Source: Flavobacterium micromati (GTDB taxonomy: Bacteria; Bacteroidota; Bacteroidia; Flavobacteriales; Flavobacteriaceae). Taken from it: a stretch of 64,000 nucleotides of DNA. A program made the position numbers and the translations under genes. This document shows positions 1 to 64,000 of this stretch, one piece after another. The number at the start of each line of letters is the position of its first letter. The stretch's first letter is position 1. The notes under the pieces were generated by a model. That model made no database searches. It had not been told where the DNA came from and saw only the letters and a list, made by a program, of their open reading frames with translations. The stretch spans positions 62,001-126,000 of the forward strand of contig NZ_FQWF01000007.1 in NCBI RefSeq assembly GCF_900129585.1. The letters run 5' to 3'.

Positions 1-155
1 ATTCCTGGCATCGAAGCAATTTCTACTTGATAATTTTCGCCCTCCGCGATAAACATAGGAAACATAAAATCGCTTGGACTTAATGTGGTTTCACGAACTA
101 AACTTCTTATCGATTCGTTTACTCTTAATCTTCTACCTCTTTGTAATGGGAACAT
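1..155 (-). CDS. hemB: Delta-aminolevulinic acid dehydratase, N-terminal part (cut by window edge)
   Basis: Only the first ~51 codons are in the window. They begin with MFPLQRGRRLRVNESIRS and continue through a TLSPSDFMFPMFI-like segment, which is the characteristic N-terminus of porphobilinogen synthase. The enzyme condenses two 5-aminolevulinate molecules to porphobilinogen in the cytoplasm. The ATG at 153-155 is the natural start. It reads in the same direction as hemA, hemC, hemD, hemE and hemF to its right, so it looks like the distal member of the same heme cluster, now separated from hemF by the transposase and hairpin arrays. The identification rests on a short stretch but the match to family memory is strong. 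Confidence 0.85.
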   Translation of the reverse strand, partial: MFPLQRGRRLRVNESIRSLVRETTLSPSDFMFPMFIAEGENYQVEIASMPG

Positions 156-176
156 AATGATTTATGATTTAATTTA

Positions 177-326
177 AGCTCCAGCGGAGCGTCATATTTA
201 TAGCTCCAGCGGAGCGTCATATTTATAGCTCCAGCGGAGCGTCATATTTATAGCTCCAGCGGAGCGTCATATTTATAGCTCCAGCGGAGCGGCATATTTA
301 TAGCTCCAGCGGAGCGTCATATTTAT
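177..326. repeat. Left array: six 25-bp hairpin repeats
   Basis: Six head-to-tail units start at 177, 202, 227, 252, 277 and 302 with an exact 25-bp period. Each contains the palindrome GCTCC-AGC-GGAGC (5-bp stem, 3-nt loop) followed by GTC and an AT-rich spacer. The fifth unit has GGC for GTC. The array stops 1 bp short of the stop codon of the transposase gene. Read on the minus strand, the spacer and trinucleotide match the array on the other side of that gene. Confidence 0.95.
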
Positions 327-327
327 C

Positions 328-780
328 TCAATCAAAAATAAATTCAGTTTTATAATCTACATCGAATGCTTCTAAAAACGCAACATATTCCTCTTTGAAT
401 GTCTTTGCTTTGTGATGTTCTTCCTGATTTTGAATATATCTAATCACATTAGTTAAATTTGAATGACTGTATGAAAATGCTCCAAAACCAGTTTGCCATT
501 CGAATTTACCATTTACCCAAGCTTTTTCATTGATGAAACGAGAAGAATTTGCTTTTATATCTCTTACCAAATCAGACAATGCTTTGTTGGGTTTTATTCC
601 AATTAAAATATGAATATGATCTGACACTCCGTTAATGGCAATTAATTTCTGCCCTTCATTGGTAACTATTCCTGTGATATATTTAGACAATTCGTCTTTC
701 CATGTGTTGGAAATTAAATTTTGTCTGCCTTTGACAGCAAAAACAACTTGAACATACAATTGAGAATAGGTATTTGCCAT
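328..780 (-). CDS. IS200-like Y1 (REP-associated, RAYT-type) transposase
   Basis: About 150 residues, the normal length for single-domain Y1 HUH transposases of the IS200/RAYT class. These nick single-stranded DNA at hairpins. The HUH motif is H57-I-H59 in SDHIHILIG (numbering from the upstream TTG frame), and the nucleophile is probably Y117 in IRYIQNQEEHH. I chose ATG at 778-780 (MANTYSQLYV) rather than the TTG at 784-786. The gene is intact. No IS200-type ends are visible; instead it is bracketed by inverted arrays of two different hairpin repeats with the same 25-bp period, the arrangement expected of a domesticated RAYT with its REP sequences. Its mobility and substrate are inferred, not shown. 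Confidence 0.85.
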   Translation of the reverse strand: MANTYSQLYVQVVFAVKGRQNLISNTWKDELSKYITGIVTNEGQKLIAINGVSDHIHILIGIKPNKALSDLVRDIKANSSRFINEKAWVNGKFEWQTGFGAFSYSHSNLTNVIRYIQNQEEHHKAKTFKEEYVAFLEAFDVDYKTEFIFD

Positions 781-879
781 GATCAAAAATTAATTATAAC
801 TATGTAAAACCAATGTGGATTAAAATTCAAGAATTTGGGATAATAAAATTATATAAATATTTTGCGCTATTAATATTTC

Positions 880-992
880 GCACCGATGGTGCTAAAAATA
901 TGTCGCACCGATAGTGCTAAAAATATGTCGCACCGATGGTGCTATAAATATGTCGCACCGATGGTGCTATAAATATGTCGCACCGATGGTGC
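880..992. repeat. Right array: five 25-bp hairpin repeats
   Basis: Five units start at 880, 905, 930, 955 and 980, again with a 25-bp period. Each palindrome is GCACC-GAT-GGTGC, with one loop/stem variant (ATAGTGC) in the second. Four are preceded by TGTC and separated by TATAAATA or TAAAAATA. The first is preceded by TTC. The spacer is the reverse complement of the left-array spacer apart from one base (GTC here, GAC there), so the two arrays are inverted around the transposase. Their stems are entirely different yet equally well paired. Confidence 0.95.
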
Positions 993-1030
993 TGCTTGAA
1001 ATATTATTTATGGGTATAAATATACAATTG

Positions 1031-1939
1031 TTACAGAGTTATCCAATCAATGGGTTTTTCCAATACTTTTACTAATTTTTCTTCTTCGCTTCCAGCTTCT
1101 GGATGATGGTCGTAAACCCACTGCACATGTGGTGGTAAACTCATCAGAATACTCTCTATTCTGCCATTGGTTTTTAAACCAAACAACGTGCCTTTGTCGT
1201 GCACCAAATTGAACTCTACATAACGACCACGGCGAATTTCTTGCCATGTTTTTTGCTCTGGTGTGTATGGCAATTCCTTTCTTCTCCCTACAATAGGAAC
1301 ATACGCCTCTAGGAAACTATTCCCCACTTCGCTAACAAAGCTAAACCAATTTTCCATTGAAATATCCTCAGTCGCTTTGCAATAATCAAAGAACAATCCG
1401 CCAATCCCTCTCGCTTCATTACGATGCAAATTCCAAAAATAGGTATCACATTGCTTTTTATATTTTGGATAAAACTCTAAATTGTGTTTATCGCAAGCAG
1501 TTTTACAGGTTTGATGAAAGTGAATCGCATCCTCTTCAAACAAATAATACGGTGTCAAATCTTGACCTCCACCAAACCATTGCTGAATTATACTACCATT
1601 ATCATCGTACATTTCGAAATAGCGCCAATTGGCATGAACCGTTGGCACCATTGGGTTTTTTGGATGCATAACCAAACTCAATCCGCAGGCAAAAAAATCA
1701 GCCTCGCCTACATTAAACATTTTTTGCATGGCTTCAGGCAGCTTCCCGTGAACCGCAGAAATATTAACACCGCCTTTTTCAAAAACTTTTCCGTTTTCAA
1801 TTACACGAGTTCGTCCACCGCCACCTTCTGGACGTTCCCAAAGATCTTCTTTAAATTTGGCTTGACCATCAACCGCCTCGAGTCCTGCCACGATTTGGTC
1901 TTGTAGGTTTTGTATGTAGGTGTAGAATTGTTCTTTCAT
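1031..1939 (-). CDS. hemF: Oxygen-dependent coproporphyrinogen III oxidase
   Basis: 302 residues, the usual HemF length. It converts coproporphyrinogen III to protoporphyrinogen IX by oxidative decarboxylation of two propionates, using O2. Family segments are clear: the PEGGGGRTRVIENG stretch near residues 37-50, NPMVPTVHANWRYFE near 94-108, WFGGGQDLTPYY near 121-132, and the C-terminal RRGRYVEFNLVHDKGT. The gene follows hemE by 76 bp on the minus strand. Depending on oxygen suggests an aerobic organism. The start MKEQFYTYIQ fits the family. The gene's 3' end faces the right hairpin array, which begins about 40 bp beyond its stop. Confidence 0.97.
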   Translation of the reverse strand: MKEQFYTYIQNLQDQIVAGLEAVDGQAKFKEDLWERPEGGGGRTRVIENGKVFEKGGVNISAVHGKLPEAMQKMFNVGEADFFACGLSLVMHPKNPMVPTVHANWRYFEMYDDNGSIIQQWFGGGQDLTPYYLFEEDAIHFHQTCKTACDKHNLEFYPKYKKQCDTYFWNLHRNEARGIGGLFFDYCKATEDISMENWFSFVSEVGNSFLEAYVPIVGRRKELPYTPEQKTWQEIRRGRYVEFNLVHDKGTLFGLKTNGRIESILMSLPPHVQWVYDHHPEAGSEEEKLVKVLEKPIDWITL

Positions 1940-2015
1940 AACTAATGTATCAAGTACAAACTTTCAAGAATTAAGATTCAAAAATCTTGATACTTAATAC
2001 TTCAATCTTTGTACT

Positions 2016-3038
2016 TTATTTATACTCCTTCACCGCATCAATAAATGCTTTCGCATGATCTACAGGAATATTTGGTAAAATTCCATGACCTAAATTCACA
2101 ATGTATTTGTCTTTCCCAAATTCGTCAATCATTTCGTGTACCATTTTCTTGATAACCGGAATAGGTGACAACAATCTTGATGGATCAAAATTACCTTGTA
2201 AGGTGATTTTTCCACCTGACAAATATCTTGCGTTTCTTGGCGAACACGTCCAGTCTACTCCTAATGCTGAAGCTCTACTTTTTCCCATCTCGCCTAGAGC
2301 AAACCAACACCCTTTTCCAAAAACAATTACCGGAGCATCATCAGCTAAAGCTTCAATGATTTGGTTAATGTATTTCCATGAAAATTCCTGATAATCAACT
2401 GGGGATAACATTCCGCCCCAAGAGTCAAAAACTTGGACGGCATTTACTCCCGCTTTTACCTTTTCTTTTAAATATAAAATAGTAGTATCAGTGATTTTTT
2501 GCAATAAAACATGTGCTGCTTCCGGATGTTGGAAACAAAATCCTTTGGCCATATCAAAACTTTTCGACCCTTTTCCCTCAACGGCATAACACATGATGGT
2601 CCATGGTGAACCGGCAAAACCAATTAATGGCACCTCATCGTTCAACATTTCTTTAGTCAATTTGATGGCCTCAAAAACATACCCTAAAGTTTCATTCACA
2701 TCTGGCACAATCACTTTCTCTACATCTTGAATCGTACGAATAGGATTAGGTAAAAACGGACCGAAATTCTCTTTCATTAGTACCTCAATTCCCATTGCTT
2801 GTGGAATTACCAATATATCTGAAAACAATATGGCCGCATCTGGAGCAATTCTGCGAATAGGTTGCACTGTGATTTCGGCAGCTAGCTCTGGCGTTTGACA
2901 ACGAGTGAAAAAATCATATTTATCGCGCAAAGCGATGAATTCAGGCAAATATCTTCCTGCTTGACGCATCATCCAAACTGGCGGGCGTTGCACGGTTTCT
3001 CCTTTTAAAGCTCTTAAAAATAAGTCGTTCTTAATCAT
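2016..3038 (-). CDS. hemE: Uroporphyrinogen decarboxylase
   Basis: 340 residues, full length. It removes four acetate carboxyl groups from uroporphyrinogen III to give coproporphyrinogen III. The N-terminal signature [16 protein letters not shown] (residues ~19-34) carries the substrate-binding Arg residues. The [12 protein letters not shown] and [12 protein letters not shown] segments and the C-terminal NLGHGILPN are all present. It lies 21 bp downstream of hemD in the minus-strand heme operon. Nothing unusual is seen. Confidence 0.98.
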
Positions 3039-3059
3039 GTTTTATATTTTAGCAGATTG

Positions 3060-3743
3060 CTAGATGCTTTCCGTTTTATAATATTCAATAACTTCCTCGA
3101 TCACCTCTTCAATGGTCGGTGTTTCGGCAATTACAATGTTTTTAACTTTATTTAACTCTAATGTTTTAGCGGTGGTATTACCCACGCAAAAACAAATTTC
3201 ATTTTTGATTTTATTATTAGTCAAATAACTCTCGGCGGCAGATGGGCTAAAAAATAGTATCCCGTCAAATTTTTCTTGGTCGGATATTTTGAAAGGCGCT
3301 AATTTGGTTTGGTAAACTTCTATTTCATTAAAAGTTATTCCTTCGCTTTTCAAAGCTGCTGGCAAAGTTTCCTTTCGTAAATTCCCGCTTAAAAAAGTAT
3401 AGCTTTCTTTGTTGTAAATTAGAGTTATAATTTCTGCTAATTCTGATGCATAGTCCATGTAAACATCAACTTTAAAACCGTTTAGCTCCAGTAGTTCTTT
3501 GGTTTTAATACCTACACAAAACACACTTTTAGTTTTAAGCACTTCCCAATCGTTTTGTTCCATCAAACTTAAAACAGCATTTTGGCTACTAAAAATCAAA
3601 TTAGTATTGATGGTATTCAGCTCAAAAAGATTATTTTTAATTTCGATAAAATCTTGTTCTAAAAGATCAAATTTTGCCTCAAGAAAGGCCTGCCTTTGTT
3701 CCCCAGACAATGTTTTAGTTGATAAAATGCTTATTTGACTCAT
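3060..3743 (-). CDS. hemD: Uroporphyrinogen-III synthase
   Basis: 227 residues. It closes and inverts ring D of hydroxymethylbilane to give uroporphyrinogen III. HemD sequences are poorly conserved, but the two-lobe pattern is readable: an N-terminal lobe with the LIFSSQNAV segment and a C-terminal lobe with GILFFSPSAAESY and CFCVGNTTAKTLE. Position makes the call firm: its ATG overlaps the hemC stop by one base (TAATG), which implies translational coupling, and hemE follows. Confidence 0.92.
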   Translation of the reverse strand: MSQISILSTKTLSGEQRQAFLEAKFDLLEQDFIEIKNNLFELNTINTNLIFSSQNAVLSLMEQNDWEVLKTKSVFCVGIKTKELLELNGFKVDVYMDYASELAEIITLIYNKESYTFLSGNLRKETLPAALKSEGITFNEIEVYQTKLAPFKISDQEKFDGILFFSPSAAESYLTNNKIKNEICFCVGNTTAKTLELNKVKNIVIAETPTIEEVIEEVIEYYKTESI

Positions 3744-4720
3744 TATTTTTTCAAATTATTTTTAATTTCCGCCATTAATTTTATTCCACCATTTTCAAGA
3801 ATTTCTTGGGCACAATAAAAACCTAATTTTTTCCATTCTTGCATTGGAACGGTTTTTTCGATTTCTATTTTTTGTGTTCCATCCAAGGAGAAAAGAACAC
3901 CTTTAAAAACAATATCATCTTCTACAAAAATGGCTAAAGCCCCTATTGGTGCCGTACAACCACCTTCAAGTGTCTTCAGGAATTGTCTTTCGATATGCGT
4001 ACATACTTCGGTATCAATGTCATTAAGTTCGCTCAAAGCTTGTCTAGAGAACTCATCAACAGCCATGGCAACAACTACCATTGCGCCTTGAGCTGGCGCT
4101 GGAGTCATCCAATCTAAATCGATGTATGAAAAATTCTTATTATCTCCCTCTTCTTCGGAGAGTCCCGGGACTTTGGAAGTACTGAGATTAGGTTTCAAGT
4201 TGATTCTTTCTAATCCTGCTGCCGCAAAAACGGCTCCATTCCAATCGCTTTCCTGTAATTTCCGCATTCTCGTATTGACATTTCCGCGTAAATCTACAAC
4301 TTGATGATTGGGATATTTATGCAGCCATTGTGCTTGCCTACGCAAACTGCCAGTGGCAATTTTCCCTACTCCATCGAGAAAATCAAGGTTTCCTTTATGT
4401 ACCAAAATATCTAAAGTGGTCGCTCTTTCTAGAACTGCCGCTTGAACAATTCCTATAGGTAAAGCTGTAGGCACATCTTTCATCGAATGAACCGCGATAT
4501 CCACTTGACCGGTGATCATTGCAATATCGAGTGTTTTAGTAAAGATTCCCGTGATTCCTAATTCGTATAGCGGTTTATCAAGGATAATATCACCAATAGA
4601 TTTAACAGCAGTAATTTCAGTTTTATAACCTAAATCATTTAGTTTTTTTTCGACGGTGTGTGCTTGCCAGAGTGCGAGTTCACTATCGCGAGTTCCGATA
4701 CGTATAATTTTTTCCGCCAT
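3743..4720 (-). CDS. hemC: Porphobilinogen deaminase (hydroxymethylbilane synthase)
   Basis: 325 residues. It polymerises four porphobilinogens into hydroxymethylbilane on a dipyrromethane cofactor. The N-terminus IRIGTRDSELALWQA, the HSMKDVPT loop, GSLRRQAQWL and the cofactor-binding Cys in LEGGCTAPIGALA are all visible. It is about 10-15 residues longer than many bacterial homologues, with an insertion around GLSEEEGDNKNFSYIDL. A 270-bp gap (4721-4990) separates it from hemA; I see no clear promoter there, though a separate start of transcription is possible. Confidence 0.98.
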   Translation of the reverse strand: MAEKIIRIGTRDSELALWQAHTVEKKLNDLGYKTEITAVKSIGDIILDKPLYELGITGIFTKTLDIAMITGQVDIAVHSMKDVPTALPIGIVQAAVLERATTLDILVHKGNLDFLDGVGKIATGSLRRQAQWLHKYPNHQVVDLRGNVNTRMRKLQESDWNGAVFAAAGLERINLKPNLSTSKVPGLSEEEGDNKNFSYIDLDWMTPAPAQGAMVVVAMAVDEFSRQALSELNDIDTEVCTHIERQFLKTLEGGCTAPIGALAIFVEDDIVFKGVLFSLDGTQKIEIEKTVPMQEWKKLGFYCAQEILENGGIKLMAEIKNNLKK

Positions 4721-4990
4721 TATGATTTTTTAAACCTTGTTTTTAAATTTAACAATAAAGGAATTAGATTCCATTTCATTGCTCAAAAAGCATTTGTCAA
4801 ATTAAAACGTTTCTACAAAGATTTTATCGATTAACTTTTTTCTTGGAATCCAAAGCAAAGCAACTTTTACAAATTTCAATATGCTTAAGTACAGCATGTA
4901 AATTCGCGTTCACACTAATAAACATGTTGCTTTTCAACTAATCAAAAGTAAAAATGAATTTTGCTTTGCGAACTTAAATAAGAATTTGTT

Positions 4991-6247
4991 TTATCGAACC
5001 ATTGCTTCAATTTTGAACACTTTTTCAATCCATTCAATGCTTTCATCAACCATCGTGTTTTCATCTTTAAGGTGATTGGCAAAATGTGTTGTTATTTTTT
5101 GAATGATTCTATTGCTAATAATTTCAGCTTGTTCTTCATTGAAATTTAAAATTTTTCTACTTTGAAAATCAAGCTCTGACATTTTGATGTCGTTCAGCTT
5201 TGCTTTTAAGGCATTAATTGTAGGCGCAAACTTTCGGCCTCTGGTCCAAGCGCTAAATTCTTCTTGTATTTCTTCGATAATTGCTTCGGCAGCAGGAATT
5301 TGTCTTTTTCTTTTTTCTAAAGTTTCATCAGTCATTTGAGACAAATAATCCATGTGAATAAGGGTCACTCCTTCTATTTCAGTAACATTTTCGTTCACGT
5401 TTTTTGGGAGTGACAAATCTAGAATTAACAACGGCTTTTTTAGATTTAAAATAGCTTTATCGACTGTTGGGTTTTGCGCTCCCGTTGCCACTACTAAAAC
5501 ATCCGCTTTTTGCAGCTCAAGCTGTAAATCAGCATAATCTTTCACTACTAAATTTAATTTTTTAGCTAGTTTCTCGGCTTTATCCTTAGTTCTATTAATG
5601 AGCGTGATTTGCTCATTTTTAGTATGCTTTACTAAATTTTCACAAGTATTTCTACCTATTTTTCCTGTGCCAAAAAGTAAAATGTTTTTGTTTCCAATAT
5701 CTGCTACGTTCTTGATAATATATTGAACGGATGCAAATGAAACCGATGTTGCACCAGATGAGATTTCAGTATCTGTTTTGATTTTTTTACTCGCTTGAAT
5801 TACCGAGTTTATTAAGCGATCCATGAAAGTGTTAATCAACCCATTAGATTTACTAAGGCTGAAAGCGATTTTCATTTGGCTAATAATTTCAAAATCACCT
5901 AATATTTGACTATCTAATCCCGTTCCTACACGAAACATATGATTGATAGCCTCTTGGTTTTTATAAATATAGGCTACTTCTTGAAATTCTTCTACAGAAC
6001 CTTTGCTGTTTTCACAAAGTAATTTAATTAATTGATAAGGGTGCTTTGCAAAACCATAAATTTCGGTTCTATTGCATGTTGATGTAACTATCAAAGATTC
6101 TATTCCTTCGGCTTCGGCTTGGATCAATAAAATAGATTGGGCTTTGGCATCTAAGCTAAATTTTCCTCTTATAGTCGCATCGGCTTTTTTGTAACTTAAT
6201 CCTAAAGCATAGAAGCTGCTATTCTTGGACATGTTGAATTTTTCCAT
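4991..6247 (-). CDS. hemA: Glutamyl-tRNA reductase
   Basis: 418 residues. It reduces glutamyl-tRNA(Glu) to glutamate-1-semialdehyde, the first committed step of C5-pathway heme synthesis. The catalytic Cys58 lies in VTSTCNRTEIYG, the NADPH fold shows FGTGKIGRNTCE, and the GLDSQILGDFEI substrate segment is present. The C-terminal dimerisation region is complete. The ATG at 6245-6247 has an AAGGAAAG stretch upstream; an internal ATG five codons later is possible. It heads the minus-strand heme genes and diverges from the AraC-type regulator, with a 758-bp gap between them. Confidence 0.97.
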   Translation of the reverse strand: MEKFNMSKNSSFYALGLSYKKADATIRGKFSLDAKAQSILLIQAEAEGIESLIVTSTCNRTEIYGFAKHPYQLIKLLCENSKGSVEEFQEVAYIYKNQEAINHMFRVGTGLDSQILGDFEIISQMKIAFSLSKSNGLINTFMDRLINSVIQASKKIKTDTEISSGATSVSFASVQYIIKNVADIGNKNILLFGTGKIGRNTCENLVKHTKNEQITLINRTKDKAEKLAKKLNLVVKDYADLQLELQKADVLVVATGAQNPTVDKAILNLKKPLLILDLSLPKNVNENVTEIEGVTLIHMDYLSQMTDETLEKRKRQIPAAEAIIEEIQEEFSAWTRGRKFAPTINALKAKLNDIKMSELDFQSRKILNFNEEQAEIISNRIIQKITTHFANHLKDENTMVDESIEWIEKVFKIEAMVR

Positions 6248-6273
6248 ATTATACTTTCCTTAAAAAAGTTCTA

Positions 6274-6305
6274 CAAAATTATTACTAAGTATTTTATAAA
6301 AACAA
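6274..6305 (-). promoter_or_regulatory. Probable hemA promoter
   Basis: On the minus strand TTG (6305-6303) and TAATTTTG (6281-6274) are 21 bp apart, matching the Bacteroidota primary-sigma pattern TTG-N(17-23)-TAnnTTTG. The start of transcription would fall about 20 bp before the hemA ATG. Confidence 0.6.
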
Positions 6306-6958
6306 CGCTATAAGTGCTTTTTGTATCGCTGAGCGAAATTCGGATTAAAAATAGCTATTTAGGTACTATTTTAATAGAAAAACAGGGCTTCTTCAAGGTT
6401 TTCATACTCAATTATGTAGATTTATTCTAAATAAAGAGCGTTGCGGGTTTCCATTTTGTTTATTAAAAAATATCGCTTAAAGTTCACCAAAATGATGGAA
6501 AAATATCGACTAAACTATATTTAACAAATTTAAATATTTATTGCTAAATGTGTTTATTATCCTGCTAAGTGATACTATTAATGCTTGATAATCTCCAAAT
6601 AATTATTGAATTAATTTTTTTATTTATGGAATATTACGCATAATTAGACTATAAACAGTACCTTTTCATGTCTTTTAACATCGATATTTACAGAATTTCG
6701 CTTACTATAATACAAGTTATCCACCTAATTAGAAAATCGACAATCAGGAATTAATTTTTTGTCCAGTTTTATAATAGCTGCAGATGACTTTGATATTGCG
6801 ATTTCATTGATTATTAAGTAAACAGTATCCGTGAAAATAAATATCCACATTGCAACCATCTTAAAATAATATACAATCATTAAAGATTTTATAATTTTAA
6901 GACGAAGTACAGAAATAACCATCAAAAAGATTTAATTTTGAAAAGCGCAATAAATAGG
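6306..6958. other. Long AT-rich intergenic region between hemA and the AraC-type gene
   Basis: About 650 bp without a convincing gene. A 66-codon minus-strand frame at 6725-6925 has no recognisable domain and hydrophobic, low-complexity composition, so I did not call it. The gap is much longer than others in the block and lies between two divergent promoters, so it could hold binding sites for the AraC-type protein. I found no obvious palindrome in it. Confidence 0.5.
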
Positions 6959-6986
6959 TTGACTTACAAGCCAATTATTAACTTTG
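6959..6986 (+). promoter_or_regulatory. Promoter of the AraC-type regulator
   Basis: TTG at 6959-6961 and TAACTTTG at 6979-6986 are separated by 17 bp, an excellent fit to the Bacteroidota consensus. The ATG follows at 7006, leaving a short leader. Confidence 0.75.
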
Positions 6987-7005
6987 AATTAAGAAAATCT
7001 AACAA

Positions 7006-7875
7006 ATGGAGGAAGAAATAAAAATTGACGATGATTTCATTCTAATTCGTTTTCAAAACACTACTGATGAAGTTATTGAATTTAAGCGTCCGGTTCAATT
7101 GGGCTTATTGCAGTTTCATTTTGGATTAAAAGGTAGTGCTAATTATATCTTCAATCAGCGCAATTACATCATGAATCTAAAAGAAGAAAAGGCGTTGCTG
7201 TTTTACAACACCGAGCGTGAATTGCCTTTGCATGTAGAGATTGCTCCTAAATCATGGTTAATTTCTATTTTTGTTTCGGTTAGAAAATTTCATGGATTAT
7301 TTACCAATGATGCCGAATATATTCCGTTTTTAAGCAAGGAAAACCAAGATAAAAAATATTACAACGAAAGCGACATAAGTCCATCAATGGCCATCGTGCT
7401 TAACCAAATGTTTCATTATAACTTAAATCCATCGATAAAAAATCTTTATTACAAAGGGAAAGGGTACGAGTTATTAAGTCTGTTTTTTAATCGAAACGAA
7501 GATCCTAATGCGGAACAATGTCCGTTTTTAATCGATGAAGAAAACGTATTAAAAATCAAAAAGGCTAAAGAAATTATTATAACTAATATGGCCGAACCAC
7601 CTGGATTACAGGAGTTGGCAGATGAAATAGGGTTGAATTTGAAGAAACTTAAAATGGGTTTTAAACAAATTTATGGGGATACCGTTTATGGATTTCTCTT
7701 TGACTATAAAATGGATGTCGCTCGAAAATTACTCGATAGTGGCTCCTATAATGTTAATGAAGTAGGCCTCAAAATAGGTTATAGTACAGGAAGCCATTTT
7801 ATTGCGGCCTTCAAAAAGAAATTTGCAACCACACCAAAGAAATATTTGATGGGCATAAACTCTAATACCCAGTAA
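7006..7875 (+). CDS. AraC-family transcriptional regulator
   Basis: 289 residues. The C-terminal ~100 residues form the double helix-turn-helix of AraC proteins: LQELADEIGLNLKKLKMGFKQIYG is the first recognition unit, and VNEVGLKIGYSTGSHFIAAFKKKF followed by TPKKY is the second, containing the family signature. The N-terminal ~190 residues would be the sensor/dimer part and have no domain I can name. It stands between hemA (divergent) and hemH (75 bp to the first frame, same strand). This makes regulation of heme or iron genes a reasonable guess, and related regulators often sit beside hem or siderophore genes; the ligand is unknown. Confidence 0.9.
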   Translation: MEEEIKIDDDFILIRFQNTTDEVIEFKRPVQLGLLQFHFGLKGSANYIFNQRNYIMNLKEEKALLFYNTERELPLHVEIAPKSWLISIFVSVRKFHGLFTNDAEYIPFLSKENQDKKYYNESDISPSMAIVLNQMFHYNLNPSIKNLYYKGKGYELLSLFFNRNEDPNAEQCPFLIDEENVLKIKKAKEIIITNMAEPPGLQELADEIGLNLKKLKMGFKQIYGDTVYGFLFDYKMDVARKLLDSGSYNVNEVGLKIGYSTGSHFIAAFKKKFATTPKKYLMGINSNTQ

Positions 7876-7945
7876 AGCATTGCTTTTACGTATTAGACAA
7901 TAAATAAAAAATAGTTAATCTCAATTTACAGAAAGTAACTTTAAG

Positions 7946-7953
7946 TACTTTTG
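7946..7953 (+). promoter_or_regulatory. Probable -7 element of hemH
   Basis: TACTTTTG at 7946-7953 fits TAnnTTTG; only a weak TTT-type -33 is seen near 7925. The element overlaps the upstream in-frame TTG at 7951, which argues that translation begins at the ATG at 7975 and not at that TTG. Confidence 0.5.
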
Positions 7954-7974
7954 CAAAACGAAAAACAAGACAAG

Positions 7975-9030
7975 ATGAAAGGTGTATTATTAGTTAATTT
8001 AGGATCTCCAGAAAGTCCAACTCCAAAGGACGTAAAGCCATATTTAGATGAATTTTTAATGGACAAGTACGTTATTGATGTTCCATTTTTATTACGAGCA
8101 TTGCTAGTGCGTGGAATTATTCTACAAACCCGACCTAAAAAATCAGCTGCTGCTTACGCAAAAATATGGTGGGATGAAGGATCGCCTCTCGTTGTTATCT
8201 CTAAAAGAATGCATGCAAAGGTTCAAAAACTGGTTGATGTTCCCGTGTCATTAGCAATGCGCTACGGCAATCCGTCTTTATTATCTGGACTTCAAGAATT
8301 GCATGACAAAGGTGTAAATGAAGTTTTATTGTTTCCGTTATACCCGCAGCATGCGATGGCTTCTACAACTACAATTTTAGAATTAGCAGAAGAGCATCGC
8401 AAGAAGTATTTCCCAGAAATGAAATTTACAATCGTTCCCGCTTTTTATAACAAACCTGATTATTTACAAAACCTTGCTGACTCGATAAAAGGCCATCTAC
8501 AAGGTTTTGATTACGATCATTTATTGTTTTCGTACCATGGAATTCCCGAGCGTCACATTCGCAAAACAGATATAACCAAATCACATTGTAAAATTGATGG
8601 TTCTTGTTGTAACACTCCTTCACCGGCGCATGAGTTTTGTTACCGTCACCAATGTTACGAAACAACCAAACAAGTTGTAAAGCTACTAGGAATTCCAGAA
8701 GGGAAGTACAGTCAAACATTTCAATCGCGACTAGCGGGCGATAAGTGGTTGACTCCTTACACTGACGTGGAAGTAAATAAAATGCCAAAAAAAGGAATAA
8801 AAAATCTTGCCGTTGTAACGCCTGCTTTTGTATCTGATTGTTTAGAAACATTAGAAGAAATTGCTATGGAAGCCGGTCATGAGTTCAAAGAAAATGGTGG
8901 CGAAGAATTTTTAGCTATTCCGTGTTTAAATGATGGTGATGATTGGTGTGCAACAGTAGGAAACTGGATAACAAACTGGTCAAATGTTTCGGCTCCAGCC
9001 AAATTTGACGCTGAAAAAGTTATTGCCTAA
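7975..9030 (+). CDS. hemH: Ferrochelatase
   Basis: 351 residues from the ATG at 7975 (MKGVLLVNLGSPESP), the family's usual N-terminus. The open frame extends upstream to a TTG at 7951, but a promoter element covers that codon. It inserts Fe2+ into protoporphyrin IX (or coproporphyrin III in the alternative route) as the last step of heme synthesis. The metal-site His is in FSYHGIPERH, and the QSRLAGDKWLTPYTD and TPAFVSDCLETLEEI segments carry the conserved acidic residues. The stop codon directly touches the ATG of the MATE gene. Confidence 0.97.
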   Translation: MKGVLLVNLGSPESPTPKDVKPYLDEFLMDKYVIDVPFLLRALLVRGIILQTRPKKSAAAYAKIWWDEGSPLVVISKRMHAKVQKLVDVPVSLAMRYGNPSLLSGLQELHDKGVNEVLLFPLYPQHAMASTTTILELAEEHRKKYFPEMKFTIVPAFYNKPDYLQNLADSIKGHLQGFDYDHLLFSYHGIPERHIRKTDITKSHCKIDGSCCNTPSPAHEFCYRHQCYETTKQVVKLLGIPEGKYSQTFQSRLAGDKWLTPYTDVEVNKMPKKGIKNLAVVTPAFVSDCLETLEEIAMEAGHEFKENGGEEFLAIPCLNDGDDWCATVGNWITNWSNVSAPAKFDAEKVIA

Positions 9031-10386
9031 ATGGCTGTTACTACTGATGAGCTAGGAACTCAAGACATTAAAAAACTTTTAATTAAGCAAGCAGTTCCGG
9101 CATCAATTGGTATTTTATTCATGTCGGTTAATATTTTAATCGACACTATTTTAGTGGGTCAGTGGATTGGTTCGTTGGCCATTGCCGCAGTAACGGTAGT
9201 TATGCCAATTACTTTTTTAATGTCGTCACTTGGAATGGCAATTGGTGTGGGCGGAGGTTCAGTTCTTTCCCGAGCATTAGGAGGCGGTGATAAGGAAAAA
9301 GCACTAATTACTTTTGGCAATCAAGTCATGATGACCTTTTTATTGGCATCAATTTTTGTGGTACTAGGTTTGTTTTTTAGCGACGAAATGCTGATTTTAT
9401 TTGGTGCCAAAGGAGCCATAATGGAACCCGCAAAAGAATTCTTCTTTCCGATACTTATCAGCGTTCCATTTTTAGCACTTTGCATGATGGGCAACAATGT
9501 GATCCGAGCGGAAGGCAAAGCCAAATTTGCTATGGTGGCAATGATTATTCCAGCATTTTTTAATATTGCATTAGACATTCTTTTTATCAAAGTTTTGAAT
9601 TTAGGAATGTTCGGCGCTGCATTGGCAACAGCCATATCCTACTTTACTTGTTTCTTATTTGTACTTTGGTTTTTTGTTTTCAAAAGTGAACTGAAGCTGG
9701 AACTTAAGCATTTTAAATTTCAATTTCCTATAGTTAAGGAAATCTCTGAGCTAAGTTTTGTAACATTTTCTAGACAAGGAGTCGTAGCTATTTTGTCTAT
9801 TATATTGAATCACAGCCTTTACAATTATGGCGGGGAACATTCAGTTGCCATTTACGGTATTGTTAGCAGGATGTTGATGTTTGCTTTATTTCCAATACTG
9901 GGAGTCACGCAAGGATTTTTGCCTATTGCCGGTTATAATTATGGTGCAGAAAACTACGAAAGAGTCAAGGAAACTATTTCGCTTTCTATAAAATACGGTG
10001 CAATATTGGCTACGTTAATTTTTGTTTTAATATTAATTTTTGCTAAACCAATAGCTGCGATTTTTACTACTGACCCGCTAATAATTGATCAAACTCCTGA
10101 AGCTTTGCGTTGGGTGTTTGCGGCTTCTCCCATTATTGCTATTCAACTTATAGGTGCTGCTTATTTTCAAGCAGCGGGAATGGCAAGAAAAGCACTGCTG
10201 TTGACGTTGAGCAAACAGGGGTTTTTCCTAATTCCATTGGTGCTTATTCTACCGAATTTTTTAGGTATTTTTGGCGTGTGGATTGCATTCCCAATTGCTG
10301 ATGTACTTTCAACAATACTTACCGGCTATTATCTAAAAAAAGAAATGACCACAAAACTTAGTCAAATAAAAAATGGAATACTATAA
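9031..10386 (+). CDS. MATE-family multidrug/metabolite exporter
   Basis: 451 residues with about twelve hydrophobic segments in two homologous halves, typical of MATE (NorM-like) cation-coupled exporters. Conserved pieces include PASIGILFMSVNILIDTILVG near the start, MAIGVGGGSVLSRALGGG, and GVTQGFLPIAGYNYGA in the second half. The ATG follows hemH without a gap and the 3' end overlaps hemJ by 14 bp, so it is made together with the terminal heme enzymes. Export of a porphyrin, heme or a related compound is an attractive inference from position; the substrate cannot be read from sequence. Confidence 0.92.
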   Translation: MAVTTDELGTQDIKKLLIKQAVPASIGILFMSVNILIDTILVGQWIGSLAIAAVTVVMPITFLMSSLGMAIGVGGGSVLSRALGGGDKEKALITFGNQVMMTFLLASIFVVLGLFFSDEMLILFGAKGAIMEPAKEFFFPILISVPFLALCMMGNNVIRAEGKAKFAMVAMIIPAFFNIALDILFIKVLNLGMFGAALATAISYFTCFLFVLWFFVFKSELKLELKHFKFQFPIVKEISELSFVTFSRQGVVAILSIILNHSLYNYGGEHSVAIYGIVSRMLMFALFPILGVTQGFLPIAGYNYGAENYERVKETISLSIKYGAILATLIFVLILIFAKPIAAIFTTDPLIIDQTPEALRWVFAASPIIAIQLIGAAYFQAAGMARKALLLTLSKQGFFLIPLVLILPNFLGIFGVWIAFPIADVLSTILTGYYLKKEMTTKLSQIKNGIL

Positions 10387-10921
10387 TTACATTAAATCCT
10401 TACACCTAATCTTTGTAATCACTTGGTTTGCCGGGCTGTTTTACATTGTACGATTATTTGTCTATCAAATAGAAGCTGCCGATAAACCTTCACCTGAAAA
10501 AGAGATTTTGCGGAAGCAATACAAAATTATGACTTATCGCTTATGGTATATTATTACATGGCCATCAGCCGTGCTATCCAGTATTTTTGCTTATTGGATG
10601 ATATTTTTTACTGATCTTGGACAGGCTTGGTTGCAAATGCCTTGGATGCATGTAAAACTTGGCTTCGTGTTTTTGCTTTATTTGTATCATGCTAAATGCC
10701 AACAAATTTTCAATCAATTGCAAAATGACGATGTAAAATACTCTACTAATTTTATGAGATTATGGAATGAAGGCGCAACCATTATCCTTTTTGCGGTAGT
10801 ATTTTTAGTAATTTTAAAAAATGCTATAGACTGGGTCTATGGTGTTCTTGGAATTTTCCTTTTTGCGATTATAATAATGCTTGGTTTTAAATTTTACAAG
10901 AGATTAAGAGAGAAAAGTTAG
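10373..10921 (+). CDS. hemJ: Protoporphyrinogen IX oxidase, HemJ type
   Basis: 182 residues, four to five membrane segments. The N-terminal LHLIFVITWFAGLFYIVRLFVY contains the conserved His11 and the Arg of the HemJ (UPF0093) family, and later RLWYIITWPSAVLS and HVKLGFVFLLYLYHAKC carry further conserved Trp, His and Lys. HemJ oxidises protoporphyrinogen IX to protoporphyrin IX in the inner membrane. It overlaps the MATE gene by 14 bp and lies in the hemH transcription unit, completing the pathway, since no hemG or hemY is seen here. Confidence 0.93.
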   Translation: MEYYNYIKSLHLIFVITWFAGLFYIVRLFVYQIEAADKPSPEKEILRKQYKIMTYRLWYIITWPSAVLSSIFAYWMIFFTDLGQAWLQMPWMHVKLGFVFLLYLYHAKCQQIFNQLQNDDVKYSTNFMRLWNEGATIILFAVVFLVILKNAIDWVYGVLGIFLFAIIIMLGFKFYKRLREKS

Positions 10922-11046
10922 TGGTCAGTGGTCAGATAATAGCTAAAGAAATACTGGTAGATAGTGGTCAGGTAGTCTGAACACTAAATAATGAAAACTG
11001 AGCACTGAAAACTGAAAACTAAGCACCGAGCACTGAACAAAAAAAA
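10922..11046. repeat. Degenerate CACTGA/GGTCAG micro-repeat spacer
   Basis: The gap between hemJ and the kinase is full of short direct repeats: GTGGTCAGTGGTCAG at its left, and a series of CTGAAAACTGA/GCACTGA units at its right. The halves are roughly complementary and could fold back. The same CTGAACACTAAAAACTGA-type text occurs at 16364-16402. No gene is seen. Confidence 0.6.
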
Positions 11047-12519
11047 ATGCTAAATAATTTCAAAATAACAACACTTTCATTACGAATCAGGATTTTCCTG
11101 TCAATGATTGTATTGATATTAATGGCCTCTGTAATCCTCGCTTCAATTTCGATTTTCCAATTTAAAAACGAAGCAAAACAATACCATCAAGAGCGACTAG
11201 AACGCAATGAAAATTCGGTCAAGCAACATATAAATTATGTACTTGCGACCACCACTTATCCGCTGAATTCTGGAAATTTAGATCTCATTTTTAAAGATAA
11301 AATCCATGAATTAGCGCACATTCATAATGTTGAAATTAATATTTACGGTCTTCAAGGAAAGTTATTAAAATCATCTAAAGAATCTTTTTCTGTTGATAAA
11401 GTAGCGCCCCCTATTCCAGAATACATCTTAAAACTTGTTCGATCTTCCATTGAGAAAAGATATGTTGATATTACAACCATTGATGGGAAAAGAAATCGAT
11501 CGGCTTTTAGCCAAATAAAAGACGATAAATTCAAACCATTGGGAATTTTAAATTTACCTTACGTTGAAGATGACGGTTATTATGAAAATGAATTAAAAAG
11601 TTTTTTAATTCGTTTGGGGCAAGTGTATACATTTATGCTGCTTATCGCATTCGCTCTTGCGTATTTTTTGTCCTCATACATTACAAAATCATTAAAGACC
11701 ATTTCAGATAAATTGAGCGAAACAAGTTTAAAACGAAAAAACGAAAAAATTGTTTTGGAAGCCAACAGCAACGAAATTAACTTATTGATAAAAGCATACA
11801 ACGGAATGATTGACGAGTTAGAGATAAGTGCTGCTAAATTAGCCCAAAGTGAGCGCGAGGAAGCTTGGCGCGAAATGGCAAAACAAGTGGCACATGAAAT
11901 TAAGAATCCGCTTACGCCAATGCGACTCACTGTTCAAAGTTTTCAACGGAAATTTGATCCCAAAGATCTAAAAGTAAAACAAAAAATGGACGACTACTCT
12001 GAAACTTTAATTCAACAAATTGATACGATGAGCGCGGTAGCTTCGGCGTTTTCTAATTTTGCATCGATGCCGGCTCAACAAAATGAAACGTTGAATGTGG
12101 TAGAAGTTGTAGAACTGGCGATGGATATTTTTAATGAAGATTATATCGAATGTAAAAGCGAGTCTCCTGAAATTATTTCGATAATTGACCGTACTCAACT
12201 GATCCGAATCATTACGAATTTGGCTAAAAATGCAATCCAGTCCATTCCAGAACAACAGGAATACAAATCAGTGGTGGTGCGAATTAAAAGAGAAAATAAT
12301 AACGTACTAATTACCGTCGCCGATAACGGAATTGGTATTCAACGAACAGATACCGAACGAATTTTCGAACCAAAATTCACCACTAAAACAAGTGGAATGG
12401 GACTCGGACTTGGAATTATAAAAAACATTATCGAAAATTACAAAGGAACAATTACCTTTGAAACTAAACTCGGAGTAGGAACTACTTTCACCGTTTCATT
12501 TCCAATAATTAATACCTAA
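11047..12519 (+). CDS. Membrane sensor histidine kinase, NtrY-like
   Basis: 490 residues. Membrane segments lie at ~12-38 and ~190-212, enclosing a ~150-residue periplasmic sensor region. A HAMP-like linker follows (~213-262). The phospho-acceptor His283 sits in AKQVAHEIKNPLTPMRL, the form typical of NtrY-like kinases. The ATPase domain has the N box (LAKNAIQSIP), G1 (VADNGIGI) and G2 (GMGLGLGI). No response regulator gene is adjacent; the crotonase follows after only 10 bp, so they may share a transcript although the functions do not obviously connect. The signal is unknown. Confidence 0.93.
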   Translation: MLNNFKITTLSLRIRIFLSMIVLILMASVILASISIFQFKNEAKQYHQERLERNENSVKQHINYVLATTTYPLNSGNLDLIFKDKIHELAHIHNVEINIYGLQGKLLKSSKESFSVDKVAPPIPEYILKLVRSSIEKRYVDITTIDGKRNRSAFSQIKDDKFKPLGILNLPYVEDDGYYENELKSFLIRLGQVYTFMLLIAFALAYFLSSYITKSLKTISDKLSETSLKRKNEKIVLEANSNEINLLIKAYNGMIDELEISAAKLAQSEREEAWREMAKQVAHEIKNPLTPMRLTVQSFQRKFDPKDLKVKQKMDDYSETLIQQIDTMSAVASAFSNFASMPAQQNETLNVVEVVELAMDIFNEDYIECKSESPEIISIIDRTQLIRIITNLAKNAIQSIPEQQEYKSVVVRIKRENNNVLITVADNGIGIQRTDTERIFEPKFTTKTSGMGLGLGIIKNIIENYKGTITFETKLGVGTTFTVSFPIINT

Positions 12520-12529
12520 ACAAACTATT

Positions 12530-13312
12530 ATGAAATTCGAAAATATTTTAATTACTACCGAAAACAATATTGCGATTGTTACCATTAATCGCCCAACTAA
12601 GCTGAATGCTTTGAACGTGACAACTATAAATGAACTCCATAAAGCCTTTAAAACATTAAGTAAAAACAATGAAGTTCAAGTAATAATTTTGACAGGAAGC
12701 GGCGAAAAAGCATTTGTTGCAGGAGCTGATATTTCTGAATTTGCAAATTTCTCTGTTCAAGAAGGTTCACAATTAGCGGCAGAAGGACAAGAAAAATTAT
12801 TTGATTTTATAGAAAATCTCAAAACTCCTGTAATTGCAGCAGTAAATGGTTTCGCATTAGGTGGCGGATTAGAACTAGCCATGTCTTGTCATTTTAGAGT
12901 AGCATCAGACAATGCCAAAATGGGATTACCAGAAGTTTCATTAGGTGTTATTCCTGGTTATGGAGGAACGCAGCGTTTACCTCAACTTATAGGAAAAGGA
13001 CGCGCTATGGAAATGGTAATGACTGCAGCAATGATCACTGCCGAAGAAGCGCATAGAATGGGACTTGTCAATCACATAGTTCCACAAGCAGAACTACTGG
13101 AATTTTGTATTACTATAGCAAATAAAATCATGAAAAATTCGCCTTATGCAATTAGTAAAGCGATTAAAGCCGTGAATGCCAATTTTAAAGAAGGTAAAAA
13201 CGGGTATAAAACTGAAATAAAAGCTTTCGGCGATTGTTTTGGGACTGAAGATTTCAAAGAAGGAACAACAGCATTCATGGAGAAAAGAAAAGCAGTTTTT
13301 ACTGGGAAATAG
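12530..13312 (+). CDS. Enoyl-CoA hydratase/isomerase (crotonase family)
   Basis: 260 residues, the standard crotonase length. The oxyanion-hole motif ALGGGLELAMSCHFRVAS and the downstream GLPEVSLGVIPGYGGTQRLP are present, each supplying one of the two catalytic Glu residues of true hydratases (GGLELA and LPEV). It hydrates 2-enoyl-CoA in fatty acid or amino acid degradation; a 3-hydroxybutyryl-CoA dehydratase (Crt-like) role is equally possible. A hairpin terminator follows. Confidence 0.92.
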   Translation: MKFENILITTENNIAIVTINRPTKLNALNVTTINELHKAFKTLSKNNEVQVIILTGSGEKAFVAGADISEFANFSVQEGSQLAAEGQEKLFDFIENLKTPVIAAVNGFALGGGLELAMSCHFRVASDNAKMGLPEVSLGVIPGYGGTQRLPQLIGKGRAMEMVMTAAMITAEEAHRMGLVNHIVPQAELLEFCITIANKIMKNSPYAISKAIKAVNANFKEGKNGYKTEIKAFGDCFGTEDFKEGTTAFMEKRKAVFTGK

Positions 13313-13319
13313 TAATGAA

Positions 13320-13345
13320 AGAGAGCCACTTTGGTTCTCTTTTTG
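13320..13345 (+). terminator. Rho-independent terminator after the crotonase gene
   Basis: AGAGAGCC (13320-13327) pairs with GGTTCTCT (13333-13340) with one G-U pair, followed by a run of T. Confidence 0.75.
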
Positions 13346-13458
13346 GTTTATTGCTAGAATTTTTTTAAATTATATCTAATTAAAAAGAAATGATTTGATT
13401 TACAAAAGCTAATTTTGCACTCCCGTTTTGGAATTTTACACAACTAAATAATAAATCT

Positions 13459-13863
13459 ATGTCCTACCAACCTATATTCGCCCAATTTTGGGAAAAAGTA
13501 AAAGAAAGTATTGAAAATAAAACCTATGCTAAATTAACTTTAGCTAAAACCATTGGTGACACTGATTTGAAAAACATTTATGTTCGTCCCGTTTTATTAG
13601 AGAACGACGTTTTTGCACTATCATTGACTGCCAAATATAAAACGGAAGAAATAGAATCGACTCATACTTTGGACGAGGCTTTTATGGTCTTGGCACCATT
13701 TATAAACAATCCGTTTTTGACTGCCTTACTATTTACTACCGAAAATGATGTTACTTTTAAACTCAATAAAAAAAGAGTCGGTAGTATTGTCGAGCAAGCA
13801 CCTACATTTAAAAACGCTTCAAATGTGATTCTTGAAATGAAGGAAAAAGGGATTGAGATTTAA
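13459..13863 (+). CDS. Conserved-looking small protein of unknown function
   Basis: 134 residues, soluble, with no signal peptide or membrane segment. It begins MSYQPIFAQFWEKVKESI and ends MKEKGIEI. I recognise no domain and no nucleotide-, metal- or SAM-binding motif. It has a normal coding composition, a clean ATG and a TAATTTTG promoter-like element at 13410-13417, so it is probably a real monocistronic gene. It lies between the crotonase terminator and the big repeat array. Confidence 0.7.
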   Translation: MSYQPIFAQFWEKVKESIENKTYAKLTLAKTIGDTDLKNIYVRPVLLENDVFALSLTAKYKTEEIESTHTLDEAFMVLAPFINNPFLTALLFTTENDVTFKLNKKRVGSIVEQAPTFKNASNVILEMKEKGIEI

Positions 13864-13940
13864 GATTGTTGATTAACGATTTCTGATTTACGAAATAGTA
13901 AGCATACTCCTCAAAGTTTCCAAATACTGATTGTCAGTTT

Positions 13941-16357
13941 ACTTTGTCATTCCGGAGGTAAAATCTGTAATTACTTTGTCATTCCGTAGGAATCCCTACA
14001 ATAGTATCATTTTTCTTTAGTAGCAAGTGATGAGACGCTTCCAGCGTGACAAACTACACTGGGAAAGTTGCATAAAACTAGATGTTCGGATCAAATTACT
14101 CCTTTACTTTGTCATTCCGGAGGAATCCCTACAATAATATGATTTTGATTTAATAACAACTGATGAGACGCTTCCAGCGTGACAAACTAAACTGGTAAAG
14201 TTGCATAAAACTAGATGTTCGGATCAAATTACTCCTTTACTTTGTCATTCCGAAGGAATCCCTACAATAATATGATTTTACTTTGGTAGCATGGATGAGA
14301 CGCTTCCAGCGTGACAAACTAAACTGGTAAAGTTGAATTGAACTAGACGTTCGGATCAAATTACTCCTTTACTTTGTCATTCCGAAGGAATCCCTGCAAT
14401 AACATGTTTTTGTTTTAGAACAAGTGATGAGACGCTTCCAGCGTGACAAACGAAACTTGAAAAATAGGTAAGCAAATTATCCAACTACTTTGTCATTCCG
14501 GAGGAATCCCTGCAATAACATGATTGTTTTGGAACAAGTGATGAGACGCTTCCAGCGTGACAAACTAAACTGGGAAAACTGGGTGATAAAATCAGTAGTT
14601 ACTTTGTCATTCCGGAGGAATCCCTACAATAACATGATTTTGAGATTACATTAAAAACTACTCAAAATGAGAATTCAAGAATTTCATTTCTGGATTAAAT
14701 TCTTTAATTAGATTTAATTTCAATTCTCTCCGCATGTCTTTGATCTCCTTTTCTCTAGCAATGGCAAGCTGAATCCATCCGAAATGTTCATAATAAATCA
14801 AAAACTCGACATTGTAACGAGCAGTAAAACTACTAGCATTAATGTGGTTCTTATGCTCATTTAGCCTGCGTTTTAAATTATTGGTAACACTAGTATATAA
14901 AACAGTTCTGTTTTTATTTGTTGTCATATAAACATAAAAGTTGTAGATTCCTTCTGTGTATTCAATCATTTTTTTAAGATAAAACTAGTAAATATTTTGA
15001 GAAAGGCAAGTGGTTTATCTTAATTTGTCATTCCATAGGAATCCCTACAATAGTCTGATTATTTCTTAGTAACACGCGATGAGACGCTTCCAGCGTGACA
15101 AATTGGAGTGGAAAAGGTGGGTAATAAAACTATCTATATAATTTGTCATTCCGTAGGAATCCCTACAATAATATGATTTTGTTTTAGAACAAGTGATGAG
15201 ACGCTTCCAGCGTGACAAACTAAACTGGTAAAGTTGCATAAAACTAGATGTTCGGATCAAATTACTCCTTTACTTTGTCATTCCGGAGGAATCCCTACAA
15301 TAATATGATTTTACTTTGGTAGCATAGATGAGACGCTTCCAGCGTGACAAACTAAACTGGTAAAGTTGCATAAAACTAGATGTTCGGATCAAATTACTCC
15401 TTTACTTTGTCATTCCGGAGGAATCCCTACAATAATATGATTTTACTTTGGTAGCATAGATGAGACGCTTCCAGCGTGACAAACTAAACTGGTAAAGTTG
15501 CATAAAACTAGATGTTCGGATCAAATTACTCCTTTACTTTGTCATTCCGGAGGAATCCCTACAATAATATGATTTTACTTTGGTATCACGGATGAGACGC
15601 TTCCAGCGTGACAAACTAAACTGGGAAAGTTGAAGTGAATTAGACGTTTGAGACCATTTAATCCTTCCCTCTCTAGACAAATTATTCCTTTACTTTGTCA
15701 TTCCGGAGGAATCCCTACAATAATATGATTTTACTTTGGTAGCATAGATGAGACGCTTCCAGCGTGACAAACTAAACTGGGAAAGTTGAAGTGAACTAGA
15801 CGTTTGAGACCATTTAATCCTTCCCTCTCTAGACAAATTATTCCTTTACTTTGTCATTCCGAAGGAATCACTGTTATAATAAGATTTTGATTTAATAACA
15901 ACTGATGAGACGCTTCCAGCGTGACAAACTAAACCGGGAAACTAAACTAGGAAAACTGGAATAAGAAAACCAAGTCGTAAAACTACCAACTAACTTTGTC
16001 ATTCCGTAGGAATCCCTATAATAACATGATTTTATTTTAGAACAAACGATGAGACGCTTCCAGTGTGACAAACTAAACTGGGAAAGTTGCATAAAACTAG
16101 ATGTTGGGATCAAATTACTCCTTTACTTTGTCATTCCGGAGGAATCCCTATAATAACATGATTTTATTTTAGAACAAACGATGAGACGCTTCCAGCGTGA
16201 CAAACTAAACTGGTAAAGTTGAATTGAACTAGACGTTTGAGACCATTTAATCCTTCCCTCTCTAGACAAATTATTCCTTCACTTTGTCATTCCGGAGGAA
16301 TCCCTACAACAACATGATTGTTTTAGAACAAGTGGTGAGACGCTTCCAGCGTGACAA
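13941..16357. repeat. 2.4-kb array of ~15 BIME-like hairpin-pair elements
   Basis: About fifteen copies of a ~75-80-bp element, each bounded by TTTGTCA and TGACAAA. Each holds two inward-facing hairpins: ATTCC-GGA-GGAAT (loop also GTA, GAA or ATA) just after the first GTC, and ACGCT-TCC-AGCGT just before the last GAC. A clean example is 13975-14053. Elements are joined by ~54-bp linkers that are themselves repeated (with GGATCAAATTACTCC or the alternative TCCTTCCCTCTCTAG), giving a ~133-bp period. The copy near 16050 has AGTGT for AGCGT, keeping the stem by a G-U pair. A GIY-YIG gene interrupts the array at 14658-14969. Frames of 64-73 codons within the array are not genes. Confidence 0.95.
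14658..14969 (-). CDS. Small GIY-YIG-superfamily protein with altered motif
   Basis: 103 residues, the length of the stand-alone UvrC-N-terminal-like GIY-YIG nucleases. The GIY part is YVY (residues 12-14). The YIG part has become YTS (25-27 in LYTSVTNN). The helix with the catalytic Arg is intact (NLKRRLNEHK), as is the later REKEIKD Glu region, and NPE near the end is kept. Most relatives have YIGVTNNL here, so activity may be reduced. The gene sits inside the 2.4-kb hairpin array: half an element lies 10 bp beyond its stop and full elements resume ~55 bp upstream of its start. Confidence 0.85.
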   Translation of the reverse strand: MIEYTEGIYNFYVYMTTNKNRTVLYTSVTNNLKRRLNEHKNHINASSFTARYNVEFLIYYEHFGWIQLAIAREKEIKDMRRELKLNLIKEFNPEMKFLNSHFE

Positions 16358-16402
16358 ACTGCATCACTGAACACTAAAAACTGAGCACTAGAACACTAAA
16401 CA

Positions 16403-17056
16403 CTACTTCTCCCCTTCCCACTCTGCATAAAACTGAGATAAAAATCCTTCCATATAACAGTGACGTTCTTTTGCGATTTCTTTACCGGTATCAGTATTCA
16501 TTTTATCTTTCAATAAAAATAACTTCTCATAGAAATGATTAATTGTTGGGGAAGTATTCTTTTTATATTCTTCTTTACTCATCTTTAAATTTGGAGCAAT
16601 TTTAGGGTCGTAAATCACTCTATTTTTAAATCCGCCATAATTAAACATTCTAGCAATTCCAATAGCTCCTATAGCGTCTAAACGGTCCGCATCCTGAACC
16701 ACATTCAATTCTATCGAAGTAAATTTCTTCTCGAAGTTCCCGCCTTTGTATGAGATGTTTTCAATGATATTTACCACATGTTCAATTATTTCTTCATCAA
16801 CATTTTCGGATTCTAAAAATTCTCGAGCTACTCTTGGACCAACGGTTTCGTCACCATTGTGAAACTTACTATCAGCAATATCGTGTAGCAAAGCGCCAAG
16901 CTGAACTACAACAGTATCACATACTTCATTTTTAGAAATCAAAATTGCATTTCTATAAACTCTTTCTATGTGAAACCAGTCGTGACCGCCTTCAGCATTT
17001 TCTAGTTTTGCTTTTACAAAAGAAATTGTCTTACTTATTAAATCCGCTTGAATCAT
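16403..17056 (-). CDS. HD-domain metal-dependent phosphohydrolase
   Basis: 217 residues, like the YedJ-type HD hydrolases. The metal ligands read H in GHDWFHIERV, the HD pair in LLHDIADSKF, and D in QDADRLDAIGAIG. The protein should hydrolyse a phosphate ester or nucleotide; the substrate is unknown. It follows the desaturase by 87 bp on the minus strand. Its 3' end is next to the end of the hairpin array. Confidence 0.9.
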   Translation of the reverse strand: MIQADLISKTISFVKAKLENAEGGHDWFHIERVYRNAILISKNEVCDTVVVQLGALLHDIADSKFHNGDETVGPRVAREFLESENVDEEIIEHVVNIIENISYKGGNFEKKFTSIELNVVQDADRLDAIGAIGIARMFNYGGFKNRVIYDPKIAPNLKMSKEEYKKNTSPTINHFYEKLFLLKDKMNTDTGKEIAKERHCYMEGFLSQFYAEWEGEK

Positions 17057-17143
17057 TTAAATTATTGAATTTAAAAAAAAAGTTGAATTTCAAAGTTATT
17101 ACTTCAAAATTCAACATTTTGTTATTACTTAAAAATTTGAAAT

Positions 17144-18133
17144 CTATCTTACTAAAGCTGGTTCCACCCATTTGAAAATATGAGACTCTTGTGGAATCAC
17201 CAACCTTTCAGAAATTCTAGCCATTCTCGCTGGTAATTTCATCAAGTAATCACGTGCTTTTTCAGCTTCATCAGTTAGTCCACCAATCTTATCGATCTCC
17301 CACTTTTCTATTAACTTCTGCATGATATCTACATAATCGGCAGCGGTGTAAACTCCTATTCGTTGTGCTGAATCTGAAAACTGTTCAAATGCACTGCTGA
17401 TTTTTTCGCCAGATTCTCTCAAGAAATGTGCTGGCATAACGATTTTAGCTTTCATCATATATTGAAAAGCAAGCATCATTTCGCTTGGATCGATTTGAAA
17501 AATACGGTTTACAAATTCGCTATATGCATGATGATGACGCATTTCATCGCCAGCAATCATCTTACACATTTTCGACAATTTATTATCGCCATACTTTTTA
17601 GCCATTTGCGCAACTCTATTGTGAGAAACATAAGTTGCTAATTCTTGAAAGCTAGTATAAACAAAGTTTTTATACGGATCTCTTCCAGTTCCAATATCAA
17701 AACCGTCGCTAATAAGATGTTGTGTAGTCATTTCGACTTCACGCATATTGACACGTCCGGATAAGTACAAATACTTGTTAAGCAAATCGCCATGACGATT
17801 TTCCTCACTAGTCCATTGTCTGATCCATTTTGACCAGCCGTTTCTTTCAACGTTATCAATTCCTTCTACATCCATTAACCAAGATTCATATGTAGGTAAA
17901 GCTTCTTCAGTGATTGTATCACCAACTAAAGTTACCCAGAAATCATAAGGCAATTCTTTTGCAATTTCACGTAATTCTATTACTTCATCAAAAAAAGTAT
18001 CACTTTGAGAATTCGGTAAAAAATCTGTAGGTTGCCATATTTTTTCTACTGGAATTAGATACTGATCTACAAAGCTATCTACGTTTTTTTCCAAAAACTG
18101 CATTACTTCTAATCGTATGTTTTTTATTGACAT
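17144..18133 (-). CDS. Acyl-[acyl-carrier-protein] desaturase
   Basis: 329 residues. A soluble ferritin-like di-iron desaturase that introduces a cis double bond into acyl-ACP. The two iron-binding helices read SEENRHGDLLNKYLYLSG and GDEMRHHHAYSEF, giving the ExxH/DExxH ligands. It follows the PlsC-type acyltransferase by 10 bp on the same strand, so unsaturated fatty acid synthesis and phosphatidic acid synthesis look co-expressed, consistent with membrane-fluidity control. Confidence 0.95.
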   Translation of the reverse strand: MSIKNIRLEVMQFLEKNVDSFVDQYLIPVEKIWQPTDFLPNSQSDTFFDEVIELREIAKELPYDFWVTLVGDTITEEALPTYESWLMDVEGIDNVERNGWSKWIRQWTSEENRHGDLLNKYLYLSGRVNMREVEMTTQHLISDGFDIGTGRDPYKNFVYTSFQELATYVSHNRVAQMAKKYGDNKLSKMCKMIAGDEMRHHHAYSEFVNRIFQIDPSEMMLAFQYMMKAKIVMPAHFLRESGEKISSAFEQFSDSAQRIGVYTAADYVDIMQKLIEKWEIDKIGGLTDEAEKARDYLMKLPARMARISERLVIPQESHIFKWVEPALVR

Positions 18134-18143
18134 TATATATAAT

Positions 18144-18878
18144 TTAAATTTTAATTCCTTGAACTATTGCTGTTTCAGTTTTTAACATTAAATCAGCAAA
18201 ATCATAATCTTTAACCGCAAACGGCTCGTGAACTACAAAGGTAAGGCGATTTCCCAAACCTAACGGGAAAAAACCGTATTTAACTATTTTCCAAGAATTG
18301 TTTATGCTTATTGGAACAACATACGCCGAAGGTGCGTTTTTACACAATATTTTGAGCCCCGTTTGAGAAAATTCTTTTGGAACACCCGTTTTACTTCTGG
18401 TGCCTTCAGGGAAAATAACAGCGGATCGGTTGTGTTTTTCAATGTATTCTGCTAATCCCTTTATAGCTGGAATAGCTTGTTTAGGATCTTTGCGATCAAT
18501 AAGTATAGAACCGCCATGCCTTAAATTATAAGAAACGCTTGGAATACCGCTTCCTAATTCTTTCTTGCTAACAAATTTACAATGCAAACGACGAAAAAAC
18601 CAGATCATGGCAATAATATCGTACATACTTTGATGATTGGAAACAATAATTAGTGGTACGTTTTTGGGAATTGCTTTTACATTTTCAAACTTATAGCTGG
18701 TTCCTAAAAGATTCGTGCATCTTACAAGAAAAAAATTTAAGTAATCTACACTTTTTTTATGTGCTTGGTAACCAAAAACATTGAAACAAACCCACTGAAT
18801 CGGATGAAAAATAATCAATGCGAGACTAAAACACAGGTAATAAATAACGGAAATGGGATACGAAATCAGTTTTTGCAT
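18144..18878 (-). CDS. 1-acyl-sn-glycerol-3-phosphate acyltransferase (PlsC family)
   Basis: 244 residues. Two hydrophobic segments at the N-terminus anchor it in the inner membrane. The acyltransferase motifs are complete: NHQSMYD (H-x4-D) at ~79-85 and FPEGTRSKTG at ~151-160. It makes phosphatidic acid from lysophosphatidic acid. It is the first gene of a plsC-desaturase unit and diverges from rnpA. A second PlsC homologue is at 56097-56858. Confidence 0.93.
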   Translation of the reverse strand: MQKLISYPISVIYYLCFSLALIIFHPIQWVCFNVFGYQAHKKSVDYLNFFLVRCTNLLGTSYKFENVKAIPKNVPLIIVSNHQSMYDIIAMIWFFRRLHCKFVSKKELGSGIPSVSYNLRHGGSILIDRKDPKQAIPAIKGLAEYIEKHNRSAVIFPEGTRSKTGVPKEFSQTGLKILCKNAPSAYVVPISINNSWKIVKYGFFPLGLGNRLTFVVHEPFAVKDYDFADLMLKTETAIVQGIKI

Positions 18879-18894
18879 GCTTTATAATTTGGCA

Positions 18895-18902
18895 CAAAAG
18901 TA
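18895..18902 (-). promoter_or_regulatory. Probable -7 element of the plsC-desaturase unit
   Basis: The minus strand reads TACTTTTG (18902-18895), matching TAnnTTTG, about 16 bp before the plsC ATG. No TTG is seen at the expected -33 distance. Confidence 0.4.
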
Positions 18903-18962
18903 ATAAATATATTTTTAGTTATAATTAATTCTAAAACGATATCGAGGCTCAACGTTAAATTG

Positions 18963-18970
18963 TAAATTTG
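18963..18970 (+). promoter_or_regulatory. Probable -7 element of rnpA
   Basis: TAAATTTG at 18963-18970 matches the consensus and lies 32 bp before the rnpA ATG. The -33 region is weak. Confidence 0.4.
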
Positions 18971-19002
18971 CATCATACAAATTATGACTTTCTTCCTTCA
19001 CA

Positions 19003-19416
19003 ATGAATTTTAAATACCCAAAAAACGAAAAGCTAAAAAGCAAAATCACAATAGGATTATTGTTTACTGAAGGAAAATCAGTTTCAAAATATCCGTTGCG
19101 ATTGGTCTATAAATCAGGAAATTTTGGCGAAGGCGAAACAATAAAAATGGGTGTTTCAGTTTCAAAAAAGAACTTTAAAAAAGCTGTGGATCGGAATTAT
19201 TTCAAGCGGGTATTGCGCGAAACCTATCGCTTAAACAAACATTTATTGATTGATAATTTAGATCAACCTTATTCCTTTATGTTTTTTTACCAAACAAAAG
19301 ATCGCTTGAGTTATCAAGAAATCAACACTAAAACGATTCAATTGTTTGAGAAGTTTATTCAGCAAAACTGCAAAAAGAACAATAACGCAATTGACTCACC
19401 AGCTGAAAATTTGTAA
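19003..19416 (+). CDS. rnpA: Ribonuclease P protein component
   Basis: 137 residues. The basic subunit of RNase P, helping the catalytic RNA mature tRNA 5' ends. The RNA-binding signature is visible as KKNFKKAVDRNYFKRVLRE (residues ~55-73, the RNR-like motif), after KMGVSVSKK. It is not beside rpmH here, unlike in many bacteria, but beside a C-terminal processing protease, a known arrangement in Flavobacteriia. Confidence 0.95.
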   Translation: MNFKYPKNEKLKSKITIGLLFTEGKSVSKYPLRLVYKSGNFGEGETIKMGVSVSKKNFKKAVDRNYFKRVLRETYRLNKHLLIDNLDQPYSFMFFYQTKDRLSYQEINTKTIQLFEKFIQQNCKKNNNAIDSPAENL

Positions 19417-19522
19417 ATTTAAATCATATTAATAACTGGCGAATTATTTACTTTAACATTCGTTTTAATTATTTGTTTATTTTAACTAATTTTAAAATTC
19501 TAAATTCTTAGTAAATTAAACG

Positions 19523-21160
19523 ATGAAATTTGTTCCCCAAAAAAAATTCCTTATACCTATAGTCGCTTCGGCTTTATTATTTGTTGCCAGCAGTTTCAAA
19601 GACGATTTTTTTGAGGTGGCTAAACAAATAGAAATCTTTACGACGCTTTTTAAAGAATTAAATAAAAACTATGTTGACGAAACTAATCCTGGCGATTTGA
19701 TGGATCAAGCGATCAAAGGAATGCTTGCTAGTTTAGATCCATATACCGTGTATTTTAATGAGCAAGATGTTTTGCGTTTCAAAATAAATAATACTGGTGA
19801 ATATACTGGAATTGGTGCTGTATTGACCAGGAGAAAAGATTTTTTAATCGTTAAAGAAGTTTATAAAAATTTTCCAGCTGATAAAGCGGGTTTGAAACCG
19901 GGCGATGAAATTATCCAAGTTGGTGATATTGAACTTTCAGAATACAAAGACGAAGCCAATCAACTTTTTAAAGGAGCTAAAAACACTAAAATTGCCATTA
20001 AGTATTTACGCCAAGCCAAAGCAAACACAACCCAAATAGTTCTTGACGAAATCGAAATTAAATCAGTTCCTTTTTTTGCTAAAATTGATGAAAAAACTGG
20101 ATACATAGTCTTAGCTCGTTTCAATAAAAAAGCTTCACAAGAAACTAAAGATGCATTAGAGCAATTAAAAAAAGAAGGCGCTGAACGTATCATTATTGAT
20201 GTTAGAGATAATCCAGGGGGACTACTAAATGAAGCCGTAAATATTTGTAATCTTTTTGTTCCAAAAAACGAAACAATTGTTACCACCAAATCTAAAATCG
20301 AGAAACACAACAGCACCTATAAAACACAAAAAGATCCTGTTGACACTCAAATACCACTAGTTATTCTTGTAAATGATCGAAGCGCATCGGCATCAGAGAT
20401 TGTTGCTGGAGCTCTGCAGGATTTGGATCGTGCGGTGATTGTAGGAAGTCGCAGTTTTGGGAAAGGACTCGTGCAGCGCCCTGTTGATTTAACGTATGGA
20501 ACACAACTTAAAGTTACTATTTCGCGTTATTACACGCCATCTGGACGTTGTATTCAGTCATTAAATTATTCGAAAAAAGATCCAAACGGTAAAGCTATTA
20601 AAACCGATGAGAAAAATTATAATGCTTTTAAAACTAGAAAAGGAAGAACCGTTTATGATGGCGGCGGAATCCAACCTGATGTCGAAATGGACGAAGCTAA
20701 ATCCAGTCCAATAACAAATGCGCTGATACGCAACGACGGTATTTTTAACTATGTTACTTCGTATTACTATAAAAATCCAAATTTAGGTAATAAAATTCCT
20801 GTCATTTCTGATAGCGATTACTCAGATTTTAAACAATATTTAAAAGTTCAAAAATTCTCATTTGACACAGAAACAGAATTGGCTTTGAAAAACACTTTGG
20901 CTGTAGCCAAAAAAGAAAAATTAGATGAATCTATTCAACTGGAATACCAGCAACTATTAACAGCTCTTCAAAAAAGCGAGAACACATTGCTAGATAAGAA
21001 CCAAAAGGAGATTAAAAACTTGCTAATAGATGAAATTATCATAAGGTACCAATATCAGGAAGGTTTGTATCAATATTACATTCAAAATAATGCTGAAATA
21101 AAAAAGGCAACTATGCTTTTAAGTAATATTCAAACTTATAATACAATATTAAAAATGTGA
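19523..21160 (+). CDS. S41 carboxy-terminal processing peptidase (CtpA-like)
   Basis: 545 residues. An N-terminal signal/anchor (residues ~8-24) puts it in the periplasm. A PDZ domain follows (~95-180, with ADKAGLKPGDEIIQVGD), then the S41 protease core. The catalytic Ser lies in NDRSASASEIVAGAL and the Lys in GSRSFGKGLVQ. The ~200-residue C-terminal part is helical with no named domain. These enzymes cleave the C-terminal ends of envelope proteins. It may be co-transcribed with the OmpA gene 13 bp downstream. Confidence 0.95.
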   Translation: MKFVPQKKFLIPIVASALLFVASSFKDDFFEVAKQIEIFTTLFKELNKNYVDETNPGDLMDQAIKGMLASLDPYTVYFNEQDVLRFKINNTGEYTGIGAVLTRRKDFLIVKEVYKNFPADKAGLKPGDEIIQVGDIELSEYKDEANQLFKGAKNTKIAIKYLRQAKANTTQIVLDEIEIKSVPFFAKIDEKTGYIVLARFNKKASQETKDALEQLKKEGAERIIIDVRDNPGGLLNEAVNICNLFVPKNETIVTTKSKIEKHNSTYKTQKDPVDTQIPLVILVNDRSASASEIVAGALQDLDRAVIVGSRSFGKGLVQRPVDLTYGTQLKVTISRYYTPSGRCIQSLNYSKKDPNGKAIKTDEKNYNAFKTRKGRTVYDGGGIQPDVEMDEAKSSPITNALIRNDGIFNYVTSYYYKNPNLGNKIPVISDSDYSDFKQYLKVQKFSFDTETELALKNTLAVAKKEKLDESIQLEYQQLLTALQKSENTLLDKNQKEIKNLLIDEIIIRYQYQEGLYQYYIQNNAEIKKATMLLSNIQTYNTILKM

Positions 21161-21173
21161 TCAAGGAAATGTG

Positions 21174-21980
21174 ATGAAAAGAACAATAAGTATCCTAGCA
21201 CTATTATTCTTAAGCTATTTACAAGCTCAAGAAAAGCCAGTGGAAACAGTTTACTTTGCGTTTGATAAATATTACCTCAACAAAGATCAAATACAAAATA
21301 TTGTTGCTTTTATTAAAAATATTGACACTTCTACCGTCGAATCTGTTCAAATATATGGTTATTGTGATGATCGAGGCGAGAATGATTACAACTACAAACT
21401 CTCGCAAAAAAGAGTGCTCACTGTTCATAATATCCTCACTAAAAGGGGATATAGTAGAAGCAGAATTACCATATTTGAAGGCAAAGGCCGTATTCTTTTA
21501 AAGAAAGATGATTTAGAAAACGTCAACGAAACACGCTCTAAGAATCGGCGTGTTGACTTATTTATCGTAAAGAAAAATAGTTTTGGAAACAACATTTACA
21601 ACTCGTTCCAAGATGATCACCAAGTGGGCGACCGAATCTATTTACATAACATCTTGTTTGAACTAGGCAGCAGTAAACTAACTTTACAATCGCAGCGGGA
21701 ACTCGATAAAATTGTAATCAAATTACAAAAACAAAAAACATTGGAATTTGAAATTAGAGGTCATGTTTGTTGCACTTCAAATCTATATTCAGATGCAATA
21801 GATAAAGAAACGAACAAGCACAACTTATCGCTCAATCGTGCTAAAACTGTCTATAATTATTTACATAATGAAGGAATCAATAGGCTCAGAATGAAGTATT
21901 CAGGCAGAGGAAACAAATATCCGTTAGGTCAAGGTGATAAACTAGATCGGAGAGTTGAGTTTTATATTTCTAAAAATTAA
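21174..21980 (+). CDS. Secreted protein with two OmpA-like peptidoglycan-binding domains
   Basis: About 268 residues from the ATG at 21174 (a GTG at 21171 is directly upstream in frame). A signal peptide ends at SYLQAQ. Two OmpA-like modules follow: one at ~25-125 (YFAFDKYYLNKDQ..., IYGYCDDRGENDYNYKLSQKR, NRRVDLFIV) and one at ~155-268 (LFELGSSKLTLQSQRELD, IRGHVCC, LSLNRAKTVYNYL, DRRVEFYI). No barrel precedes them, so it is a periplasmic peptidoglycan-binding protein. Its stop directly abuts the stop of the convergent acetyltransferase gene. Confidence 0.88.
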   Translation: MKRTISILALLFLSYLQAQEKPVETVYFAFDKYYLNKDQIQNIVAFIKNIDTSTVESVQIYGYCDDRGENDYNYKLSQKRVLTVHNILTKRGYSRSRITIFEGKGRILLKKDDLENVNETRSKNRRVDLFIVKKNSFGNNIYNSFQDDHQVGDRIYLHNILFELGSSKLTLQSQRELDKIVIKLQKQKTLEFEIRGHVCCTSNLYSDAIDKETNKHNLSLNRAKTVYNYLHNEGINRLRMKYSGRGNKYPLGQGDKLDRRVEFYISKN

Positions 21981-22427
21981 TTATTCTCTTTTCATCTCAA
22001 TATGCGGAATATCATCTTCTAGATACATTTCGCTGATTTGTACAAAACCATGGCTTTCATAGAATTTCTTCAGGTATAATTGAGCGCCAATTGTGATTTT
22101 GCTTTCGCCAAAATTATGCTCAATTCCAGCAATGGCCTCGCGCATTAATTGATGACCCCACTTTTTATCTCTGTGCTTAGGATCTACTGTAACGCGACCA
22201 ATTGAAGCATTGTCAAAACTAATTCCGGCTTGAAATAATCTGGCGTGTGCTACAATTTCTCCTTCAGTTTTGCCTAAAAGGTGCAAAGCTATTTTATCCT
22301 TTCCATCAAGATCAAGATACACACAGTTTTGTTCTACCACAAAAATTTCACTTCGTAGACGTAGCATATCATAAAGTTCATGAACAGAAAGTGCGTCAAA
22401 TGATTTAATTTCCCAGAGTAATTGCAT
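21981..22427 (-). CDS. GNAT N-acetyltransferase, ElaA type
   Basis: 148 residues. The N-terminus reads LWEIKSFDALSVHELYDMLRLRSEIFVVEQNCVYLDLDG, which is the ElaA subfamily pattern, and the acetyl-CoA loop follows in IGRVTVDPKHRDKKWGHQLM. Substrate unknown. Single gene, convergent with the OmpA gene with no bases between the stop codons. Confidence 0.92.
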   Translation of the reverse strand: MQLLWEIKSFDALSVHELYDMLRLRSEIFVVEQNCVYLDLDGKDKIALHLLGKTEGEIVAHARLFQAGISFDNASIGRVTVDPKHRDKKWGHQLMREAIAGIEHNFGESKITIGAQLYLKKFYESHGFVQISEMYLEDDIPHIEMKRE

Positions 22428-22466
22428 TAGCTATTTTTTTTGAATGCAAATTAAAGCAATTATAGA

Positions 22467-23444
22467 CTACTTCTTTGCGATTACAGCTGATTTTATAATA
22501 GCTTCCAATTCATGCATTAAATCACGCTTATCTTTTGATGGAGCATAACAAAATCCCTCTAAAACTAAAATTCTATTATACTCAGGATCTACTATTGCAA
22601 AATTGATAAATGGCCCCGACATGAAATCATTATTTAATTGCCAGGTTCCTTTTGTTTCATAAGTTTCTTTACCGTCCTGACTGCTTTTAGTTAGATAAGG
22701 AGCGTAAGCTTCCTCAGTTAGCATATTAGTATTGAAATCTTTTCCACTTATGTATAAATCGCCTATTGAATCACGCATTTTTATAATACAGCTAATCAAA
22801 TCCCCTTTTCTATTAATCGTTTTTAACGGTACTTGATAAAGTAACAAACTAGTGTTACCGCCTATAATTTCCTTTTTAAGCCATATAAAATTGCTTTTTT
22901 GCAACACATAAATATATCCTGTAGGAATGGCAATATTGATGCGAAATTTATTAGCAATGATTTGTGTGTCAAGTAGAGATTCTTTGCTGATTTTTTGCGT
23001 TTCGCCTATTTCGCCTTCCTTGATGATCTGGATCATTTTTACATAATTCTTTTCTATACATGCAATAATATCGCTGGGATTTTTACCTGAAATATGAAAT
23101 ACATTTTGAGGAGAAGCGTACTGATCTTTGTGGATTTGGAACTTATTTATTGTAGCTTTTTTGACCACGATAATGGCTCGTGTATCGGTCATAAATCCCT
23201 CTAAAAGTTTCGTGGGATACTGGTTAATGTTAAATAGCGGTTCTTCTTGTGGAAGTCCAATTACTGGCGATGCAAATTTATTTCGAATACTGTCACCTAC
23301 ATCAGCGTTCCAAAGCTGATCATCTATAATTACTGAAATTGTGTTTATTTTACCCCGTGACTGACGGATGATAGAATCATTTTCATTTTTACAAGACAAA
23401 AACATTAATGAAACAAAAAACAGTAAGAAATTGGTTTTATTCAT
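22467..23444 (-). CDS. DUF4837-type lipoprotein
   Basis: 325 residues with a lipoprotein signal (MNKTNFLLFFVSLMFLSCKN; lipidated Cys18). The body, with GLPQEEPLFNINQYP and repeated alpha/beta segments, resembles the DUF4837 family found across Bacteroidota. Function unknown. It sits 48 bp downstream of the transglycosylase gene, same strand. Confidence 0.85.
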   Translation of the reverse strand: MNKTNFLLFFVSLMFLSCKNENDSIIRQSRGKINTISVIIDDQLWNADVGDSIRNKFASPVIGLPQEEPLFNINQYPTKLLEGFMTDTRAIIVVKKATINKFQIHKDQYASPQNVFHISGKNPSDIIACIEKNYVKMIQIIKEGEIGETQKISKESLLDTQIIANKFRINIAIPTGYIYVLQKSNFIWLKKEIIGGNTSLLLYQVPLKTINRKGDLISCIIKMRDSIGDLYISGKDFNTNMLTEEAYAPYLTKSSQDGKETYETKGTWQLNNDFMSGPFINFAIVDPEYNRILVLEGFCYAPSKDKRDLMHELEAIIKSAVIAKK

Positions 23445-23492
23445 TGCTATTCATTTATGAAATAAAACCCTGCTGTATAGAACTATTCTACA

Positions 23493-25541
23493 CTATCCGT
23501 TTATTTTTAGTTTCATTCCAGGTTGAATTTCTTCACTGCGAATATCGTTCCATTTTTTCAAGTCGGAAATAGTTACACCAGGATATTTTTTGGCGATACT
23601 AAATAAAGAGTCCCCTTTTTTTACATAATAGTCGACAACATTCTTCGATGTTCTCGCAATTGAAGATTTAGTTTTAAAGGGATTGATTTTTGCCTTATCA
23701 GTAATTAACGCTACTTCATTTTGACTGACAATTAACGATTTGCCAATTGAAAGCATATTACCTTGCATTTTATTCCAAATTTTTAACTCATTTATTTCCA
23801 CACCAAATTTAGTAGCAATACTTCCTAAATTGTCGCCCTTCTCTACTACATATTCAATGTATTTGTGCTCAGAACCTGACGCTAAAACCTCCTTAGAAAT
23901 CAATTCTTTTTTTGCAACTTGCAATGTAGTTCCTACCTGAATATTATTGTCGGCAAGATCATTCCATTGTTTTAAATCACTTACTGTAACATTATATTTA
24001 TTTGCAATATTCCCTAAATTATCTCCTTTTGCAACAATATAAGTAGGTTCAGAATTTGTAGCACGTGTATTAGTTTCTGTCGTTGCTACTTCTTCTTTTG
24101 AAGATTGTACAGTACTACTTTGATTTTTTGCATTATTTTCAGCAATTATATTTTGATCTTTTGGTTGAGTGTTATTTGAGGAATTTTGACTTTCGTTTAA
24201 AACAATCTTAATACTTTTGCCATAAGCGATAGAACTTCCTTTTAGATTATTCCATTTTTTTAATTGCGCGATAGAAACATCATATTTATTTGCAATTGCC
24301 GATAGATTATCACCTCGTCTCACCTTATAATAGGTCGTTTTTGAAGATTTGTTACTATCTGATGAAGAGTTAGCAGAGTCTCTGCTTGCCACGGCTTTAG
24401 CAGTTGTAAAAGGTCTTTCTCGTTTCTCTAACTCATTTTGACCATAAGCGTAGATTTGATTTTCATTTGAAGCAAAAACAGCTGCTTTATCTTGTGGCAA
24501 TCTTAAATAATGAGGTTCGTCTTTGTAAAACGGAATTACATTGAGTTTATAAGCGGGATTTAACAATTGCAATTGCGCAACAGGAACGTCAAGTAAATCG
24601 CCTATTTGTTTAAACGACATTTGCTGTTTGATCATAATAGTATCAGTTGCAAAATGTTTCACGCTTGCCCTTTCTGGCACAATACCGTGTTCTTTGTGGT
24701 ATTCATAAATATACATTGTGGCTAAAAAAGCGGGAACATAACCTTGGGTTTCTTTGGGCAAATTTTTACGAATATTCCAATAATTTTTCTGTCCTCCTGA
24801 ACGGCGAATGGCTTTAGCAACATTTCCCGGACCAGAATTGTAAGAAGCCAAAACCAAGTCCCAATCGCCAAACATTTTATACATATTAGTCATGTATTGC
24901 GTAGCGGCTTGACTTGATTTAAGCGGATCGCTACGTTCATCAATGTAGGAGTCGATACTTAGACCATATTGTTTTCCTGTGTGATACATAAATTGCCACA
25001 ATCCAGTTGCTCCCATTTTAGATACTGCTCTTGGATTCAGCGCCGACTCGACTACTGCTAAATATTTAATCTCCAAAGGAACGTTTTGCTTTGCCAAAGC
25101 TTCTTCAAAAAGTGGAAAATAATACTCTGATACGCCCATTAAGCGTTCAAAAGATTTTTTTCTATTTTTCAAAAACGATTTGATTATATTTTCAAGTCCT
25201 TGATTGTATTCAATGTTGAACGGAGATTTAGCATCCATCACTGCTAATCGTTCTTTTAAAAGGGCAGTTGGCAATTCAAAATCGACTGAGGTATCGATAT
25301 TAAAATTTTCAATATCAGCTGTTATTGTATTGTATAAGTCGAAGGTAATTAATTCCTTCATCCACAAACTATCGACTCGCGAAGCTAATTCATTTTTAAC
25401 AAAGGTTTTTTTTATCGAATCTAAGTAGGACAATTTTATTTCTACATTATCAATACCTTTAGTCTCAACAAAACTTTGCTGAGCCGTTAACGAAACGGAT
25501 AATAGTAGAAAAAGCGATAAGGTGGTATTTTTAATATTCAT
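23493..25541 (-). CDS. MltD-like lytic transglycosylase with four LysM domains
   Basis: 682 residues from the ATG at 25539-25541, which gives a proper signal peptide (MNIKNTTLSLFLLLSVSL); the open frame runs 36 codons further but without a signal. The transglycosylase (SLT) domain shows the catalytic Glu in YLAVVESALNPRAVS, then GATGLWQFM and the LASYNSGPGNV segment. Four LysM modules follow at the C-terminal end, each starting with a (K/R)GDNL or KGDSL motif. It cleaves peptidoglycan glycan strands in the periplasm. Ser/Asn-rich linkers separate the modules. Confidence 0.94.
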   Translation of the reverse strand: MNIKNTTLSLFLLLSVSLTAQQSFVETKGIDNVEIKLSYLDSIKKTFVKNELASRVDSLWMKELITFDLYNTITADIENFNIDTSVDFELPTALLKERLAVMDAKSPFNIEYNQGLENIIKSFLKNRKKSFERLMGVSEYYFPLFEEALAKQNVPLEIKYLAVVESALNPRAVSKMGATGLWQFMYHTGKQYGLSIDSYIDERSDPLKSSQAATQYMTNMYKMFGDWDLVLASYNSGPGNVAKAIRRSGGQKNYWNIRKNLPKETQGYVPAFLATMYIYEYHKEHGIVPERASVKHFATDTIMIKQQMSFKQIGDLLDVPVAQLQLLNPAYKLNVIPFYKDEPHYLRLPQDKAAVFASNENQIYAYGQNELEKRERPFTTAKAVASRDSANSSSDSNKSSKTTYYKVRRGDNLSAIANKYDVSIAQLKKWNNLKGSSIAYGKSIKIVLNESQNSSNNTQPKDQNIIAENNAKNQSSTVQSSKEEVATTETNTRATNSEPTYIVAKGDNLGNIANKYNVTVSDLKQWNDLADNNIQVGTTLQVAKKELISKEVLASGSEHKYIEYVVEKGDNLGSIATKFGVEINELKIWNKMQGNMLSIGKSLIVSQNEVALITDKAKINPFKTKSSIARTSKNVVDYYVKKGDSLFSIAKKYPGVTISDLKKWNDIRSEEIQPGMKLKING

Positions 25542-25729
25542 AATTTTTTTGATTAAGGGGCCTTTTTTCAAATGATTACAAAACTTATTTTTTACAAACA
25601 TAACAGCTAAATACTTAAATGCTTCTTTATAAAGTGTTAAAAATGACATATCTAGCTAAATTATAGCGAATTTTCTAACAATTATTTAAAAAATATAAAC
25701 TAAAAAGATAGTTCAGCAATTGAAAAGCT

Positions 25730-25764
25730 AAAAAAAAACCTTAGTAATTACTTGATTCTAAGGT
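25730..25764 (-). terminator. Rho-independent terminator downstream of pgk
   Basis: On the minus strand ACCTTAG (25764-25758) pairs with CTAAGGT (25744-25738), followed by eight T (25737-25730). The stem is 7 bp with a 13-nt loop. It is 80 bp beyond the pgk stop. The rest of 25542-25844 holds nothing else I can name. Confidence 0.75.
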
Positions 25765-25844
25765 CTTTATTTGATTAAAAAATGTATAAATTAATGTTCT
25801 ACTATTTGTAGAGATGAAGATAAAATTACTTTTATGGCATTAAA

Positions 25845-27032
25845 TTATTCTAAAATAGCTGCAATTCCTGGCAATACTTTTCCTTCAAGCATTTCTAGCA
25901 TTGCACCGCCACCCGTTGAAACGTAACTCACTTTATCTTCTAAACCAAATTGCTTCACAGCAGCTACTGAATCTCCTCCACCCACTAATGAAAAAGCACC
26001 ATTTGCAGTTGCTTCAGCAATAAAATTTCCTAATTCTACAGTACCATTTGCAAAATTGGGCATTTCAAATACGCCTAGCGGTCCATTCCAAAGTATAGTT
26101 TTAGATTCCATTACGACTTTTTTGAAGTGTTCCAATGATTTTGGTCCAGCATCTAATCCTTGCCATCCATCAGGAATTTCTTTAACATTAACAATTTTAG
26201 TTTCGGCATCATTTGAAAAAGCATTCGCAGCCACAACATCAACTGGAATATGAATTTCAACGCCTTTTTCTTTCGCTAATTTTAATATTTCAAGTGCTAG
26301 CTCTTGTTTGTCATCTTCGCAGATAGAATCGCCTATTTTACCTCCTAACGCTTTTACAAAAGTAAAAGTCATTCCACCACCTATAATCATGTGGTCTACT
26401 TTATCGAGAATGTTTTCGATAACCGTAATTTTTGAAGAAACTTTAGATCCGCCCAGAATTGCTGTTACTGGTTTTTCACTATTTTTTAAAACTTTGTTTA
26501 GGCTTTCAATTTCTTTGGCTAGTAACAGTCCAAAACATTTTTTTTCATCAAAAAACTGCGCTATGATTGTCGTTGAAGCATGTGCTCTGTGCGCTGTACC
26601 AAAGGCGTCATTAACATATATATCTCCCAGAGATGCTAGCTCTTTTGCGAAAGCAACATCGCCAGCTTCTTCCTCTTTATGAAAACGTAAATTCTCTAAT
26701 AACAATACTTCGCCTGCTTTTATATTTGCAGCAGCATCAGTTGCTTCCTTACCAATACAATCTGAAGCAAATTGAACCGGAACACCAAGAATTTCTGATG
26801 CAGTTTTTAGGATGTGTTTTAACGAATATTGCTCCTCTACTCCTTTTGGTCTGCCTAAATGCGACATCAAAATTACGCTACCACCTTGCTTTAAAATAGC
26901 ATCAATAGTAGGTTTAGCAGCTTCAATACGGGTAGCATCAGTGACACTGAAATTTTCATCCAACGGCACATTAAAGTCAACTCGTATTAGTGCTTTCTTA
27001 TTTTTAAAATCAAAATCATTTAAAGTTTTCAT
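25845..27032 (-). CDS. pgk: Phosphoglycerate kinase
   Basis: 395 residues from the ATG at 27030-27032 ([20 protein letters not shown]); the frame extends ten codons upstream but the shorter start fits the family. It transfers phosphate from 1,3-bisphosphoglycerate to ADP in glycolysis. Signatures: [10 protein letters not shown] near the start, HLGRPKG, and the C-terminal nucleotide-binding GGGDSVAAV and [13 protein letters not shown]. Single gene with its own promoter and terminator. Confidence 0.98.
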
Positions 27033-27069
27033 TGCTGTATTTTTTAGTTTATTGTTTTTCAAAGTCTAA

Positions 27070-27096
27070 CAAATATAGAACTTTTAACGGCGTCAA
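27070..27096 (-). promoter_or_regulatory. pgk promoter
   Basis: On the minus strand TTG (27096-27094), 16 bp, TATATTTG (27077-27070): a good Bacteroidota promoter about 37 bp before the chosen pgk ATG. It also argues against much longer pgk start sites. Confidence 0.65.
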
Positions 27097-27182
27097 CTAT
27101 TTGAAAAAATAAAATTGTAGAACTAAACACCAACGAAAACGTTATAATCTATTAAAAACAGTGGTTGTTTTAAAAAAAGGCA

Positions 27183-28145
27183 CTAATCATGAACAGGACT
27201 TTGAGTACAAGGACAATTACTAATTCCTGCAAGGAAATCTAATCCGAGAGTAACCACGTGTGTTCCAGTATTAAAGGCTGACAATTGATTCAGTGTAGCT
27301 TGATACGAATATCCAAAATAGAAATTAGACTTTTTGAAGCCAACCATTGGACCTACATTTAAAGGCTTCCCTATTTGGTCGTTTAAAAAACGATAGGAAA
27401 CTCCCGCCCAGATATAATCATCGTCACGATTGAATTTTCGAAACTTAACATTTACATCAGTACTAGAACGTCTGTCACTTGCAAATAACTGATAGTACAC
27501 AGATGGTTCAATCTCTGTTCTATTATAGGTTTTACTTCTAAAAACATATCCAGAATACACTTGGTAATTCCGCAACAGACTTGGTTCTATACCTGTAAAT
27601 TGGTCAATGTCTTTATTTAAAATATTACTAGCATTAAAACTCAAAAAGTAACCTTTATTTCTATACAGTAATCCCACGTCAAAGTTATTATTAGCGGTAA
27701 ATCTATTGTTGTTTATAGCCGGATCAAAATTGATAGGATCTAGTGCGCTCGCATCTATCCTGAAACTATTAAAATTATATGATAAACCAAAAGACAAATA
27801 TTGCTTAGAGTAATAGTCCAAGATAATGTGGTGCGCAAATGAGACTTTTGCACCCGCTTGATTTGTATTACCGTTTTTATCATTGTACAGTGAAATACCC
27901 ACCCCTGATTGATCAGCAATTCTAAAATCGGCATAAATCGATTGATTATCGGGGGCACCTTTTATTCCTACCCATTGCGTCAAACCGTTGGCTCTAATTC
28001 TTAGGTTGTCCCCAATTCCAGCAAATGTAGACGAAATAACGAATGGATTATCTGCTAAATACTGGGTGAAAACCGGCAAATTTAGCTCCTGACTGTGGCT
28101 CGAAGCAACAGTCAAGAGAAAAATAGAAACTATAATTTTTTTCAT
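27183..28145 (-). CDS. sprF: SprF, PorP/SprF-family outer membrane protein
   Basis: About 320 residues with signal peptide MKKIIVSIFLLTVASSHSQ, so I start at 28145. The body is the PorP/SprF-type barrel: an ELNLPVFTQYLADNPFVISSTFAG start, then alternating strands such as GVGISLYNDKNGNTNQAG and FFGYSY-like pairs near the end. In F. johnsoniae SprF is needed to bring SprB to the surface and is encoded directly after sprB, exactly as here (46-bp gap). SprF proteins are partners of type B secretion substrates. Confidence 0.93.
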   Translation of the reverse strand: MKKIIVSIFLLTVASSHSQELNLPVFTQYLADNPFVISSTFAGIGDNLRIRANGLTQWVGIKGAPDNQSIYADFRIADQSGVGISLYNDKNGNTNQAGAKVSFAHHIILDYYSKQYLSFGLSYNFNSFRIDASALDPINFDPAINNNRFTANNNFDVGLLYRNKGYFLSFNASNILNKDIDQFTGIEPSLLRNYQVYSGYVFRSKTYNRTEIEPSVYYQLFASDRRSSTDVNVKFRKFNRDDDYIWAGVSYRFLNDQIGKPLNVGPMVGFKKSNFYFGYSYQATLNQLSAFNTGTHVVTLGLDFLAGISNCPCTQSPVHD

Positions 28146-28191
28146 TTTACTAATTTTATTTTGAGCCATCATAATTCGTTATCGTTTCAAT

Positions 28192-31100
28192 TTATCTGTA
28201 TAAAGTGAAGTGTCCTACAAATTCACGTCCATCATTTGACTGTTTAATTTTCACGACATACCAGTAATCTCCTGAAGGTAATTCGGCACCATTGTATCTA
28301 CCATCCCAAAATTGTCCTTCGGTATATTTGCCTATTCTTCTACCGTAACGATCAAAAACATCAAATGTTAAATCTTTGTAATTGATTGTATTGGTTGGAG
28401 CCCAGGTATCATTGTTACCATCACCATTAGGTGTAAAAGCATTTGGAATTTTGATGTCTACAAACTCAAAAAATCTAGTAGCAGTAGCGGTACATCCTGA
28501 CGCGTCAGTTACGGTTACCGTATAATTTCCTGATTTAGTTATAATAAATGAACTTTGACTACCAGCCGACTCGCCATCTAGACTGAACTGGTAATTTGTA
28601 ATTCCACCCGTCGCTGTAGCAACAATTTCGTTTAAGCCACCATCAGCTAGTGTTAGTGTTAAAGGATCTACTCGAAGAATACCAAAAACAATTGCTTTTA
28701 TACAACCATTAGAATGTCTCACTTCCACACTGTGCAATCCTACTGTCAAATTGTTGAAAACATTACTCGACTGGAAAACTCCTGAACCATCTAAGGCGTA
28801 ATCTAAATCAGCTTGATTATTACTAGGATCAACAGTTATGGTTACTGAATTGCTCGCACTATTACTTATACAATCATAAGCAACTGTAGCTTGCGGGTTT
28901 AACGTCACTGCCTTTCCTAAAATCACAGTATGCTCTGTAGTACAACCACTAGCATCACGTACATAAACGATGTGTTCACTGCCTGTTAAGCCAGCAAAAT
29001 CAAATTGTGTTTGACCTATAACACCGTTAGTGTAAGTTCCATTTCTATTGTTGATACTAACGCTATATGGAGCGTTTCCTCCTGTAATATTGACACTAAA
29101 AGCGGCATCATTATCACCTGTACAAACTTCTGGCATTTCTGATCCTGCAATAGTTGTTACAAAAATTGAATTTGGCTCAGTGATTTCGACTCCTGTTATG
29201 TATATGAAACAGCCATTTTGATCTTGAACGATATAATCGTAAAATCCTGGTCTCAAATCATCAAAAACATTGGACTCAAAAAACTGGTTTAAATTAGGTG
29301 AAATTGCATATTTAATAATTCCTGTGCCGCCCGAAGCTGTTATCACGATTGTTCCATCACCTTCTCCTGCACAAGTTACATTGGTGACAACATTAGCTTG
29401 TGAAAGCGCAGCAGCAGGCTCAGTAATTACAATTGGAACTGTGCTTTGTTCCAAGCAATCAATACTTACCACTCGCACTGTATAAGATCCTGCAGGAAGA
29501 TTAGTAAAGTTACCCGGGGTAGTTTGTGTTGGAGTAAACGTGAGAGGATTTCCAGAACCATCTAATAATGTGTACACGTAATTTCCTAAACCGCCTTGGG
29601 CTGTTGCTACTATAACACCTGAACTATCACCACGACAACTAATTGTTGCATTAACGTCATTTATAGCAAGGGTTAGAGTTGGCACGGCATCAATTTTTAT
29701 ATCATTTGAAATAAAACTGGTACATCCATTATCATCTCTAATATAATAATTATATGTTCCTACCGCTACCGAGAATGTTACCGATGATCCTGTCATGGTA
29801 GTCGATGTGGTAAAGTTAGGATCCACACTGTAAATATACGGCCCAGTTCCTCCAGCAGCAGTTAAAGTAAGCGTAGCTTGAGTGTTACATGTATTTGCTG
29901 AAGCTAACACTAAGCTTGCTGTTACAAGCGCAGGAGGAGCTATTCTAATAGTTGCAGCAGTGGTTTCACAACCCCAAGAGTCAGTAACTTTTACTTGGTA
30001 ACTCGCTGCTCCTAAATTTGTAAAAATGTTTGATAATTGAGGTCCGTTGTTAGTTACAGTACCATTAGCAAACGTAGTTATCAAAGTGTATAAATAGCTT
30101 CCTGAACCACCTGTTGGCGCACTAGCGGTAATGCTAGCTGTTGTATCTCCAAAACAACTCAATGCGGCACTAGGTGTTGCTGTAAACACAATAAGTGTTG
30201 GATTTGCTAGAACAACAATAACTTGATCTATACAACCTTTACTATCTCTGACATTTATAATATAGTTTCCAGCAACTAAACCAGTAAATTCTGTTTGAGT
30301 ACCATACGCTACAATTGGATTTCCGTTTAAATTTAATTCATACTGATAACCACCTGGCCAACCTCCAGTAGCAGCTACTGAAATTGTTCCATCATTATTA
30401 CCGCTAACACAAGTAATTTCGGTATGTGTTTCAGTAATATCCAGAGCGACATTTGGACCTGTAATGGTAAAGTTTTTAGAAACGGTACAAAAAGGTGATT
30501 GTGATAGCGTTGCTGTTACAGTATAAGTCCCAGCTGCTAATCCAGGAATAGTGATTGGTCCAGCGTTTGCTGCATTTCCTGATGCCACCGTAACTGTAGG
30601 TGTCGCTACATTTACCACTGTGTAACTAAAGGGCCCAGCATCATTAGTATTTATTGGTGCGGTTGTGATCAATCGGTCGACAAAAGTAATATTGGCTCTT
30701 CCATCATTGCCACCCAAACATATTACATCAACAAGGGTGTCAATTGTTAGATCAAAAGTGTTGGGCTCATTAACGTAATGAACACCTTGAATCTCACAAT
30801 TGGTATCTAAGTTTCTAACTGTGATTAAATAATCGCCCACCACTAAACCAGTGAATATTCCAGTAGGACTCGTTACCACTGCTCCAAATATTGGTGCATT
30901 TGTATTTGGATCATAAGTCACAGCAACAATGGTATATTCTAAATTAGCAGTAGCTCCCACAGGTATAGTAGTAGCGGTCACGCTAATGTTTTCAAAATTG
31001 GTACAAGTTATTGCTTGATCGATATTGACATTTACCTTGTCTAAGGCAACGTAAGGAGCAATAACAACAGGTGTAGCTGTACTGCCTATACATCCTTTAT

Positions 31101-34100
31101 CATCAACAACATTCACGGTATAAGTACCTCCAGCAAGGTTTGCTTCGGTGTACACATTACTGCTTCCAAATTGTACACGAGTTCCATTTAGTAAAAACTC
31201 ATAGTTCAAGTACACTCCTGAACCTCCTGTGATTAACAACGGATTAACTGTAATGGTAGCTAGGTTACTTGTATTTCCTGCAATACAACCAAATTGTACT
31301 ACTACAGGAGCAGGAACTGTGATTACTGTTGGTTCTATAACATCAATAGTTTCAGATGCAGTACATCCTCTACCTGAAGTAACGGTTACGGTGTATGTTC
31401 CTGCTGCTAAACCACTGAATAATCGGGATTCTTGTGCAGGTCTTGTAACCGTTACGTTACCTACAGTTGTTGTACCTGTAAGGGCAAAAGTGTAAATTGG
31501 GTTATCGTTTATACCTGCTGCTGGAGTGTCTAAAGTTGCTGTGATAGTACCGTCATTTCCACCGTTGCAGATAACATCAGTTTTAGTTACTGCAAAACCT
31601 GTAATAGGAGTTGCGGCTTGCAGGTTTACAGCTACAGAAGCCTCACAACCAGTTGTTGTATCACGAACGTAAACGATATGCGGTCCAGAGCTTATGCCTG
31701 TAAATGGTATGACCATAGGATAAACACCAGTATCGATTCTATATTCATAATTTCCTGAACCTCCTAATGTTGCCACTGTAATAACTCCATCTCCGTCAGT
31801 ACAAGAAGGTGACACAGTTACTGTTGCCGTTAATATCAACGGTTGACGGATCACAACTAGTGCTGTTGCAGTTGTGGTACAACCATTAGCATCTTTTACC
31901 GTTACATCATAAGTGCCTGCTGCATTTACAATAAAAGTTGGACTTGTTTGAAAACCACCTCCTATGCTATAGGTAAAAGGTGCAACACCTGTAGGTGTAT
32001 TAACCGTAAAAGTATAATTTCCTGTTACTACATCCGGACATTCGCTAAATGAAGCCACAGAAATAGCAGAAGGACTTGCATCCAAAATAATATTTTGTAA
32101 ATTACTCGTAGTACAACCATTGGCATCAGTTACATAAACCGTCCAAGCCATGTCTAGCCCTCCATTAGTATCTACAACAAAAACATTATTAGATATAAAA
32201 ACCGTTGGTACAGGATCACCCAATCTGGCTACTGCGTACTGATAAGCAGGCGTACCATCAGTTGCAGTTATTGTAATAGTGCTATTGTCATTATCACAAT
32301 TTGTATTTGTGGCAATACTTGTTGAGGCAAGCGTTGCCGTTGGCTGGGTAATTGTTACTGTAACATCAGCGATACAACCAGTTGTAGCGTCAGTTACACG
32401 TAAAGTATAATTTCCGGGCTGCATTCCAGTTATTGAAACTGTATCGCCGGAGATTACAACTGTTCCTGTTCCTGCTGTTAAACTAGCAGTATATGTCGTT
32501 GCAAAATTAGCCACCGTAATTGTAGCAGTACCATTGTTGAGGCCAAAACAACTTACGTTTGTAGTTGCGCTGACTGTAGCTGTAATGTTATTTACCGGCG
32601 CAATTGTTAACAATTCTTGGTAGGTACATCCATTACTATCCGTTACTTGGAACATATAATCGTCTGGTACCAGACCAATAAATATTCCATTAGTGGCGCC
32701 CGTCACGTTGCTTGTTGCGGTTGCAGGTGAAAGTATTTGATACGTTAACATACCAGCTCCATTGATGACATTAGTGATGGTCACCGTACTCGTCAAGCTT
32801 GCTACTGGTGCACAATAAATTGGTGTTGCTGTAACATCCATCCCTGTTGGTGGATTGAATGCCGGTGTTGTCACATCAATTAAATTGAAGGTACAACCAT
32901 TAGCATCGCGTACTACGATTGTGGTAATAGTAGCTATTGGGCCGTTATTTACTGTAAAAGTATTATCAGTTGTAAATCCTAAACTATTGAAGTTATAAGT
33001 GTAACCTGGCGTTCCACCAGTAGGAGTAACTGTAATTAAGGTAGTTGTGCTGCAGGTAGTATTAGCTGCAAAAGCTGCGCTAGCTGTTAATGCTGTTGCT
33101 GGAGCAACAACTACGTTGGCATCATCAGTACTACAACCTTGTCCAGAGTTTACTCTAATGGTATAAGTTCCTGGTAATAAACCTGTGAATATATTTGATG
33201 ATTGCGCTGCAACTGTTTGTGGCCCTGCAATGATCGCATAGGTATAATCAGGATTTGTATTTCCTGGTAATAATGTAACAGTTATAGTGCCGTTGCTATC
33301 TCCTACACAAAGGGCTGGAGTTGTTGCGGTTGTAAATGTTACAGGAATTGCCGCTGACAATGTTACCTCTGCTGTAGTGGTACAAGGTGTTGGCGTGGCC
33401 GTATCGGTCATAGTAATGGTATACGTTCCCGCAGGCAATCCTGAAATAACTCCTGTTGTGTTATTTATTACAACACTTGGTGCGGTTGGTGCAATCGTAT
33501 ATGTATAGGTGCCCATAACTGGACCTCCAGTTCCCGTCATAGTAATTACACCATCATTATTAGCACAAGTAGGCAAAGCAGTAATGGCTGGCGTTGCCAC
33601 TAATGGTTCATCAATGATTATCGTTTCAGTATCTGTACAACCATTAGTATCTCTAATACTTATGGTATGTGAACCTGAGTTTAATCCTGGAACAATATGT
33701 GGTAAACCTGTTATGCTAGTAAATGCACTTCCATCAACACTGATGGTATACGCTCCGGTACCCGCTGTAACTTGAGTAACTCTTATCTCAAAAATTCCTT
33801 GCGGTACACATTTATTCACTATTTCTAAAGCAATAACTGGCGATGGATCTACAGCAATTGTAACAGGTACATCAACTGTACAACCATTTGCATCACGCAC
33901 GGTGATAATCCAGATCAAATCAGTTCCAGCTGCGCCTGGGTTTAAAGTTAGTACATTGCCAGGATTGAAAATTGTAGCAGGTCCAGGAGCTACTGCCGCC
34001 GCATACGTATAAGGACCTGTTCCTCCTGTTGTTGTTAATGTAACTAATGCACCTGTATTACAATCTGCATTTACATTTGCAGTAACATTAGATACAAGTG

Positions 34101-37100
34101 GTTGCGCTGGTTGAGTGATTGTAAAAGTATAAGAAGCTGAACATAACGTTCCTGTTGCCTCAGTAGCTCTCAACACATAATTACCTGCTGGTAATGTAGT
34201 AATATTTCCAGTAAATGGTCCTCCTGCAACTCCCGTTAATGTACCATTTATAGGAGTAGGTAAAGGTGCAAGCGTTAATGCATTTAATACTTGATAATTA
34301 ATAGTTGTTACAGTTGGGTCGAAATTTTGAACTGTAAAAGCTAAGGTGCCGTTGGCTGTACCGTTACAAGTAACATTGGTACTTACAGTACCTGTTATAG
34401 CAATAGATGATGGTGATGGTGGTGTTGTAACCTCAACAATTGTGAAACATCCACCAGCATCAATTACTTGAAATTGATAAGTAGTACCATGAATTAAATT
34501 TGGAAATATATGACTTGTTGCAGCTGTTGGCCCAAAAGCGGTGCTTGGTTGACCAAAAATTTGATACGTAAAATTAGGAAATCCGGTAATTACTGAAATC
34601 TCAACAGTAGCTCCCGTTGCACATGTACCTGTACTTGCATTACCAGTTGCTACGATATTGGGTGGTGTTAAAATTCTTGTTCTAGCACTTTGAAATTCAC
34701 AGCCATTAGCATCAATGATTCTAATATAATAATCACCAAAACCTAATCCTGCAAAATTAAAGGTAGTTGCAGGGATAGCACCTGATGTTGCGATTTGCGT
34801 GAATGCATTATTTAAAATGGAGTACGTAAAAGGAGCAACACCTCCTGAATTAATTGTTACATCAATACTACCAGGAACATTTCCATTACATTGAATAGGA
34901 TTCGGACTAATGGTAGCTGCAATTGGTGCAGGATCAACTAAAACAATCGTTCCTGTAGCATCACACCCTTTAGCATCTCTAACAATATAATTGTAAGAAC
35001 CAGCAGCTAAACCACCAAACACATTTGATGATCCTAAACCACTAACTCCTGAAATGCTGTACGTAAACGGAGCAACACCAGCTGTGGCAGTTAAACGAAT
35101 TGAGCCGTCTGTAAATCCATTACACGTTGGGTCTACTTTTGCTGCTGTTGCCGCAACTGGCGTTATTGTATTAGTGTTAACCGTATTTGTTAATCTTACA
35201 CAACCATTAGCATCGGTAATTTCAAATTCATAGCTTGCTCCAGTAGTTCCTGCTGCAGTATAAATAAATGAATTTCCTGTAAATGCAATTTGACCACCGC
35301 TGTAGGTGCCAGGCACAGTTCTTACTCTGTATGTAAAAGGAGCAAAACCACCAGAAATGTTTACTCTAATAGTAGCCTCTGCTGGTGCAGAACAAGTAAT
35401 ATCTTTAGTTACTGCTGCAACAGCAGTCAATCTTTGATTTACAGTTATGGTTGTAGTTGCTGTACAGCCATTAGCATCTCTAACTGTTATGGTGTAGGTA
35501 CCAGCAGCCACTGTAAAAGTATTTGCAGGACTTGGAGCAACACCTGTATTTATGGTGTATGTATAGGGTGCTAAACCACCCGTTGCAGATGCTTCTATTT
35601 GAAATGTACTACCACTTGCTGTACATTGGTTTGTAACTGTGGCAGTTACATTTGGCGTACCATCATTAATAATAGTTACTGTTGTCACTGGTGTTAAACA
35701 ACCATTGGCATCCCTAACGTAAACGTCCCACGATAAAATCGTTCCATTATTAGTATCTACTGTTACCACATTTGATGTTCCAAAAGTAGTAGGTGCCGTT
35801 GCACCACTTGGCACAGCCGCATAGCCATAACTTGGAGTTCCTCCAGTGGCAGTAATTGTTATTTGGGAGTTATCATTGCTACAAAATACTGGAGTTGCTG
35901 CTGCGGAAGTGATTGATACTCCCGATACTGGTTGATTGATGGTTATTGATTTAAAATCAGTACAACCTGTTGTATTATCTGTTACCGTAAAAGTATAGGT
36001 TCCCGCAACAAGATTTGTAAGCGTTCTTACATCTCCTGTTGAATTCATGTTAAATGGCAAACTTGCTGGTGTTGTTGTAACAACAATGTTATAATTGCCA
36101 GCGGCACTAAATCCAGTTACTGTAAATCGAGCGGAACCTGTATTATCCCCAAAACAAGCTACGTCTGACAGTTTTACTGCTGTAACAGCAATAGGCGTTA
36201 CTGGAGCAATGGTATAAGATTCTGTATAAAAACAACCATTTGCATCGGTTACTCTAAACGTGTACAAACCAGGAAGCAATCCAGCAAAAGTATTGCTTGT
36301 TTGTTTTGCCACAATAGCTACAGATGGTGCAATAGTTTCATACTGTAAAATCCCCACTCCATTTATCGCCGTAACAGTTACTGTTGTTGTAGTAGCTGTA
36401 GGAATACACGTTATTGCTGGATTTGTAAATGTTAAATCAGTTGGCGGATTTAAGCGCAATATCGTTATCGTTTGAATTGGAGATAAACAACCATTCACAT
36501 CACGAACTCTGTAGCTAATAATTTGATCGGTTCCATTATCATTTACCGTTAGTGTATTTGTACTTGTATATCCACCTCCATTAAAACTGTAGAAATAGGT
36601 ACCTGTCCCTCCAGTAGGTAATCCAATAGTTACCAAAGCTGATAGTTTAGTATTTGTCGGACTACAAGTGAAATTCGTTGCCGTTGCTGTGATTACAATT
36701 GGAGCTGGATCCACGATAGTAACTGAACTTGGCACTGACTCACATCCTTTGCTATCAATCACTTTAATATCATACGTACCTGCAGCCAAACCAGTAAACT
36801 GATTAGTGGGTTGCGTAGTATACGAAGTAGCTGTAGTTAATTTTATAGCATAAGTATACGTAGTGGTAAAACCTCCAGAAGCGGTGATTGTAATGCTTCC
36901 GTTATTGAGTCCGTTACACGTTATATCTGTTTTTGCTGTTGCATGTGTCGGCGTTGTTTTAGGCGTTACCGTTATTGTATTACTAGTTGCTGGGCAACCA
37001 CGGCTGTCTGTAATTGTAAACACGTAAGTTCCAGCTAATGTTGCAGCATAAGGAAAAGAAGAAACTGCAGTTGCTGCTGTTCCATTGTAGGAAACAGTAT

Positions 37101-40100
37101 AAATATAAGGAGTTCCGTTACCACCAGTAATTAGTTCATTACCAATTGAGGCATTAACTAAACAGGTTAAATCTTGTAATAAAGATAAATTCAAAGTCAG
37201 TGCGGGTGCAATAACTATGTTAGCAAGTGTGGTTGTACAATTATTGCTATCCGTTACTAAAACAGTGTGTGTTCCTGGTGTTACATTTGAAAATGAAAAC
37301 GTAGTTAAAGCCGAACTAACCGATGCGTTACTGTCTAATTTATAAGTAAATGGACCTACACCACCGCTTACATTTATAACAAGTGTGGCTGGATTTGCTG
37401 TAGTGTAGCAATAATCAGTAGTACTATCTAAAGTTGCCGTTAGTGCCGGTGGAGCTGTCACTGTAATTGCCGTTCCAGCTGGATTCGAACATCCATTTGC
37501 ATCCGTAACAAAAACGGTATAATCCCCTGCGGGCACATTAGTAAAATCACGGTTGTTGCTAAATGGTCTAACAATAGTTATCCCATTCGCTGCGCGCAAT
37601 TCATATTGATACGCTGGAGTTCCTCCGCCACCCGTTGCACGAATAGTTGCTCCTGTTGTACAAGTAGCTTCTATTACTCTTATAGCATCTGCTGTGACAG
37701 CAGTTGGTTCAGTGATAATAACTGAAAACGGTTTAGAACATGCACCAATAGCCGCTGCATCAGGGCGAACTACAACAGCAAAAGTACCAGCAGCTCTACT
37801 AGTTATAGTAACCGGAGAAGTTAACGACGTTGTGAAAGTTGCTCCATTATCAATGGAATATTGAAATCCAGTGGCAGCATCAAAATTTTGAACGTTAATA
37901 GTGAATTGACCATCAGCTGCTCCTGCACAAGTAACATTTCTTTCGCCTGTAATTTGAGCTGCAAAAGCTTTACCTGTAGGAACAAAAATAGTAAAATCTC
38001 TAGTGGTAATACATGTTTTTGGTAGTTGATATACTCTAATATCGTCTATAGCCACATCATTGCCGCTAGTTTGTCTCACATTAGATCGGACGATAAATCT
38101 TAGTGTTGTGTTTGCGCCAGGATTTAATGTAACTGGAGTTTTTGGATAGTTCTCCCATCTTTCCGATTTCGGAATTTCTCCCGTATTGTAAAAAGAAATT
38201 TCAGTCCCTGAAGCGTCTATCAAAGCAACTCTTAAATCAGGATTCGCTTGATTATTGAATCGATTTAGTAAATTAAATGCAAAAAACTCGACATTAATAG
38301 GTTGGTTTGGTATAATATTATTGATTACTTTCTCATACAAGATTTCTGTTACAGGAATTTGATCTCCAATATTTACTACCAATGCTCTACCTCTTGGAGT
38401 AGGTGGTATAGTAGGAGGTGTGTGATCTCCTGGCTGCAGCCAAGGTCCAAATGGACTTATAATTCTTGCCGTAACTGAATAATCTCCGTCGTTTATTTGA
38501 ATATTATTTCTACATTGGGTTGCTACAACCTGTCTTTCAAAACAATAAAAAATTGCATTCATTCCAGGAGAAGTGGTGTCATCTCCGTATCCAAAATTTT
38601 CAAACAATAAGTTACTAAAAGTAGGAACTACACCTAAATTATAAGCTACTGTTATCTTATGTGTTCCCGGAGGAACATTAATAAATTCATTGGGTGGTGT
38701 GTTGGTGTTTACTACACCATTTCTAGAATAAACGTAAGTGTAATTTACCCCTCCAGGATTATTAACTGTTACCTTACTGGTGGCCGATCCATCACAATTA
38801 AAGTCAACAGGTGCGGCCACATCAATAACTGGTGCAACAGGTTCAGGATCTAACGTTACTGGCGCTGAGAAAATACAACGGTTAGCATCTCGTACAAATA
38901 AAGTATAAGTTCCTGGAGCTACAAGGGCATTGTTTACAGTACTCCAACTTGCTTGATTGTCAAAACTATACTCATAAGTACCAACACCGCCTTGAGGGTT
39001 AGTAATACGTACTCTACCAAAATTAGTATTAGGTGCAATTCCACAACCAGCTAATTCTGATACTCCTGCAGAGGCTGTTACTGCCGCCGCTGGTTGAGAG
39101 ATTGTTATTGGTCTCATTGTATCTAAACAAATATCACCATTTAATGTATATCGTAGTATGGTATTGTATGTTCCCGCAGCAAGACCAGTAAAATTTGCAG
39201 AAGCGCCATAGGTGGCACCATTATCAATACTATAGGCTAGTGTGTAACCATTAGCATTAGTTACATTAAAATTAATAGTTCCTGTAAGATCATTATAACA
39301 CTTTACATCGGTAGATGTGGTGTTACGTGTTGGAGCAGGAATTGCGCTCATGATAACTGGATCTAATGTAACCGAACAATTGTTGCTATCTACCACTTGT
39401 ATAGAAAACGTACCCCCTGGTGACGGAATATTAAAGACATTATCTGTCACAAAAGGAGCATTATTGATAGAATAGCTGTACGGAAATGTTCCTCCCTGCT
39501 GCGTTACTGTAATTTGTCCATCAGTGCAGGTTATGGGTTTCGTAACTGCTGCCGATGCAGTCAAAGGAGTAAGTGTATTGATCGTTATTCTACGTCTTTC
39601 AATACAGCCATCTTGTGTTATTGCTTCCACATCATAACTTCCACCAGCCAAATTACCAAACGTAAATTGGTTAAACGTTTGAAGACCTGACGTATTAAGA
39701 AGAGTCGTACTTCCAGCTAGATAAATATTAAATGTGTACTGCGGGTTGACATCATTAGCAACCACTAAAACATTTCCTGTTCCCCCAAAACACAATGGCT
39801 GAGATGCATTTGCGGTTACCGTAAAATTTCTTCTACGAACTATTACATTGAGTACTTCAAAAACACAAGGGTTTGTAGCAATATTTTGTTGTCTTACATA
39901 AACGGTATACGTGTTTTGGACGTTAACTACGAAGGTATTTGACGTTTGATAATTTACGCCATCAATACTAAATTCATATCCTGAACTTGGAACATTGTTC
40001 ACAACAATTCTTCCAGGTGTAGTACATATAATATCAGTTGCCGTTACTTGAGGATCTAATACATTTTTATAAACATTAAAATAATATTGATTAAAACAAC

Positions 40101-42531
40101 CTCCGTCATAATTAATAGTTACCCTAAATTGACCTGGAGCACTGGCTAGAAAACTTGGCCCATTCGGTCCAGCTGATGTCCACGTACAACTTGCACTTTC
40201 ATTAGCACATAAATCAGATAATGCAACCGGAGCGACGCAATTTGTCGTTTCCCAAACGATACTATTTGCTCCAGTTATGCCTGTATTAATTAATCGAGAA
40301 GCGGTTAATCCGCAAAGAAAGATTTTTGGTAGCTCTTTACCATTATTAGGACAAACAAGAATGGATCCATCTGGTTGCTTGTTATCAGCAAACGCATTGA
40401 TTGGATTTACAGTTGTTCCGCCAAAAGGGGCTACAGTTATCACTTCATTATAATCAGTACAAGGAGCATTACCTACACCAAAAACGCTATAAACACCTGC
40501 GCGCGTCACAGTAACCGTTTGTCCGGTTGCATTAAATCCAAAAGGACCTGTCCAAGTATAACTTGCATATCCATTACGAGCTGTAATTGTTTTACTAGCT
40601 CCGCATAAAATTTCGTTTTTAGTAAATAGACAGTCGCTGACACCTACTAAAAAGTTAGTTGCTTGCGGTGTTCCTAAATTACAGGCCGTAAACGATGATA
40701 AACTCGGATCATCTGTTATTTGAGTGGCATTTACACTTCCTCTGTACGTTGCAAAAGCACTGTTTAAAATTCTATTATCACAAGCGTCACTTAAGTCAGC
40801 ACAAGTAGGGACTACCCTAACTTTAAAACGTATTTCATATCTAGTAAAAGGTGGACCAGGAGTTAGATTTTTTACTACTAAATTATTAGGAATGGTGAAA
40901 ATTAATGTTCTGTTAGCTGGAGTATAAGAATGCGTAACTCCTGGAGGAAGTGTACCAAGATCAGCAGGGTAATTAAAAATAATATTGTTAGGCAAAATAT
41001 CTTTAATGGTAAAATTTGTCGCATCGTCATTGCCTTGATTTTCAAAACCAATTACATATTCTAGCTGATCTCCTAATGCTACATTGGCTCCACCTATATC
41101 ATTCCCAGCAGAATTTTTAACTTCTTTTGTCAACAAGATTGCGGGTTCAATGATATCTACGGCAAAAGTGGCTACAAAAGCGCCATAACCATCGCCAGAT
41201 GTTGTTAATCTCAATGTAGCACCCGTTTCATTATTGGGAACTACCTCATTATTGGCGTTAGCAACCACTACATTATCAATATCAAAGCCCAACGTATTGG
41301 AACTATTGGGTGACCTATTTGTAACAGCTACACCGTTATCCGTAATTGAAGCATTGAAAAAATTATTAGCTGGATTTCTAACATCGCTTATAGGTGTAAA
41401 CAATGTTGGGACCGTTGACGCCTTAAACTGAAAAGTATCCCCAAATACTCCTAGGTCACCCTCAAGGGCTGCAACACCCATCTTGGCTCTTACAGGGAAT
41501 GGAGCAGGTAAAGTTCTAAAACCATTAATTGCAAAATCAACTAATGGTAAAAAACCAGGGCCTGCATCTGGATTTACACCCACATAACCATCAAAAATGG
41601 AGATAAACTTACTTGGTACAGTAGGACTTTCGTATATCACAACCAATGTCCAACCTCCAGCACCACCACCATCTCTTTTTCCTCTTGCCGCCCTTACATT
41701 CGCAACTGTATATGGCCCATCAGCATCTGTTAAGATTGATAATAAAGATGTTACGTCTTTAAAGCACACATACGGTGAGTCCTTAAAAGAATCCGATACA
41801 TTTGGTCCATTGAATTTATACCCATCAAATATTTTTTCATCTGCTACCAAATCCAAATAAGTCGTGGCATTAGGAACTTTGAACTTTATTCTATCAAAGT
41901 TTTCGTTTCGTAATGAACCTAGATATTTATTTCCTGTGTTAGTACTTCTATCATAGGGATAGATTGCAGACCAATATAATCCAGCAAAAACAATTTTTTT
42001 ACAGCTGTTATTAATGTTCAAATTCGCTGTGCTTGAACTAAATGTTGAGTTGTCGTTGTCTATATCAATATATTCAACAAAAAAACTATTGTTATTGCCT
42101 GTATCATTGTAAGGTAAATTAGCTTCAGTTGTAAGTGCCGCTAAATTTGTAACAGTTCCAGTGTAAGTAACGCCATTTTGGGGTGCTGAGGGACTGAAAA
42201 TAGCAGGGTTTAGACTACCGCCAGGTCCCACACCATTTACTTTATTGATTACGGTGTTACCAATAAGAACAACATCACCTTTAACCTTTATATTCCTATC
42301 AGGACCCGGAAGCCTTGGAGTAAATCCTTTTCCAATTTGCCCATAAGACAGCTGCCCAATAAAAATTGAAAAGACCAACGATACAATCATTTGGAAAACT
42401 AATCCTCTTTGAACCCTCTTGCTATTTACACAAATAGGTGTTGCACCGCTTAGGAATAACAAAATTGATTTTATGAAAATAGTTGTGGCTTTAAGTATAG
42501 TAACTCTTTTTGAAAAAGTAGTTTTTTCCAT
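28192..42531 (-). CDS. sprB: SprB, giant repetitive gliding-motility adhesin
   Basis: 4,779 residues, the largest gene here; F. johnsoniae SprB is somewhat longer. The N-terminus has an unusual ~47-residue extension before a signal-like stretch (MIVSLVFSIFIGQLSYGQ). A DUF11-like module lies at ~464-560. From ~830 to ~4,680 there are roughly forty ~80-90-residue SprB repeats with a GLAAGTYTVTVTD-like core and a Cys near each unit start. An ~200-residue beta-rich domain unlike the repeats interrupts them at ~1,300-1,505. The end (IPNAFTPNGDGNNDTW...HFTLYR) is the type B (CHU_C-like) type IX secretion signal. SprB moves along the cell surface and gives gliding traction. It follows sprD by 155 bp and precedes sprF. 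The many opposite-strand frames inside are shadows. Confidence 0.95.
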   Translation of the reverse strand: MEKTTFSKRVTILKATTIFIKSILLFLSGATPICVNSKRVQRGLVFQMIVSLVFSIFIGQLSYGQIGKGFTPRLPGPDRNIKVKGDVVLIGNTVINKVNGVGPGGSLNPAIFSPSAPQNGVTYTGTVTNLAALTTEANLPYNDTGNNNSFFVEYIDIDNDNSTFSSSTANLNINNSCKKIVFAGLYWSAIYPYDRSTNTGNKYLGSLRNENFDRIKFKVPNATTYLDLVADEKIFDGYKFNGPNVSDSFKDSPYVCFKDVTSLLSILTDADGPYTVANVRAARGKRDGGGAGGWTLVVIYESPTVPSKFISIFDGYVGVNPDAGPGFLPLVDFAINGFRTLPAPFPVRAKMGVAALEGDLGVFGDTFQFKASTVPTLFTPISDVRNPANNFFNASITDNGVAVTNRSPNSSNTLGFDIDNVVVANANNEVVPNNETGATLRLTTSGDGYGAFVATFAVDIIEPAILLTKEVKNSAGNDIGGANVALGDQLEYVIGFENQGNDDATNFTIKDILPNNIIFNYPADLGTLPPGVTHSYTPANRTLIFTIPNNLVVKNLTPGPPFTRYEIRFKVRVVPTCADLSDACDNRILNSAFATYRGSVNATQITDDPSLSSFTACNLGTPQATNFLVGVSDCLFTKNEILCGASKTITARNGYASYTWTGPFGFNATGQTVTVTRAGVYSVFGVGNAPCTDYNEVITVAPFGGTTVNPINAFADNKQPDGSILVCPNNGKELPKIFLCGLTASRLINTGITGANSIVWETTNCVAPVALSDLCANESASCTWTSAGPNGPSFLASAPGQFRVTINYDGGCFNQYYFNVYKNVLDPQVTATDIICTTPGRIVVNNVPSSGYEFSIDGVNYQTSNTFVVNVQNTYTVYVRQQNIATNPCVFEVLNVIVRRRNFTVTANASQPLCFGGTGNVLVVANDVNPQYTFNIYLAGSTTLLNTSGLQTFNQFTFGNLAGGSYDVEAITQDGCIERRRITINTLTPLTASAAVTKPITCTDGQITVTQQGGTFPYSYSINNAPFVTDNVFNIPSPGGTFSIQVVDSNNCSVTLDPVIMSAIPAPTRNTTSTDVKCYNDLTGTINFNVTNANGYTLAYSIDNGATYGASANFTGLAAGTYNTILRYTLNGDICLDTMRPITISQPAAAVTASAGVSELAGCGIAPNTNFGRVRITNPQGGVGTYEYSFDNQASWSTVNNALVAPGTYTLFVRDANRCIFSAPVTLDPEPVAPVIDVAAPVDFNCDGSATSKVTVNNPGGVNYTYVYSRNGVVNTNTPPNEFINVPPGTHKITVAYNLGVVPTFSNLLFENFGYGDDTTSPGMNAIFYCFERQVVATQCRNNIQINDGDYSVTARIISPFGPWLQPGDHTPPTIPPTPRGRALVVNIGDQIPVTEILYEKVINNIIPNQPINVEFFAFNLLNRFNNQANPDLRVALIDASGTEISFYNTGEIPKSERWENYPKTPVTLNPGANTTLRFIVRSNVRQTSGNDVAIDDIRVYQLPKTCITTRDFTIFVPTGKAFAAQITGERNVTCAGAADGQFTINVQNFDAATGFQYSIDNGATFTTSLTSPVTITSRAAGTFAVVVRPDAAAIGACSKPFSVIITEPTAVTADAIRVIEATCTTGATIRATGGGGTPAYQYELRAANGITIVRPFSNNRDFTNVPAGDYTVFVTDANGCSNPAGTAITVTAPPALTATLDSTTDYCYTTANPATLVINVSGGVGPFTYKLDSNASVSSALTTFSFSNVTPGTHTVLVTDSNNCTTTLANIVIAPALTLNLSLLQDLTCLVNASIGNELITGGNGTPYIYTVSYNGTAATAVSSFPYAATLAGTYVFTITDSRGCPATSNTITVTPKTTPTHATAKTDITCNGLNNGSITITASGGFTTTYTYAIKLTTATSYTTQPTNQFTGLAAGTYDIKVIDSKGCESVPSSVTIVDPAPIVITATATNFTCSPTNTKLSALVTIGLPTGGTGTYFYSFNGGGYTSTNTLTVNDNGTDQIISYRVRDVNGCLSPIQTITILRLNPPTDLTFTNPAITCIPTATTTTVTVTAINGVGILQYETIAPSVAIVAKQTSNTFAGLLPGLYTFRVTDANGCFYTESYTIAPVTPIAVTAVKLSDVACFGDNTGSARFTVTGFSAAGNYNIVVTTTPASLPFNMNSTGDVRTLTNLVAGTYTFTVTDNTTGCTDFKSITINQPVSGVSITSAAATPVFCSNDNSQITITATGGTPSYGYAAVPSGATAPTTFGTSNVVTVDTNNGTILSWDVYVRDANGCLTPVTTVTIINDGTPNVTATVTNQCTASGSTFQIEASATGGLAPYTYTINTGVAPSPANTFTVAAGTYTITVRDANGCTATTTITVNQRLTAVAAVTKDITCSAPAEATIRVNISGGFAPFTYRVRTVPGTYSGGQIAFTGNSFIYTAAGTTGASYEFEITDANGCVRLTNTVNTNTITPVAATAAKVDPTCNGFTDGSIRLTATAGVAPFTYSISGVSGLGSSNVFGGLAAGSYNYIVRDAKGCDATGTIVLVDPAPIAATISPNPIQCNGNVPGSIDVTINSGGVAPFTYSILNNAFTQIATSGAIPATTFNFAGLGFGDYYIRIIDANGCEFQSARTRILTPPNIVATGNASTGTCATGATVEISVITGFPNFTYQIFGQPSTAFGPTAATSHIFPNLIHGTTYQFQVIDAGGCFTIVEVTTPPSPSSIAITGTVSTNVTCNGTANGTLAFTVQNFDPTVTTINYQVLNALTLAPLPTPINGTLTGVAGGPFTGNITTLPAGNYVLRATEATGTLCSASYTFTITQPAQPLVSNVTANVNADCNTGALVTLTTTGGTGPYTYAAAVAPGPATIFNPGNVLTLNPGAAGTDLIWIITVRDANGCTVDVPVTIAVDPSPVIALEIVNKCVPQGIFEIRVTQVTAGTGAYTISVDGSAFTSITGLPHIVPGLNSGSHTISIRDTNGCTDTETIIIDEPLVATPAITALPTCANNDGVITMTGTGGPVMGTYTYTIAPTAPSVVINNTTGVISGLPAGTYTITMTDTATPTPCTTTAEVTLSAAIPVTFTTATTPALCVGDSNGTITVTLLPGNTNPDYTYAIIAGPQTVAAQSSNIFTGLLPGTYTIRVNSGQGCSTDDANVVVAPATALTASAAFAANTTCSTTTLITVTPTGGTPGYTYNFNSLGFTTDNTFTVNNGPIATITTIVVRDANGCTFNLIDVTTPAFNPPTGMDVTATPIYCAPVASLTSTVTITNVINGAGMLTYQILSPATATSNVTGATNGIFIGLVPDDYMFQVTDSNGCTYQELLTIAPVNNITATVSATTNVSCFGLNNGTATITVANFATTYTASLTAGTGTVVISGDTVSITGMQPGNYTLRVTDATTGCIADVTVTITQPTATLASTSIATNTNCDNDNSTITITATDGTPAYQYAVARLGDPVPTVFISNNVFVVDTNGGLDMAWTVYVTDANGCTTSNLQNIILDASPSAISVASFSECPDVVTGNYTFTVNTPTGVAPFTYSIGGGFQTSPTFIVNAAGTYDVTVKDANGCTTTATALVVIRQPLILTATVTVSPSCTDGDGVITVATLGGSGNYEYRIDTGVYPMVIPFTGISSGPHIVYVRDTTTGCEASVAVNLQAATPITGFAVTKTDVICNGGNDGTITATLDTPAAGINDNPIYTFALTGTTTVGNVTVTRPAQESRLFSGLAAGTYTVTVTSGRGCTASETIDVIEPTVITVPAPVVVQFGCIAGNTSNLATITVNPLLITGGSGVYLNYEFLLNGTRVQFGSSNVYTEANLAGGTYTVNVVDDKGCIGSTATPVVIAPYVALDKVNVNIDQAITCTNFENISVTATTIPVGATANLEYTIVAVTYDPNTNAPIFGAVVTSPTGIFTGLVVGDYLITVRNLDTNCEIQGVHYVNEPNTFDLTIDTLVDVICLGGNDGRANITFVDRLITTAPINTNDAGPFSYTVVNVATPTVTVASGNAANAGPITIPGLAAGTYTVTATLSQSPFCTVSKNFTITGPNVALDITETHTEITCVSGNNDGTISVAATGGWPGGYQYELNLNGNPIVAYGTQTEFTGLVAGNYIINVRDSKGCIDQVIVVLANPTLIVFTATPSAALSCFGDTTASITASAPTGGSGSYLYTLITTFANGTVTNNGPQLSNIFTNLGAASYQVKVTDSWGCETTAATIRIAPPALVTASLVLASANTCNTQATLTLTAAGGTGPYIYSVDPNFTTSTTMTGSSVTFSVAVGTYNYYIRDDNGCTSFISNDIKIDAVPTLTLAINDVNATISCRGDSSGVIVATAQGGLGNYVYTLLDGSGNPLTFTPTQTTPGNFTNLPAGSYTVRVVSIDCLEQSTVPIVITEPAAALSQANVVTNVTCAGEGDGTIVITASGGTGIIKYAISPNLNQFFESNVFDDLRPGFYDYIVQDQNGCFIYITGVEITEPNSIFVTTIAGSEMPEVCTGDNDAAFSVNITGGNAPYSVSINNRNGTYTNGVIGQTQFDFAGLTGSEHIVYVRDASGCTTEHTVILGKAVTLNPQATVAYDCISNSASNSVTITVDPSNNQADLDYALDGSGVFQSSNVFNNLTVGLHSVEVRHSNGCIKAIVFGILRVDPLTLTLADGGLNEIVATATGGITNYQFSLDGESAGSQSSFIITKSGNYTVTVTDASGCTATATRFFEFVDIKIPNAFTPNGDGNNDTWAPTNTINYKDLTFDVFDRYGRRIGKYTEGQFWDGRYNGAELPSGDYWYVVKIKQSNDGREFVGHFTLYR

Positions 42532-42686
42532 AATGATTGGGTGTTATTAGTTGATCATTCACACCTATTTGGGGCAGAGATGCAAACGATCTTTTTAAAC
42601 TTTTAATTAAGCCAGCAAATTGCCGGCATACTTTATAATTTTTAAATACAGTAATTATTGAGATCCCATTCCCATTAATACAATAC

Positions 42687-45600
42687 TTAATTTTCTACAC
42701 GTATTATTGTCATTTTTCCATTATACGTTTTACTACCTCGAGATTCTAAAATTTGAGTAGCTTGCGTTAAATTGTCAAACTTATCGACATAAATGAAATA
42801 ATTAGTTGATTTCACATCGTAAAAGAAATTAATATTTTGCTCTCCAGCTGCTACTGTTTTAGTTACAAAAGTGTCTCTTTTTGAAACCTCTTGATGAACA
42901 GCGAGTACTATATAATAACCTGTTTCAACGTTTTTAATATTTTTAATAATTTGCATGTTTGCTAGTTCCTTTCCGTAATCAAAATCCTCTGCTTTAAGTT
43001 TTATAGTACTTACGGCAGTTGTTGCTTTGATGCGATTCAAAGTTTCTTGATCCGTTTTATACCTACTATCTTCATTTTCAAAATTCGCGCGTTTTATTCT
43101 ACGTTTCTTTTCTATTTCTGTAGCTTCATTTATTTGCACCAGTGCTGTTATTAATCTACTGTTAGATTGTTCTGCTATTTTTTGGTTTGCTTTCAATTCA
43201 TTAATTGTTTGTAAATAGCTTAGCGTTAATGCATCATTTTTATTTGCCGTTTTCTTTAAACGTTCCTCATATAAAGTATTTATCGAGCTTAACAACTGAT
43301 TTTGTTTTTTATTCGTTAAGTCAATTTCTGATTTCAATGATTCTAGTGCAGCATTTTCAGCAGAGACGCTCTTAAACTCTTTAGGCGGACTTGCAATTCC
43401 TCTATCATTTAAATCATTTTCATTTTTTAAATCTTTCAGTTCCTTATCTTTTTGTGCAACTTTTTCATTCAACTCACTTAATAATTGTTGTTGTGTTTCA
43501 CGTGCGGCAGCTAAACTCAATGCGATATTATCCATCGATTTTGCGTTATCATCCTTCACTCTTGCATCAGCAATTAGTTTTGCAGCGTCGGCATCCGCTT
43601 TTGCTTTAGCATCTGCAGCTAGTTTTGCAGCGTCGGCATCCGATTTTGCTTTAGCATCTGCAGCTAGTTTTGCAGCGTTGGCATCCGCTTTTGCTTTAGC
43701 ATCTGCAGCTAGTTTTGCAGCGTCGGCATCCGCTTTTGCTTTAGCATCGGCGGCTAATTTTGCAGCGTCGGCATCAGCTTTTGCTTTAGCATCAGCAATT
43801 AGTTTTGCAGCGTCGGCATCAGCTTTTGCTTTAGCATCAGCAATTAGTTTTGCAGCGTCGGAATCCGCTTTTGCTTTACTAGCGGCATCAGCAGCTAGTT
43901 TTGCAGCGTCGGAATCCGCTTTTGCTCTTGCATCAGCAATTAGTTTTGCAGCGTCGGCATCCGCTTTTGCTTTAGTAGCGGCATCAGCAGCTAGTTTTGC
44001 GGCATCAGCATTCGCTTTTGCTCTTGCATCAGCAATTAGTTTTGCAGCGTCGGCATCCGCTTTTGCTTTAGTAGCGGCATCAGCAGCTAGTTTTGCGGCA
44101 TCAGCATTCGATTTTGCTTTTGCATCGGCGGCTAATTTTGCAGCGTCGGCATCCGCTTTTGCTTTAGCATCAGCAATTAGTTTTGCAGCGTCGGCATCCG
44201 CTTTTGCTTTAGTAGCGGCATCAGCAGCTAGTTTTGCGGCATCAGCATTCGCTTTTGCTTTAGCATCGGCGGCTAATTTTGCAGCGTCGGCATCCGCTTT
44301 TGCTTTAGCATCTGCAGCTAGTTTTGCAGCATCAGCATTCGCTTTTGCTTTAGCATCAGCAATTAGTTTTGCAGCGTCGGCATCCGCTTTTGCTCTGACA
44401 TCGGCAGCTAGTTTTGCAGCATCAGCATCCGCTTTTGCTCTGGCATCAGCAGCAAGTTTTGCGGCATCAGCATTCGATTTTGCTTTAGCATCGGCGGCTA
44501 ATTTTGCAGCGTCGGCATCCGCTTTTGCTTTAGTAGCGGCATCAGCAGCTAGTTTTGCGGCATCAGCATTCGATTTTGCTTTAGCATCGGAGGCTAATTT
44601 TGCAGCGTCAGCATCCGCTTTTGCTCTGGCATCGGCAGCTAGTTTTGCAGCGTCAGCATTCGCTTTTGCTTTAGCATCAGCAATTAGTTTTGCAGCGTCA
44701 GCATTCGCTTTTGCTTTAGCAGCAGCATCAGCTTTTGCTTTAGCATCAGCAGCTAATTTTGCTTTTGCAACAGCATCTGCTTTTATCTTAGCCTCGTCTG
44801 GTATCGCTTTTTGCTGCTGTGGAACAACTGGTTTCAGTTTTAAGTCAGCAGCAATCTTAGCTTTCGCAGCGGCATCGGCAAGAAATTTTTCTCTTTTTAA
44901 TCTATTTTCCGCTAATAAGGCTTTTGCTTTAGCTTCATTATCTAATTTGATTTGTTCGTTAGCATCAGCTGTGGCTTTTGCTTTTGCGGCAGCATCAGCG
45001 AATAATTTTTCTCTTTTTAATCTATTTTCCGCTAATAAGGCTTTTGCTTTTGCGTCTCTAAGTTCTTTATCTTTTTGAATAGATGGGTCAACAGTGGTTA
45101 CTGCGTTTGCTGTTTTTTTAGTATCGATCTTTCTGGATTCGATAGCAGGTATAATGGAACCTTCGTCTTCTTCATCATCGTTATATTTACCAACGAATTT
45201 GTATGCTAGAACAATTTCATGTGACGGTCCTAATTGCGTAAAACTACCTATTGCCCTTTCATAATTATATTCTACTGCAATCTTAGAAGTCAAATTAAGT
45301 CCCAATCCTGCCGAAATTCCGTGGAATGTATTATAACCAGCCTGAGCCCAAATCCCTTTTGGAATAGCCAACATCATTAATCCTGATATCACGGTTTGCT
45401 CTTTTTTACTCTCCGCTCTTACTAATCCTGAAAATTTACTTCTGTCAAAAAAACCATTGTTATCTATAAAGCCCGTGTACATCAAATGAGCTTGAATACT
45501 GCGCTGTGGATCATCTGGTACTAACTGAGATGACTGAACATTGTACAGAACTGCATTATTTACGGCTAAACCAAAATCAAAAAATGCATTTCCATAATTA

Positions 45601-46091
45601 ATACCCGGACTCAAAGTGATTAAGGTATTCGATGGTATTAATTCTAATGATGGATCAGCAAAGTTCGTTACAACCTTTCCCATATTAATTCCGCTTTTAT
45701 AGAATCCTAAATTAACGCCAAAAGTCACGTTACTATCTTGACTTAAATAAACATTTTGTGCAAAATTTGCTATTCCTCCAAAAGTGGTTAGTACACCATA
45801 ATTTTGTTGAAATAAACCAACTGATACGCCTTGATTTTCTCTAAATCTCCCCGAATAACTGACCAGATAGGTTTGCGGTGCATTATCAAATTGCACCCAT
45901 TCTCTCTTATTAAAAATACTGACATATGAATTTTGTTCTCTTGCAAAACTAAATGTAGGATTTAATAAAAATTTATTATACTTAAGTGAATTTCTAACTG
46001 GAATATTGAATGATGACACTCCACCTTCTTGTGAATGAAGCACTGGAAGCAGACAGAAAAAAAACAGAATGGTTAAAAAAATATTTTTCAT
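42687..46091 (-). CDS. sprD: SprD, gliding motility protein with PorP/SprF-like barrel and Ala/Lys/Asp repeat
   Basis: 1,134 residues. A signal peptide (MKNIFLTILFFFCLLPVLHS) is followed by a PorP/SprF-like outer membrane barrel at ~20-300. Next comes a linker with the repeated ALLAENRLKREKLFADAAAKA block. Residues ~430-845 are a long AKADADAAKLAADAK-type repeat, then coiled coil to ~1,040. A C-terminal SPOR-like domain (~1,045-1,134, with GYYIVLAVHQEVSKRDTFV) could bind peptidoglycan. In F. johnsoniae SprD supports SprB function. It begins 1 bp after the sprC stop. Confidence 0.9.
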   Translation of the reverse strand: MKNIFLTILFFFCLLPVLHSQEGGVSSFNIPVRNSLKYNKFLLNPTFSFAREQNSYVSIFNKREWVQFDNAPQTYLVSYSGRFRENQGVSVGLFQQNYGVLTTFGGIANFAQNVYLSQDSNVTFGVNLGFYKSGINMGKVVTNFADPSLELIPSNTLITLSPGINYGNAFFDFGLAVNNAVLYNVQSSQLVPDDPQRSIQAHLMYTGFIDNNGFFDRSKFSGLVRAESKKEQTVISGLMMLAIPKGIWAQAGYNTFHGISAGLGLNLTSKIAVEYNYERAIGSFTQLGPSHEIVLAYKFVGKYNDDEEDEGSIIPAIESRKIDTKKTANAVTTVDPSIQKDKELRDAKAKALLAENRLKREKLFADAAAKAKATADANEQIKLDNEAKAKALLAENRLKREKFLADAAAKAKIAADLKLKPVVPQQQKAIPDEAKIKADAVAKAKLAADAKAKADAAAKAKANADAAKLIADAKAKANADAAKLAADARAKADADAAKLASDAKAKSNADAAKLAADAATKAKADADAAKLAADAKAKSNADAAKLAADARAKADADAAKLAADVRAKADADAAKLIADAKAKANADAAKLAADAKAKADADAAKLAADAKAKANADAAKLAADAATKAKADADAAKLIADAKAKADADAAKLAADAKAKSNADAAKLAADAATKAKADADAAKLIADARAKANADAAKLAADAATKAKADADAAKLIADARAKADSDAAKLAADAASKAKADSDAAKLIADAKAKADADAAKLIADAKAKADADAAKLAADAKAKADADAAKLAADAKAKADANAAKLAADAKAKSDADAAKLAADAKAKADADAAKLIADARVKDDNAKSMDNIALSLAAARETQQQLLSELNEKVAQKDKELKDLKNENDLNDRGIASPPKEFKSVSAENAALESLKSEIDLTNKKQNQLLSSINTLYEERLKKTANKNDALTLSYLQTINELKANQKIAEQSNSRLITALVQINEATEIEKKRRIKRANFENEDSRYKTDQETLNRIKATTAVSTIKLKAEDFDYGKELANMQIIKNIKNVETGYYIVLAVHQEVSKRDTFVTKTVAAGEQNINFFYDVKSTNYFIYVDKFDNLTQATQILESRGSKTYNGKMTIIRVEN
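43560..44760. repeat. Coding tandem repeat of sprD
   Basis: About 1.2 kb of nearly identical 36- to 45-bp units encoding (AK)ADADAAKLAADAK and variants (LIADAK, LAADAATKAK). Many neighbouring units are identical at nucleotide level, including synonymous positions, so the tract is young or is homogenised by slippage. The opposite strand is also open for ~466 codons purely because of this composition. Confidence 0.92.
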
Positions 46092-46092
46092 C

Positions 46093-47553
46093 TTACCTAA
46101 CTACAGTTATTGAGCCTTTTTTTACTTTATTGTCTTCGGTTGTAATTATGTAATAATAAATAGGATTGATGGAATTAAAATTAATTTCATTTTCAGGCCA
46201 ATTATTCTGATAACTATTCGTTTGTAATGCTACTTCTCCTCTAGAATTTAATAGAATTATTTGTGTATTTGTGCCACTCACGTACTCTTGCGGTAATACC
46301 CAAGTGTCATTTATCCCGTCATTATTAGGACTAACAAGATTGGGAATCAAAGTAACATTTGGATCAATAAATGGATAATTTATTTCAAAAAGTAATTCTT
46401 TTTGCGAAACACAGCTTGTGCTTTGAGAGATAATCACAGCGTATTTTCCTTCGTTATTGATATTTAATGTGTTTGTAACAGCGGCACTAATTAAAGTATT
46501 GTTCAAAAACCATTGAAATGTAGGGTTGATTGCATTAGTGGTTACGATAACAGCTTTACTTTCTCCTTTGTTAATAGTGGTTGTGGCAGAAACATTTAAA
46601 GAACTGTTGAAATTAACATCCTCCAACTGTAACGTAGCAGTTGCATTACACCCGCCAAAATCTACTCTAACTGTATATAAACCACCTTCACTAGTTTGAT
46701 ATTGCTGACTCGTTGCACCCGCAATTACGACACTATTCTTAAACCACTGATAAGAATTTCCAGCTTGAGTAGCTAGAATTGTAGCTCCTGCTGACGCGCA
46801 AAAAGGATTGCCTTTGCTTGAAGTGATAGAAGCTGTGGCGCCGCCCGCCGCTTCATTAACGTCTACCCTATTCGAATACGAATCAGAAGTACATGTGCCA
46901 TAATTAGTCTCAACGTAATAACGTCCAGGCTGCGTTACGGTTAACGTTTGCGTTGTTGCGATAGGAACGAGACTTGGAACTCTAAACCAGTTGTATTTAA
47001 GTGATGGATATTTTAAAGGAGAATCATTTGTCCCAGTTCCAGGATTATCTATAGACAATATTAATGATCCTCCTGTGCAAAAAGTAGCTGTTGGACTGAA
47101 ATTGTTAATCGAGAATTGAGAATCTTGGATTTTATAATAAGCTGCAAAAGCATTTGTCGTTGGACTGACTGCTACAGGAGAAGTGCTTTTAACTCTGAGT
47201 CGGTAATTTTCACCACTAGTTGTGGTTGGAGCCGAAAAAATTAGTGTCCTCGAAGTTGGAGTTGCTGCTAATAGCTTTTCAGTATAACTAAGAATTATGG
47301 GAGAGGCAAAATTACCCGAACCATCAGACATTTCCAATATAAACTGGTTGGTAGGATTTAAAGAACCGGCTGGACTAAAGGAAAAACTTACCTCAAAGGT
47401 ATTAAATCCTGGGTTAGCGCATAGTTGGGTAAAACCAATTGCAGGTTTATTTATTGCCACTTGAGAGTACACCAAAGTAATTGCTGGTATGACCAACAAC
47501 ATAAAAAATATAAAAGAGTTTTTTAAAATGGTAGTGGGGCTACATTTTATCAT
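46093..47553 (-). CDS. sprC: SprC, secreted gliding protein with type B C-terminal domain
   Basis: 486 residues. After a hydrophobic N-terminus (residues ~12-30) come immunoglobulin-like modules with the FCTGGSLILSID..., YNWFRVP, YQWFKNSVVIAGATSQQY and FQWFLNN motifs seen in Bacteroidota surface proteins. The last ~90 residues (LIPNLVSPNNDGINDTWVLPQEY ... KKGSITVVR) are a type B, gliding-associated secretion domain. The position directly before sprD and two before sprB matches sprC of F. johnsoniae. Confidence 0.9.
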   Translation of the reverse strand: MIKCSPTTILKNSFIFFMLLVIPAITLVYSQVAINKPAIGFTQLCANPGFNTFEVSFSFSPAGSLNPTNQFILEMSDGSGNFASPIILSYTEKLLAATPTSRTLIFSAPTTTSGENYRLRVKSTSPVAVSPTTNAFAAYYKIQDSQFSINNFSPTATFCTGGSLILSIDNPGTGTNDSPLKYPSLKYNWFRVPSLVPIATTQTLTVTQPGRYYVETNYGTCTSDSYSNRVDVNEAAGGATASITSSKGNPFCASAGATILATQAGNSYQWFKNSVVIAGATSQQYQTSEGGLYTVRVDFGGCNATATLQLEDVNFNSSLNVSATTTINKGESKAVIVTTNAINPTFQWFLNNTLISAAVTNTLNINNEGKYAVIISQSTSCVSQKELLFEINYPFIDPNVTLIPNLVSPNNDGINDTWVLPQEYVSGTNTQIILLNSRGEVALQTNSYQNNWPENEINFNSINPIYYYIITTEDNKVKKGSITVVR

Positions 47554-47605
47554 TGCTTCAAGTGTATTTTTAGAAAGTTCTAACTTACATTACTATCTAA
47601 AAAAA

Positions 47606-48892
47606 CTACTTAGATGCTGTAATTTTTGATAATTGTAAACGAAAATCTGGTTTTCTATCATTAGAAAAATCAATGAATGTCTCTGAATTATTTCCTTTAG
47701 AATACACATTAAAAAAAGCACTCTGACCGTACCAACTTTCTAAATCTTCATTATTTGTGTTGTTTTCAGTAAACAAATTTCCTTTACAATTATTGAAGTA
47801 CATCGATTCAAATGTTAATTTTTTTAAATTCTCATTATTAATTTGAATTTGATCATCAAGCACAACAGCTGGATTAAAACCAGAAACTACCGTTCTTTTA
47901 CATTGTATAGAACTATTTTCAGATACAAAAATAGCTTCCTTAATTAAACCTGATTCAATATCAGCATTTATGTTGTCACTGATATTAGCTAGTGTCAAGT
48001 TAGTTGCTACAACTAATGTCTTTTTTTTACTAAAATCAACTTCCTCTTTTTTATCATAAGAAGCAATATCTAAACATCTAGAACCATACTTACTGCTAAG
48101 AAAAGGAGAACGAACAGCGAGCGAATTATTAATATTGGCTTGCGTTCCATAATTAAATTTATAATCATTACTACTAGAACGGAATGAAACCAATTGATTC
48201 AAATTAAGTTCTCCACCTAGAAATTCAAATGAATCTCCCGCAGAAAAACTAACCATTATATTTTCAAGAATTGTTTTATTCCCAACTCCGGCTAAAAGCA
48301 ACGCATTCAGATTTTCTCCTCCGCTTTGCGCTTTTGCGCCAGCAAACTCTATTCTTACATAACGCATTATTCCCGCATTGTAAGCTGGATTTACACCTCC
48401 GTATAAAGTCATCGCTGGGTTTAAATCAAAGTTTACTGACGAAATTCCTCCATATTTGTTAATTGGAGCATCTCCTAATATGACAATTCCGCCCCAGTCT
48501 CCTGCCTTTTTCATACTTCTATTGGAAGTAAAAACGATAGGATCTGTTTCTAAACCGTCCGCTATAATTGAGGCACCTTTAGTGATAATTAAAGTACCTT
48601 TTGATTGAAAATCACCAATGATGACGGTACCTGGCTCAATTGTTAGAACCGCATTATTTGTAACATAAACATTACCTTGCAATTGGTAAGTATTTTTCTT
48701 AAACAACTTAGTATTTGCAGTAATGTTGCCCGCCAAAATTTGATTGGCCTCTGAATATTCAACTTTATTAGCTTTGAATTCAGTCCAATTATTTAACCAA
48801 TTGTTTAATCCAGTAATTCCCTTTTCTTGTTGCGCATTGGCACTGAAAACTACTAAGAGAGATGTTGCTATAATCTGAGTAAAACTTTTCAT
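47606..48892 (-). CDS. Secreted beta-helix-like protein of the spr operon
   Basis: 428 residues with signal peptide MKSFTQIIATSLLVVFSANA. The body reads as stacked short strands (VLTIEPGTVIIGD, GTLIITKGASIIADG, DPIVFTSN, DWGGIVILGDAPI), typical of right-handed beta-helix surface proteins. There is no type IX C-terminal signal that I can see. It is 53 bp upstream of sprC and 54 bp downstream of the first gene of the operon, so it is probably co-transcribed with the gliding genes. Function unknown; F. johnsoniae also has unnamed genes at this place. Confidence 0.8.
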   Translation of the reverse strand: MKSFTQIIATSLLVVFSANAQQEKGITGLNNWLNNWTEFKANKVEYSEANQILAGNITANTKLFKKNTYQLQGNVYVTNNAVLTIEPGTVIIGDFQSKGTLIITKGASIIADGLETDPIVFTSNRSMKKAGDWGGIVILGDAPINKYGGISSVNFDLNPAMTLYGGVNPAYNAGIMRYVRIEFAGAKAQSGGENLNALLLAGVGNKTILENIMVSFSAGDSFEFLGGELNLNQLVSFRSSSNDYKFNYGTQANINNSLAVRSPFLSSKYGSRCLDIASYDKKEEVDFSKKKTLVVATNLTLANISDNINADIESGLIKEAIFVSENSSIQCKRTVVSGFNPAVVLDDQIQINNENLKKLTFESMYFNNCKGNLFTENNTNNEDLESWYGQSAFFNVYSKGNNSETFIDFSNDRKPDFRLQLSKITASK

Positions 48893-48946
48893 AAGATAAA
48901 GATTTAATTAACATTTTAAAAATCAAAAATATTTTGGTATGCGGAA

Positions 48947-49387
48947 CTACAAACTATCAAACTCATGCAATGATCTCATCGTATTTTCATAAAATAAGAC
49001 TGCGGATATTATATTATCCTTGTCACAATAAGGCAGCATTTGTCTTTGAAAATCTACAGTTGTATTTAAAAAATTTTGAGTGGCTTCACGTTGACCTTCC
49101 ATCACTTTCATGTTTTCAGAGGTACTTGGTATTCCAAGGTCAGCTATAGTAATTCCTGGCTTTGTAGCCAAGGCAATGTACGGTAACGTTTTCACTAAAA
49201 CTTGTATGCGTTCAACATACAGTTCAAGAAGTTCCCCTTTTTGCATCTTCCTCAGTTCCTCTATATCATGGTATTTTTTAATAGATGCGCTTGAACTAAT
49301 GATACTTTGCGGAGCATTTTTGTTTTGCGAAAAAGCCGAAGTGGCGATACACAAAAAAATAAATAAAAAGATGGTGTTGGTTTTCAT
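48947..49387 (-). CDS. Small secreted protein heading the spr operon
   Basis: About 146 residues from the ATG at 49385-49387, which opens a clear signal peptide (MKTNTIFLFIFLCIATSAFS). The rest is mainly helical and charged (KYHDIEELRKMQKGELLELYVERIQVL). No domain recognised. It is the first gene after the operon promoter, so its product may belong to the SprB secretion or display system. Confidence 0.8.
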   Translation of the reverse strand: MKTNTIFLFIFLCIATSAFSQNKNAPQSIISSSASIKKYHDIEELRKMQKGELLELYVERIQVLVKTLPYIALATKPGITIADLGIPSTSENMKVMEGQREATQNFLNTTVDFQRQMLPYCDKDNIISAVLFYENTMRSLHEFDSL

Positions 49388-49420
49388 ATTTTTGGTCGTA
49401 AACAATTAATATACTATTAA

Positions 49421-49450
49421 CAAAAGTAGCTAAATAAAGTTACTTTGCAA
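49421..49450 (-). promoter_or_regulatory. Promoter of the spr gliding operon
   Basis: On the minus strand TTG (49450-49448), 19 bp, TACTTTTG (49428-49421). This matches the Bacteroidota consensus well, ~35 bp before the first ATG of the operon. Confidence 0.7.
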
Positions 49451-49452
49451 AT

Positions 49453-49474
49453 TTTATGAACAATTGTTCATAAA
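49453..49474. promoter_or_regulatory. Perfect 22-bp palindrome, candidate operator of the spr operon
   Basis: Positions 49453-49463 (TTTATGAACAA) are the exact reverse complement of 49464-49474. The palindrome begins 2 bp upstream of the -33 element of the spr promoter, a place suited to an activator or repressor dimer. No loop and no T-run follow, so a terminator is unlikely. Confidence 0.6.
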
Positions 49475-49977
49475 TAAAAGTATTACAAAACATTTTATAT
49501 TGTACGAGACAACGACAAAACAAACACTATAACGTGTTTTTAACAAAATTTTATATAATTTTTTAATGTAAGATTTTATAGAATAAAATATTGATAATCA
49601 ATTAGTTAATTACTAAATTTAAACGAAAACGATGAAAAAAAAATATAATATTGATTACCTAAATGCTTCCTACTTTTTTAAAAGCGAAACGATTTTTAAG
49701 ATCAAAAATTGAATATTTGTAAAGGGCCTTTTCAAAATAGAGAAATAAAAGGATTACAAAAATATTTGCTTTTTCTTGATTTTTTGTTGTAAAAAACAAA
49801 ATTTAATAATTAAAATTAAATAATTAATAATCAATAAATTACAAAATAAAAGATCAAAAATCGTCAAAAACAAAATTTGAAAAAATACCGTAACAGATTT
49901 ATATAATTTATTTATCATTGTTTATTTAATCATGCAAAACTTTGCTTATTAAATTTAAAGGCTAAACCATTTTCTAT
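49475..49977. other. Very AT-rich intergenic region between the divergent spr operon and holB
   Basis: About 500 bp, far richer in A/T than its neighbours. A 26-codon frame at 49632-49712 (MKKKYNIDYLNASYFFKSE...) has a clean ATG but nothing else in its favour. No structured RNA or repeat is evident. Confidence 0.5.
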
Positions 49978-49985
49978 TATCTTTG
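49978..49985 (+). promoter_or_regulatory. Probable -7 element of holB
   Basis: TATCTTTG at 49978-49985 fits TAnnTTTG and ends only 4 bp before the ATG at 49990, so the transcript would start at or next to the start codon (leaderless). The -33 match is weak. Confidence 0.4.
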
Positions 49986-49989
49986 CTTT

Positions 49990-51138
49990 ATGCAATTTTC
50001 AGAAATTTTTGGGCAAGAAAATATTAAAAGTCATTTGACAAAAAGTGCTGATTTAGGTAGAATTCCTCATGCACAATTATTTGTTGGTCCCGAAGGAAGT
50101 GGCACTTTACCCATGGCGATTGCTTACGCACAATACATTATTTGTAGCAATCAAAACAACGAAAACTCAGGCCTAAATCAGGCTTGTAACCTTAAATTTA
50201 AAAAAATTTCCCATCCTGATTTACATTTTATATATCCAACTGTAAGCACTGAGGACGTAAAAACCAAACCAAAAAGTATTGATTTTATAACAGAATGGCG
50301 TCAATTTCTGGAGGATAATCCTTATGGAAGTTTGTTTGATTGGTATCAACTTCTAGGAGTTAAAAACAAGCAAGGCGAGATTAGAGTTGATGACGCGCAA
50401 GAAATTTTAAGATTATTGGCACTTAAATCTTTTGAAGGCGGTCATAAAATAATGATCATTTGGATGGCCGATAAATTAAATATTGCTGCCTCTAATAAAT
50501 TACTAAAGCTACTGGAAGAACCTACCGATAAAACTGTTTTCATTTTAATCTCAGAAAATGAGGAAGACATTATTCAAACGATTCGTTCCCGTTGCCAAGT
50601 GCTACATTTTAATGGACTGCCCGAAAAAATTATTGCAGATGCATTGACAATTAATCAAAATATTGATCCAGCAGTAGCTTTGAAAATTGCGCATCAAGCA
50701 CAAGGAAATTACAATAAAGCATTGCAATTATTACAACCAGACAGCGAATCTACGTTTTTTGAAAAATGGTTCGTTGACTGGGTTCGAGCTGCTTTTAGAG
50801 CCAAAGGAAATGCCGCCGCTATCCAAGATCTCATTCAGTGGAGTGAGCAAATTGCTAGTTTAGGAAGGGAAACCCAAAAAAAATTCTTGCTTTTTTGCAT
50901 TGATATGTTCCGACAGGCTCTTTTACTAAATTATCAAACTCCTAGCTTAGTTTACATGCAACCACAGGTTGAAAAATTCAAATTGGAGAACTTCGCGCCG
51001 TTTGTAAATGGAAACAATATAAATGACATTTTTAAAGAACTTTCCGATGCGATGTATCATATTGAGCGTAACGGAAACGCTAAAATTATTATAACCGACT
51101 TATCTATAAAACTTACTCGTTTACTTCACAAAAAATAA
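49990..51138 (+). CDS. holB: DNA polymerase III delta' subunit
   Basis: 382 residues. Clamp-loader subunit related to DnaX. The P-loop position reads GPEGSGTLPMAIAYA, lacking the GKT of an active ATPase, as expected for delta'. The LLKLLEEPTDKTVFILISE segment and the SRCQ motif (QTIRSRCQVLHF) identify the family. The start MQFSEIFGQENIKSHL fits relatives. Likely first gene of a unit with the DoxX and thioesterase genes. Confidence 0.93.
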   Translation: MQFSEIFGQENIKSHLTKSADLGRIPHAQLFVGPEGSGTLPMAIAYAQYIICSNQNNENSGLNQACNLKFKKISHPDLHFIYPTVSTEDVKTKPKSIDFITEWRQFLEDNPYGSLFDWYQLLGVKNKQGEIRVDDAQEILRLLALKSFEGGHKIMIIWMADKLNIAASNKLLKLLEEPTDKTVFILISENEEDIIQTIRSRCQVLHFNGLPEKIIADALTINQNIDPAVALKIAHQAQGNYNKALQLLQPDSESTFFEKWFVDWVRAAFRAKGNAAAIQDLIQWSEQIASLGRETQKKFLLFCIDMFRQALLLNYQTPSLVYMQPQVEKFKLENFAPFVNGNNINDIFKELSDAMYHIERNGNAKIIITDLSIKLTRLLHKK

Positions 51139-51144
51139 AAAAAA

Positions 51145-51528
51145 ATGAACAACATTACCTCGATTTTAATTTTAATTTTTTTGGCCATTACTTTTCTGCA
51201 ATCTGGATATGATAAATTGTTTAATTGGAAAGATAATGTAAGCTGGCTGCAAGGCCATTTTGCAAAAACACCTTTAAAAAATCAGGTTCCTTTGGCATTA
51301 GCAAACATTTTAATTTTAGAATTAATTTCTGGAATCTTAAGCGTGGTGGGTTGCATCGAACTTCTGGTTAATAACGGCAGAGTATTTGGTTTTTATGGTG
51401 CTGTTTTTTCTTGCGTCACCTTGCTAATGTTACTTTTTGGACAGCGATTAGCTAAAGATTATGACGGTGCGCGAACAATCGTTATTTATTTTATTCCTGC
51501 TATCTTAGCAGTTTATTGGTTAAACTAA
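51145..51528 (+). CDS. DoxX-like inner membrane protein
   Basis: 127 residues, four membrane helices. The N-terminal LAITFLQSGYDKLFNWKDNVSWLQGHF resembles the first helix and loop of DoxX/DoxD proteins, where SGYDK-like residues are conserved. Role unknown. It starts 6 bp after holB. Confidence 0.8.
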   Translation: MNNITSILILIFLAITFLQSGYDKLFNWKDNVSWLQGHFAKTPLKNQVPLALANILILELISGILSVVGCIELLVNNGRVFGFYGAVFSCVTLLMLLFGQRLAKDYDGARTIVIYFIPAILAVYWLN

Positions 51529-51567
51529 AAAAATACAATCAACAAAAATTCCATTTTAGATAAAAAT

Positions 51568-52077
51568 ATGAATCCAAAACATCCATCTGAATCCTTAACA
51601 ATACTAACCGACTTAGTTTTACCTAGTGAAACCAATCCTTTAAATAATCTTTTTGGCGGAGAATTACTAGCGCGCATGGACCGTGCAGCCAGCATTGCTG
51701 CAAGAAGACATTCCCGCAGAATTGTAGTGACCGCATCAGTAAATCACGTCGCTTTTAATAGAGCCATTCCATTAGGAAGTGTGGTTACGGTCGAAGCCAA
51801 AGTGTCTCGCGCTTTTAAAAGTTCGATGGAAATATACATTGATATTTGGGTAGAAGATAGAGAATCAGGAAATAAAACCAAAGCCAATGAAGCGATTTAT
51901 ACTTTTGTGGCAGTCGATGATACGGGACGACCTGTAGAAGTACCCCAAATAGTTCCCGAAACAGAACTAGAAAAACAACGTTTTGAAGCGGCGTTGAGAC
52001 GTAAGCAATTGAGTTTAGTTTTAGCGGGAAAAATGAATCCGCATGATGCAACTGAATTAAAGGCTTTGTTTATGTAA
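51568..52077 (+). CDS. Acyl-CoA thioesterase, hotdog fold
   Basis: 169 residues. The hotdog pattern of the YciA/BACH group is clear: LPSETNPLNNLFGGELLARMDRAASIAARRHS with the catalytic Asn/Asp region, TASVNHVAFNRAIPLGSVVTVEAKV, and ANEAIYTFVAVDD. It hydrolyses acyl-CoA to free acid and CoA. 39 bp after the DoxX gene, same strand. Confidence 0.92.
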   Translation: MNPKHPSESLTILTDLVLPSETNPLNNLFGGELLARMDRAASIAARRHSRRIVVTASVNHVAFNRAIPLGSVVTVEAKVSRAFKSSMEIYIDIWVEDRESGNKTKANEAIYTFVAVDDTGRPVEVPQIVPETELEKQRFEAALRRKQLSLVLAGKMNPHDATELKALFM

Positions 52078-52268
52078 GAAATTTAAAATAATTTAATTGT
52101 CAGATTTTTAAAATTTTCTTGAAAGAAAAAATTTGGATTAAAAAAAGAAGTATTTTTACGAACATAAATAGTCGAACACCAAAAGAAATTTCAGGATAAT
52201 AATATGCCTGTCAACTTCTTAGAATTATAAAATAGTATATTTAAATGAAAGAAAAGGCAAAAGAGAAA

Positions 52269-53276
52269 ATGAGTACAGAAAAAGAATCCAAATTAAAAGC
52301 GCTACAACTTACGCTTGACAAATTAGACAAAACCTACGGAAAAGGTACGGTCATGAAAATGGGTGATAAAGCGATTGTAGAAGTAGAAACAATCTCTTCG
52401 GGATCTTTAGGAATCGATTTGGCTTTAGGAGTTGGGGGTTACCCAAGAGGTCGAATCGTTGAAATATATGGACCGGAATCCTCAGGAAAAACTACGCTGA
52501 CTTTACATGCGATTGCAGAAGCTCAAAAAGCAGGTGGTATTGCTGCTTTTATCGATGCCGAACATGCTTTTGATAGAAATTATGCCGAGAAATTAGGGGT
52601 AGATATTGAAAATTTAATTATTTCTCAGCCTGATAATGGAGAACAAGCATTAGAAATTGCAGAAAACTTAATTCGCTCAGGCGCTATAGATATTGTAGTA
52701 ATTGACTCGGTTGCGGCTTTAACGCCAAAAAGTGAAATTGAAGGCGAAATGGGAGATTCTAAAATGGGTCTGCACGCGCGTTTAATGTCCCAAGCACTAA
52801 GAAAATTGACTGGAACAATCAGCAAAACAAATTGTACCGTTTTCTTTATTAACCAATTGAGAGAAAAAATTGGAGTAATGTTTGGTAATCCTGAAACCAC
52901 AACTGGAGGAAATGCATTGAAGTTTTACGCATCGGTACGTTTAGATATCCGACGTTCTACTCAAATAAAAGATGGCGATAATGTTCTAGGTAATAGAACT
53001 AAAGTTAAAGTGGTAAAAAATAAAGTTGCTCCACCGTTTAAAATTGCTGAATTCGACATCATGTATGGAGAAGGCATTTCAAAAACAGGAGAGATTTTAG
53101 ATCTTGCCGTTGAGTTTGAAATTATTAAAAAAGCAGGATCTTGGTTCAGTTATGGCGAAACTAAATTAGGACAAGGTCGTGATGCAGTTAAATCTTTAAT
53201 TAAAGACAATCCTGAATTAGCGGATGAATTAGAATTAAAAATTAAAGCTAGAATAAAAGAATTAGCAGAAGTATAA
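52269..53276 (+). CDS. recA: RecA recombinase
   Basis: 335 residues from the ATG at 52269 ([26 protein letters not shown]), the family start; the frame opens eight codons earlier at an alternative ATG (52245). Walker A is GPESSGKTT, and [40 protein letters not shown] are the standard RecA segments. It drives homologous recombination and the SOS response. No obvious LexA box was seen upstream. A strong terminator follows. Confidence 0.98.
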
Positions 53277-53298
53277 CAATTTCACTAAACCATATTTT

Positions 53299-53333
53299 AA
53301 AATGCTCGGAAAATTTTTCGAGCATTTTTTTTT
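53299..53333 (+). terminator. recA terminator
   Basis: AAAATGCTCG (53299-53308) pairs perfectly with CGAGCATTTT (53319-53328) across a 10-nt loop, followed by further T to 53333. Because of the flanking A and T runs it could work in both directions. Confidence 0.9.
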
Positions 53334-53717
53334 GACCTCATTCAAGATAATAATTCGTAATTTTATTTCCACTTACACCAAATAGTCTTTGAAATTACTG
53401 TCCTGTTTTTGTCAAATCGAGCGCAGTCAAGATTACGAACGATTTACAAACAACGTTTCGTGCTTCATTATAATGATGATGAAGTACTCAACCTGACAAT
53501 TTTCAATTCTTTTTAACAGTAAAATCAAAACATAAATGCCATTGCTTACTATTTAATAACGCAGTAAGTGCATTGCTCCTACGCTAAACATACCTTTTTT
53601 AAGATAATTAAAGTTTATCCTGAATTATTTTAAAATTTAAGTTTCACTCAAGCAACCTTTTAGATATTCTAGACTCTTATAAACGTAGAGGCTAAATAAC
53701 TTTTAAATGAAAATGAA
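53334..53717. other. Intergenic region after recA
   Basis: About 380 bp with no gene. It includes TTTTTGTC directly followed by an imperfect hairpin around TCGAGCGCAGTC (53411-53433), similar to the dispersed GTC-hairpin sequences elsewhere in the window. Otherwise nothing is seen. Confidence 0.5.
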
Positions 53718-54131
53718 ATGAAAAAAATTGCACTATTTCTAGTACTTGTAGTAACGTTATTTAGTTGCACAACAGATAATAATGACCGCGAAAATTTCAA
53801 CTTTGATATCCTTCCAGTTGAAAGCTACATTCTTCCAGAAAGCTTTAAACTTGGCGAAACTTATGAAATAAAATTAAAATATCAAAGACCTACTTCTTGC
53901 CATATTTACCAAGGACTCTATTATGATAAAAACTTGAACACGAGAACGATTGCCATTCAAACGGCAACTAAAGCAAATCAAGTTTGTACTCTAGAACTTC
54001 CTCCACTATCCGAAGTTTCCTTTAATTTTTTAGTGACTGCTACTGGTTCATACATTTTTAAATTTTACAAGGGCAAAGATGCTGATGATAAAAATCTATT
54101 TGAAAGCGTAGAGATACAAGTAATTCCTTAA
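53718..54131 (+). CDS. Small lipoprotein of unknown function
   Basis: 137 residues with a lipoprotein signal (MKKIALFLVLVVTLFSCTT; lipidated Cys17). The rest is beta-rich with two further Cys (TSCHIYQGLYYD and ANQVCTLELPP), which could form a disulphide. No family recognised. It precedes the sigma factor gene by 15 bp on the same strand, so the three genes 53718-56113 may form one unit. Confidence 0.78.
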   Translation: MKKIALFLVLVVTLFSCTTDNNDRENFNFDILPVESYILPESFKLGETYEIKLKYQRPTSCHIYQGLYYDKNLNTRTIAIQTATKANQVCTLELPPLSEVSFNFLVTATGSYIFKFYKGKDADDKNLFESVEIQVIP

Positions 54132-54146
54132 CAAATAATTATTTAC

Positions 54147-54689
54147 GTGACGTTAGAACAAATAATTACTGATTGTAAAAAGTTCCACCCCAAAGCTCAA
54201 GAACAATTATATCGATTGTTTGCCAAGAAGTTTTTTGGAGTGTGTCTTAAGTATTCTAGTAATTATAATGATGCGCAAGATAATTTACAAGATGGCTTTA
54301 TAATTATTTTCAACAAAATTGAGCAATATAGCGGAAAAGGATCCTTTGAAGGCTGGGCAAAGCGAATACTGATAAATAATGCGATACGACGATTTAAAGA
54401 CATTCGTTTTCTTGAAATAATTGATGATAATATCGCAGAAGTAGAAATTGAAATTGACGAAGAAAACCTATCTCTAGATTACCTCCTTCAAATAATTCAT
54501 GAATTGCCAGATCAATACCGCATTGTATTCAGCTTATACGTTCTTGACGAATATTCCCATAAAGAAATTAGCGAAATGTTGAAAATTTCAACAGGCACAA
54601 CCAAATCCAATCTTTTTAGAGCACGTGTGATATTGAAAGAAAAGATTGAAAAACTAACACAAATTAACATCGGATCGTCCGCAAAATGA
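54147..54689 (+). CDS. ECF-type RNA polymerase sigma factor
   Basis: 180 residues, GTG start (MTLEQIITDCKKFHPKAQEQLYRLF). Region 2 shows NYNDAQDNLQDGFIIIFNKI, region 4 shows LPDQYRIVFSLYVLDEYSHKEISEMLKISTGTTKSNLFRAR. It directs RNA polymerase to envelope-stress or other specialised promoters. It overlaps the next gene by 4 bp (ATGA), which suggests that gene encodes its membrane regulator. Confidence 0.94.
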   Translation: MTLEQIITDCKKFHPKAQEQLYRLFAKKFFGVCLKYSSNYNDAQDNLQDGFIIIFNKIEQYSGKGSFEGWAKRILINNAIRRFKDIRFLEIIDDNIAEVEIEIDEENLSLDYLLQIIHELPDQYRIVFSLYVLDEYSHKEISEMLKISTGTTKSNLFRARVILKEKIEKLTQINIGSSAK

Positions 54690-56113
54690 AAAATAATAAA
54701 AATATAGACCGATTGTTTCAAGAGAAATTCAAAGATTTTGAAACAGAACCTAATAATCATACTTGGTCTAAAATCCAACTGGGTTTAAAGGAAAAAAAAC
54801 AGCGGAAAATAATTCCTTTTTGGCTAAAAAATACGGGGATAGCTGCTGCATTTTTCTTGGGATTTTTTGCTCTGAACACAATTTATAAATCAAAATCTAA
54901 TGCTAAACAACAGATTGTAATCGGAACTAAATCTGTAGACGCTGAAACTGTAAACGAAGACGCAGTTTCAAATAAAAAACAACGCATAGATAAAAGCATC
55001 AATCTCAAAAACCACCAGAAAATTACTAAGTCGAATCTTCAAAAAACAGACAACGATGAAAAACCAAATACAACAACTGAGAAAACAAAAAGCATCTCCA
55101 ACAAAACAAAAAATACAAAAACTGCTGCGTTTTATAATCGTAAAAATAATCAATCGCTAGAAAAAATAGAACTTGTGACTGGCACTGACAACTCAGATGA
55201 AGTGATTAGTAAAACTTTAAATTCTCCCAATTCTAAAGAAAGTGATTATTTAATAATTGATAAAACTTTAAATAATGTTTTATCAAATAAAAGTAATTTG
55301 GCTACAGCCAAAACTGAAATTATTGATAACAGTCTTTTAAATGAAGTTCCAAATGAGTTAGAAACGATTTTAAAGCAAAACGAAACTAAAAACAAAACTG
55401 AGGTGGCTGTTGTCAAAAACAAGTGGTTAATCACGCCTAATGTTGTCGCTATGTTTGCAAATGCCAACGGTTCCAACCTTGATCCACAATTTGCCGAAAA
55501 TTCTAAAACGATGGATAACAATATTGGTTTTGGCATTGGTATCAATTATCTCGTGGCGAAAAAATTAACTTTGCGATCCGGAATTAATAAATTTGCGTTA
55601 GGATATAATATCAATAACGTTTCCTATTCTGCGGCTTTGAGCGCCACTCCGCTCGCTAATGTGCGGTATAATACAAATGCAATGATTGAAATAAGTAGTA
55701 AAGCTAATACCGCATCTCTAAACACTTTTGAACAAAATTTACAAAAAACAAGTGAAGGAACAATCAATCAGAATATCAGTTATTATGAGGTTCCAATGGA
55801 GGTTTCCTATTTGGTATTAGATAAAAAAATAGGTATTAACGTTATTGGTGGCTTTAGCACATTGCTACTTGACAATAATAAAATATCATTACTGTCACCA
55901 GAAACAAATCTGCCGCTAGGTCAGGCTAATAATTTGAATACAGTACATTTCACTACAAATATTGGGCTTGGTTTTAAGTATAGATTTGTAAAATCATTCC
56001 AGCTAAATTTTGAGCCTATGGTTAAGTATCAACTCAATACATTCTCTAATAATTCAGGTAATTCTAGGCCTTTACTAATAGGCCTTTACTCCGGGATTAG
56101 CTATAGTTTTTAG
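54686..56113 (+). CDS. Membrane protein with N-terminal cytoplasmic segment and C-terminal beta-barrel-like region
   Basis: 475 residues. Residues 1-45 are charged and cytoplasmic-looking (IDRLFQEKFKDFETEPNNHTWSKIQ), then one membrane helix (~46-66), a Lys/Asn/Thr-rich linker to ~225, and a C-terminal region of alternating strands ending in ...GLYSGISYSF, with a terminal Phe like outer membrane barrels. The 4-bp overlap with the sigma factor gene suggests an anti-sigma role for the N-terminus. Such sigma/barrel pairs recur in Flavobacteriia; the mechanism is unknown to me. Its last 17 bp overlap the convergent acyltransferase gene. Confidence 0.75.
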   Translation: MKNNKNIDRLFQEKFKDFETEPNNHTWSKIQLGLKEKKQRKIIPFWLKNTGIAAAFFLGFFALNTIYKSKSNAKQQIVIGTKSVDAETVNEDAVSNKKQRIDKSINLKNHQKITKSNLQKTDNDEKPNTTTEKTKSISNKTKNTKTAAFYNRKNNQSLEKIELVTGTDNSDEVISKTLNSPNSKESDYLIIDKTLNNVLSNKSNLATAKTEIIDNSLLNEVPNELETILKQNETKNKTEVAVVKNKWLITPNVVAMFANANGSNLDPQFAENSKTMDNNIGFGIGINYLVAKKLTLRSGINKFALGYNINNVSYSAALSATPLANVRYNTNAMIEISSKANTASLNTFEQNLQKTSEGTINQNISYYEVPMEVSYLVLDKKIGINVIGGFSTLLLDNNKISLLSPETNLPLGQANNLNTVHFTTNIGLGFKYRFVKSFQLNFEPMVKYQLNTFSNNSGNSRPLLIGLYSGISYSF

Positions 56114-56858
56114 AAATTTCGTTTTCATAAGCCAGCAATTTTGTGTGAATAATATTGCGAACCTCATCACGAATTTCTTTACGGTCAAGTACCGTTTTAC
56201 CTGCAGTTGAAACGTGCGAATGCATTTTTACACGCAATAGTCCAGGACTTCCGCTGAAAAAAGTATAGGAAAATCTTTTTTTATTATCTGCAAATGTAAT
56301 GGGCGCAATAGGAATCTGATGCTCCAACGCTAAGCGGAAAGCGCCATCTTTAAAAGTATCTAACAAAATTGATTCATCATCTGGAACTCCACCTTCGGGG
56401 AAAATACAAATACTTAAACCTTGATTTATTCTTTTTTGAGCTCTATTGAAAACTTCCATTTTGCTTTTGGACGAATTTCTATCTACTAATATGCAGGTTC
56501 GTTTGTAAAAAAAACCAAATAACGGAATTTTAGAAAGCTCTTTTTTACCCACAAAGACAAACGGATTTCTAGTTATGGCGAGCATCAACATGATATCGGC
56601 CATCGAAGTGTGATTAGCCACAATCATATAACTCTTACGATAGATCATATCTTGACTTTTATCAACTTTATAACGGAACCCCATTCCAAAGAGAATGAAT
56701 TTTGCCCAAATTCGAGCCATTTTAAAAAAGTAGGGATACCCACTTTCGGTTATTATTGAAAGTACTAAAAAAGGAAACATAACCAGAATTGGGATAGTCA
56801 TTAAGATGTAAAACCAGATGCGGTACAATATCCAAAATATAATTTTTATTCCTTTCAT
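56097..56858 (-). CDS. 1-acyl-sn-glycerol-3-phosphate acyltransferase, second copy
   Basis: 253 residues. Hydrophobic N-terminus (FWILYRIWFYILMTIPILVMF), then NHTSMAD (H-x4-D) and FPEGGVPDDESIL where most relatives have FPEGTRS. The change of the Thr-Arg pair after FPEG may shift substrate preference. Only ~30% similar by eye to the PlsC at 18144-18878. Convergent overlap of 17 bp with the sigma-linked membrane gene. Confidence 0.9.
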   Translation of the reverse strand: MKGIKIIFWILYRIWFYILMTIPILVMFPFLVLSIITESGYPYFFKMARIWAKFILFGMGFRYKVDKSQDMIYRKSYMIVANHTSMADIMLMLAITRNPFVFVGKKELSKIPLFGFFYKRTCILVDRNSSKSKMEVFNRAQKRINQGLSICIFPEGGVPDDESILLDTFKDGAFRLALEHQIPIAPITFADNKKRFSYTFFSGSPGLLRVKMHSHVSTAGKTVLDRKEIRDEVRNIIHTKLLAYENEISKNYS

Positions 56859-57117
56859 GAGGCCAAAAGTAAGAAATCAGAAGTTATATTGCTTAAAAAA
56901 TATTCTTCTGTTTTGCAACATATTAGTAATGTGCCTTTTTAAGTTGGTTCGCAATCATTACACGCTCTTTCGACAATTTAAAGTCTTAGCGGCTTAAATG
57001 ACATATAAGTTGAAAGATTATACGAATAACAAATTGACTATCATTGATTGTTATAATTTGCGAATTAGCGGTAAAAATTAAAAAACTTTGCGAACTTTGC
57101 GCCTCATATTAAAAACA

Positions 57118-58092
57118 ATGGCAAAAATACTCACAGGCGTTCAAAGCACTGGAACTCCACATTTAGGAAATTTACTTGGCGCAATCATTCCCGCAATAGC
57201 GCTATCCAATAATCCCGAGAACGAATCATTTCTTTTTATTGCCGATTTACATTCGATAACACAGATAAAAAACGGTGAAACTTTGCGCACAAACACCTAC
57301 AGCACAGCTGCAGCTTGGCTTGCTTGTGGACTAGATGTAAATAAAGTGGTTTTTTACAGACAGTCGGATGTACCACAAACAGCAGAGTTGTCATGGTATT
57401 TGAGTTGTTTTTTTCCGTTCCAACGCTTGACATTAGCACATTCGTTCAAAGATAAAGCGGATCGTTTAGAGGATGTCAATGCCGGATTGTTTAGTTATCC
57501 AATGCTGATGGCTGCTGATATTTTATTGTACGATGCAGAGTTTGTTCCCGTGGGAAAAGACCAGCTACAACATTTAGAAATCACTCGTGATGTCGCTTCG
57601 CGGTTCAATCACCAAATGGGTGAAACATTTGTAATTCCAGAAGCTATAGTGCAGCAAGATGGTTTGCTAATTCCTGGAACCAATGGCGGTAAAATGAGTA
57701 AATCAGCTAATAATATTATCAATATATTTCTAGATGATAAAGCCTTACGCAAGCAAGTAATGAGCATTGAAACAGACAGCACACCTCTTGAAGACCCCAA
57801 AAATCCAGATACCTGCAACGCTTTTGCTATTTATGCTTTACTAGCAACTGAAGAACAAATCGCAGCTATGAGAGCACTTTATTTGGGCGGAAATTACGGT
57901 TACGGTCATGCCAAGCAAGCATTGTTTGAATTGATTTGCGAGACCTTCAAAACAGAGAGAGAAAAATACAATTACTACATGAATAACTTTCAAGAAGTTG
58001 ATGTGTTATTGAAAATTGGCGCTGAGAAAGCTACGGCTGTCGCCAATGGGGTGCTAGGTAGAGTTCGAGAGAAGTTGGGTTTTAAGGTGTAG
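57118..58092 (+). CDS. trpS: Tryptophanyl-tRNA synthetase
   Basis: 324 residues from the ATG at 57118 (MAKILTGVQSTGTPHLGNLLGAI); the upstream TTG at 57088 is not needed. Class I synthetase motifs: TGTPHLGN (HIGH-like) and GGKMSKSANN (KMSKS). Also LFIADLHSITQ and PVGKDQLQHLEITRD. It charges tRNA-Trp. The last ~22 codons (EKATAVANGVLGRVREKLGF) recur as two decayed copies downstream at 58436-58500 and 61508-61573. Confidence 0.98.
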   Translation: MAKILTGVQSTGTPHLGNLLGAIIPAIALSNNPENESFLFIADLHSITQIKNGETLRTNTYSTAAAWLACGLDVNKVVFYRQSDVPQTAELSWYLSCFFPFQRLTLAHSFKDKADRLEDVNAGLFSYPMLMAADILLYDAEFVPVGKDQLQHLEITRDVASRFNHQMGETFVIPEAIVQQDGLLIPGTNGGKMSKSANNIINIFLDDKALRKQVMSIETDSTPLEDPKNPDTCNAFAIYALLATEEQIAAMRALYLGGNYGYGHAKQALFELICETFKTEREKYNYYMNNFQEVDVLLKIGAEKATAVANGVLGRVREKLGFKV

Positions 58093-58303
58093 ACATTTTT
58101 GTAAAACATTTAAATCATATAAGTATTCATATTACGTTAAAGTTTAAAGGAAAGTAAGATCGAGAGCTACAATTATCTAATTATTGTAGCTTTTGTGTTT
58201 TAAAGCTGCATCAATATAGTTGATAAACTGCTTTTAAATTACCAATTAAAACGGCATGTAGAATTGAGAATGAAGTCAGGTTCAGATTGCTATATGAAAC
58301 ACG

Positions 58304-58522
58304 CAGCAGCCAAGTTCTGATACCGTTTTGTTTAAAAAGAAAACTTCGTATAGCTGGTTGCTAATACAGTCTTAACGCTTGAGAGCAACTTAATAGAGAC
58401 GCTTCCAGCGTGACAAACTAAGTAAAATGGAATTAAAAAACCTTCGGCTGTCACCAATAGTGTTTTAGGAAGAGTAAAAAAGAAATTGGGTTTGATGTGA
58501 TGTAGCCATAACTAATTCCACT
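58304..58522. repeat. Left ~219-bp direct repeat (with trpS-tail remnant)
   Basis: Very similar to 61379-61595, same orientation. The shared text begins at CAGCCAAGTTCTGATACC and ends at AATTCCACT. Both copies contain the hairpin ACGCT-TCC-AGCGT with GACAAA (here 58399-58417), the same as in the 2.4-kb array, then the trpS-tail remnant. No functional gene. Confidence 0.9.
58436..58500 (+). pseudogene. Decayed copy of the trpS 3' end (first)
   Basis: Reads KKPSAVTNSVLGRVKKKLGLM-stop, clearly parallel to the real TrpS C-terminus, with several substitutions. There is no upstream coding continuation. It lies ~345 bp after the intact gene. Confidence 0.8.
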
Positions 58523-58685
58523 CATCCCGATAACTATGGTTTTTGCAAATAAAAATTGTTAAAGTTTTTCTTTATTTTTTGCTAATAATTCAATAACTTT
58601 GAGTAGGAAAAACACATAAGTCTTGCGAAGGGGAAGAAGTTTTTTTACATCTTTCCTTTCAAAAGAAAATTATATTTTAGTTTTT

Positions 58686-59687
58686 TTAACTTGCTAATCT
58701 AAGCTCATAATTTTTATTATTTCTTATACAAGCACAAATTCTATGAATTAATTTGTTTCTAACATTGTTAATCACAAGCATTTTGTTTTTTCCTTCTGCT
58801 ACTTTTCTATCATAATAGTCTTTAAAATCACCTTTTGCTCTTATGCTAGAAATTGCACACATGTGTAATTGTTTTTTGAGTTTTTTATTTGCCATATAGT
58901 GCACTCTTGATCTGCCTTTAATAGATTTTCCTGAGGTGTATTCAAAAGGCACAACTCCACAATAACAGGCTAATTGTCTTGGTGTTTCATACATTTTAAA
59001 TTCATTTGTATAACAAATTAAATATAAAGTAGTTACTTTACCAACACCAGTTACAGAAGTAGATTTTTCGTAAACATTACTGAGGTTTTCGTCGGATTTA
59101 ATAATGTTATCTAACTCTTTTTCAATGTTTTTTAAATCTGCTTCTAAACCTTTTACGGTAGATTTACAAAATTTAGCATAAATTTTTGAAAGTTCTGGTT
59201 CAAATCCTTTCAATTCTTTACTATTTCTTAATAACATCGCTCTAGTAGTCACTAAATGCTCTCTTAAGGATATGAGTTTTTTTAGTTGTTCTATAACTTT
59301 TCTTGGAGGCTCATAAATTTGAGCTTCTTCCTGATTTTTCATTGCATAATATGCAATTCTTTCGGCATCAATTTTATCATTCTTACCTCTTTGTAAGCCT
59401 ATGCTACGAATTATTTTTAAAGACATTTCGACCCAAATATCAAACTTAAACGAAGTTAAATAATTGATAATCAATTTTCCATACATACCAGTATGCTCCA
59501 AACAAACAAGTGTGTTTTCATAGGTGGAGCCTTCTTCTTTCAGCCATTTACAAAGAGATTTGATCCCCTTGTAATCATTCGCAAACTGGCTGTGAATAGA
59601 TTTTTCTTTAGTACCATCTAAAATTACCACTGCATCAAAGTATTCTTTTGATACGTCAATACCAACAAAATGTTTAAATTTGCTCAT
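58686..59687 (-). CDS. IS110-family transposase (DEDD/Ser recombinase)
   Basis: 333 residues, normal length and intact. The N-terminal RuvC-like domain has D11 (GIDVSKEYF), E64 (CLEHTGMYG), D104 and D107 (KNDKIDAERIAYY). After a coiled-coil region (~130-200) the C-terminal Tnp domain has TGVGKVTTLYLI, ACYCGVVPFEYTSGKS and the probable catalytic Ser in HMCAISSIRAK (S280 or S281). IS110 enzymes recombine DNA guided by a bridge RNA encoded in the element's non-coding end. Confidence 0.95.
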   Translation of the reverse strand: MSKFKHFVGIDVSKEYFDAVVILDGTKEKSIHSQFANDYKGIKSLCKWLKEEGSTYENTLVCLEHTGMYGKLIINYLTSFKFDIWVEMSLKIIRSIGLQRGKNDKIDAERIAYYAMKNQEEAQIYEPPRKVIEQLKKLISLREHLVTTRAMLLRNSKELKGFEPELSKIYAKFCKSTVKGLEADLKNIEKELDNIIKSDENLSNVYEKSTSVTGVGKVTTLYLICYTNEFKMYETPRQLACYCGVVPFEYTSGKSIKGRSRVHYMANKKLKKQLHMCAISSIRAKGDFKDYYDRKVAEGKNKMLVINNVRNKLIHRICACIRNNKNYELRLAS

Positions 59688-59860
59688 AAGAAAAGTTTTT
59701 AAAGATTAGCAACCAAGTAATTGAACACAATCGAAACCTTAATAATAGTCCTTTAAGACTTAATAACTATTTGATGCTTGTTCAATAGAAACTGACAAAG
59801 TCCTAATCGGGGGATAAGCCTGAAACTTTGCTCTGCGAATGGTTCACTTTGTCAGTTTGG
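58686..59860 (-). mobile_element. IS110-family insertion sequence (ends approximate)
   Basis: Contains one full transposase and, upstream of it, ~170 bp of structured non-coding DNA. Members of this family lack clear terminal inverted repeats, so I cannot fix the ends. The right limit is set just after the 13-bp hairpin stem; the left limit is the transposase stop. The element sits between two ~218-bp direct repeats. Confidence 0.7.
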
Positions 59861-59870
59861 TTGATAATTT
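59690..59870 (-). ncRNA. Candidate bridge RNA of the IS110 element
   Basis: The non-coding DNA upstream of the transposase contains a perfect 13-bp inverted repeat: AAACTGACAAAGT at 59789-59801 against ACTTTGTCAGTTT at 59846-59858, with a 44-nt loop. On the minus strand it would form a long 5' stem-loop. For the IS110 group the bridge RNA is known to lie in the end upstream of the transposase, at about this size. The assignment rests on location and this stem; the binding loops were not resolved. Confidence 0.45.
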
Positions 59871-60012
59871 AAAATTACGAATAATTTATTATGCAAATCT
59901 AAAGGCTCTGCGAAGTGTTCTTAAAAACAAAAGTTCTAAAAAACCTAAGGGCTGCTGTGCGAATGTCTCTGACTTCGTACCCACAATAATGAGCAAACAA
60001 TAACATATAAAC

Positions 60013-60040
60013 AAAAAGCACAGCTAGACTTGTGCTTTTT
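60013..60040. terminator. Bidirectional-looking terminator
   Basis: AAAAAGCACA (60013-60022) pairs perfectly with TGTGCTTTTT (60031-60040), 8-nt loop, 10-bp stem. With A and T arms it could stop transcription in either direction. It lies between the IS110 element and the orphan gene fragment. Confidence 0.75.
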
Positions 60041-60289
60041 ATGATTAGTGATAGAAACTTGGTTATATTGCAATGGCAAATAGGAATGGGTACGAAGTCG
60101 GGAGACTTCGCACAGCTGGGTGATATTTATCTTGCTACTATTCCAACAAAAGCAGACGACATTATAAAAAACGGCCAATTGTTGGGGGCTTATGCAGAAG
60201 AGTTAAATCATATTGTCGTGAAAAATTACAAGCCAATTAATATAACAACTGCTGAATGGAATAATATTAAATCTTGGTTGGGACACTAA
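60041..60289 (+). pseudogene. Orphan C-terminal gene fragment
   Basis: Open from an ATG at 60041 (or GTG at 60032) to a stop at 60287-60289. The first ~25 codons read through a repeat (GGGTACGAAGTC... hairpin, 60089-60119) rather than a natural start; the meaningful part is LATIPTKADDIIKNGQLLGAYAEELNHIVVKNYKPINITT..., which looks like the tail of a larger protein, possibly the C-terminal module of a secreted toxin. I recognise no family. It faces the 103-codon gene. Confidence 0.5.
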
Positions 60290-60295
60290 TTTGAA

Positions 60296-60601
60296 TTATT
60301 GAAAATAATTTTTAAAATCTTTGTCGGTAGATAAATCAATAAATCTGTCAATATCTTTATAGATGTTGACCAATTCTTTTAAGGAGTGTATTATTTTTTG
60401 ATTATTAGAATATTCAAAGTTTTTAATGATTAAATTGTTTCCTTTTTTAATATATTCTAAAATGGCTTTTGTTTTTCCTATGGCAAATCCCTGTCCAGAT
60501 GCAATTTGGAAAGCATCAAGTATCTCACAAATTTCTTTAAATGAAATTGCACCTGTATTGTTTAGCTCTTCACTTAATTTTTGCTGGATTATAATACTCA
60601 T
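60296..60601 (-). CDS. Small unknown protein paired with the XRE regulator
   Basis: 101 residues from the ATG at 60599-60601; a TTG two codons earlier would overlap the XRE stop. Largely helical and charged (ISFKEICEILDAFQIASGQGFAIGKTKAILEYI). No domain recognised. Transcribed directly after the XRE gene (2-bp gap), so the two could form a regulator/effector or toxin-antitoxin-like pair. Confidence 0.6.
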   Translation of the reverse strand: MSIIIQQKLSEELNNTGAISFKEICEILDAFQIASGQGFAIGKTKAILEYIKKGNNLIIKNFEYSNNQKIIHSLKELVNIYKDIDRFIDLSTDKDFKNYFQ

Positions 60602-60603
60602 AC

Positions 60604-60939
60604 TCAAATCGCTTTAAGTTTCACATTATTAATCATTGCATCGAGAGCGTAGAGAATGCAAACTTTGTCTTGTTCTGGAAATTTAGCAATGTCGTTTAAC
60701 CGCTTCATCATAGAAGGATCTTTTAGAAGTTCTCTATCTTCTGTTTCTCCAAGCAAATAACCCACAGTCGTTTCTAAAACATCTGCCAGCTTCTTAACCA
60801 CGTCAATAGTTGGTTTTACTTCATCACGCTCATACTTCCCAATAATAGAATGATGGGAGCTTATTCTACGAGCCAGTTCAGCTTGCGAGAACCCTTTAGC
60901 ATCTCTGCCAGATTTTAATTTTTGTCCGAATGTGTTCAT
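60604..60939 (-). CDS. XRE-family helix-turn-helix regulator
   Basis: 111 residues. An N-terminal HTH (FGQKLKSGRDAKGFSQAELARRISSHHSIIGKYERDEVKPTI) followed by VVKKLADVLETTVGYLLGETE is the Cro/CI-type fold of about 68 residues; the rest is a short helical tail that may dimerise. Probably a DNA-binding repressor of its own unit. Typical of mobile islands. Confidence 0.92.
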   Translation of the reverse strand: MNTFGQKLKSGRDAKGFSQAELARRISSHHSIIGKYERDEVKPTIDVVKKLADVLETTVGYLLGETEDRELLKDPSMMKRLNDIAKFPEQDKVCILYALDAMINNVKLKAI

Positions 60940-61378
60940 ATTCTACGCATTTATGGTACTAAAACACCTTTAAATCATTGCTAATGCAAAAATACAGACA
61001 AAAAATGAGTTATAAAAATTATAAATATTTTGCTTAATGAAATAGATATTATATTCTTGTACCCGATCGTGCGGATTTGCAATCCCGATTGCGTGGAAAT
61101 ACAATAAACATCTCTGTTTGATAGCGGAATTACACACGAGCGATAGCCAACTTACATAGTAATCCGTGCACATAAAAAAAGGCAAATCACAATAAGACCA
61201 GTGCCAGTACTTATGTTTCAGATTCAGGGGTATTAAAAATCGGAAAAGTAGATTTTCCTATTATCGACCTCCTGAATTTGAATAATTTTAATACATCAAT
61301 GAATATTGCAAGTAAAAAAATAGGAGGGGAATGTAAAAGTGGGTACGAAGTTGGGTTATGAAAGCTATCGGAATCGCA
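60940..61378. other. Non-coding stretch with hairpin scars
   Basis: About 440 bp without a gene. It includes a 5-bp-stem, 3-nt-loop palindrome GGATT-TGC-AATCC at 61073-61085, an AT-rich tract (61000-61050) and GGGTACGAAGT at 61341-61351, a remnant of the sequence also seen at 60089. The 71-codon minus frame at 60970-61185 is not convincing. Confidence 0.6.
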
Positions 61379-61595
61379 CAGCAGCCAAGTTCTGATACCG
61401 TTTTGTTTTAAGAAGACTTTGTGTAGCTCGTTGCTAATACAGTCTCAACGCTTGAGAGCAACTTAATAGGGACGCTTCCAGCGTGACAAACTAAGTAAAA
61501 TGGAATTAAAAAAGCTACGGCTGTCACCAATAGTGTTTTAAGAAGAGTAAAAAAGAAATTGGGTCTGATGTGATTTAGCCATAATTAATTCCACT
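61379..61595. repeat. Right ~217-bp direct repeat (with trpS-tail remnant)
   Basis: Second copy of 58304-58522 in the same orientation, differing by scattered substitutions and small indels. It contains ACGCT-TCC-AGCGT at 61472-61484 followed by GACAAA. The similarity stops at AATTCCACT; immediately afterwards the large truncated reading frame begins. Confidence 0.9.
61508..61573 (+). pseudogene. Decayed copy of the trpS 3' end (second)
   Basis: Reads KKATAVTNSVLRRVKKKLGLM-stop. The AAAGCTACGGCTGTC stretch is identical to the intact trpS gene at 58027-58041, so this copy is nearer to the native tail than the first. Confidence 0.8.
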
Positions 61596-64000
61596 AACCC
61601 CCGCCGCTGAAAAATTAAACAAGAATGCCGATGAAATAGCTGGCAAGGCCAGCAAGTATGCCACCAACATTGGGCAATTCTCTCGCATTCGTATCACTTT
61701 TCAAAACATTGGTGTAAACACCGATTTTAAATTGATCTCGGGCGAGATTATAGCGAGTTATGATCCAGACTGGAAAAGCATGGCTGATCTGGATGGCATT
61801 GTCAAAAATTTATTTGGTGATGCAGGTGAAGTTATCAATTATAATATACAGTTTCAAATAGCGACTGTTGTCAAAAATCCTGATGGTACAGTAACGGTAA
61901 CAGGTACCAATGGCGCTTCATTTGTACAAGAAAAAACGCCGAATGACATTATTTTTACAGACAAAGATGGCAAACAATACACCGTTGCGGCCGATGCTCC
62001 AGCTGGGCCAATAGCGTCCTCTGGGCAACTCGCTCCTGGAGGAATTCCAACCTCTAAAAACACTAACGGAATGGGTTCTGGAGGCGTAGTCGCCGAAATT
62101 TCTTCGCCTGATGTGCGTGTTATTCTCACTAAAGGCAATGGAAAATATGCTTTTGATACCGCTCCCACCTCGCAAAATGGTAGTTTAAACAAAACCTATA
62201 CAACCCTCCCTCAAAAAAGCGGCGGCACGTACAACGTTCCTCTCAAAGTCATTTCAGATAAGCCAAACTCGACTGATGTAATTGTAGCAACTGTAGATTT
62301 TAAAAACGGAAAAACTAAGAAAGATCTAGTATTCAAAACGCAAAATGGTACCGCCATAGACAGTACGCAAATTGTTTGGAACGGAAATATAGCAACTCTA
62401 ACGCTGAAAAAAACACTAGATTTTGCCAAAGAAAGCATCATTGCTACAGTTCGCCCTGCTGTACCTAAAGATCCAAAGGAAGCAGCAAGTAAATATGATA
62501 TCGCCGGTACTATTGATTTGTGGCATTTAACCAATAAAAAGGTTAATGTAACTTTAGTGAGTGTTAATGGGGCTACAATACCTGCAAATGCTCAAACAGA
62601 GTTAAATACCATTTATGAGCCTGCAGGAATAACTTTTAATGTAAGTACTACTGCAATAACCCTAGACAACATTTGGGGTGAAAGCATACAAACGAGCGAA
62701 AGCGGTTTATTAGCTACTTACACAGACGAACAGCAGCAAATAACCAACAACTTAAAACAAAAACTAGGAGCAGCTTACAAAAACGATACGTATTATATCA
62801 TCTACACTGATACTCCTTCAAACAAATCGAACATACTAGGTTTTATGCCTCTAAAGCGACAGTATGGTTTCATATTTAATAAAAACAATATCGTACGCAC
62901 CTTGGCACACGAACTAGGTCACGGTGTCTTTGGTTTAAAACATCCTTTTACAGAATACAACACCACTACAACAACTAATCTGTTAATGGATTATGGTACT
63001 GGTGTTGAACTAAGCCATAATGATTGGCAAGTGCTTCATGCGCCTGGTTTACAGCTGTATCCGTTTATTCAAGGGGATGATGCGGGTGAATTAGCTGGAG
63101 GATATGCAATTGCTCCTGATTGGAGTTTTGTGAGTAATGGAGATGAAAAGACAATAGCCAATATTGAAGCGGCACCAGAAGGATTCTTGGGTGGATTCAT
63201 CGACATCAATGGAGTAAACTACAAATGGGATGGAAAAAATTATGTAAATCTAGATGGAGTATCTAATACAAAAGCAATTGTAAAAGAACCCGCATTAGGT
63301 TCCAAAATTTATTTGTTTTACAACAACAATGCCTCTTGTGGCAATAACAATTTTTTACGAAGCACCAATACCAAAGAACTTCAAGCAATCATAACCGCAA
63401 AAGTTAAATATCCCACAAAATTAGTTGCTTATATAAAACGTTTTAGTCAAGACAAGACCCTTAAAAGTAGAGGAAAAGACGAAAATAGAAGTACTTATTG
63501 GGGGGTTGTGGATTGTAACAGTAGAAATAATCAAAGTATTAACTGTCCTAATTTACCAACTGACATTAAGGAAATTACAGTTGATTACTTGGTAAATAAT
63601 TTCTACGCCAGTAAAAGCGCAGCATGTTTAGAAAAAATAACCTTAGATAAAAGGAAGGAATTATTACAAAAAATGCTCAAAGAATGGGCTGTGACTAGTT
63701 GTGTTGAAAGCGAAAGTTATCCCAATATTAGAATAGGTAATTGCTATGAACCTTTAGTTTATAAACTTATTTTATCTACAAAAACTACCGATGAGAAAGC
63801 TATGTTAGATTGGCTTGTAAAAGAAAAAATAATCTTTCCATTATTAGACAAAACACAATTTCAAACCTTTGATGAAATTGCTAAAAAATTAGTTTCTTGG
63901 CAATTACGATACTATCCTGTAAGTTCTCAAAAAATTGTGGAATCAGTATTAGAAAACGAAGTTAAGAGAATTGAATACATAGATAACTTAGTAAGCGGTA
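61585..64000 (+). pseudogene. 5'-truncated large secreted-type protein with zinc metallopeptidase motif (runs off window)
   Basis: The frame is open from just after a TAA at 61582-61584 to the end of the window (over 800 codons), with no ATG until 61780 and no promoter, so the start is missing. It is not a minus-strand gene: the minus frames at 61854-62534 are shadows. Around 62908-62943 it encodes HELGHGVFGLKH, a zinc-protease motif of the HExxH type (third ligand one residue further than in metzincins), followed ~20 residues on by NLLMDYGTG, which would be the Met-turn. Upstream parts are beta-rich repeats. Downstream is an unassigned alpha/beta region. Such proteins in Bacteroidota are often large polymorphic-toxin carriers; that is inference. 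The 5' end abuts a direct repeat. Confidence 0.7.

Follow-up and report, generated by a model that had tools for sequence, protein, structure and literature searches.

A Y1 (HUH) transposase gene of Flavobacterium micromati and the short hairpin units arrayed on either side of it probably (we put this at about 0.72) constitute a RAYT/REPIN-like pair of a type not characterised before, in which a protein of TnpA-Y1 subclass 1.2 would use the units as its single-strand substrate. This reading draws on the association of the units with the gene, their orientation, the fixed spacing between tag and stem, the covariation of the stem arms, the dispersed copies found in relatives, the absence of tagged units from the gene-less sites examined and the HUH fold of the modelled protein. 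The locus lies at the start of a 64,000-nucleotide stretch of contig NZ_FQWF01000007.1 (positions 62,001 to 126,000), the whole of which is called here the window.

Two inverted arrays flank a Y1 transposase gene

A preliminary description of this DNA had claimed two inverted arrays with a 25-bp period, two different stems and one spacer, and direct reading of the sequence, a repeat search and TRF all confirmed it (Table 1). The left array was placed by TRF at 172-326 (period 25, 6.2 copies, 97%) and the right one at 866-993 (period 25, 5.1 copies, 94%), with the Y1 gene between them, and in the repeat search the left and right arms were 80% complementary over 128 nt. Going outward from the gene, every unit consists of a 12-nt tag followed by a 13-nt hairpin with a 5-bp stem and a 3-nt loop, and CTAT recurs every 25 bp because the final C of each hairpin precedes TAT. 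In the direction from tag to hairpin the left spacer is TATAAATATGAC, with one unit ending in GCC and the innermost starting with GATAAAT, and the right spacer is TATAAATATGTC or TAAAAATATGTC, the innermost right unit having TATTAATATTTC. The only mismatched stem, that of the right core 905-917, deviates at a single position of its right arm (GCACC-GAT-AGTGC). Both strands of each array, folded as single-stranded DNA, surpassed dinucleotide shuffles (z -3.1 to -7.1); in the minimum-energy folds the arms of adjacent units were often paired with each other instead of forming each 5-3-5 hairpin, which the identity of the copies permits.

Table 1. Features of the Y1 locus and its neighbours, in window coordinates.
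Feature	Position	Strand	Remarks
Start of hemB (delta-aminolevulinic acid dehydratase)	1..155	-	left neighbour; extends beyond the window edge
Downstream (left) array	178..327	-	six units (TATAAATATGAC)[GCTCC gct GGAGC], period 25; innermost tag abuts the stop codon
Left hairpin cores GCTCC-AGC-GGAGC	178-190 (outermost), 203-215, 228-240, 253-265, 278-290, 303-315 (innermost)	-	
Y1 (HUH) transposase gene	328..780	-	150 aa; ATG at 780; stop abuts the first left unit
Upstream (right) array	867..992	+	five units (TATAAATATGTC)[GCACC gat GGTGC], period 25; one mismatched stem
Right hairpin cores GCACC-GAT-GGTGC	880-892 (innermost), 905-917, 930-942, 955-967, 980-992 (outermost)	+	
hemF (coproporphyrinogen III oxidase)	1031..1939	-	right neighbour; hemF-hemB is the site compared between species

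The protein belongs to TnpA-Y1 subclass 1.2

The protein encoded between the arrays matched Y1_Tnp (PF01797, E 8.4e-27) and passed the NCBIfam IS200/IS605 model (70.4 against a cut-off of 55); with 27.3 bits against a cut-off of 80 it failed the RAYT model NF047646. It carries the motifs DHIH, WQ and YIQNQEEHH (Y---Q--HH). Subclass 1.2 of TnpA-Y1 was defined by Y---Q--HH, DH[IV]H and WQ (Quentin et al. 2018, PMC6006769), so the window protein is a member by protein motif. The same source describes the subclass as low-copy and mostly from Cyanobacteria and Bacteroidetes, and its table gives REP as "no". An AlphaFold2 model of the protein (pLDDT 85.7) has an HUH fold, matching those of the ISDra2 and IS608 transposases (Z 14.7 and 14.2) and of TnpAREP 4er8 (Z 11.3). 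Three distant genes of this kind are present in the genome, the other two being 31 and 33% identical to that of the window, and near-identical copies of the window gene were not found in it.

Longer hairpins, with 8-bp stems and 4-nt loops (e.g. CCCACGGT tgaa ACCGTGGG), were observed near the two other subclass 1.2 genes of the genome (L002, 1969-3121, and L003), which suggests that unit types differ between branches.

Hairpin units accompany most homologous genes

A search of 60 genomes detected a homologue in 24, that of F. micromati included. When one genome was scanned for each species, at least 583 relatives came to light; the best 80 were fetched and, together with 29 loci from the other searches, made up a set of 109 loci. 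These best 80 relatives are mostly Bacteroidota; among them are also MAGs labelled Verrucomicrobia, Anaerolineales, Poribacteria and others, and tagged units were likewise seen at several of the loci so labelled.

Hairpins with a stem of at least 5 bp and a loop of 3 nt, no more than 150 nt from the gene, were scored at 102 of the 109 loci, the flank being too short at the other seven. They occurred on both sides of the gene at 57 loci, on one side at 32 and on neither at 13, which leaves 89/102 with a hairpin on at least one side; dinucleotide shuffles gave a hairpin in 6-7% per side and on both sides in 0.4%. Distal windows of the same loci had one in 170 of 1543 cases (11%), above the shuffles. 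With loops of 3 or 4 nt allowed, both sides were occupied at 67/102 loci and neither at 4/102, against 1.5% with both sides in the shuffles. Hairpin units therefore stand near most of the subclass 1.2 members examined, contrary to the published REP "no", a contradiction that concerns the description of the subclass and leaves membership by motif as it is.

Relatives had been expected in the preliminary description to carry arrays along with the gene. Most of them carry the gene without 25-bp arrays, but the unit itself is common, usually present twice per side about 50 nt apart.

The tag lies at a fixed distance from a variable stem

Across these loci the unit is made up of a tag and, immediately after it, a hairpin with a 5-bp stem and a 3-nt loop, and near the gene the tags point outward on both sides. 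The recurrent plan is a proximal unit some 5-45 nt from the start or stop codon, followed about 50 nt farther out by a distal one, whose tag (consensus CTAYAAAtATgtC) opens with CTAY, 13 nt ahead of the stem. This spacing was examined by scoring CTAY sites in the first 170 nt irrespective of pairing; some loci, including the window with its arrays, contribute several sites. At offset 13, with a 3-nt loop, arms paired at 5/5 positions followed in 102 of 476 cases, against 0-6 at each of the offsets 4-12 and 14-23; with a 4-nt loop there were 18 paired cases at offset 13 and at most 3 at any other offset. For CTAY on the inward strand, a paired hairpin at offset 13 was found in 14/162. Selection on the tag only (CTAY-N8-C) gave 139 candidates, 68 of them fully paired (from 47 loci), when 8.6 would be expected with the right arms re-dealt; these 68 units comprise 16 stem types, and their commonest loop is TAC (29/68). 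The claim of the preliminary description that the stem changed on both strands next to a conserved spacer has support in relatives in so far as the tag-to-stem spacing is fixed while stems vary on both arms.

Proximal and distal units differ in their tags. When hairpins were chosen by distance only, CTAY stood at -13 in 5 of the 52 starting 13-40 nt out and in 71 of the 109 starting at 41-95 nt; proximal units mostly lack CTAY and keep the AAA-A-GTC part of the tag. The foot of the units reads xGTC, xGAC and similar, and GT[AG]G was not seen there. Mutual information within the tag singled out one strong pair of positions, -6/-4 (z 18), which is probably a difference between clades (ACAG vs ATAT) and not a guide-target rule.

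As to orientation, tagged units within 140 nt of the gene pointed outward in 159 cases and inward in 9. Out to 420 nt there were 213 outward and 67 inward units and 243 untagged hairpins. Over the 211 flank sides followed to that distance, 78 had no tagged unit, an inward unit came first on 19, and a full tetrad (two units followed by two inverted units) stood beside the gene on only 8; such tetrads are thus not the rule next to the gene.

Tags and stems are equally alike within a locus

The preliminary description had further proposed recognition through the spacer and the hairpin shape, not through the stem sequence. The data support this proposal only in part, since the likeness of stems within a locus equals that of tags and the inner stem positions are nearly fixed. 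Comparing the upstream and downstream distal units of the same locus (33 loci), tag identity was 0.79, versus 0.62 between loci, and stem identity was also 0.79, versus 0.67 between loci, the within-locus excess having a permutation p of 2e-4 for both (5000 permutations). Both also follow protein identity, with a Mantel rho of 0.37 for the tag and 0.30 for the stem (both p 5e-4); the idea that the tag tracks the protein and the stem does not was discarded on account of these similar values. Since tags and stems are alike to the same degree within a locus, recognition by the tag alone is not favoured. Moreover, the inner stem positions are almost invariant (CC/GG).

An origin of the two stems by divergence inside this locus from one array, as originally envisaged, did not survive comparison with sister species. 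At the same site (L050, L079 = L060, L082) these have single units, with GCACC upstream and GCTCC or ACCCC downstream; the two stems of the window therefore predate its arrays, and each side's array was probably amplified separately.

Gene-less loci examined at two syntenic sites lack tagged units

The region after hemF was compared in 30 Flavobacterium loci, the best from 60 genomes with hemF. Tagged units were present at all six loci with the Y1 gene and at none of the 24 without it, two of the latter having untagged hairpins. Where hemB was in reach of gene-less loci (n=16), the hemF-hemB gap measured 33-124 bp in 14 and about 1.1 kb in two; with the gene it measured 682-986 bp (4 loci). 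A second home of the gene, common to Flavobacterium and Chryseobacterium loci, lies between fadB-like (3-hydroxyacyl-CoA dehydrogenase/enoyl-CoA hydratase) and fadA-like (thiolase) genes. At this site none of the 30 best loci from 61 Flavobacterium genomes, all of them gene-less, had tagged units; G005 and G025, which carry the gene there, fall outside those 30. At the 13 homologues found between fadB-like and fadA-like genes, one side or both carry units. In two clades, one of them made up of Flavobacterium and Chryseobacterium, the gene sits at one and the same chromosomal site in different species. The units, which recur at homologues, mostly point outward from the gene and are missing at two gene-less syntenic sites, hence belong with the Y1 gene, as the preliminary description had claimed.

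The presence or absence of a gene-bearing segment between hemF and hemB would also be expected if the whole 0.8-kb segment were an ordinary IS200/IS605 transposon and the two arrays its subterminal ends. Elements such as IS608 and ISDra2 share the fold (Z 14.7) and have hairpins near both gene ends, and the protein scores above the cut-off of the corresponding NCBIfam model. In IS200/IS605 elements, the guides of both ends lie on one strand; near the genes studied here the tags are inverted, with the 159 to 9 excess of outward units given above. The guide is just 5' of the hairpin at each end of such elements (PMC6006769). The F. micromati genome has three distant genes (31-33% identity) in place of near-identical copies, and the chromosomal site is stable across species in two clades. 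We consider an ordinary IS200/IS605 element improbable.

Gene-less copies are dispersed in relatives

In its own genome (3.69 Mb, 40 contigs) the unit was confined to the window. The pattern AAATATGWCGCNCCNNNGGNGC with up to 2 mismatches had 11 matches, none of them outside the window arrays (control, 0), and the looser CTATAAATATGWCNNNCC had 9 matches with 0-1 mismatch, all at the arrays; at two mismatches it gave 15 (2 at the arrays), which is background (control, 19). No dispersed copies of the array unit were thus found in this genome, which differs in this from some relatives.

Among 199 Flavobacterium genomes scanned with the pattern CTAYAAAYANNNCNNYCCNNNGGR, 47 had matches, up to 52 per genome, with 2 control matches overall. 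The gene (profile E <= 1e-20) was present in 86; both occurred in 37 genomes, the pattern only in 10, the gene only in 49 and neither in 103 (Fisher p 2e-8), an association that is partly built in, since units adjacent to the gene count as copies (all those of G000 and G173 are such), and that shared descent inflates. Gene-bearing genomes accounted for 456 matches and gene-less ones for 25. Of the 31 genomes with at least 5 matches, 30 bear the gene, and one gene-less genome has 10. Free occurrence of arrays without the gene, raised in the preliminary description as evidence against the pairing, therefore has a partial answer: matches to this narrow unit pattern do occur in gene-less genomes, in 10/113 as against 37/86 gene-bearing ones. 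A still different pattern, GTCNNYCCTACGGR (GTC with a TAC loop), was dropped as too narrow, with matches in 14/60 genomes, none in G000 and control matches in many genomes; its match on contig C9 of G004 (L181) is not a hairpin unit.

In nine genomes whose matching places were listed (in part for G214), 10 of 88 places are no more than 1.5 kb away from a listed gene, and the rest lie elsewhere. Nine of the ten copies fetched from G214 align as tetrads, and six further gene-less places showed tetrads (G022, G023 and G012), the opposite order (G005), three units pointing one way (G053) and one clear unit (G040). The site of one G214 copy was also examined in 19 relatives, over the 450 nt that follow the matched flank; 18 of them carry no tagged hairpin there, and the remaining one has a single hairpin that passes the tag score and is unlike the units.

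Dispersed inverted copies of this kind, located away from the gene, weigh against regarding the hairpins as RNA elements unrelated to DNA cutting, i.e. as terminators or as regulators of translation that act on the transposase mRNA or on hemF or hemB. Such a role would suit the position of the arrays in the gaps of the same-strand row hemF, Y1, hemB, and genes of REP-type and IS200 transposases can be regulated by RNA hairpins (PMC3733652). By eye, however, no T-run follows the stems, and the tags lie on opposite strands on the two sides, so that a single RNA would carry them in opposite senses. An RNA role of this sort appears unlikely.

Tandem arrays are a rare amplified state

Within the 109 loci, a distance of exactly 25 nt between successive tags occurred in seven cases, of which five belong to the window and two to L102, and a distance of 47-54 nt in fifteen. 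TRF detected rows with a period of 22-28 at nine loci, and those built of hairpin units, besides the window, were L102, L016 and the two-copy L148. At L102 a 25-bp array of about three good units pointing outward lies 204-282 nt upstream, and degenerate 25-bp units pointing to the gene lie 97-285 nt downstream; 25-bp arrays are therefore not unique to the window. Beside the homologue at L016 there is a 26-bp array on one side (833-1248, 16 copies) with the tags toward the gene, in which the stems vary on both arms and 13/17 units are paired at the variable position. The search for 25-bp hairpin arrays in this genome and in relatives, proposed in the preliminary description, accordingly succeeded in relatives, clearly at L102 and with the 26-bp period at L016, and brought no further unit in the F. 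micromati genome. The 25-bp arrays are a rare amplified state, the usual end being two units about 50 nt apart.

Other repeats look like further states of one process: a tandem pair of units with a 26-bp spacing in G173, at the same site as in the window, degenerate tandem units in G070, and tag-only tandem repeats of 12-14 bp in G025. In G070 the end of hemF (L053) also carries an 82-bp duplication that takes in the hemF end; one end of the duplication falls at the edge of a unit tag, as expected from cutting there, in a single case indistinguishable from chance.

That the arrays are plain slippage repeats containing a hairpin by chance is very unlikely: the perfect 25-bp period, the near-identical copies and the G025 repeats, which mark the tag region as prone to tandem change, agree with slippage, which would account for the copy number and not for the unit, whereas the arrays combine different stems with one tag, are inverted about the gene and have counterparts with other stems and the same 13-nt offset at homologues; slippage may still have multiplied the copies.

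Repeats of other kinds were also observed. The hemF genes of G025 and G079 (L166, L168) have in-frame Ser/Thr-rich inserts with short repeats unrelated to the array unit, and positions 43564-44727 of the window hold a long tandem repeat of period 45 with 25 copies.

Relation to known systems

A Y1 protein with cognate hairpins is a known kind of system. The RAYT/TnpAREP proteins with their REP/REPIN sequences (REPtron; E. coli, Stenotrophomonas) resemble the present locus in having a Y1 HUH gene flanked by palindromes in opposite orientation and, in some genomes, dispersed gene-less inverted copies; these reach up to 52 pattern matches in one relative, none having been found in the F. micromati genome. 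The CT cleavage sites of the TnpAREPs tested (PMC8266576) resemble the CTAY found here. RAYTs (class 2) have the motif Y---NP where the window protein, which failed the RAYT model, has Y---Q--HH. Their palindromes have a GT[AG]G foot, absent from the units described here, in which CTAY stands 13 nt from the stem and the ends are usually double units.

Apart from DHIH, WQ and Y---Q--HH, the locus shares with TnpA-Y1 subclass 1.2 a protein of about 150 aa, a low copy number per genome with copies unlike one another and occurrence in Bacteroidota; it departs from the "no" for REP in the table of PMC6006769 in the hairpins that stand on both sides at 57/102 loci. No report of repeats tied to this subclass was found in open-licence full texts, which is not proof of absence, and the open-licence literature searched likewise showed neither the pairing of subclass 1.2 with such units nor the geometry of the tag nor ends made of double units.

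The CGTC-tagged REPs are described as lacking a dedicated transposase (PMC3733652). In some of our loci a TGTC-like foot adjoins a stem starting with AT, e.g. tgtc[ATCCC tac GGGAT], as in those REPs; their stems of 8-9 bp, loops of 4-5 nt and short tail differ from the 5 bp and 3 nt of the present units (PMC3733652), and a link between the two is conjectural.

Elsewhere in the window, at 13930-16360, 16 copies of TTTGTC[ATTCC NNN GGAAT] were observed, mostly paired with inverted [ACGCT tcc AGCGT]GACAAA, with the tags outside. They are mostly 114-156 bp apart and flank a GIY-YIG nuclease ORF (14658-14969, - strand). Genome-wide, TTTGTC units gave 25 matches in two clusters only (13930-16360 and contig C21), and they are like CGTC-type REPs.

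A possible mechanism and its meaning

On the RAYT/REPIN-like reading, we infer that the protein binds, cuts and moves the units. A protein dimer would bind the hairpins on single-stranded DNA, such as that of the lagging strand, and the tyrosine of the protein would cleave at or beside CTAY, after which the ends would be rejoined; rejoining could move tetrads and swap or multiply units. The position of the cut is suggested by analogy with the TnpAREP enzymes, which cut single-stranded DNA next to a tagged hairpin, at CT and in one enzyme also at CA (PMC8266576), so that the present protein, binding its units single-stranded, would cut at or near CTAY. In the window, units would have been multiplied head to tail at each end, the last C of one hairpin doubling as the C of the next CTAT and so giving the period of 25; this copying may have been done by the enzyme or by replication slippage.

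We lean, with less assurance than for the locus itself, towards seeing the subclass 1.2 Y1 proteins as the enzymes that serve one more system of single-strand hairpins alongside IS200/IS605 and the GTAG-RAYTs, with double-unit ends, CTAY placed 13 nt from a 5-3-5 hairpin, inverted tetrads as mobile minis and arrays that were locally amplified more than once. A large and widely spread Y1 group, published as repeat-less, thereby gains a concrete candidate DNA substrate with a fixed geometry. The variation found in nature (several tag clades, and 16 stem types in 68 units) constitutes a panel for studying the choice of hairpin and cut site, and the tetrads that lack the gene are candidates for mini mobile elements in Flavobacterium.
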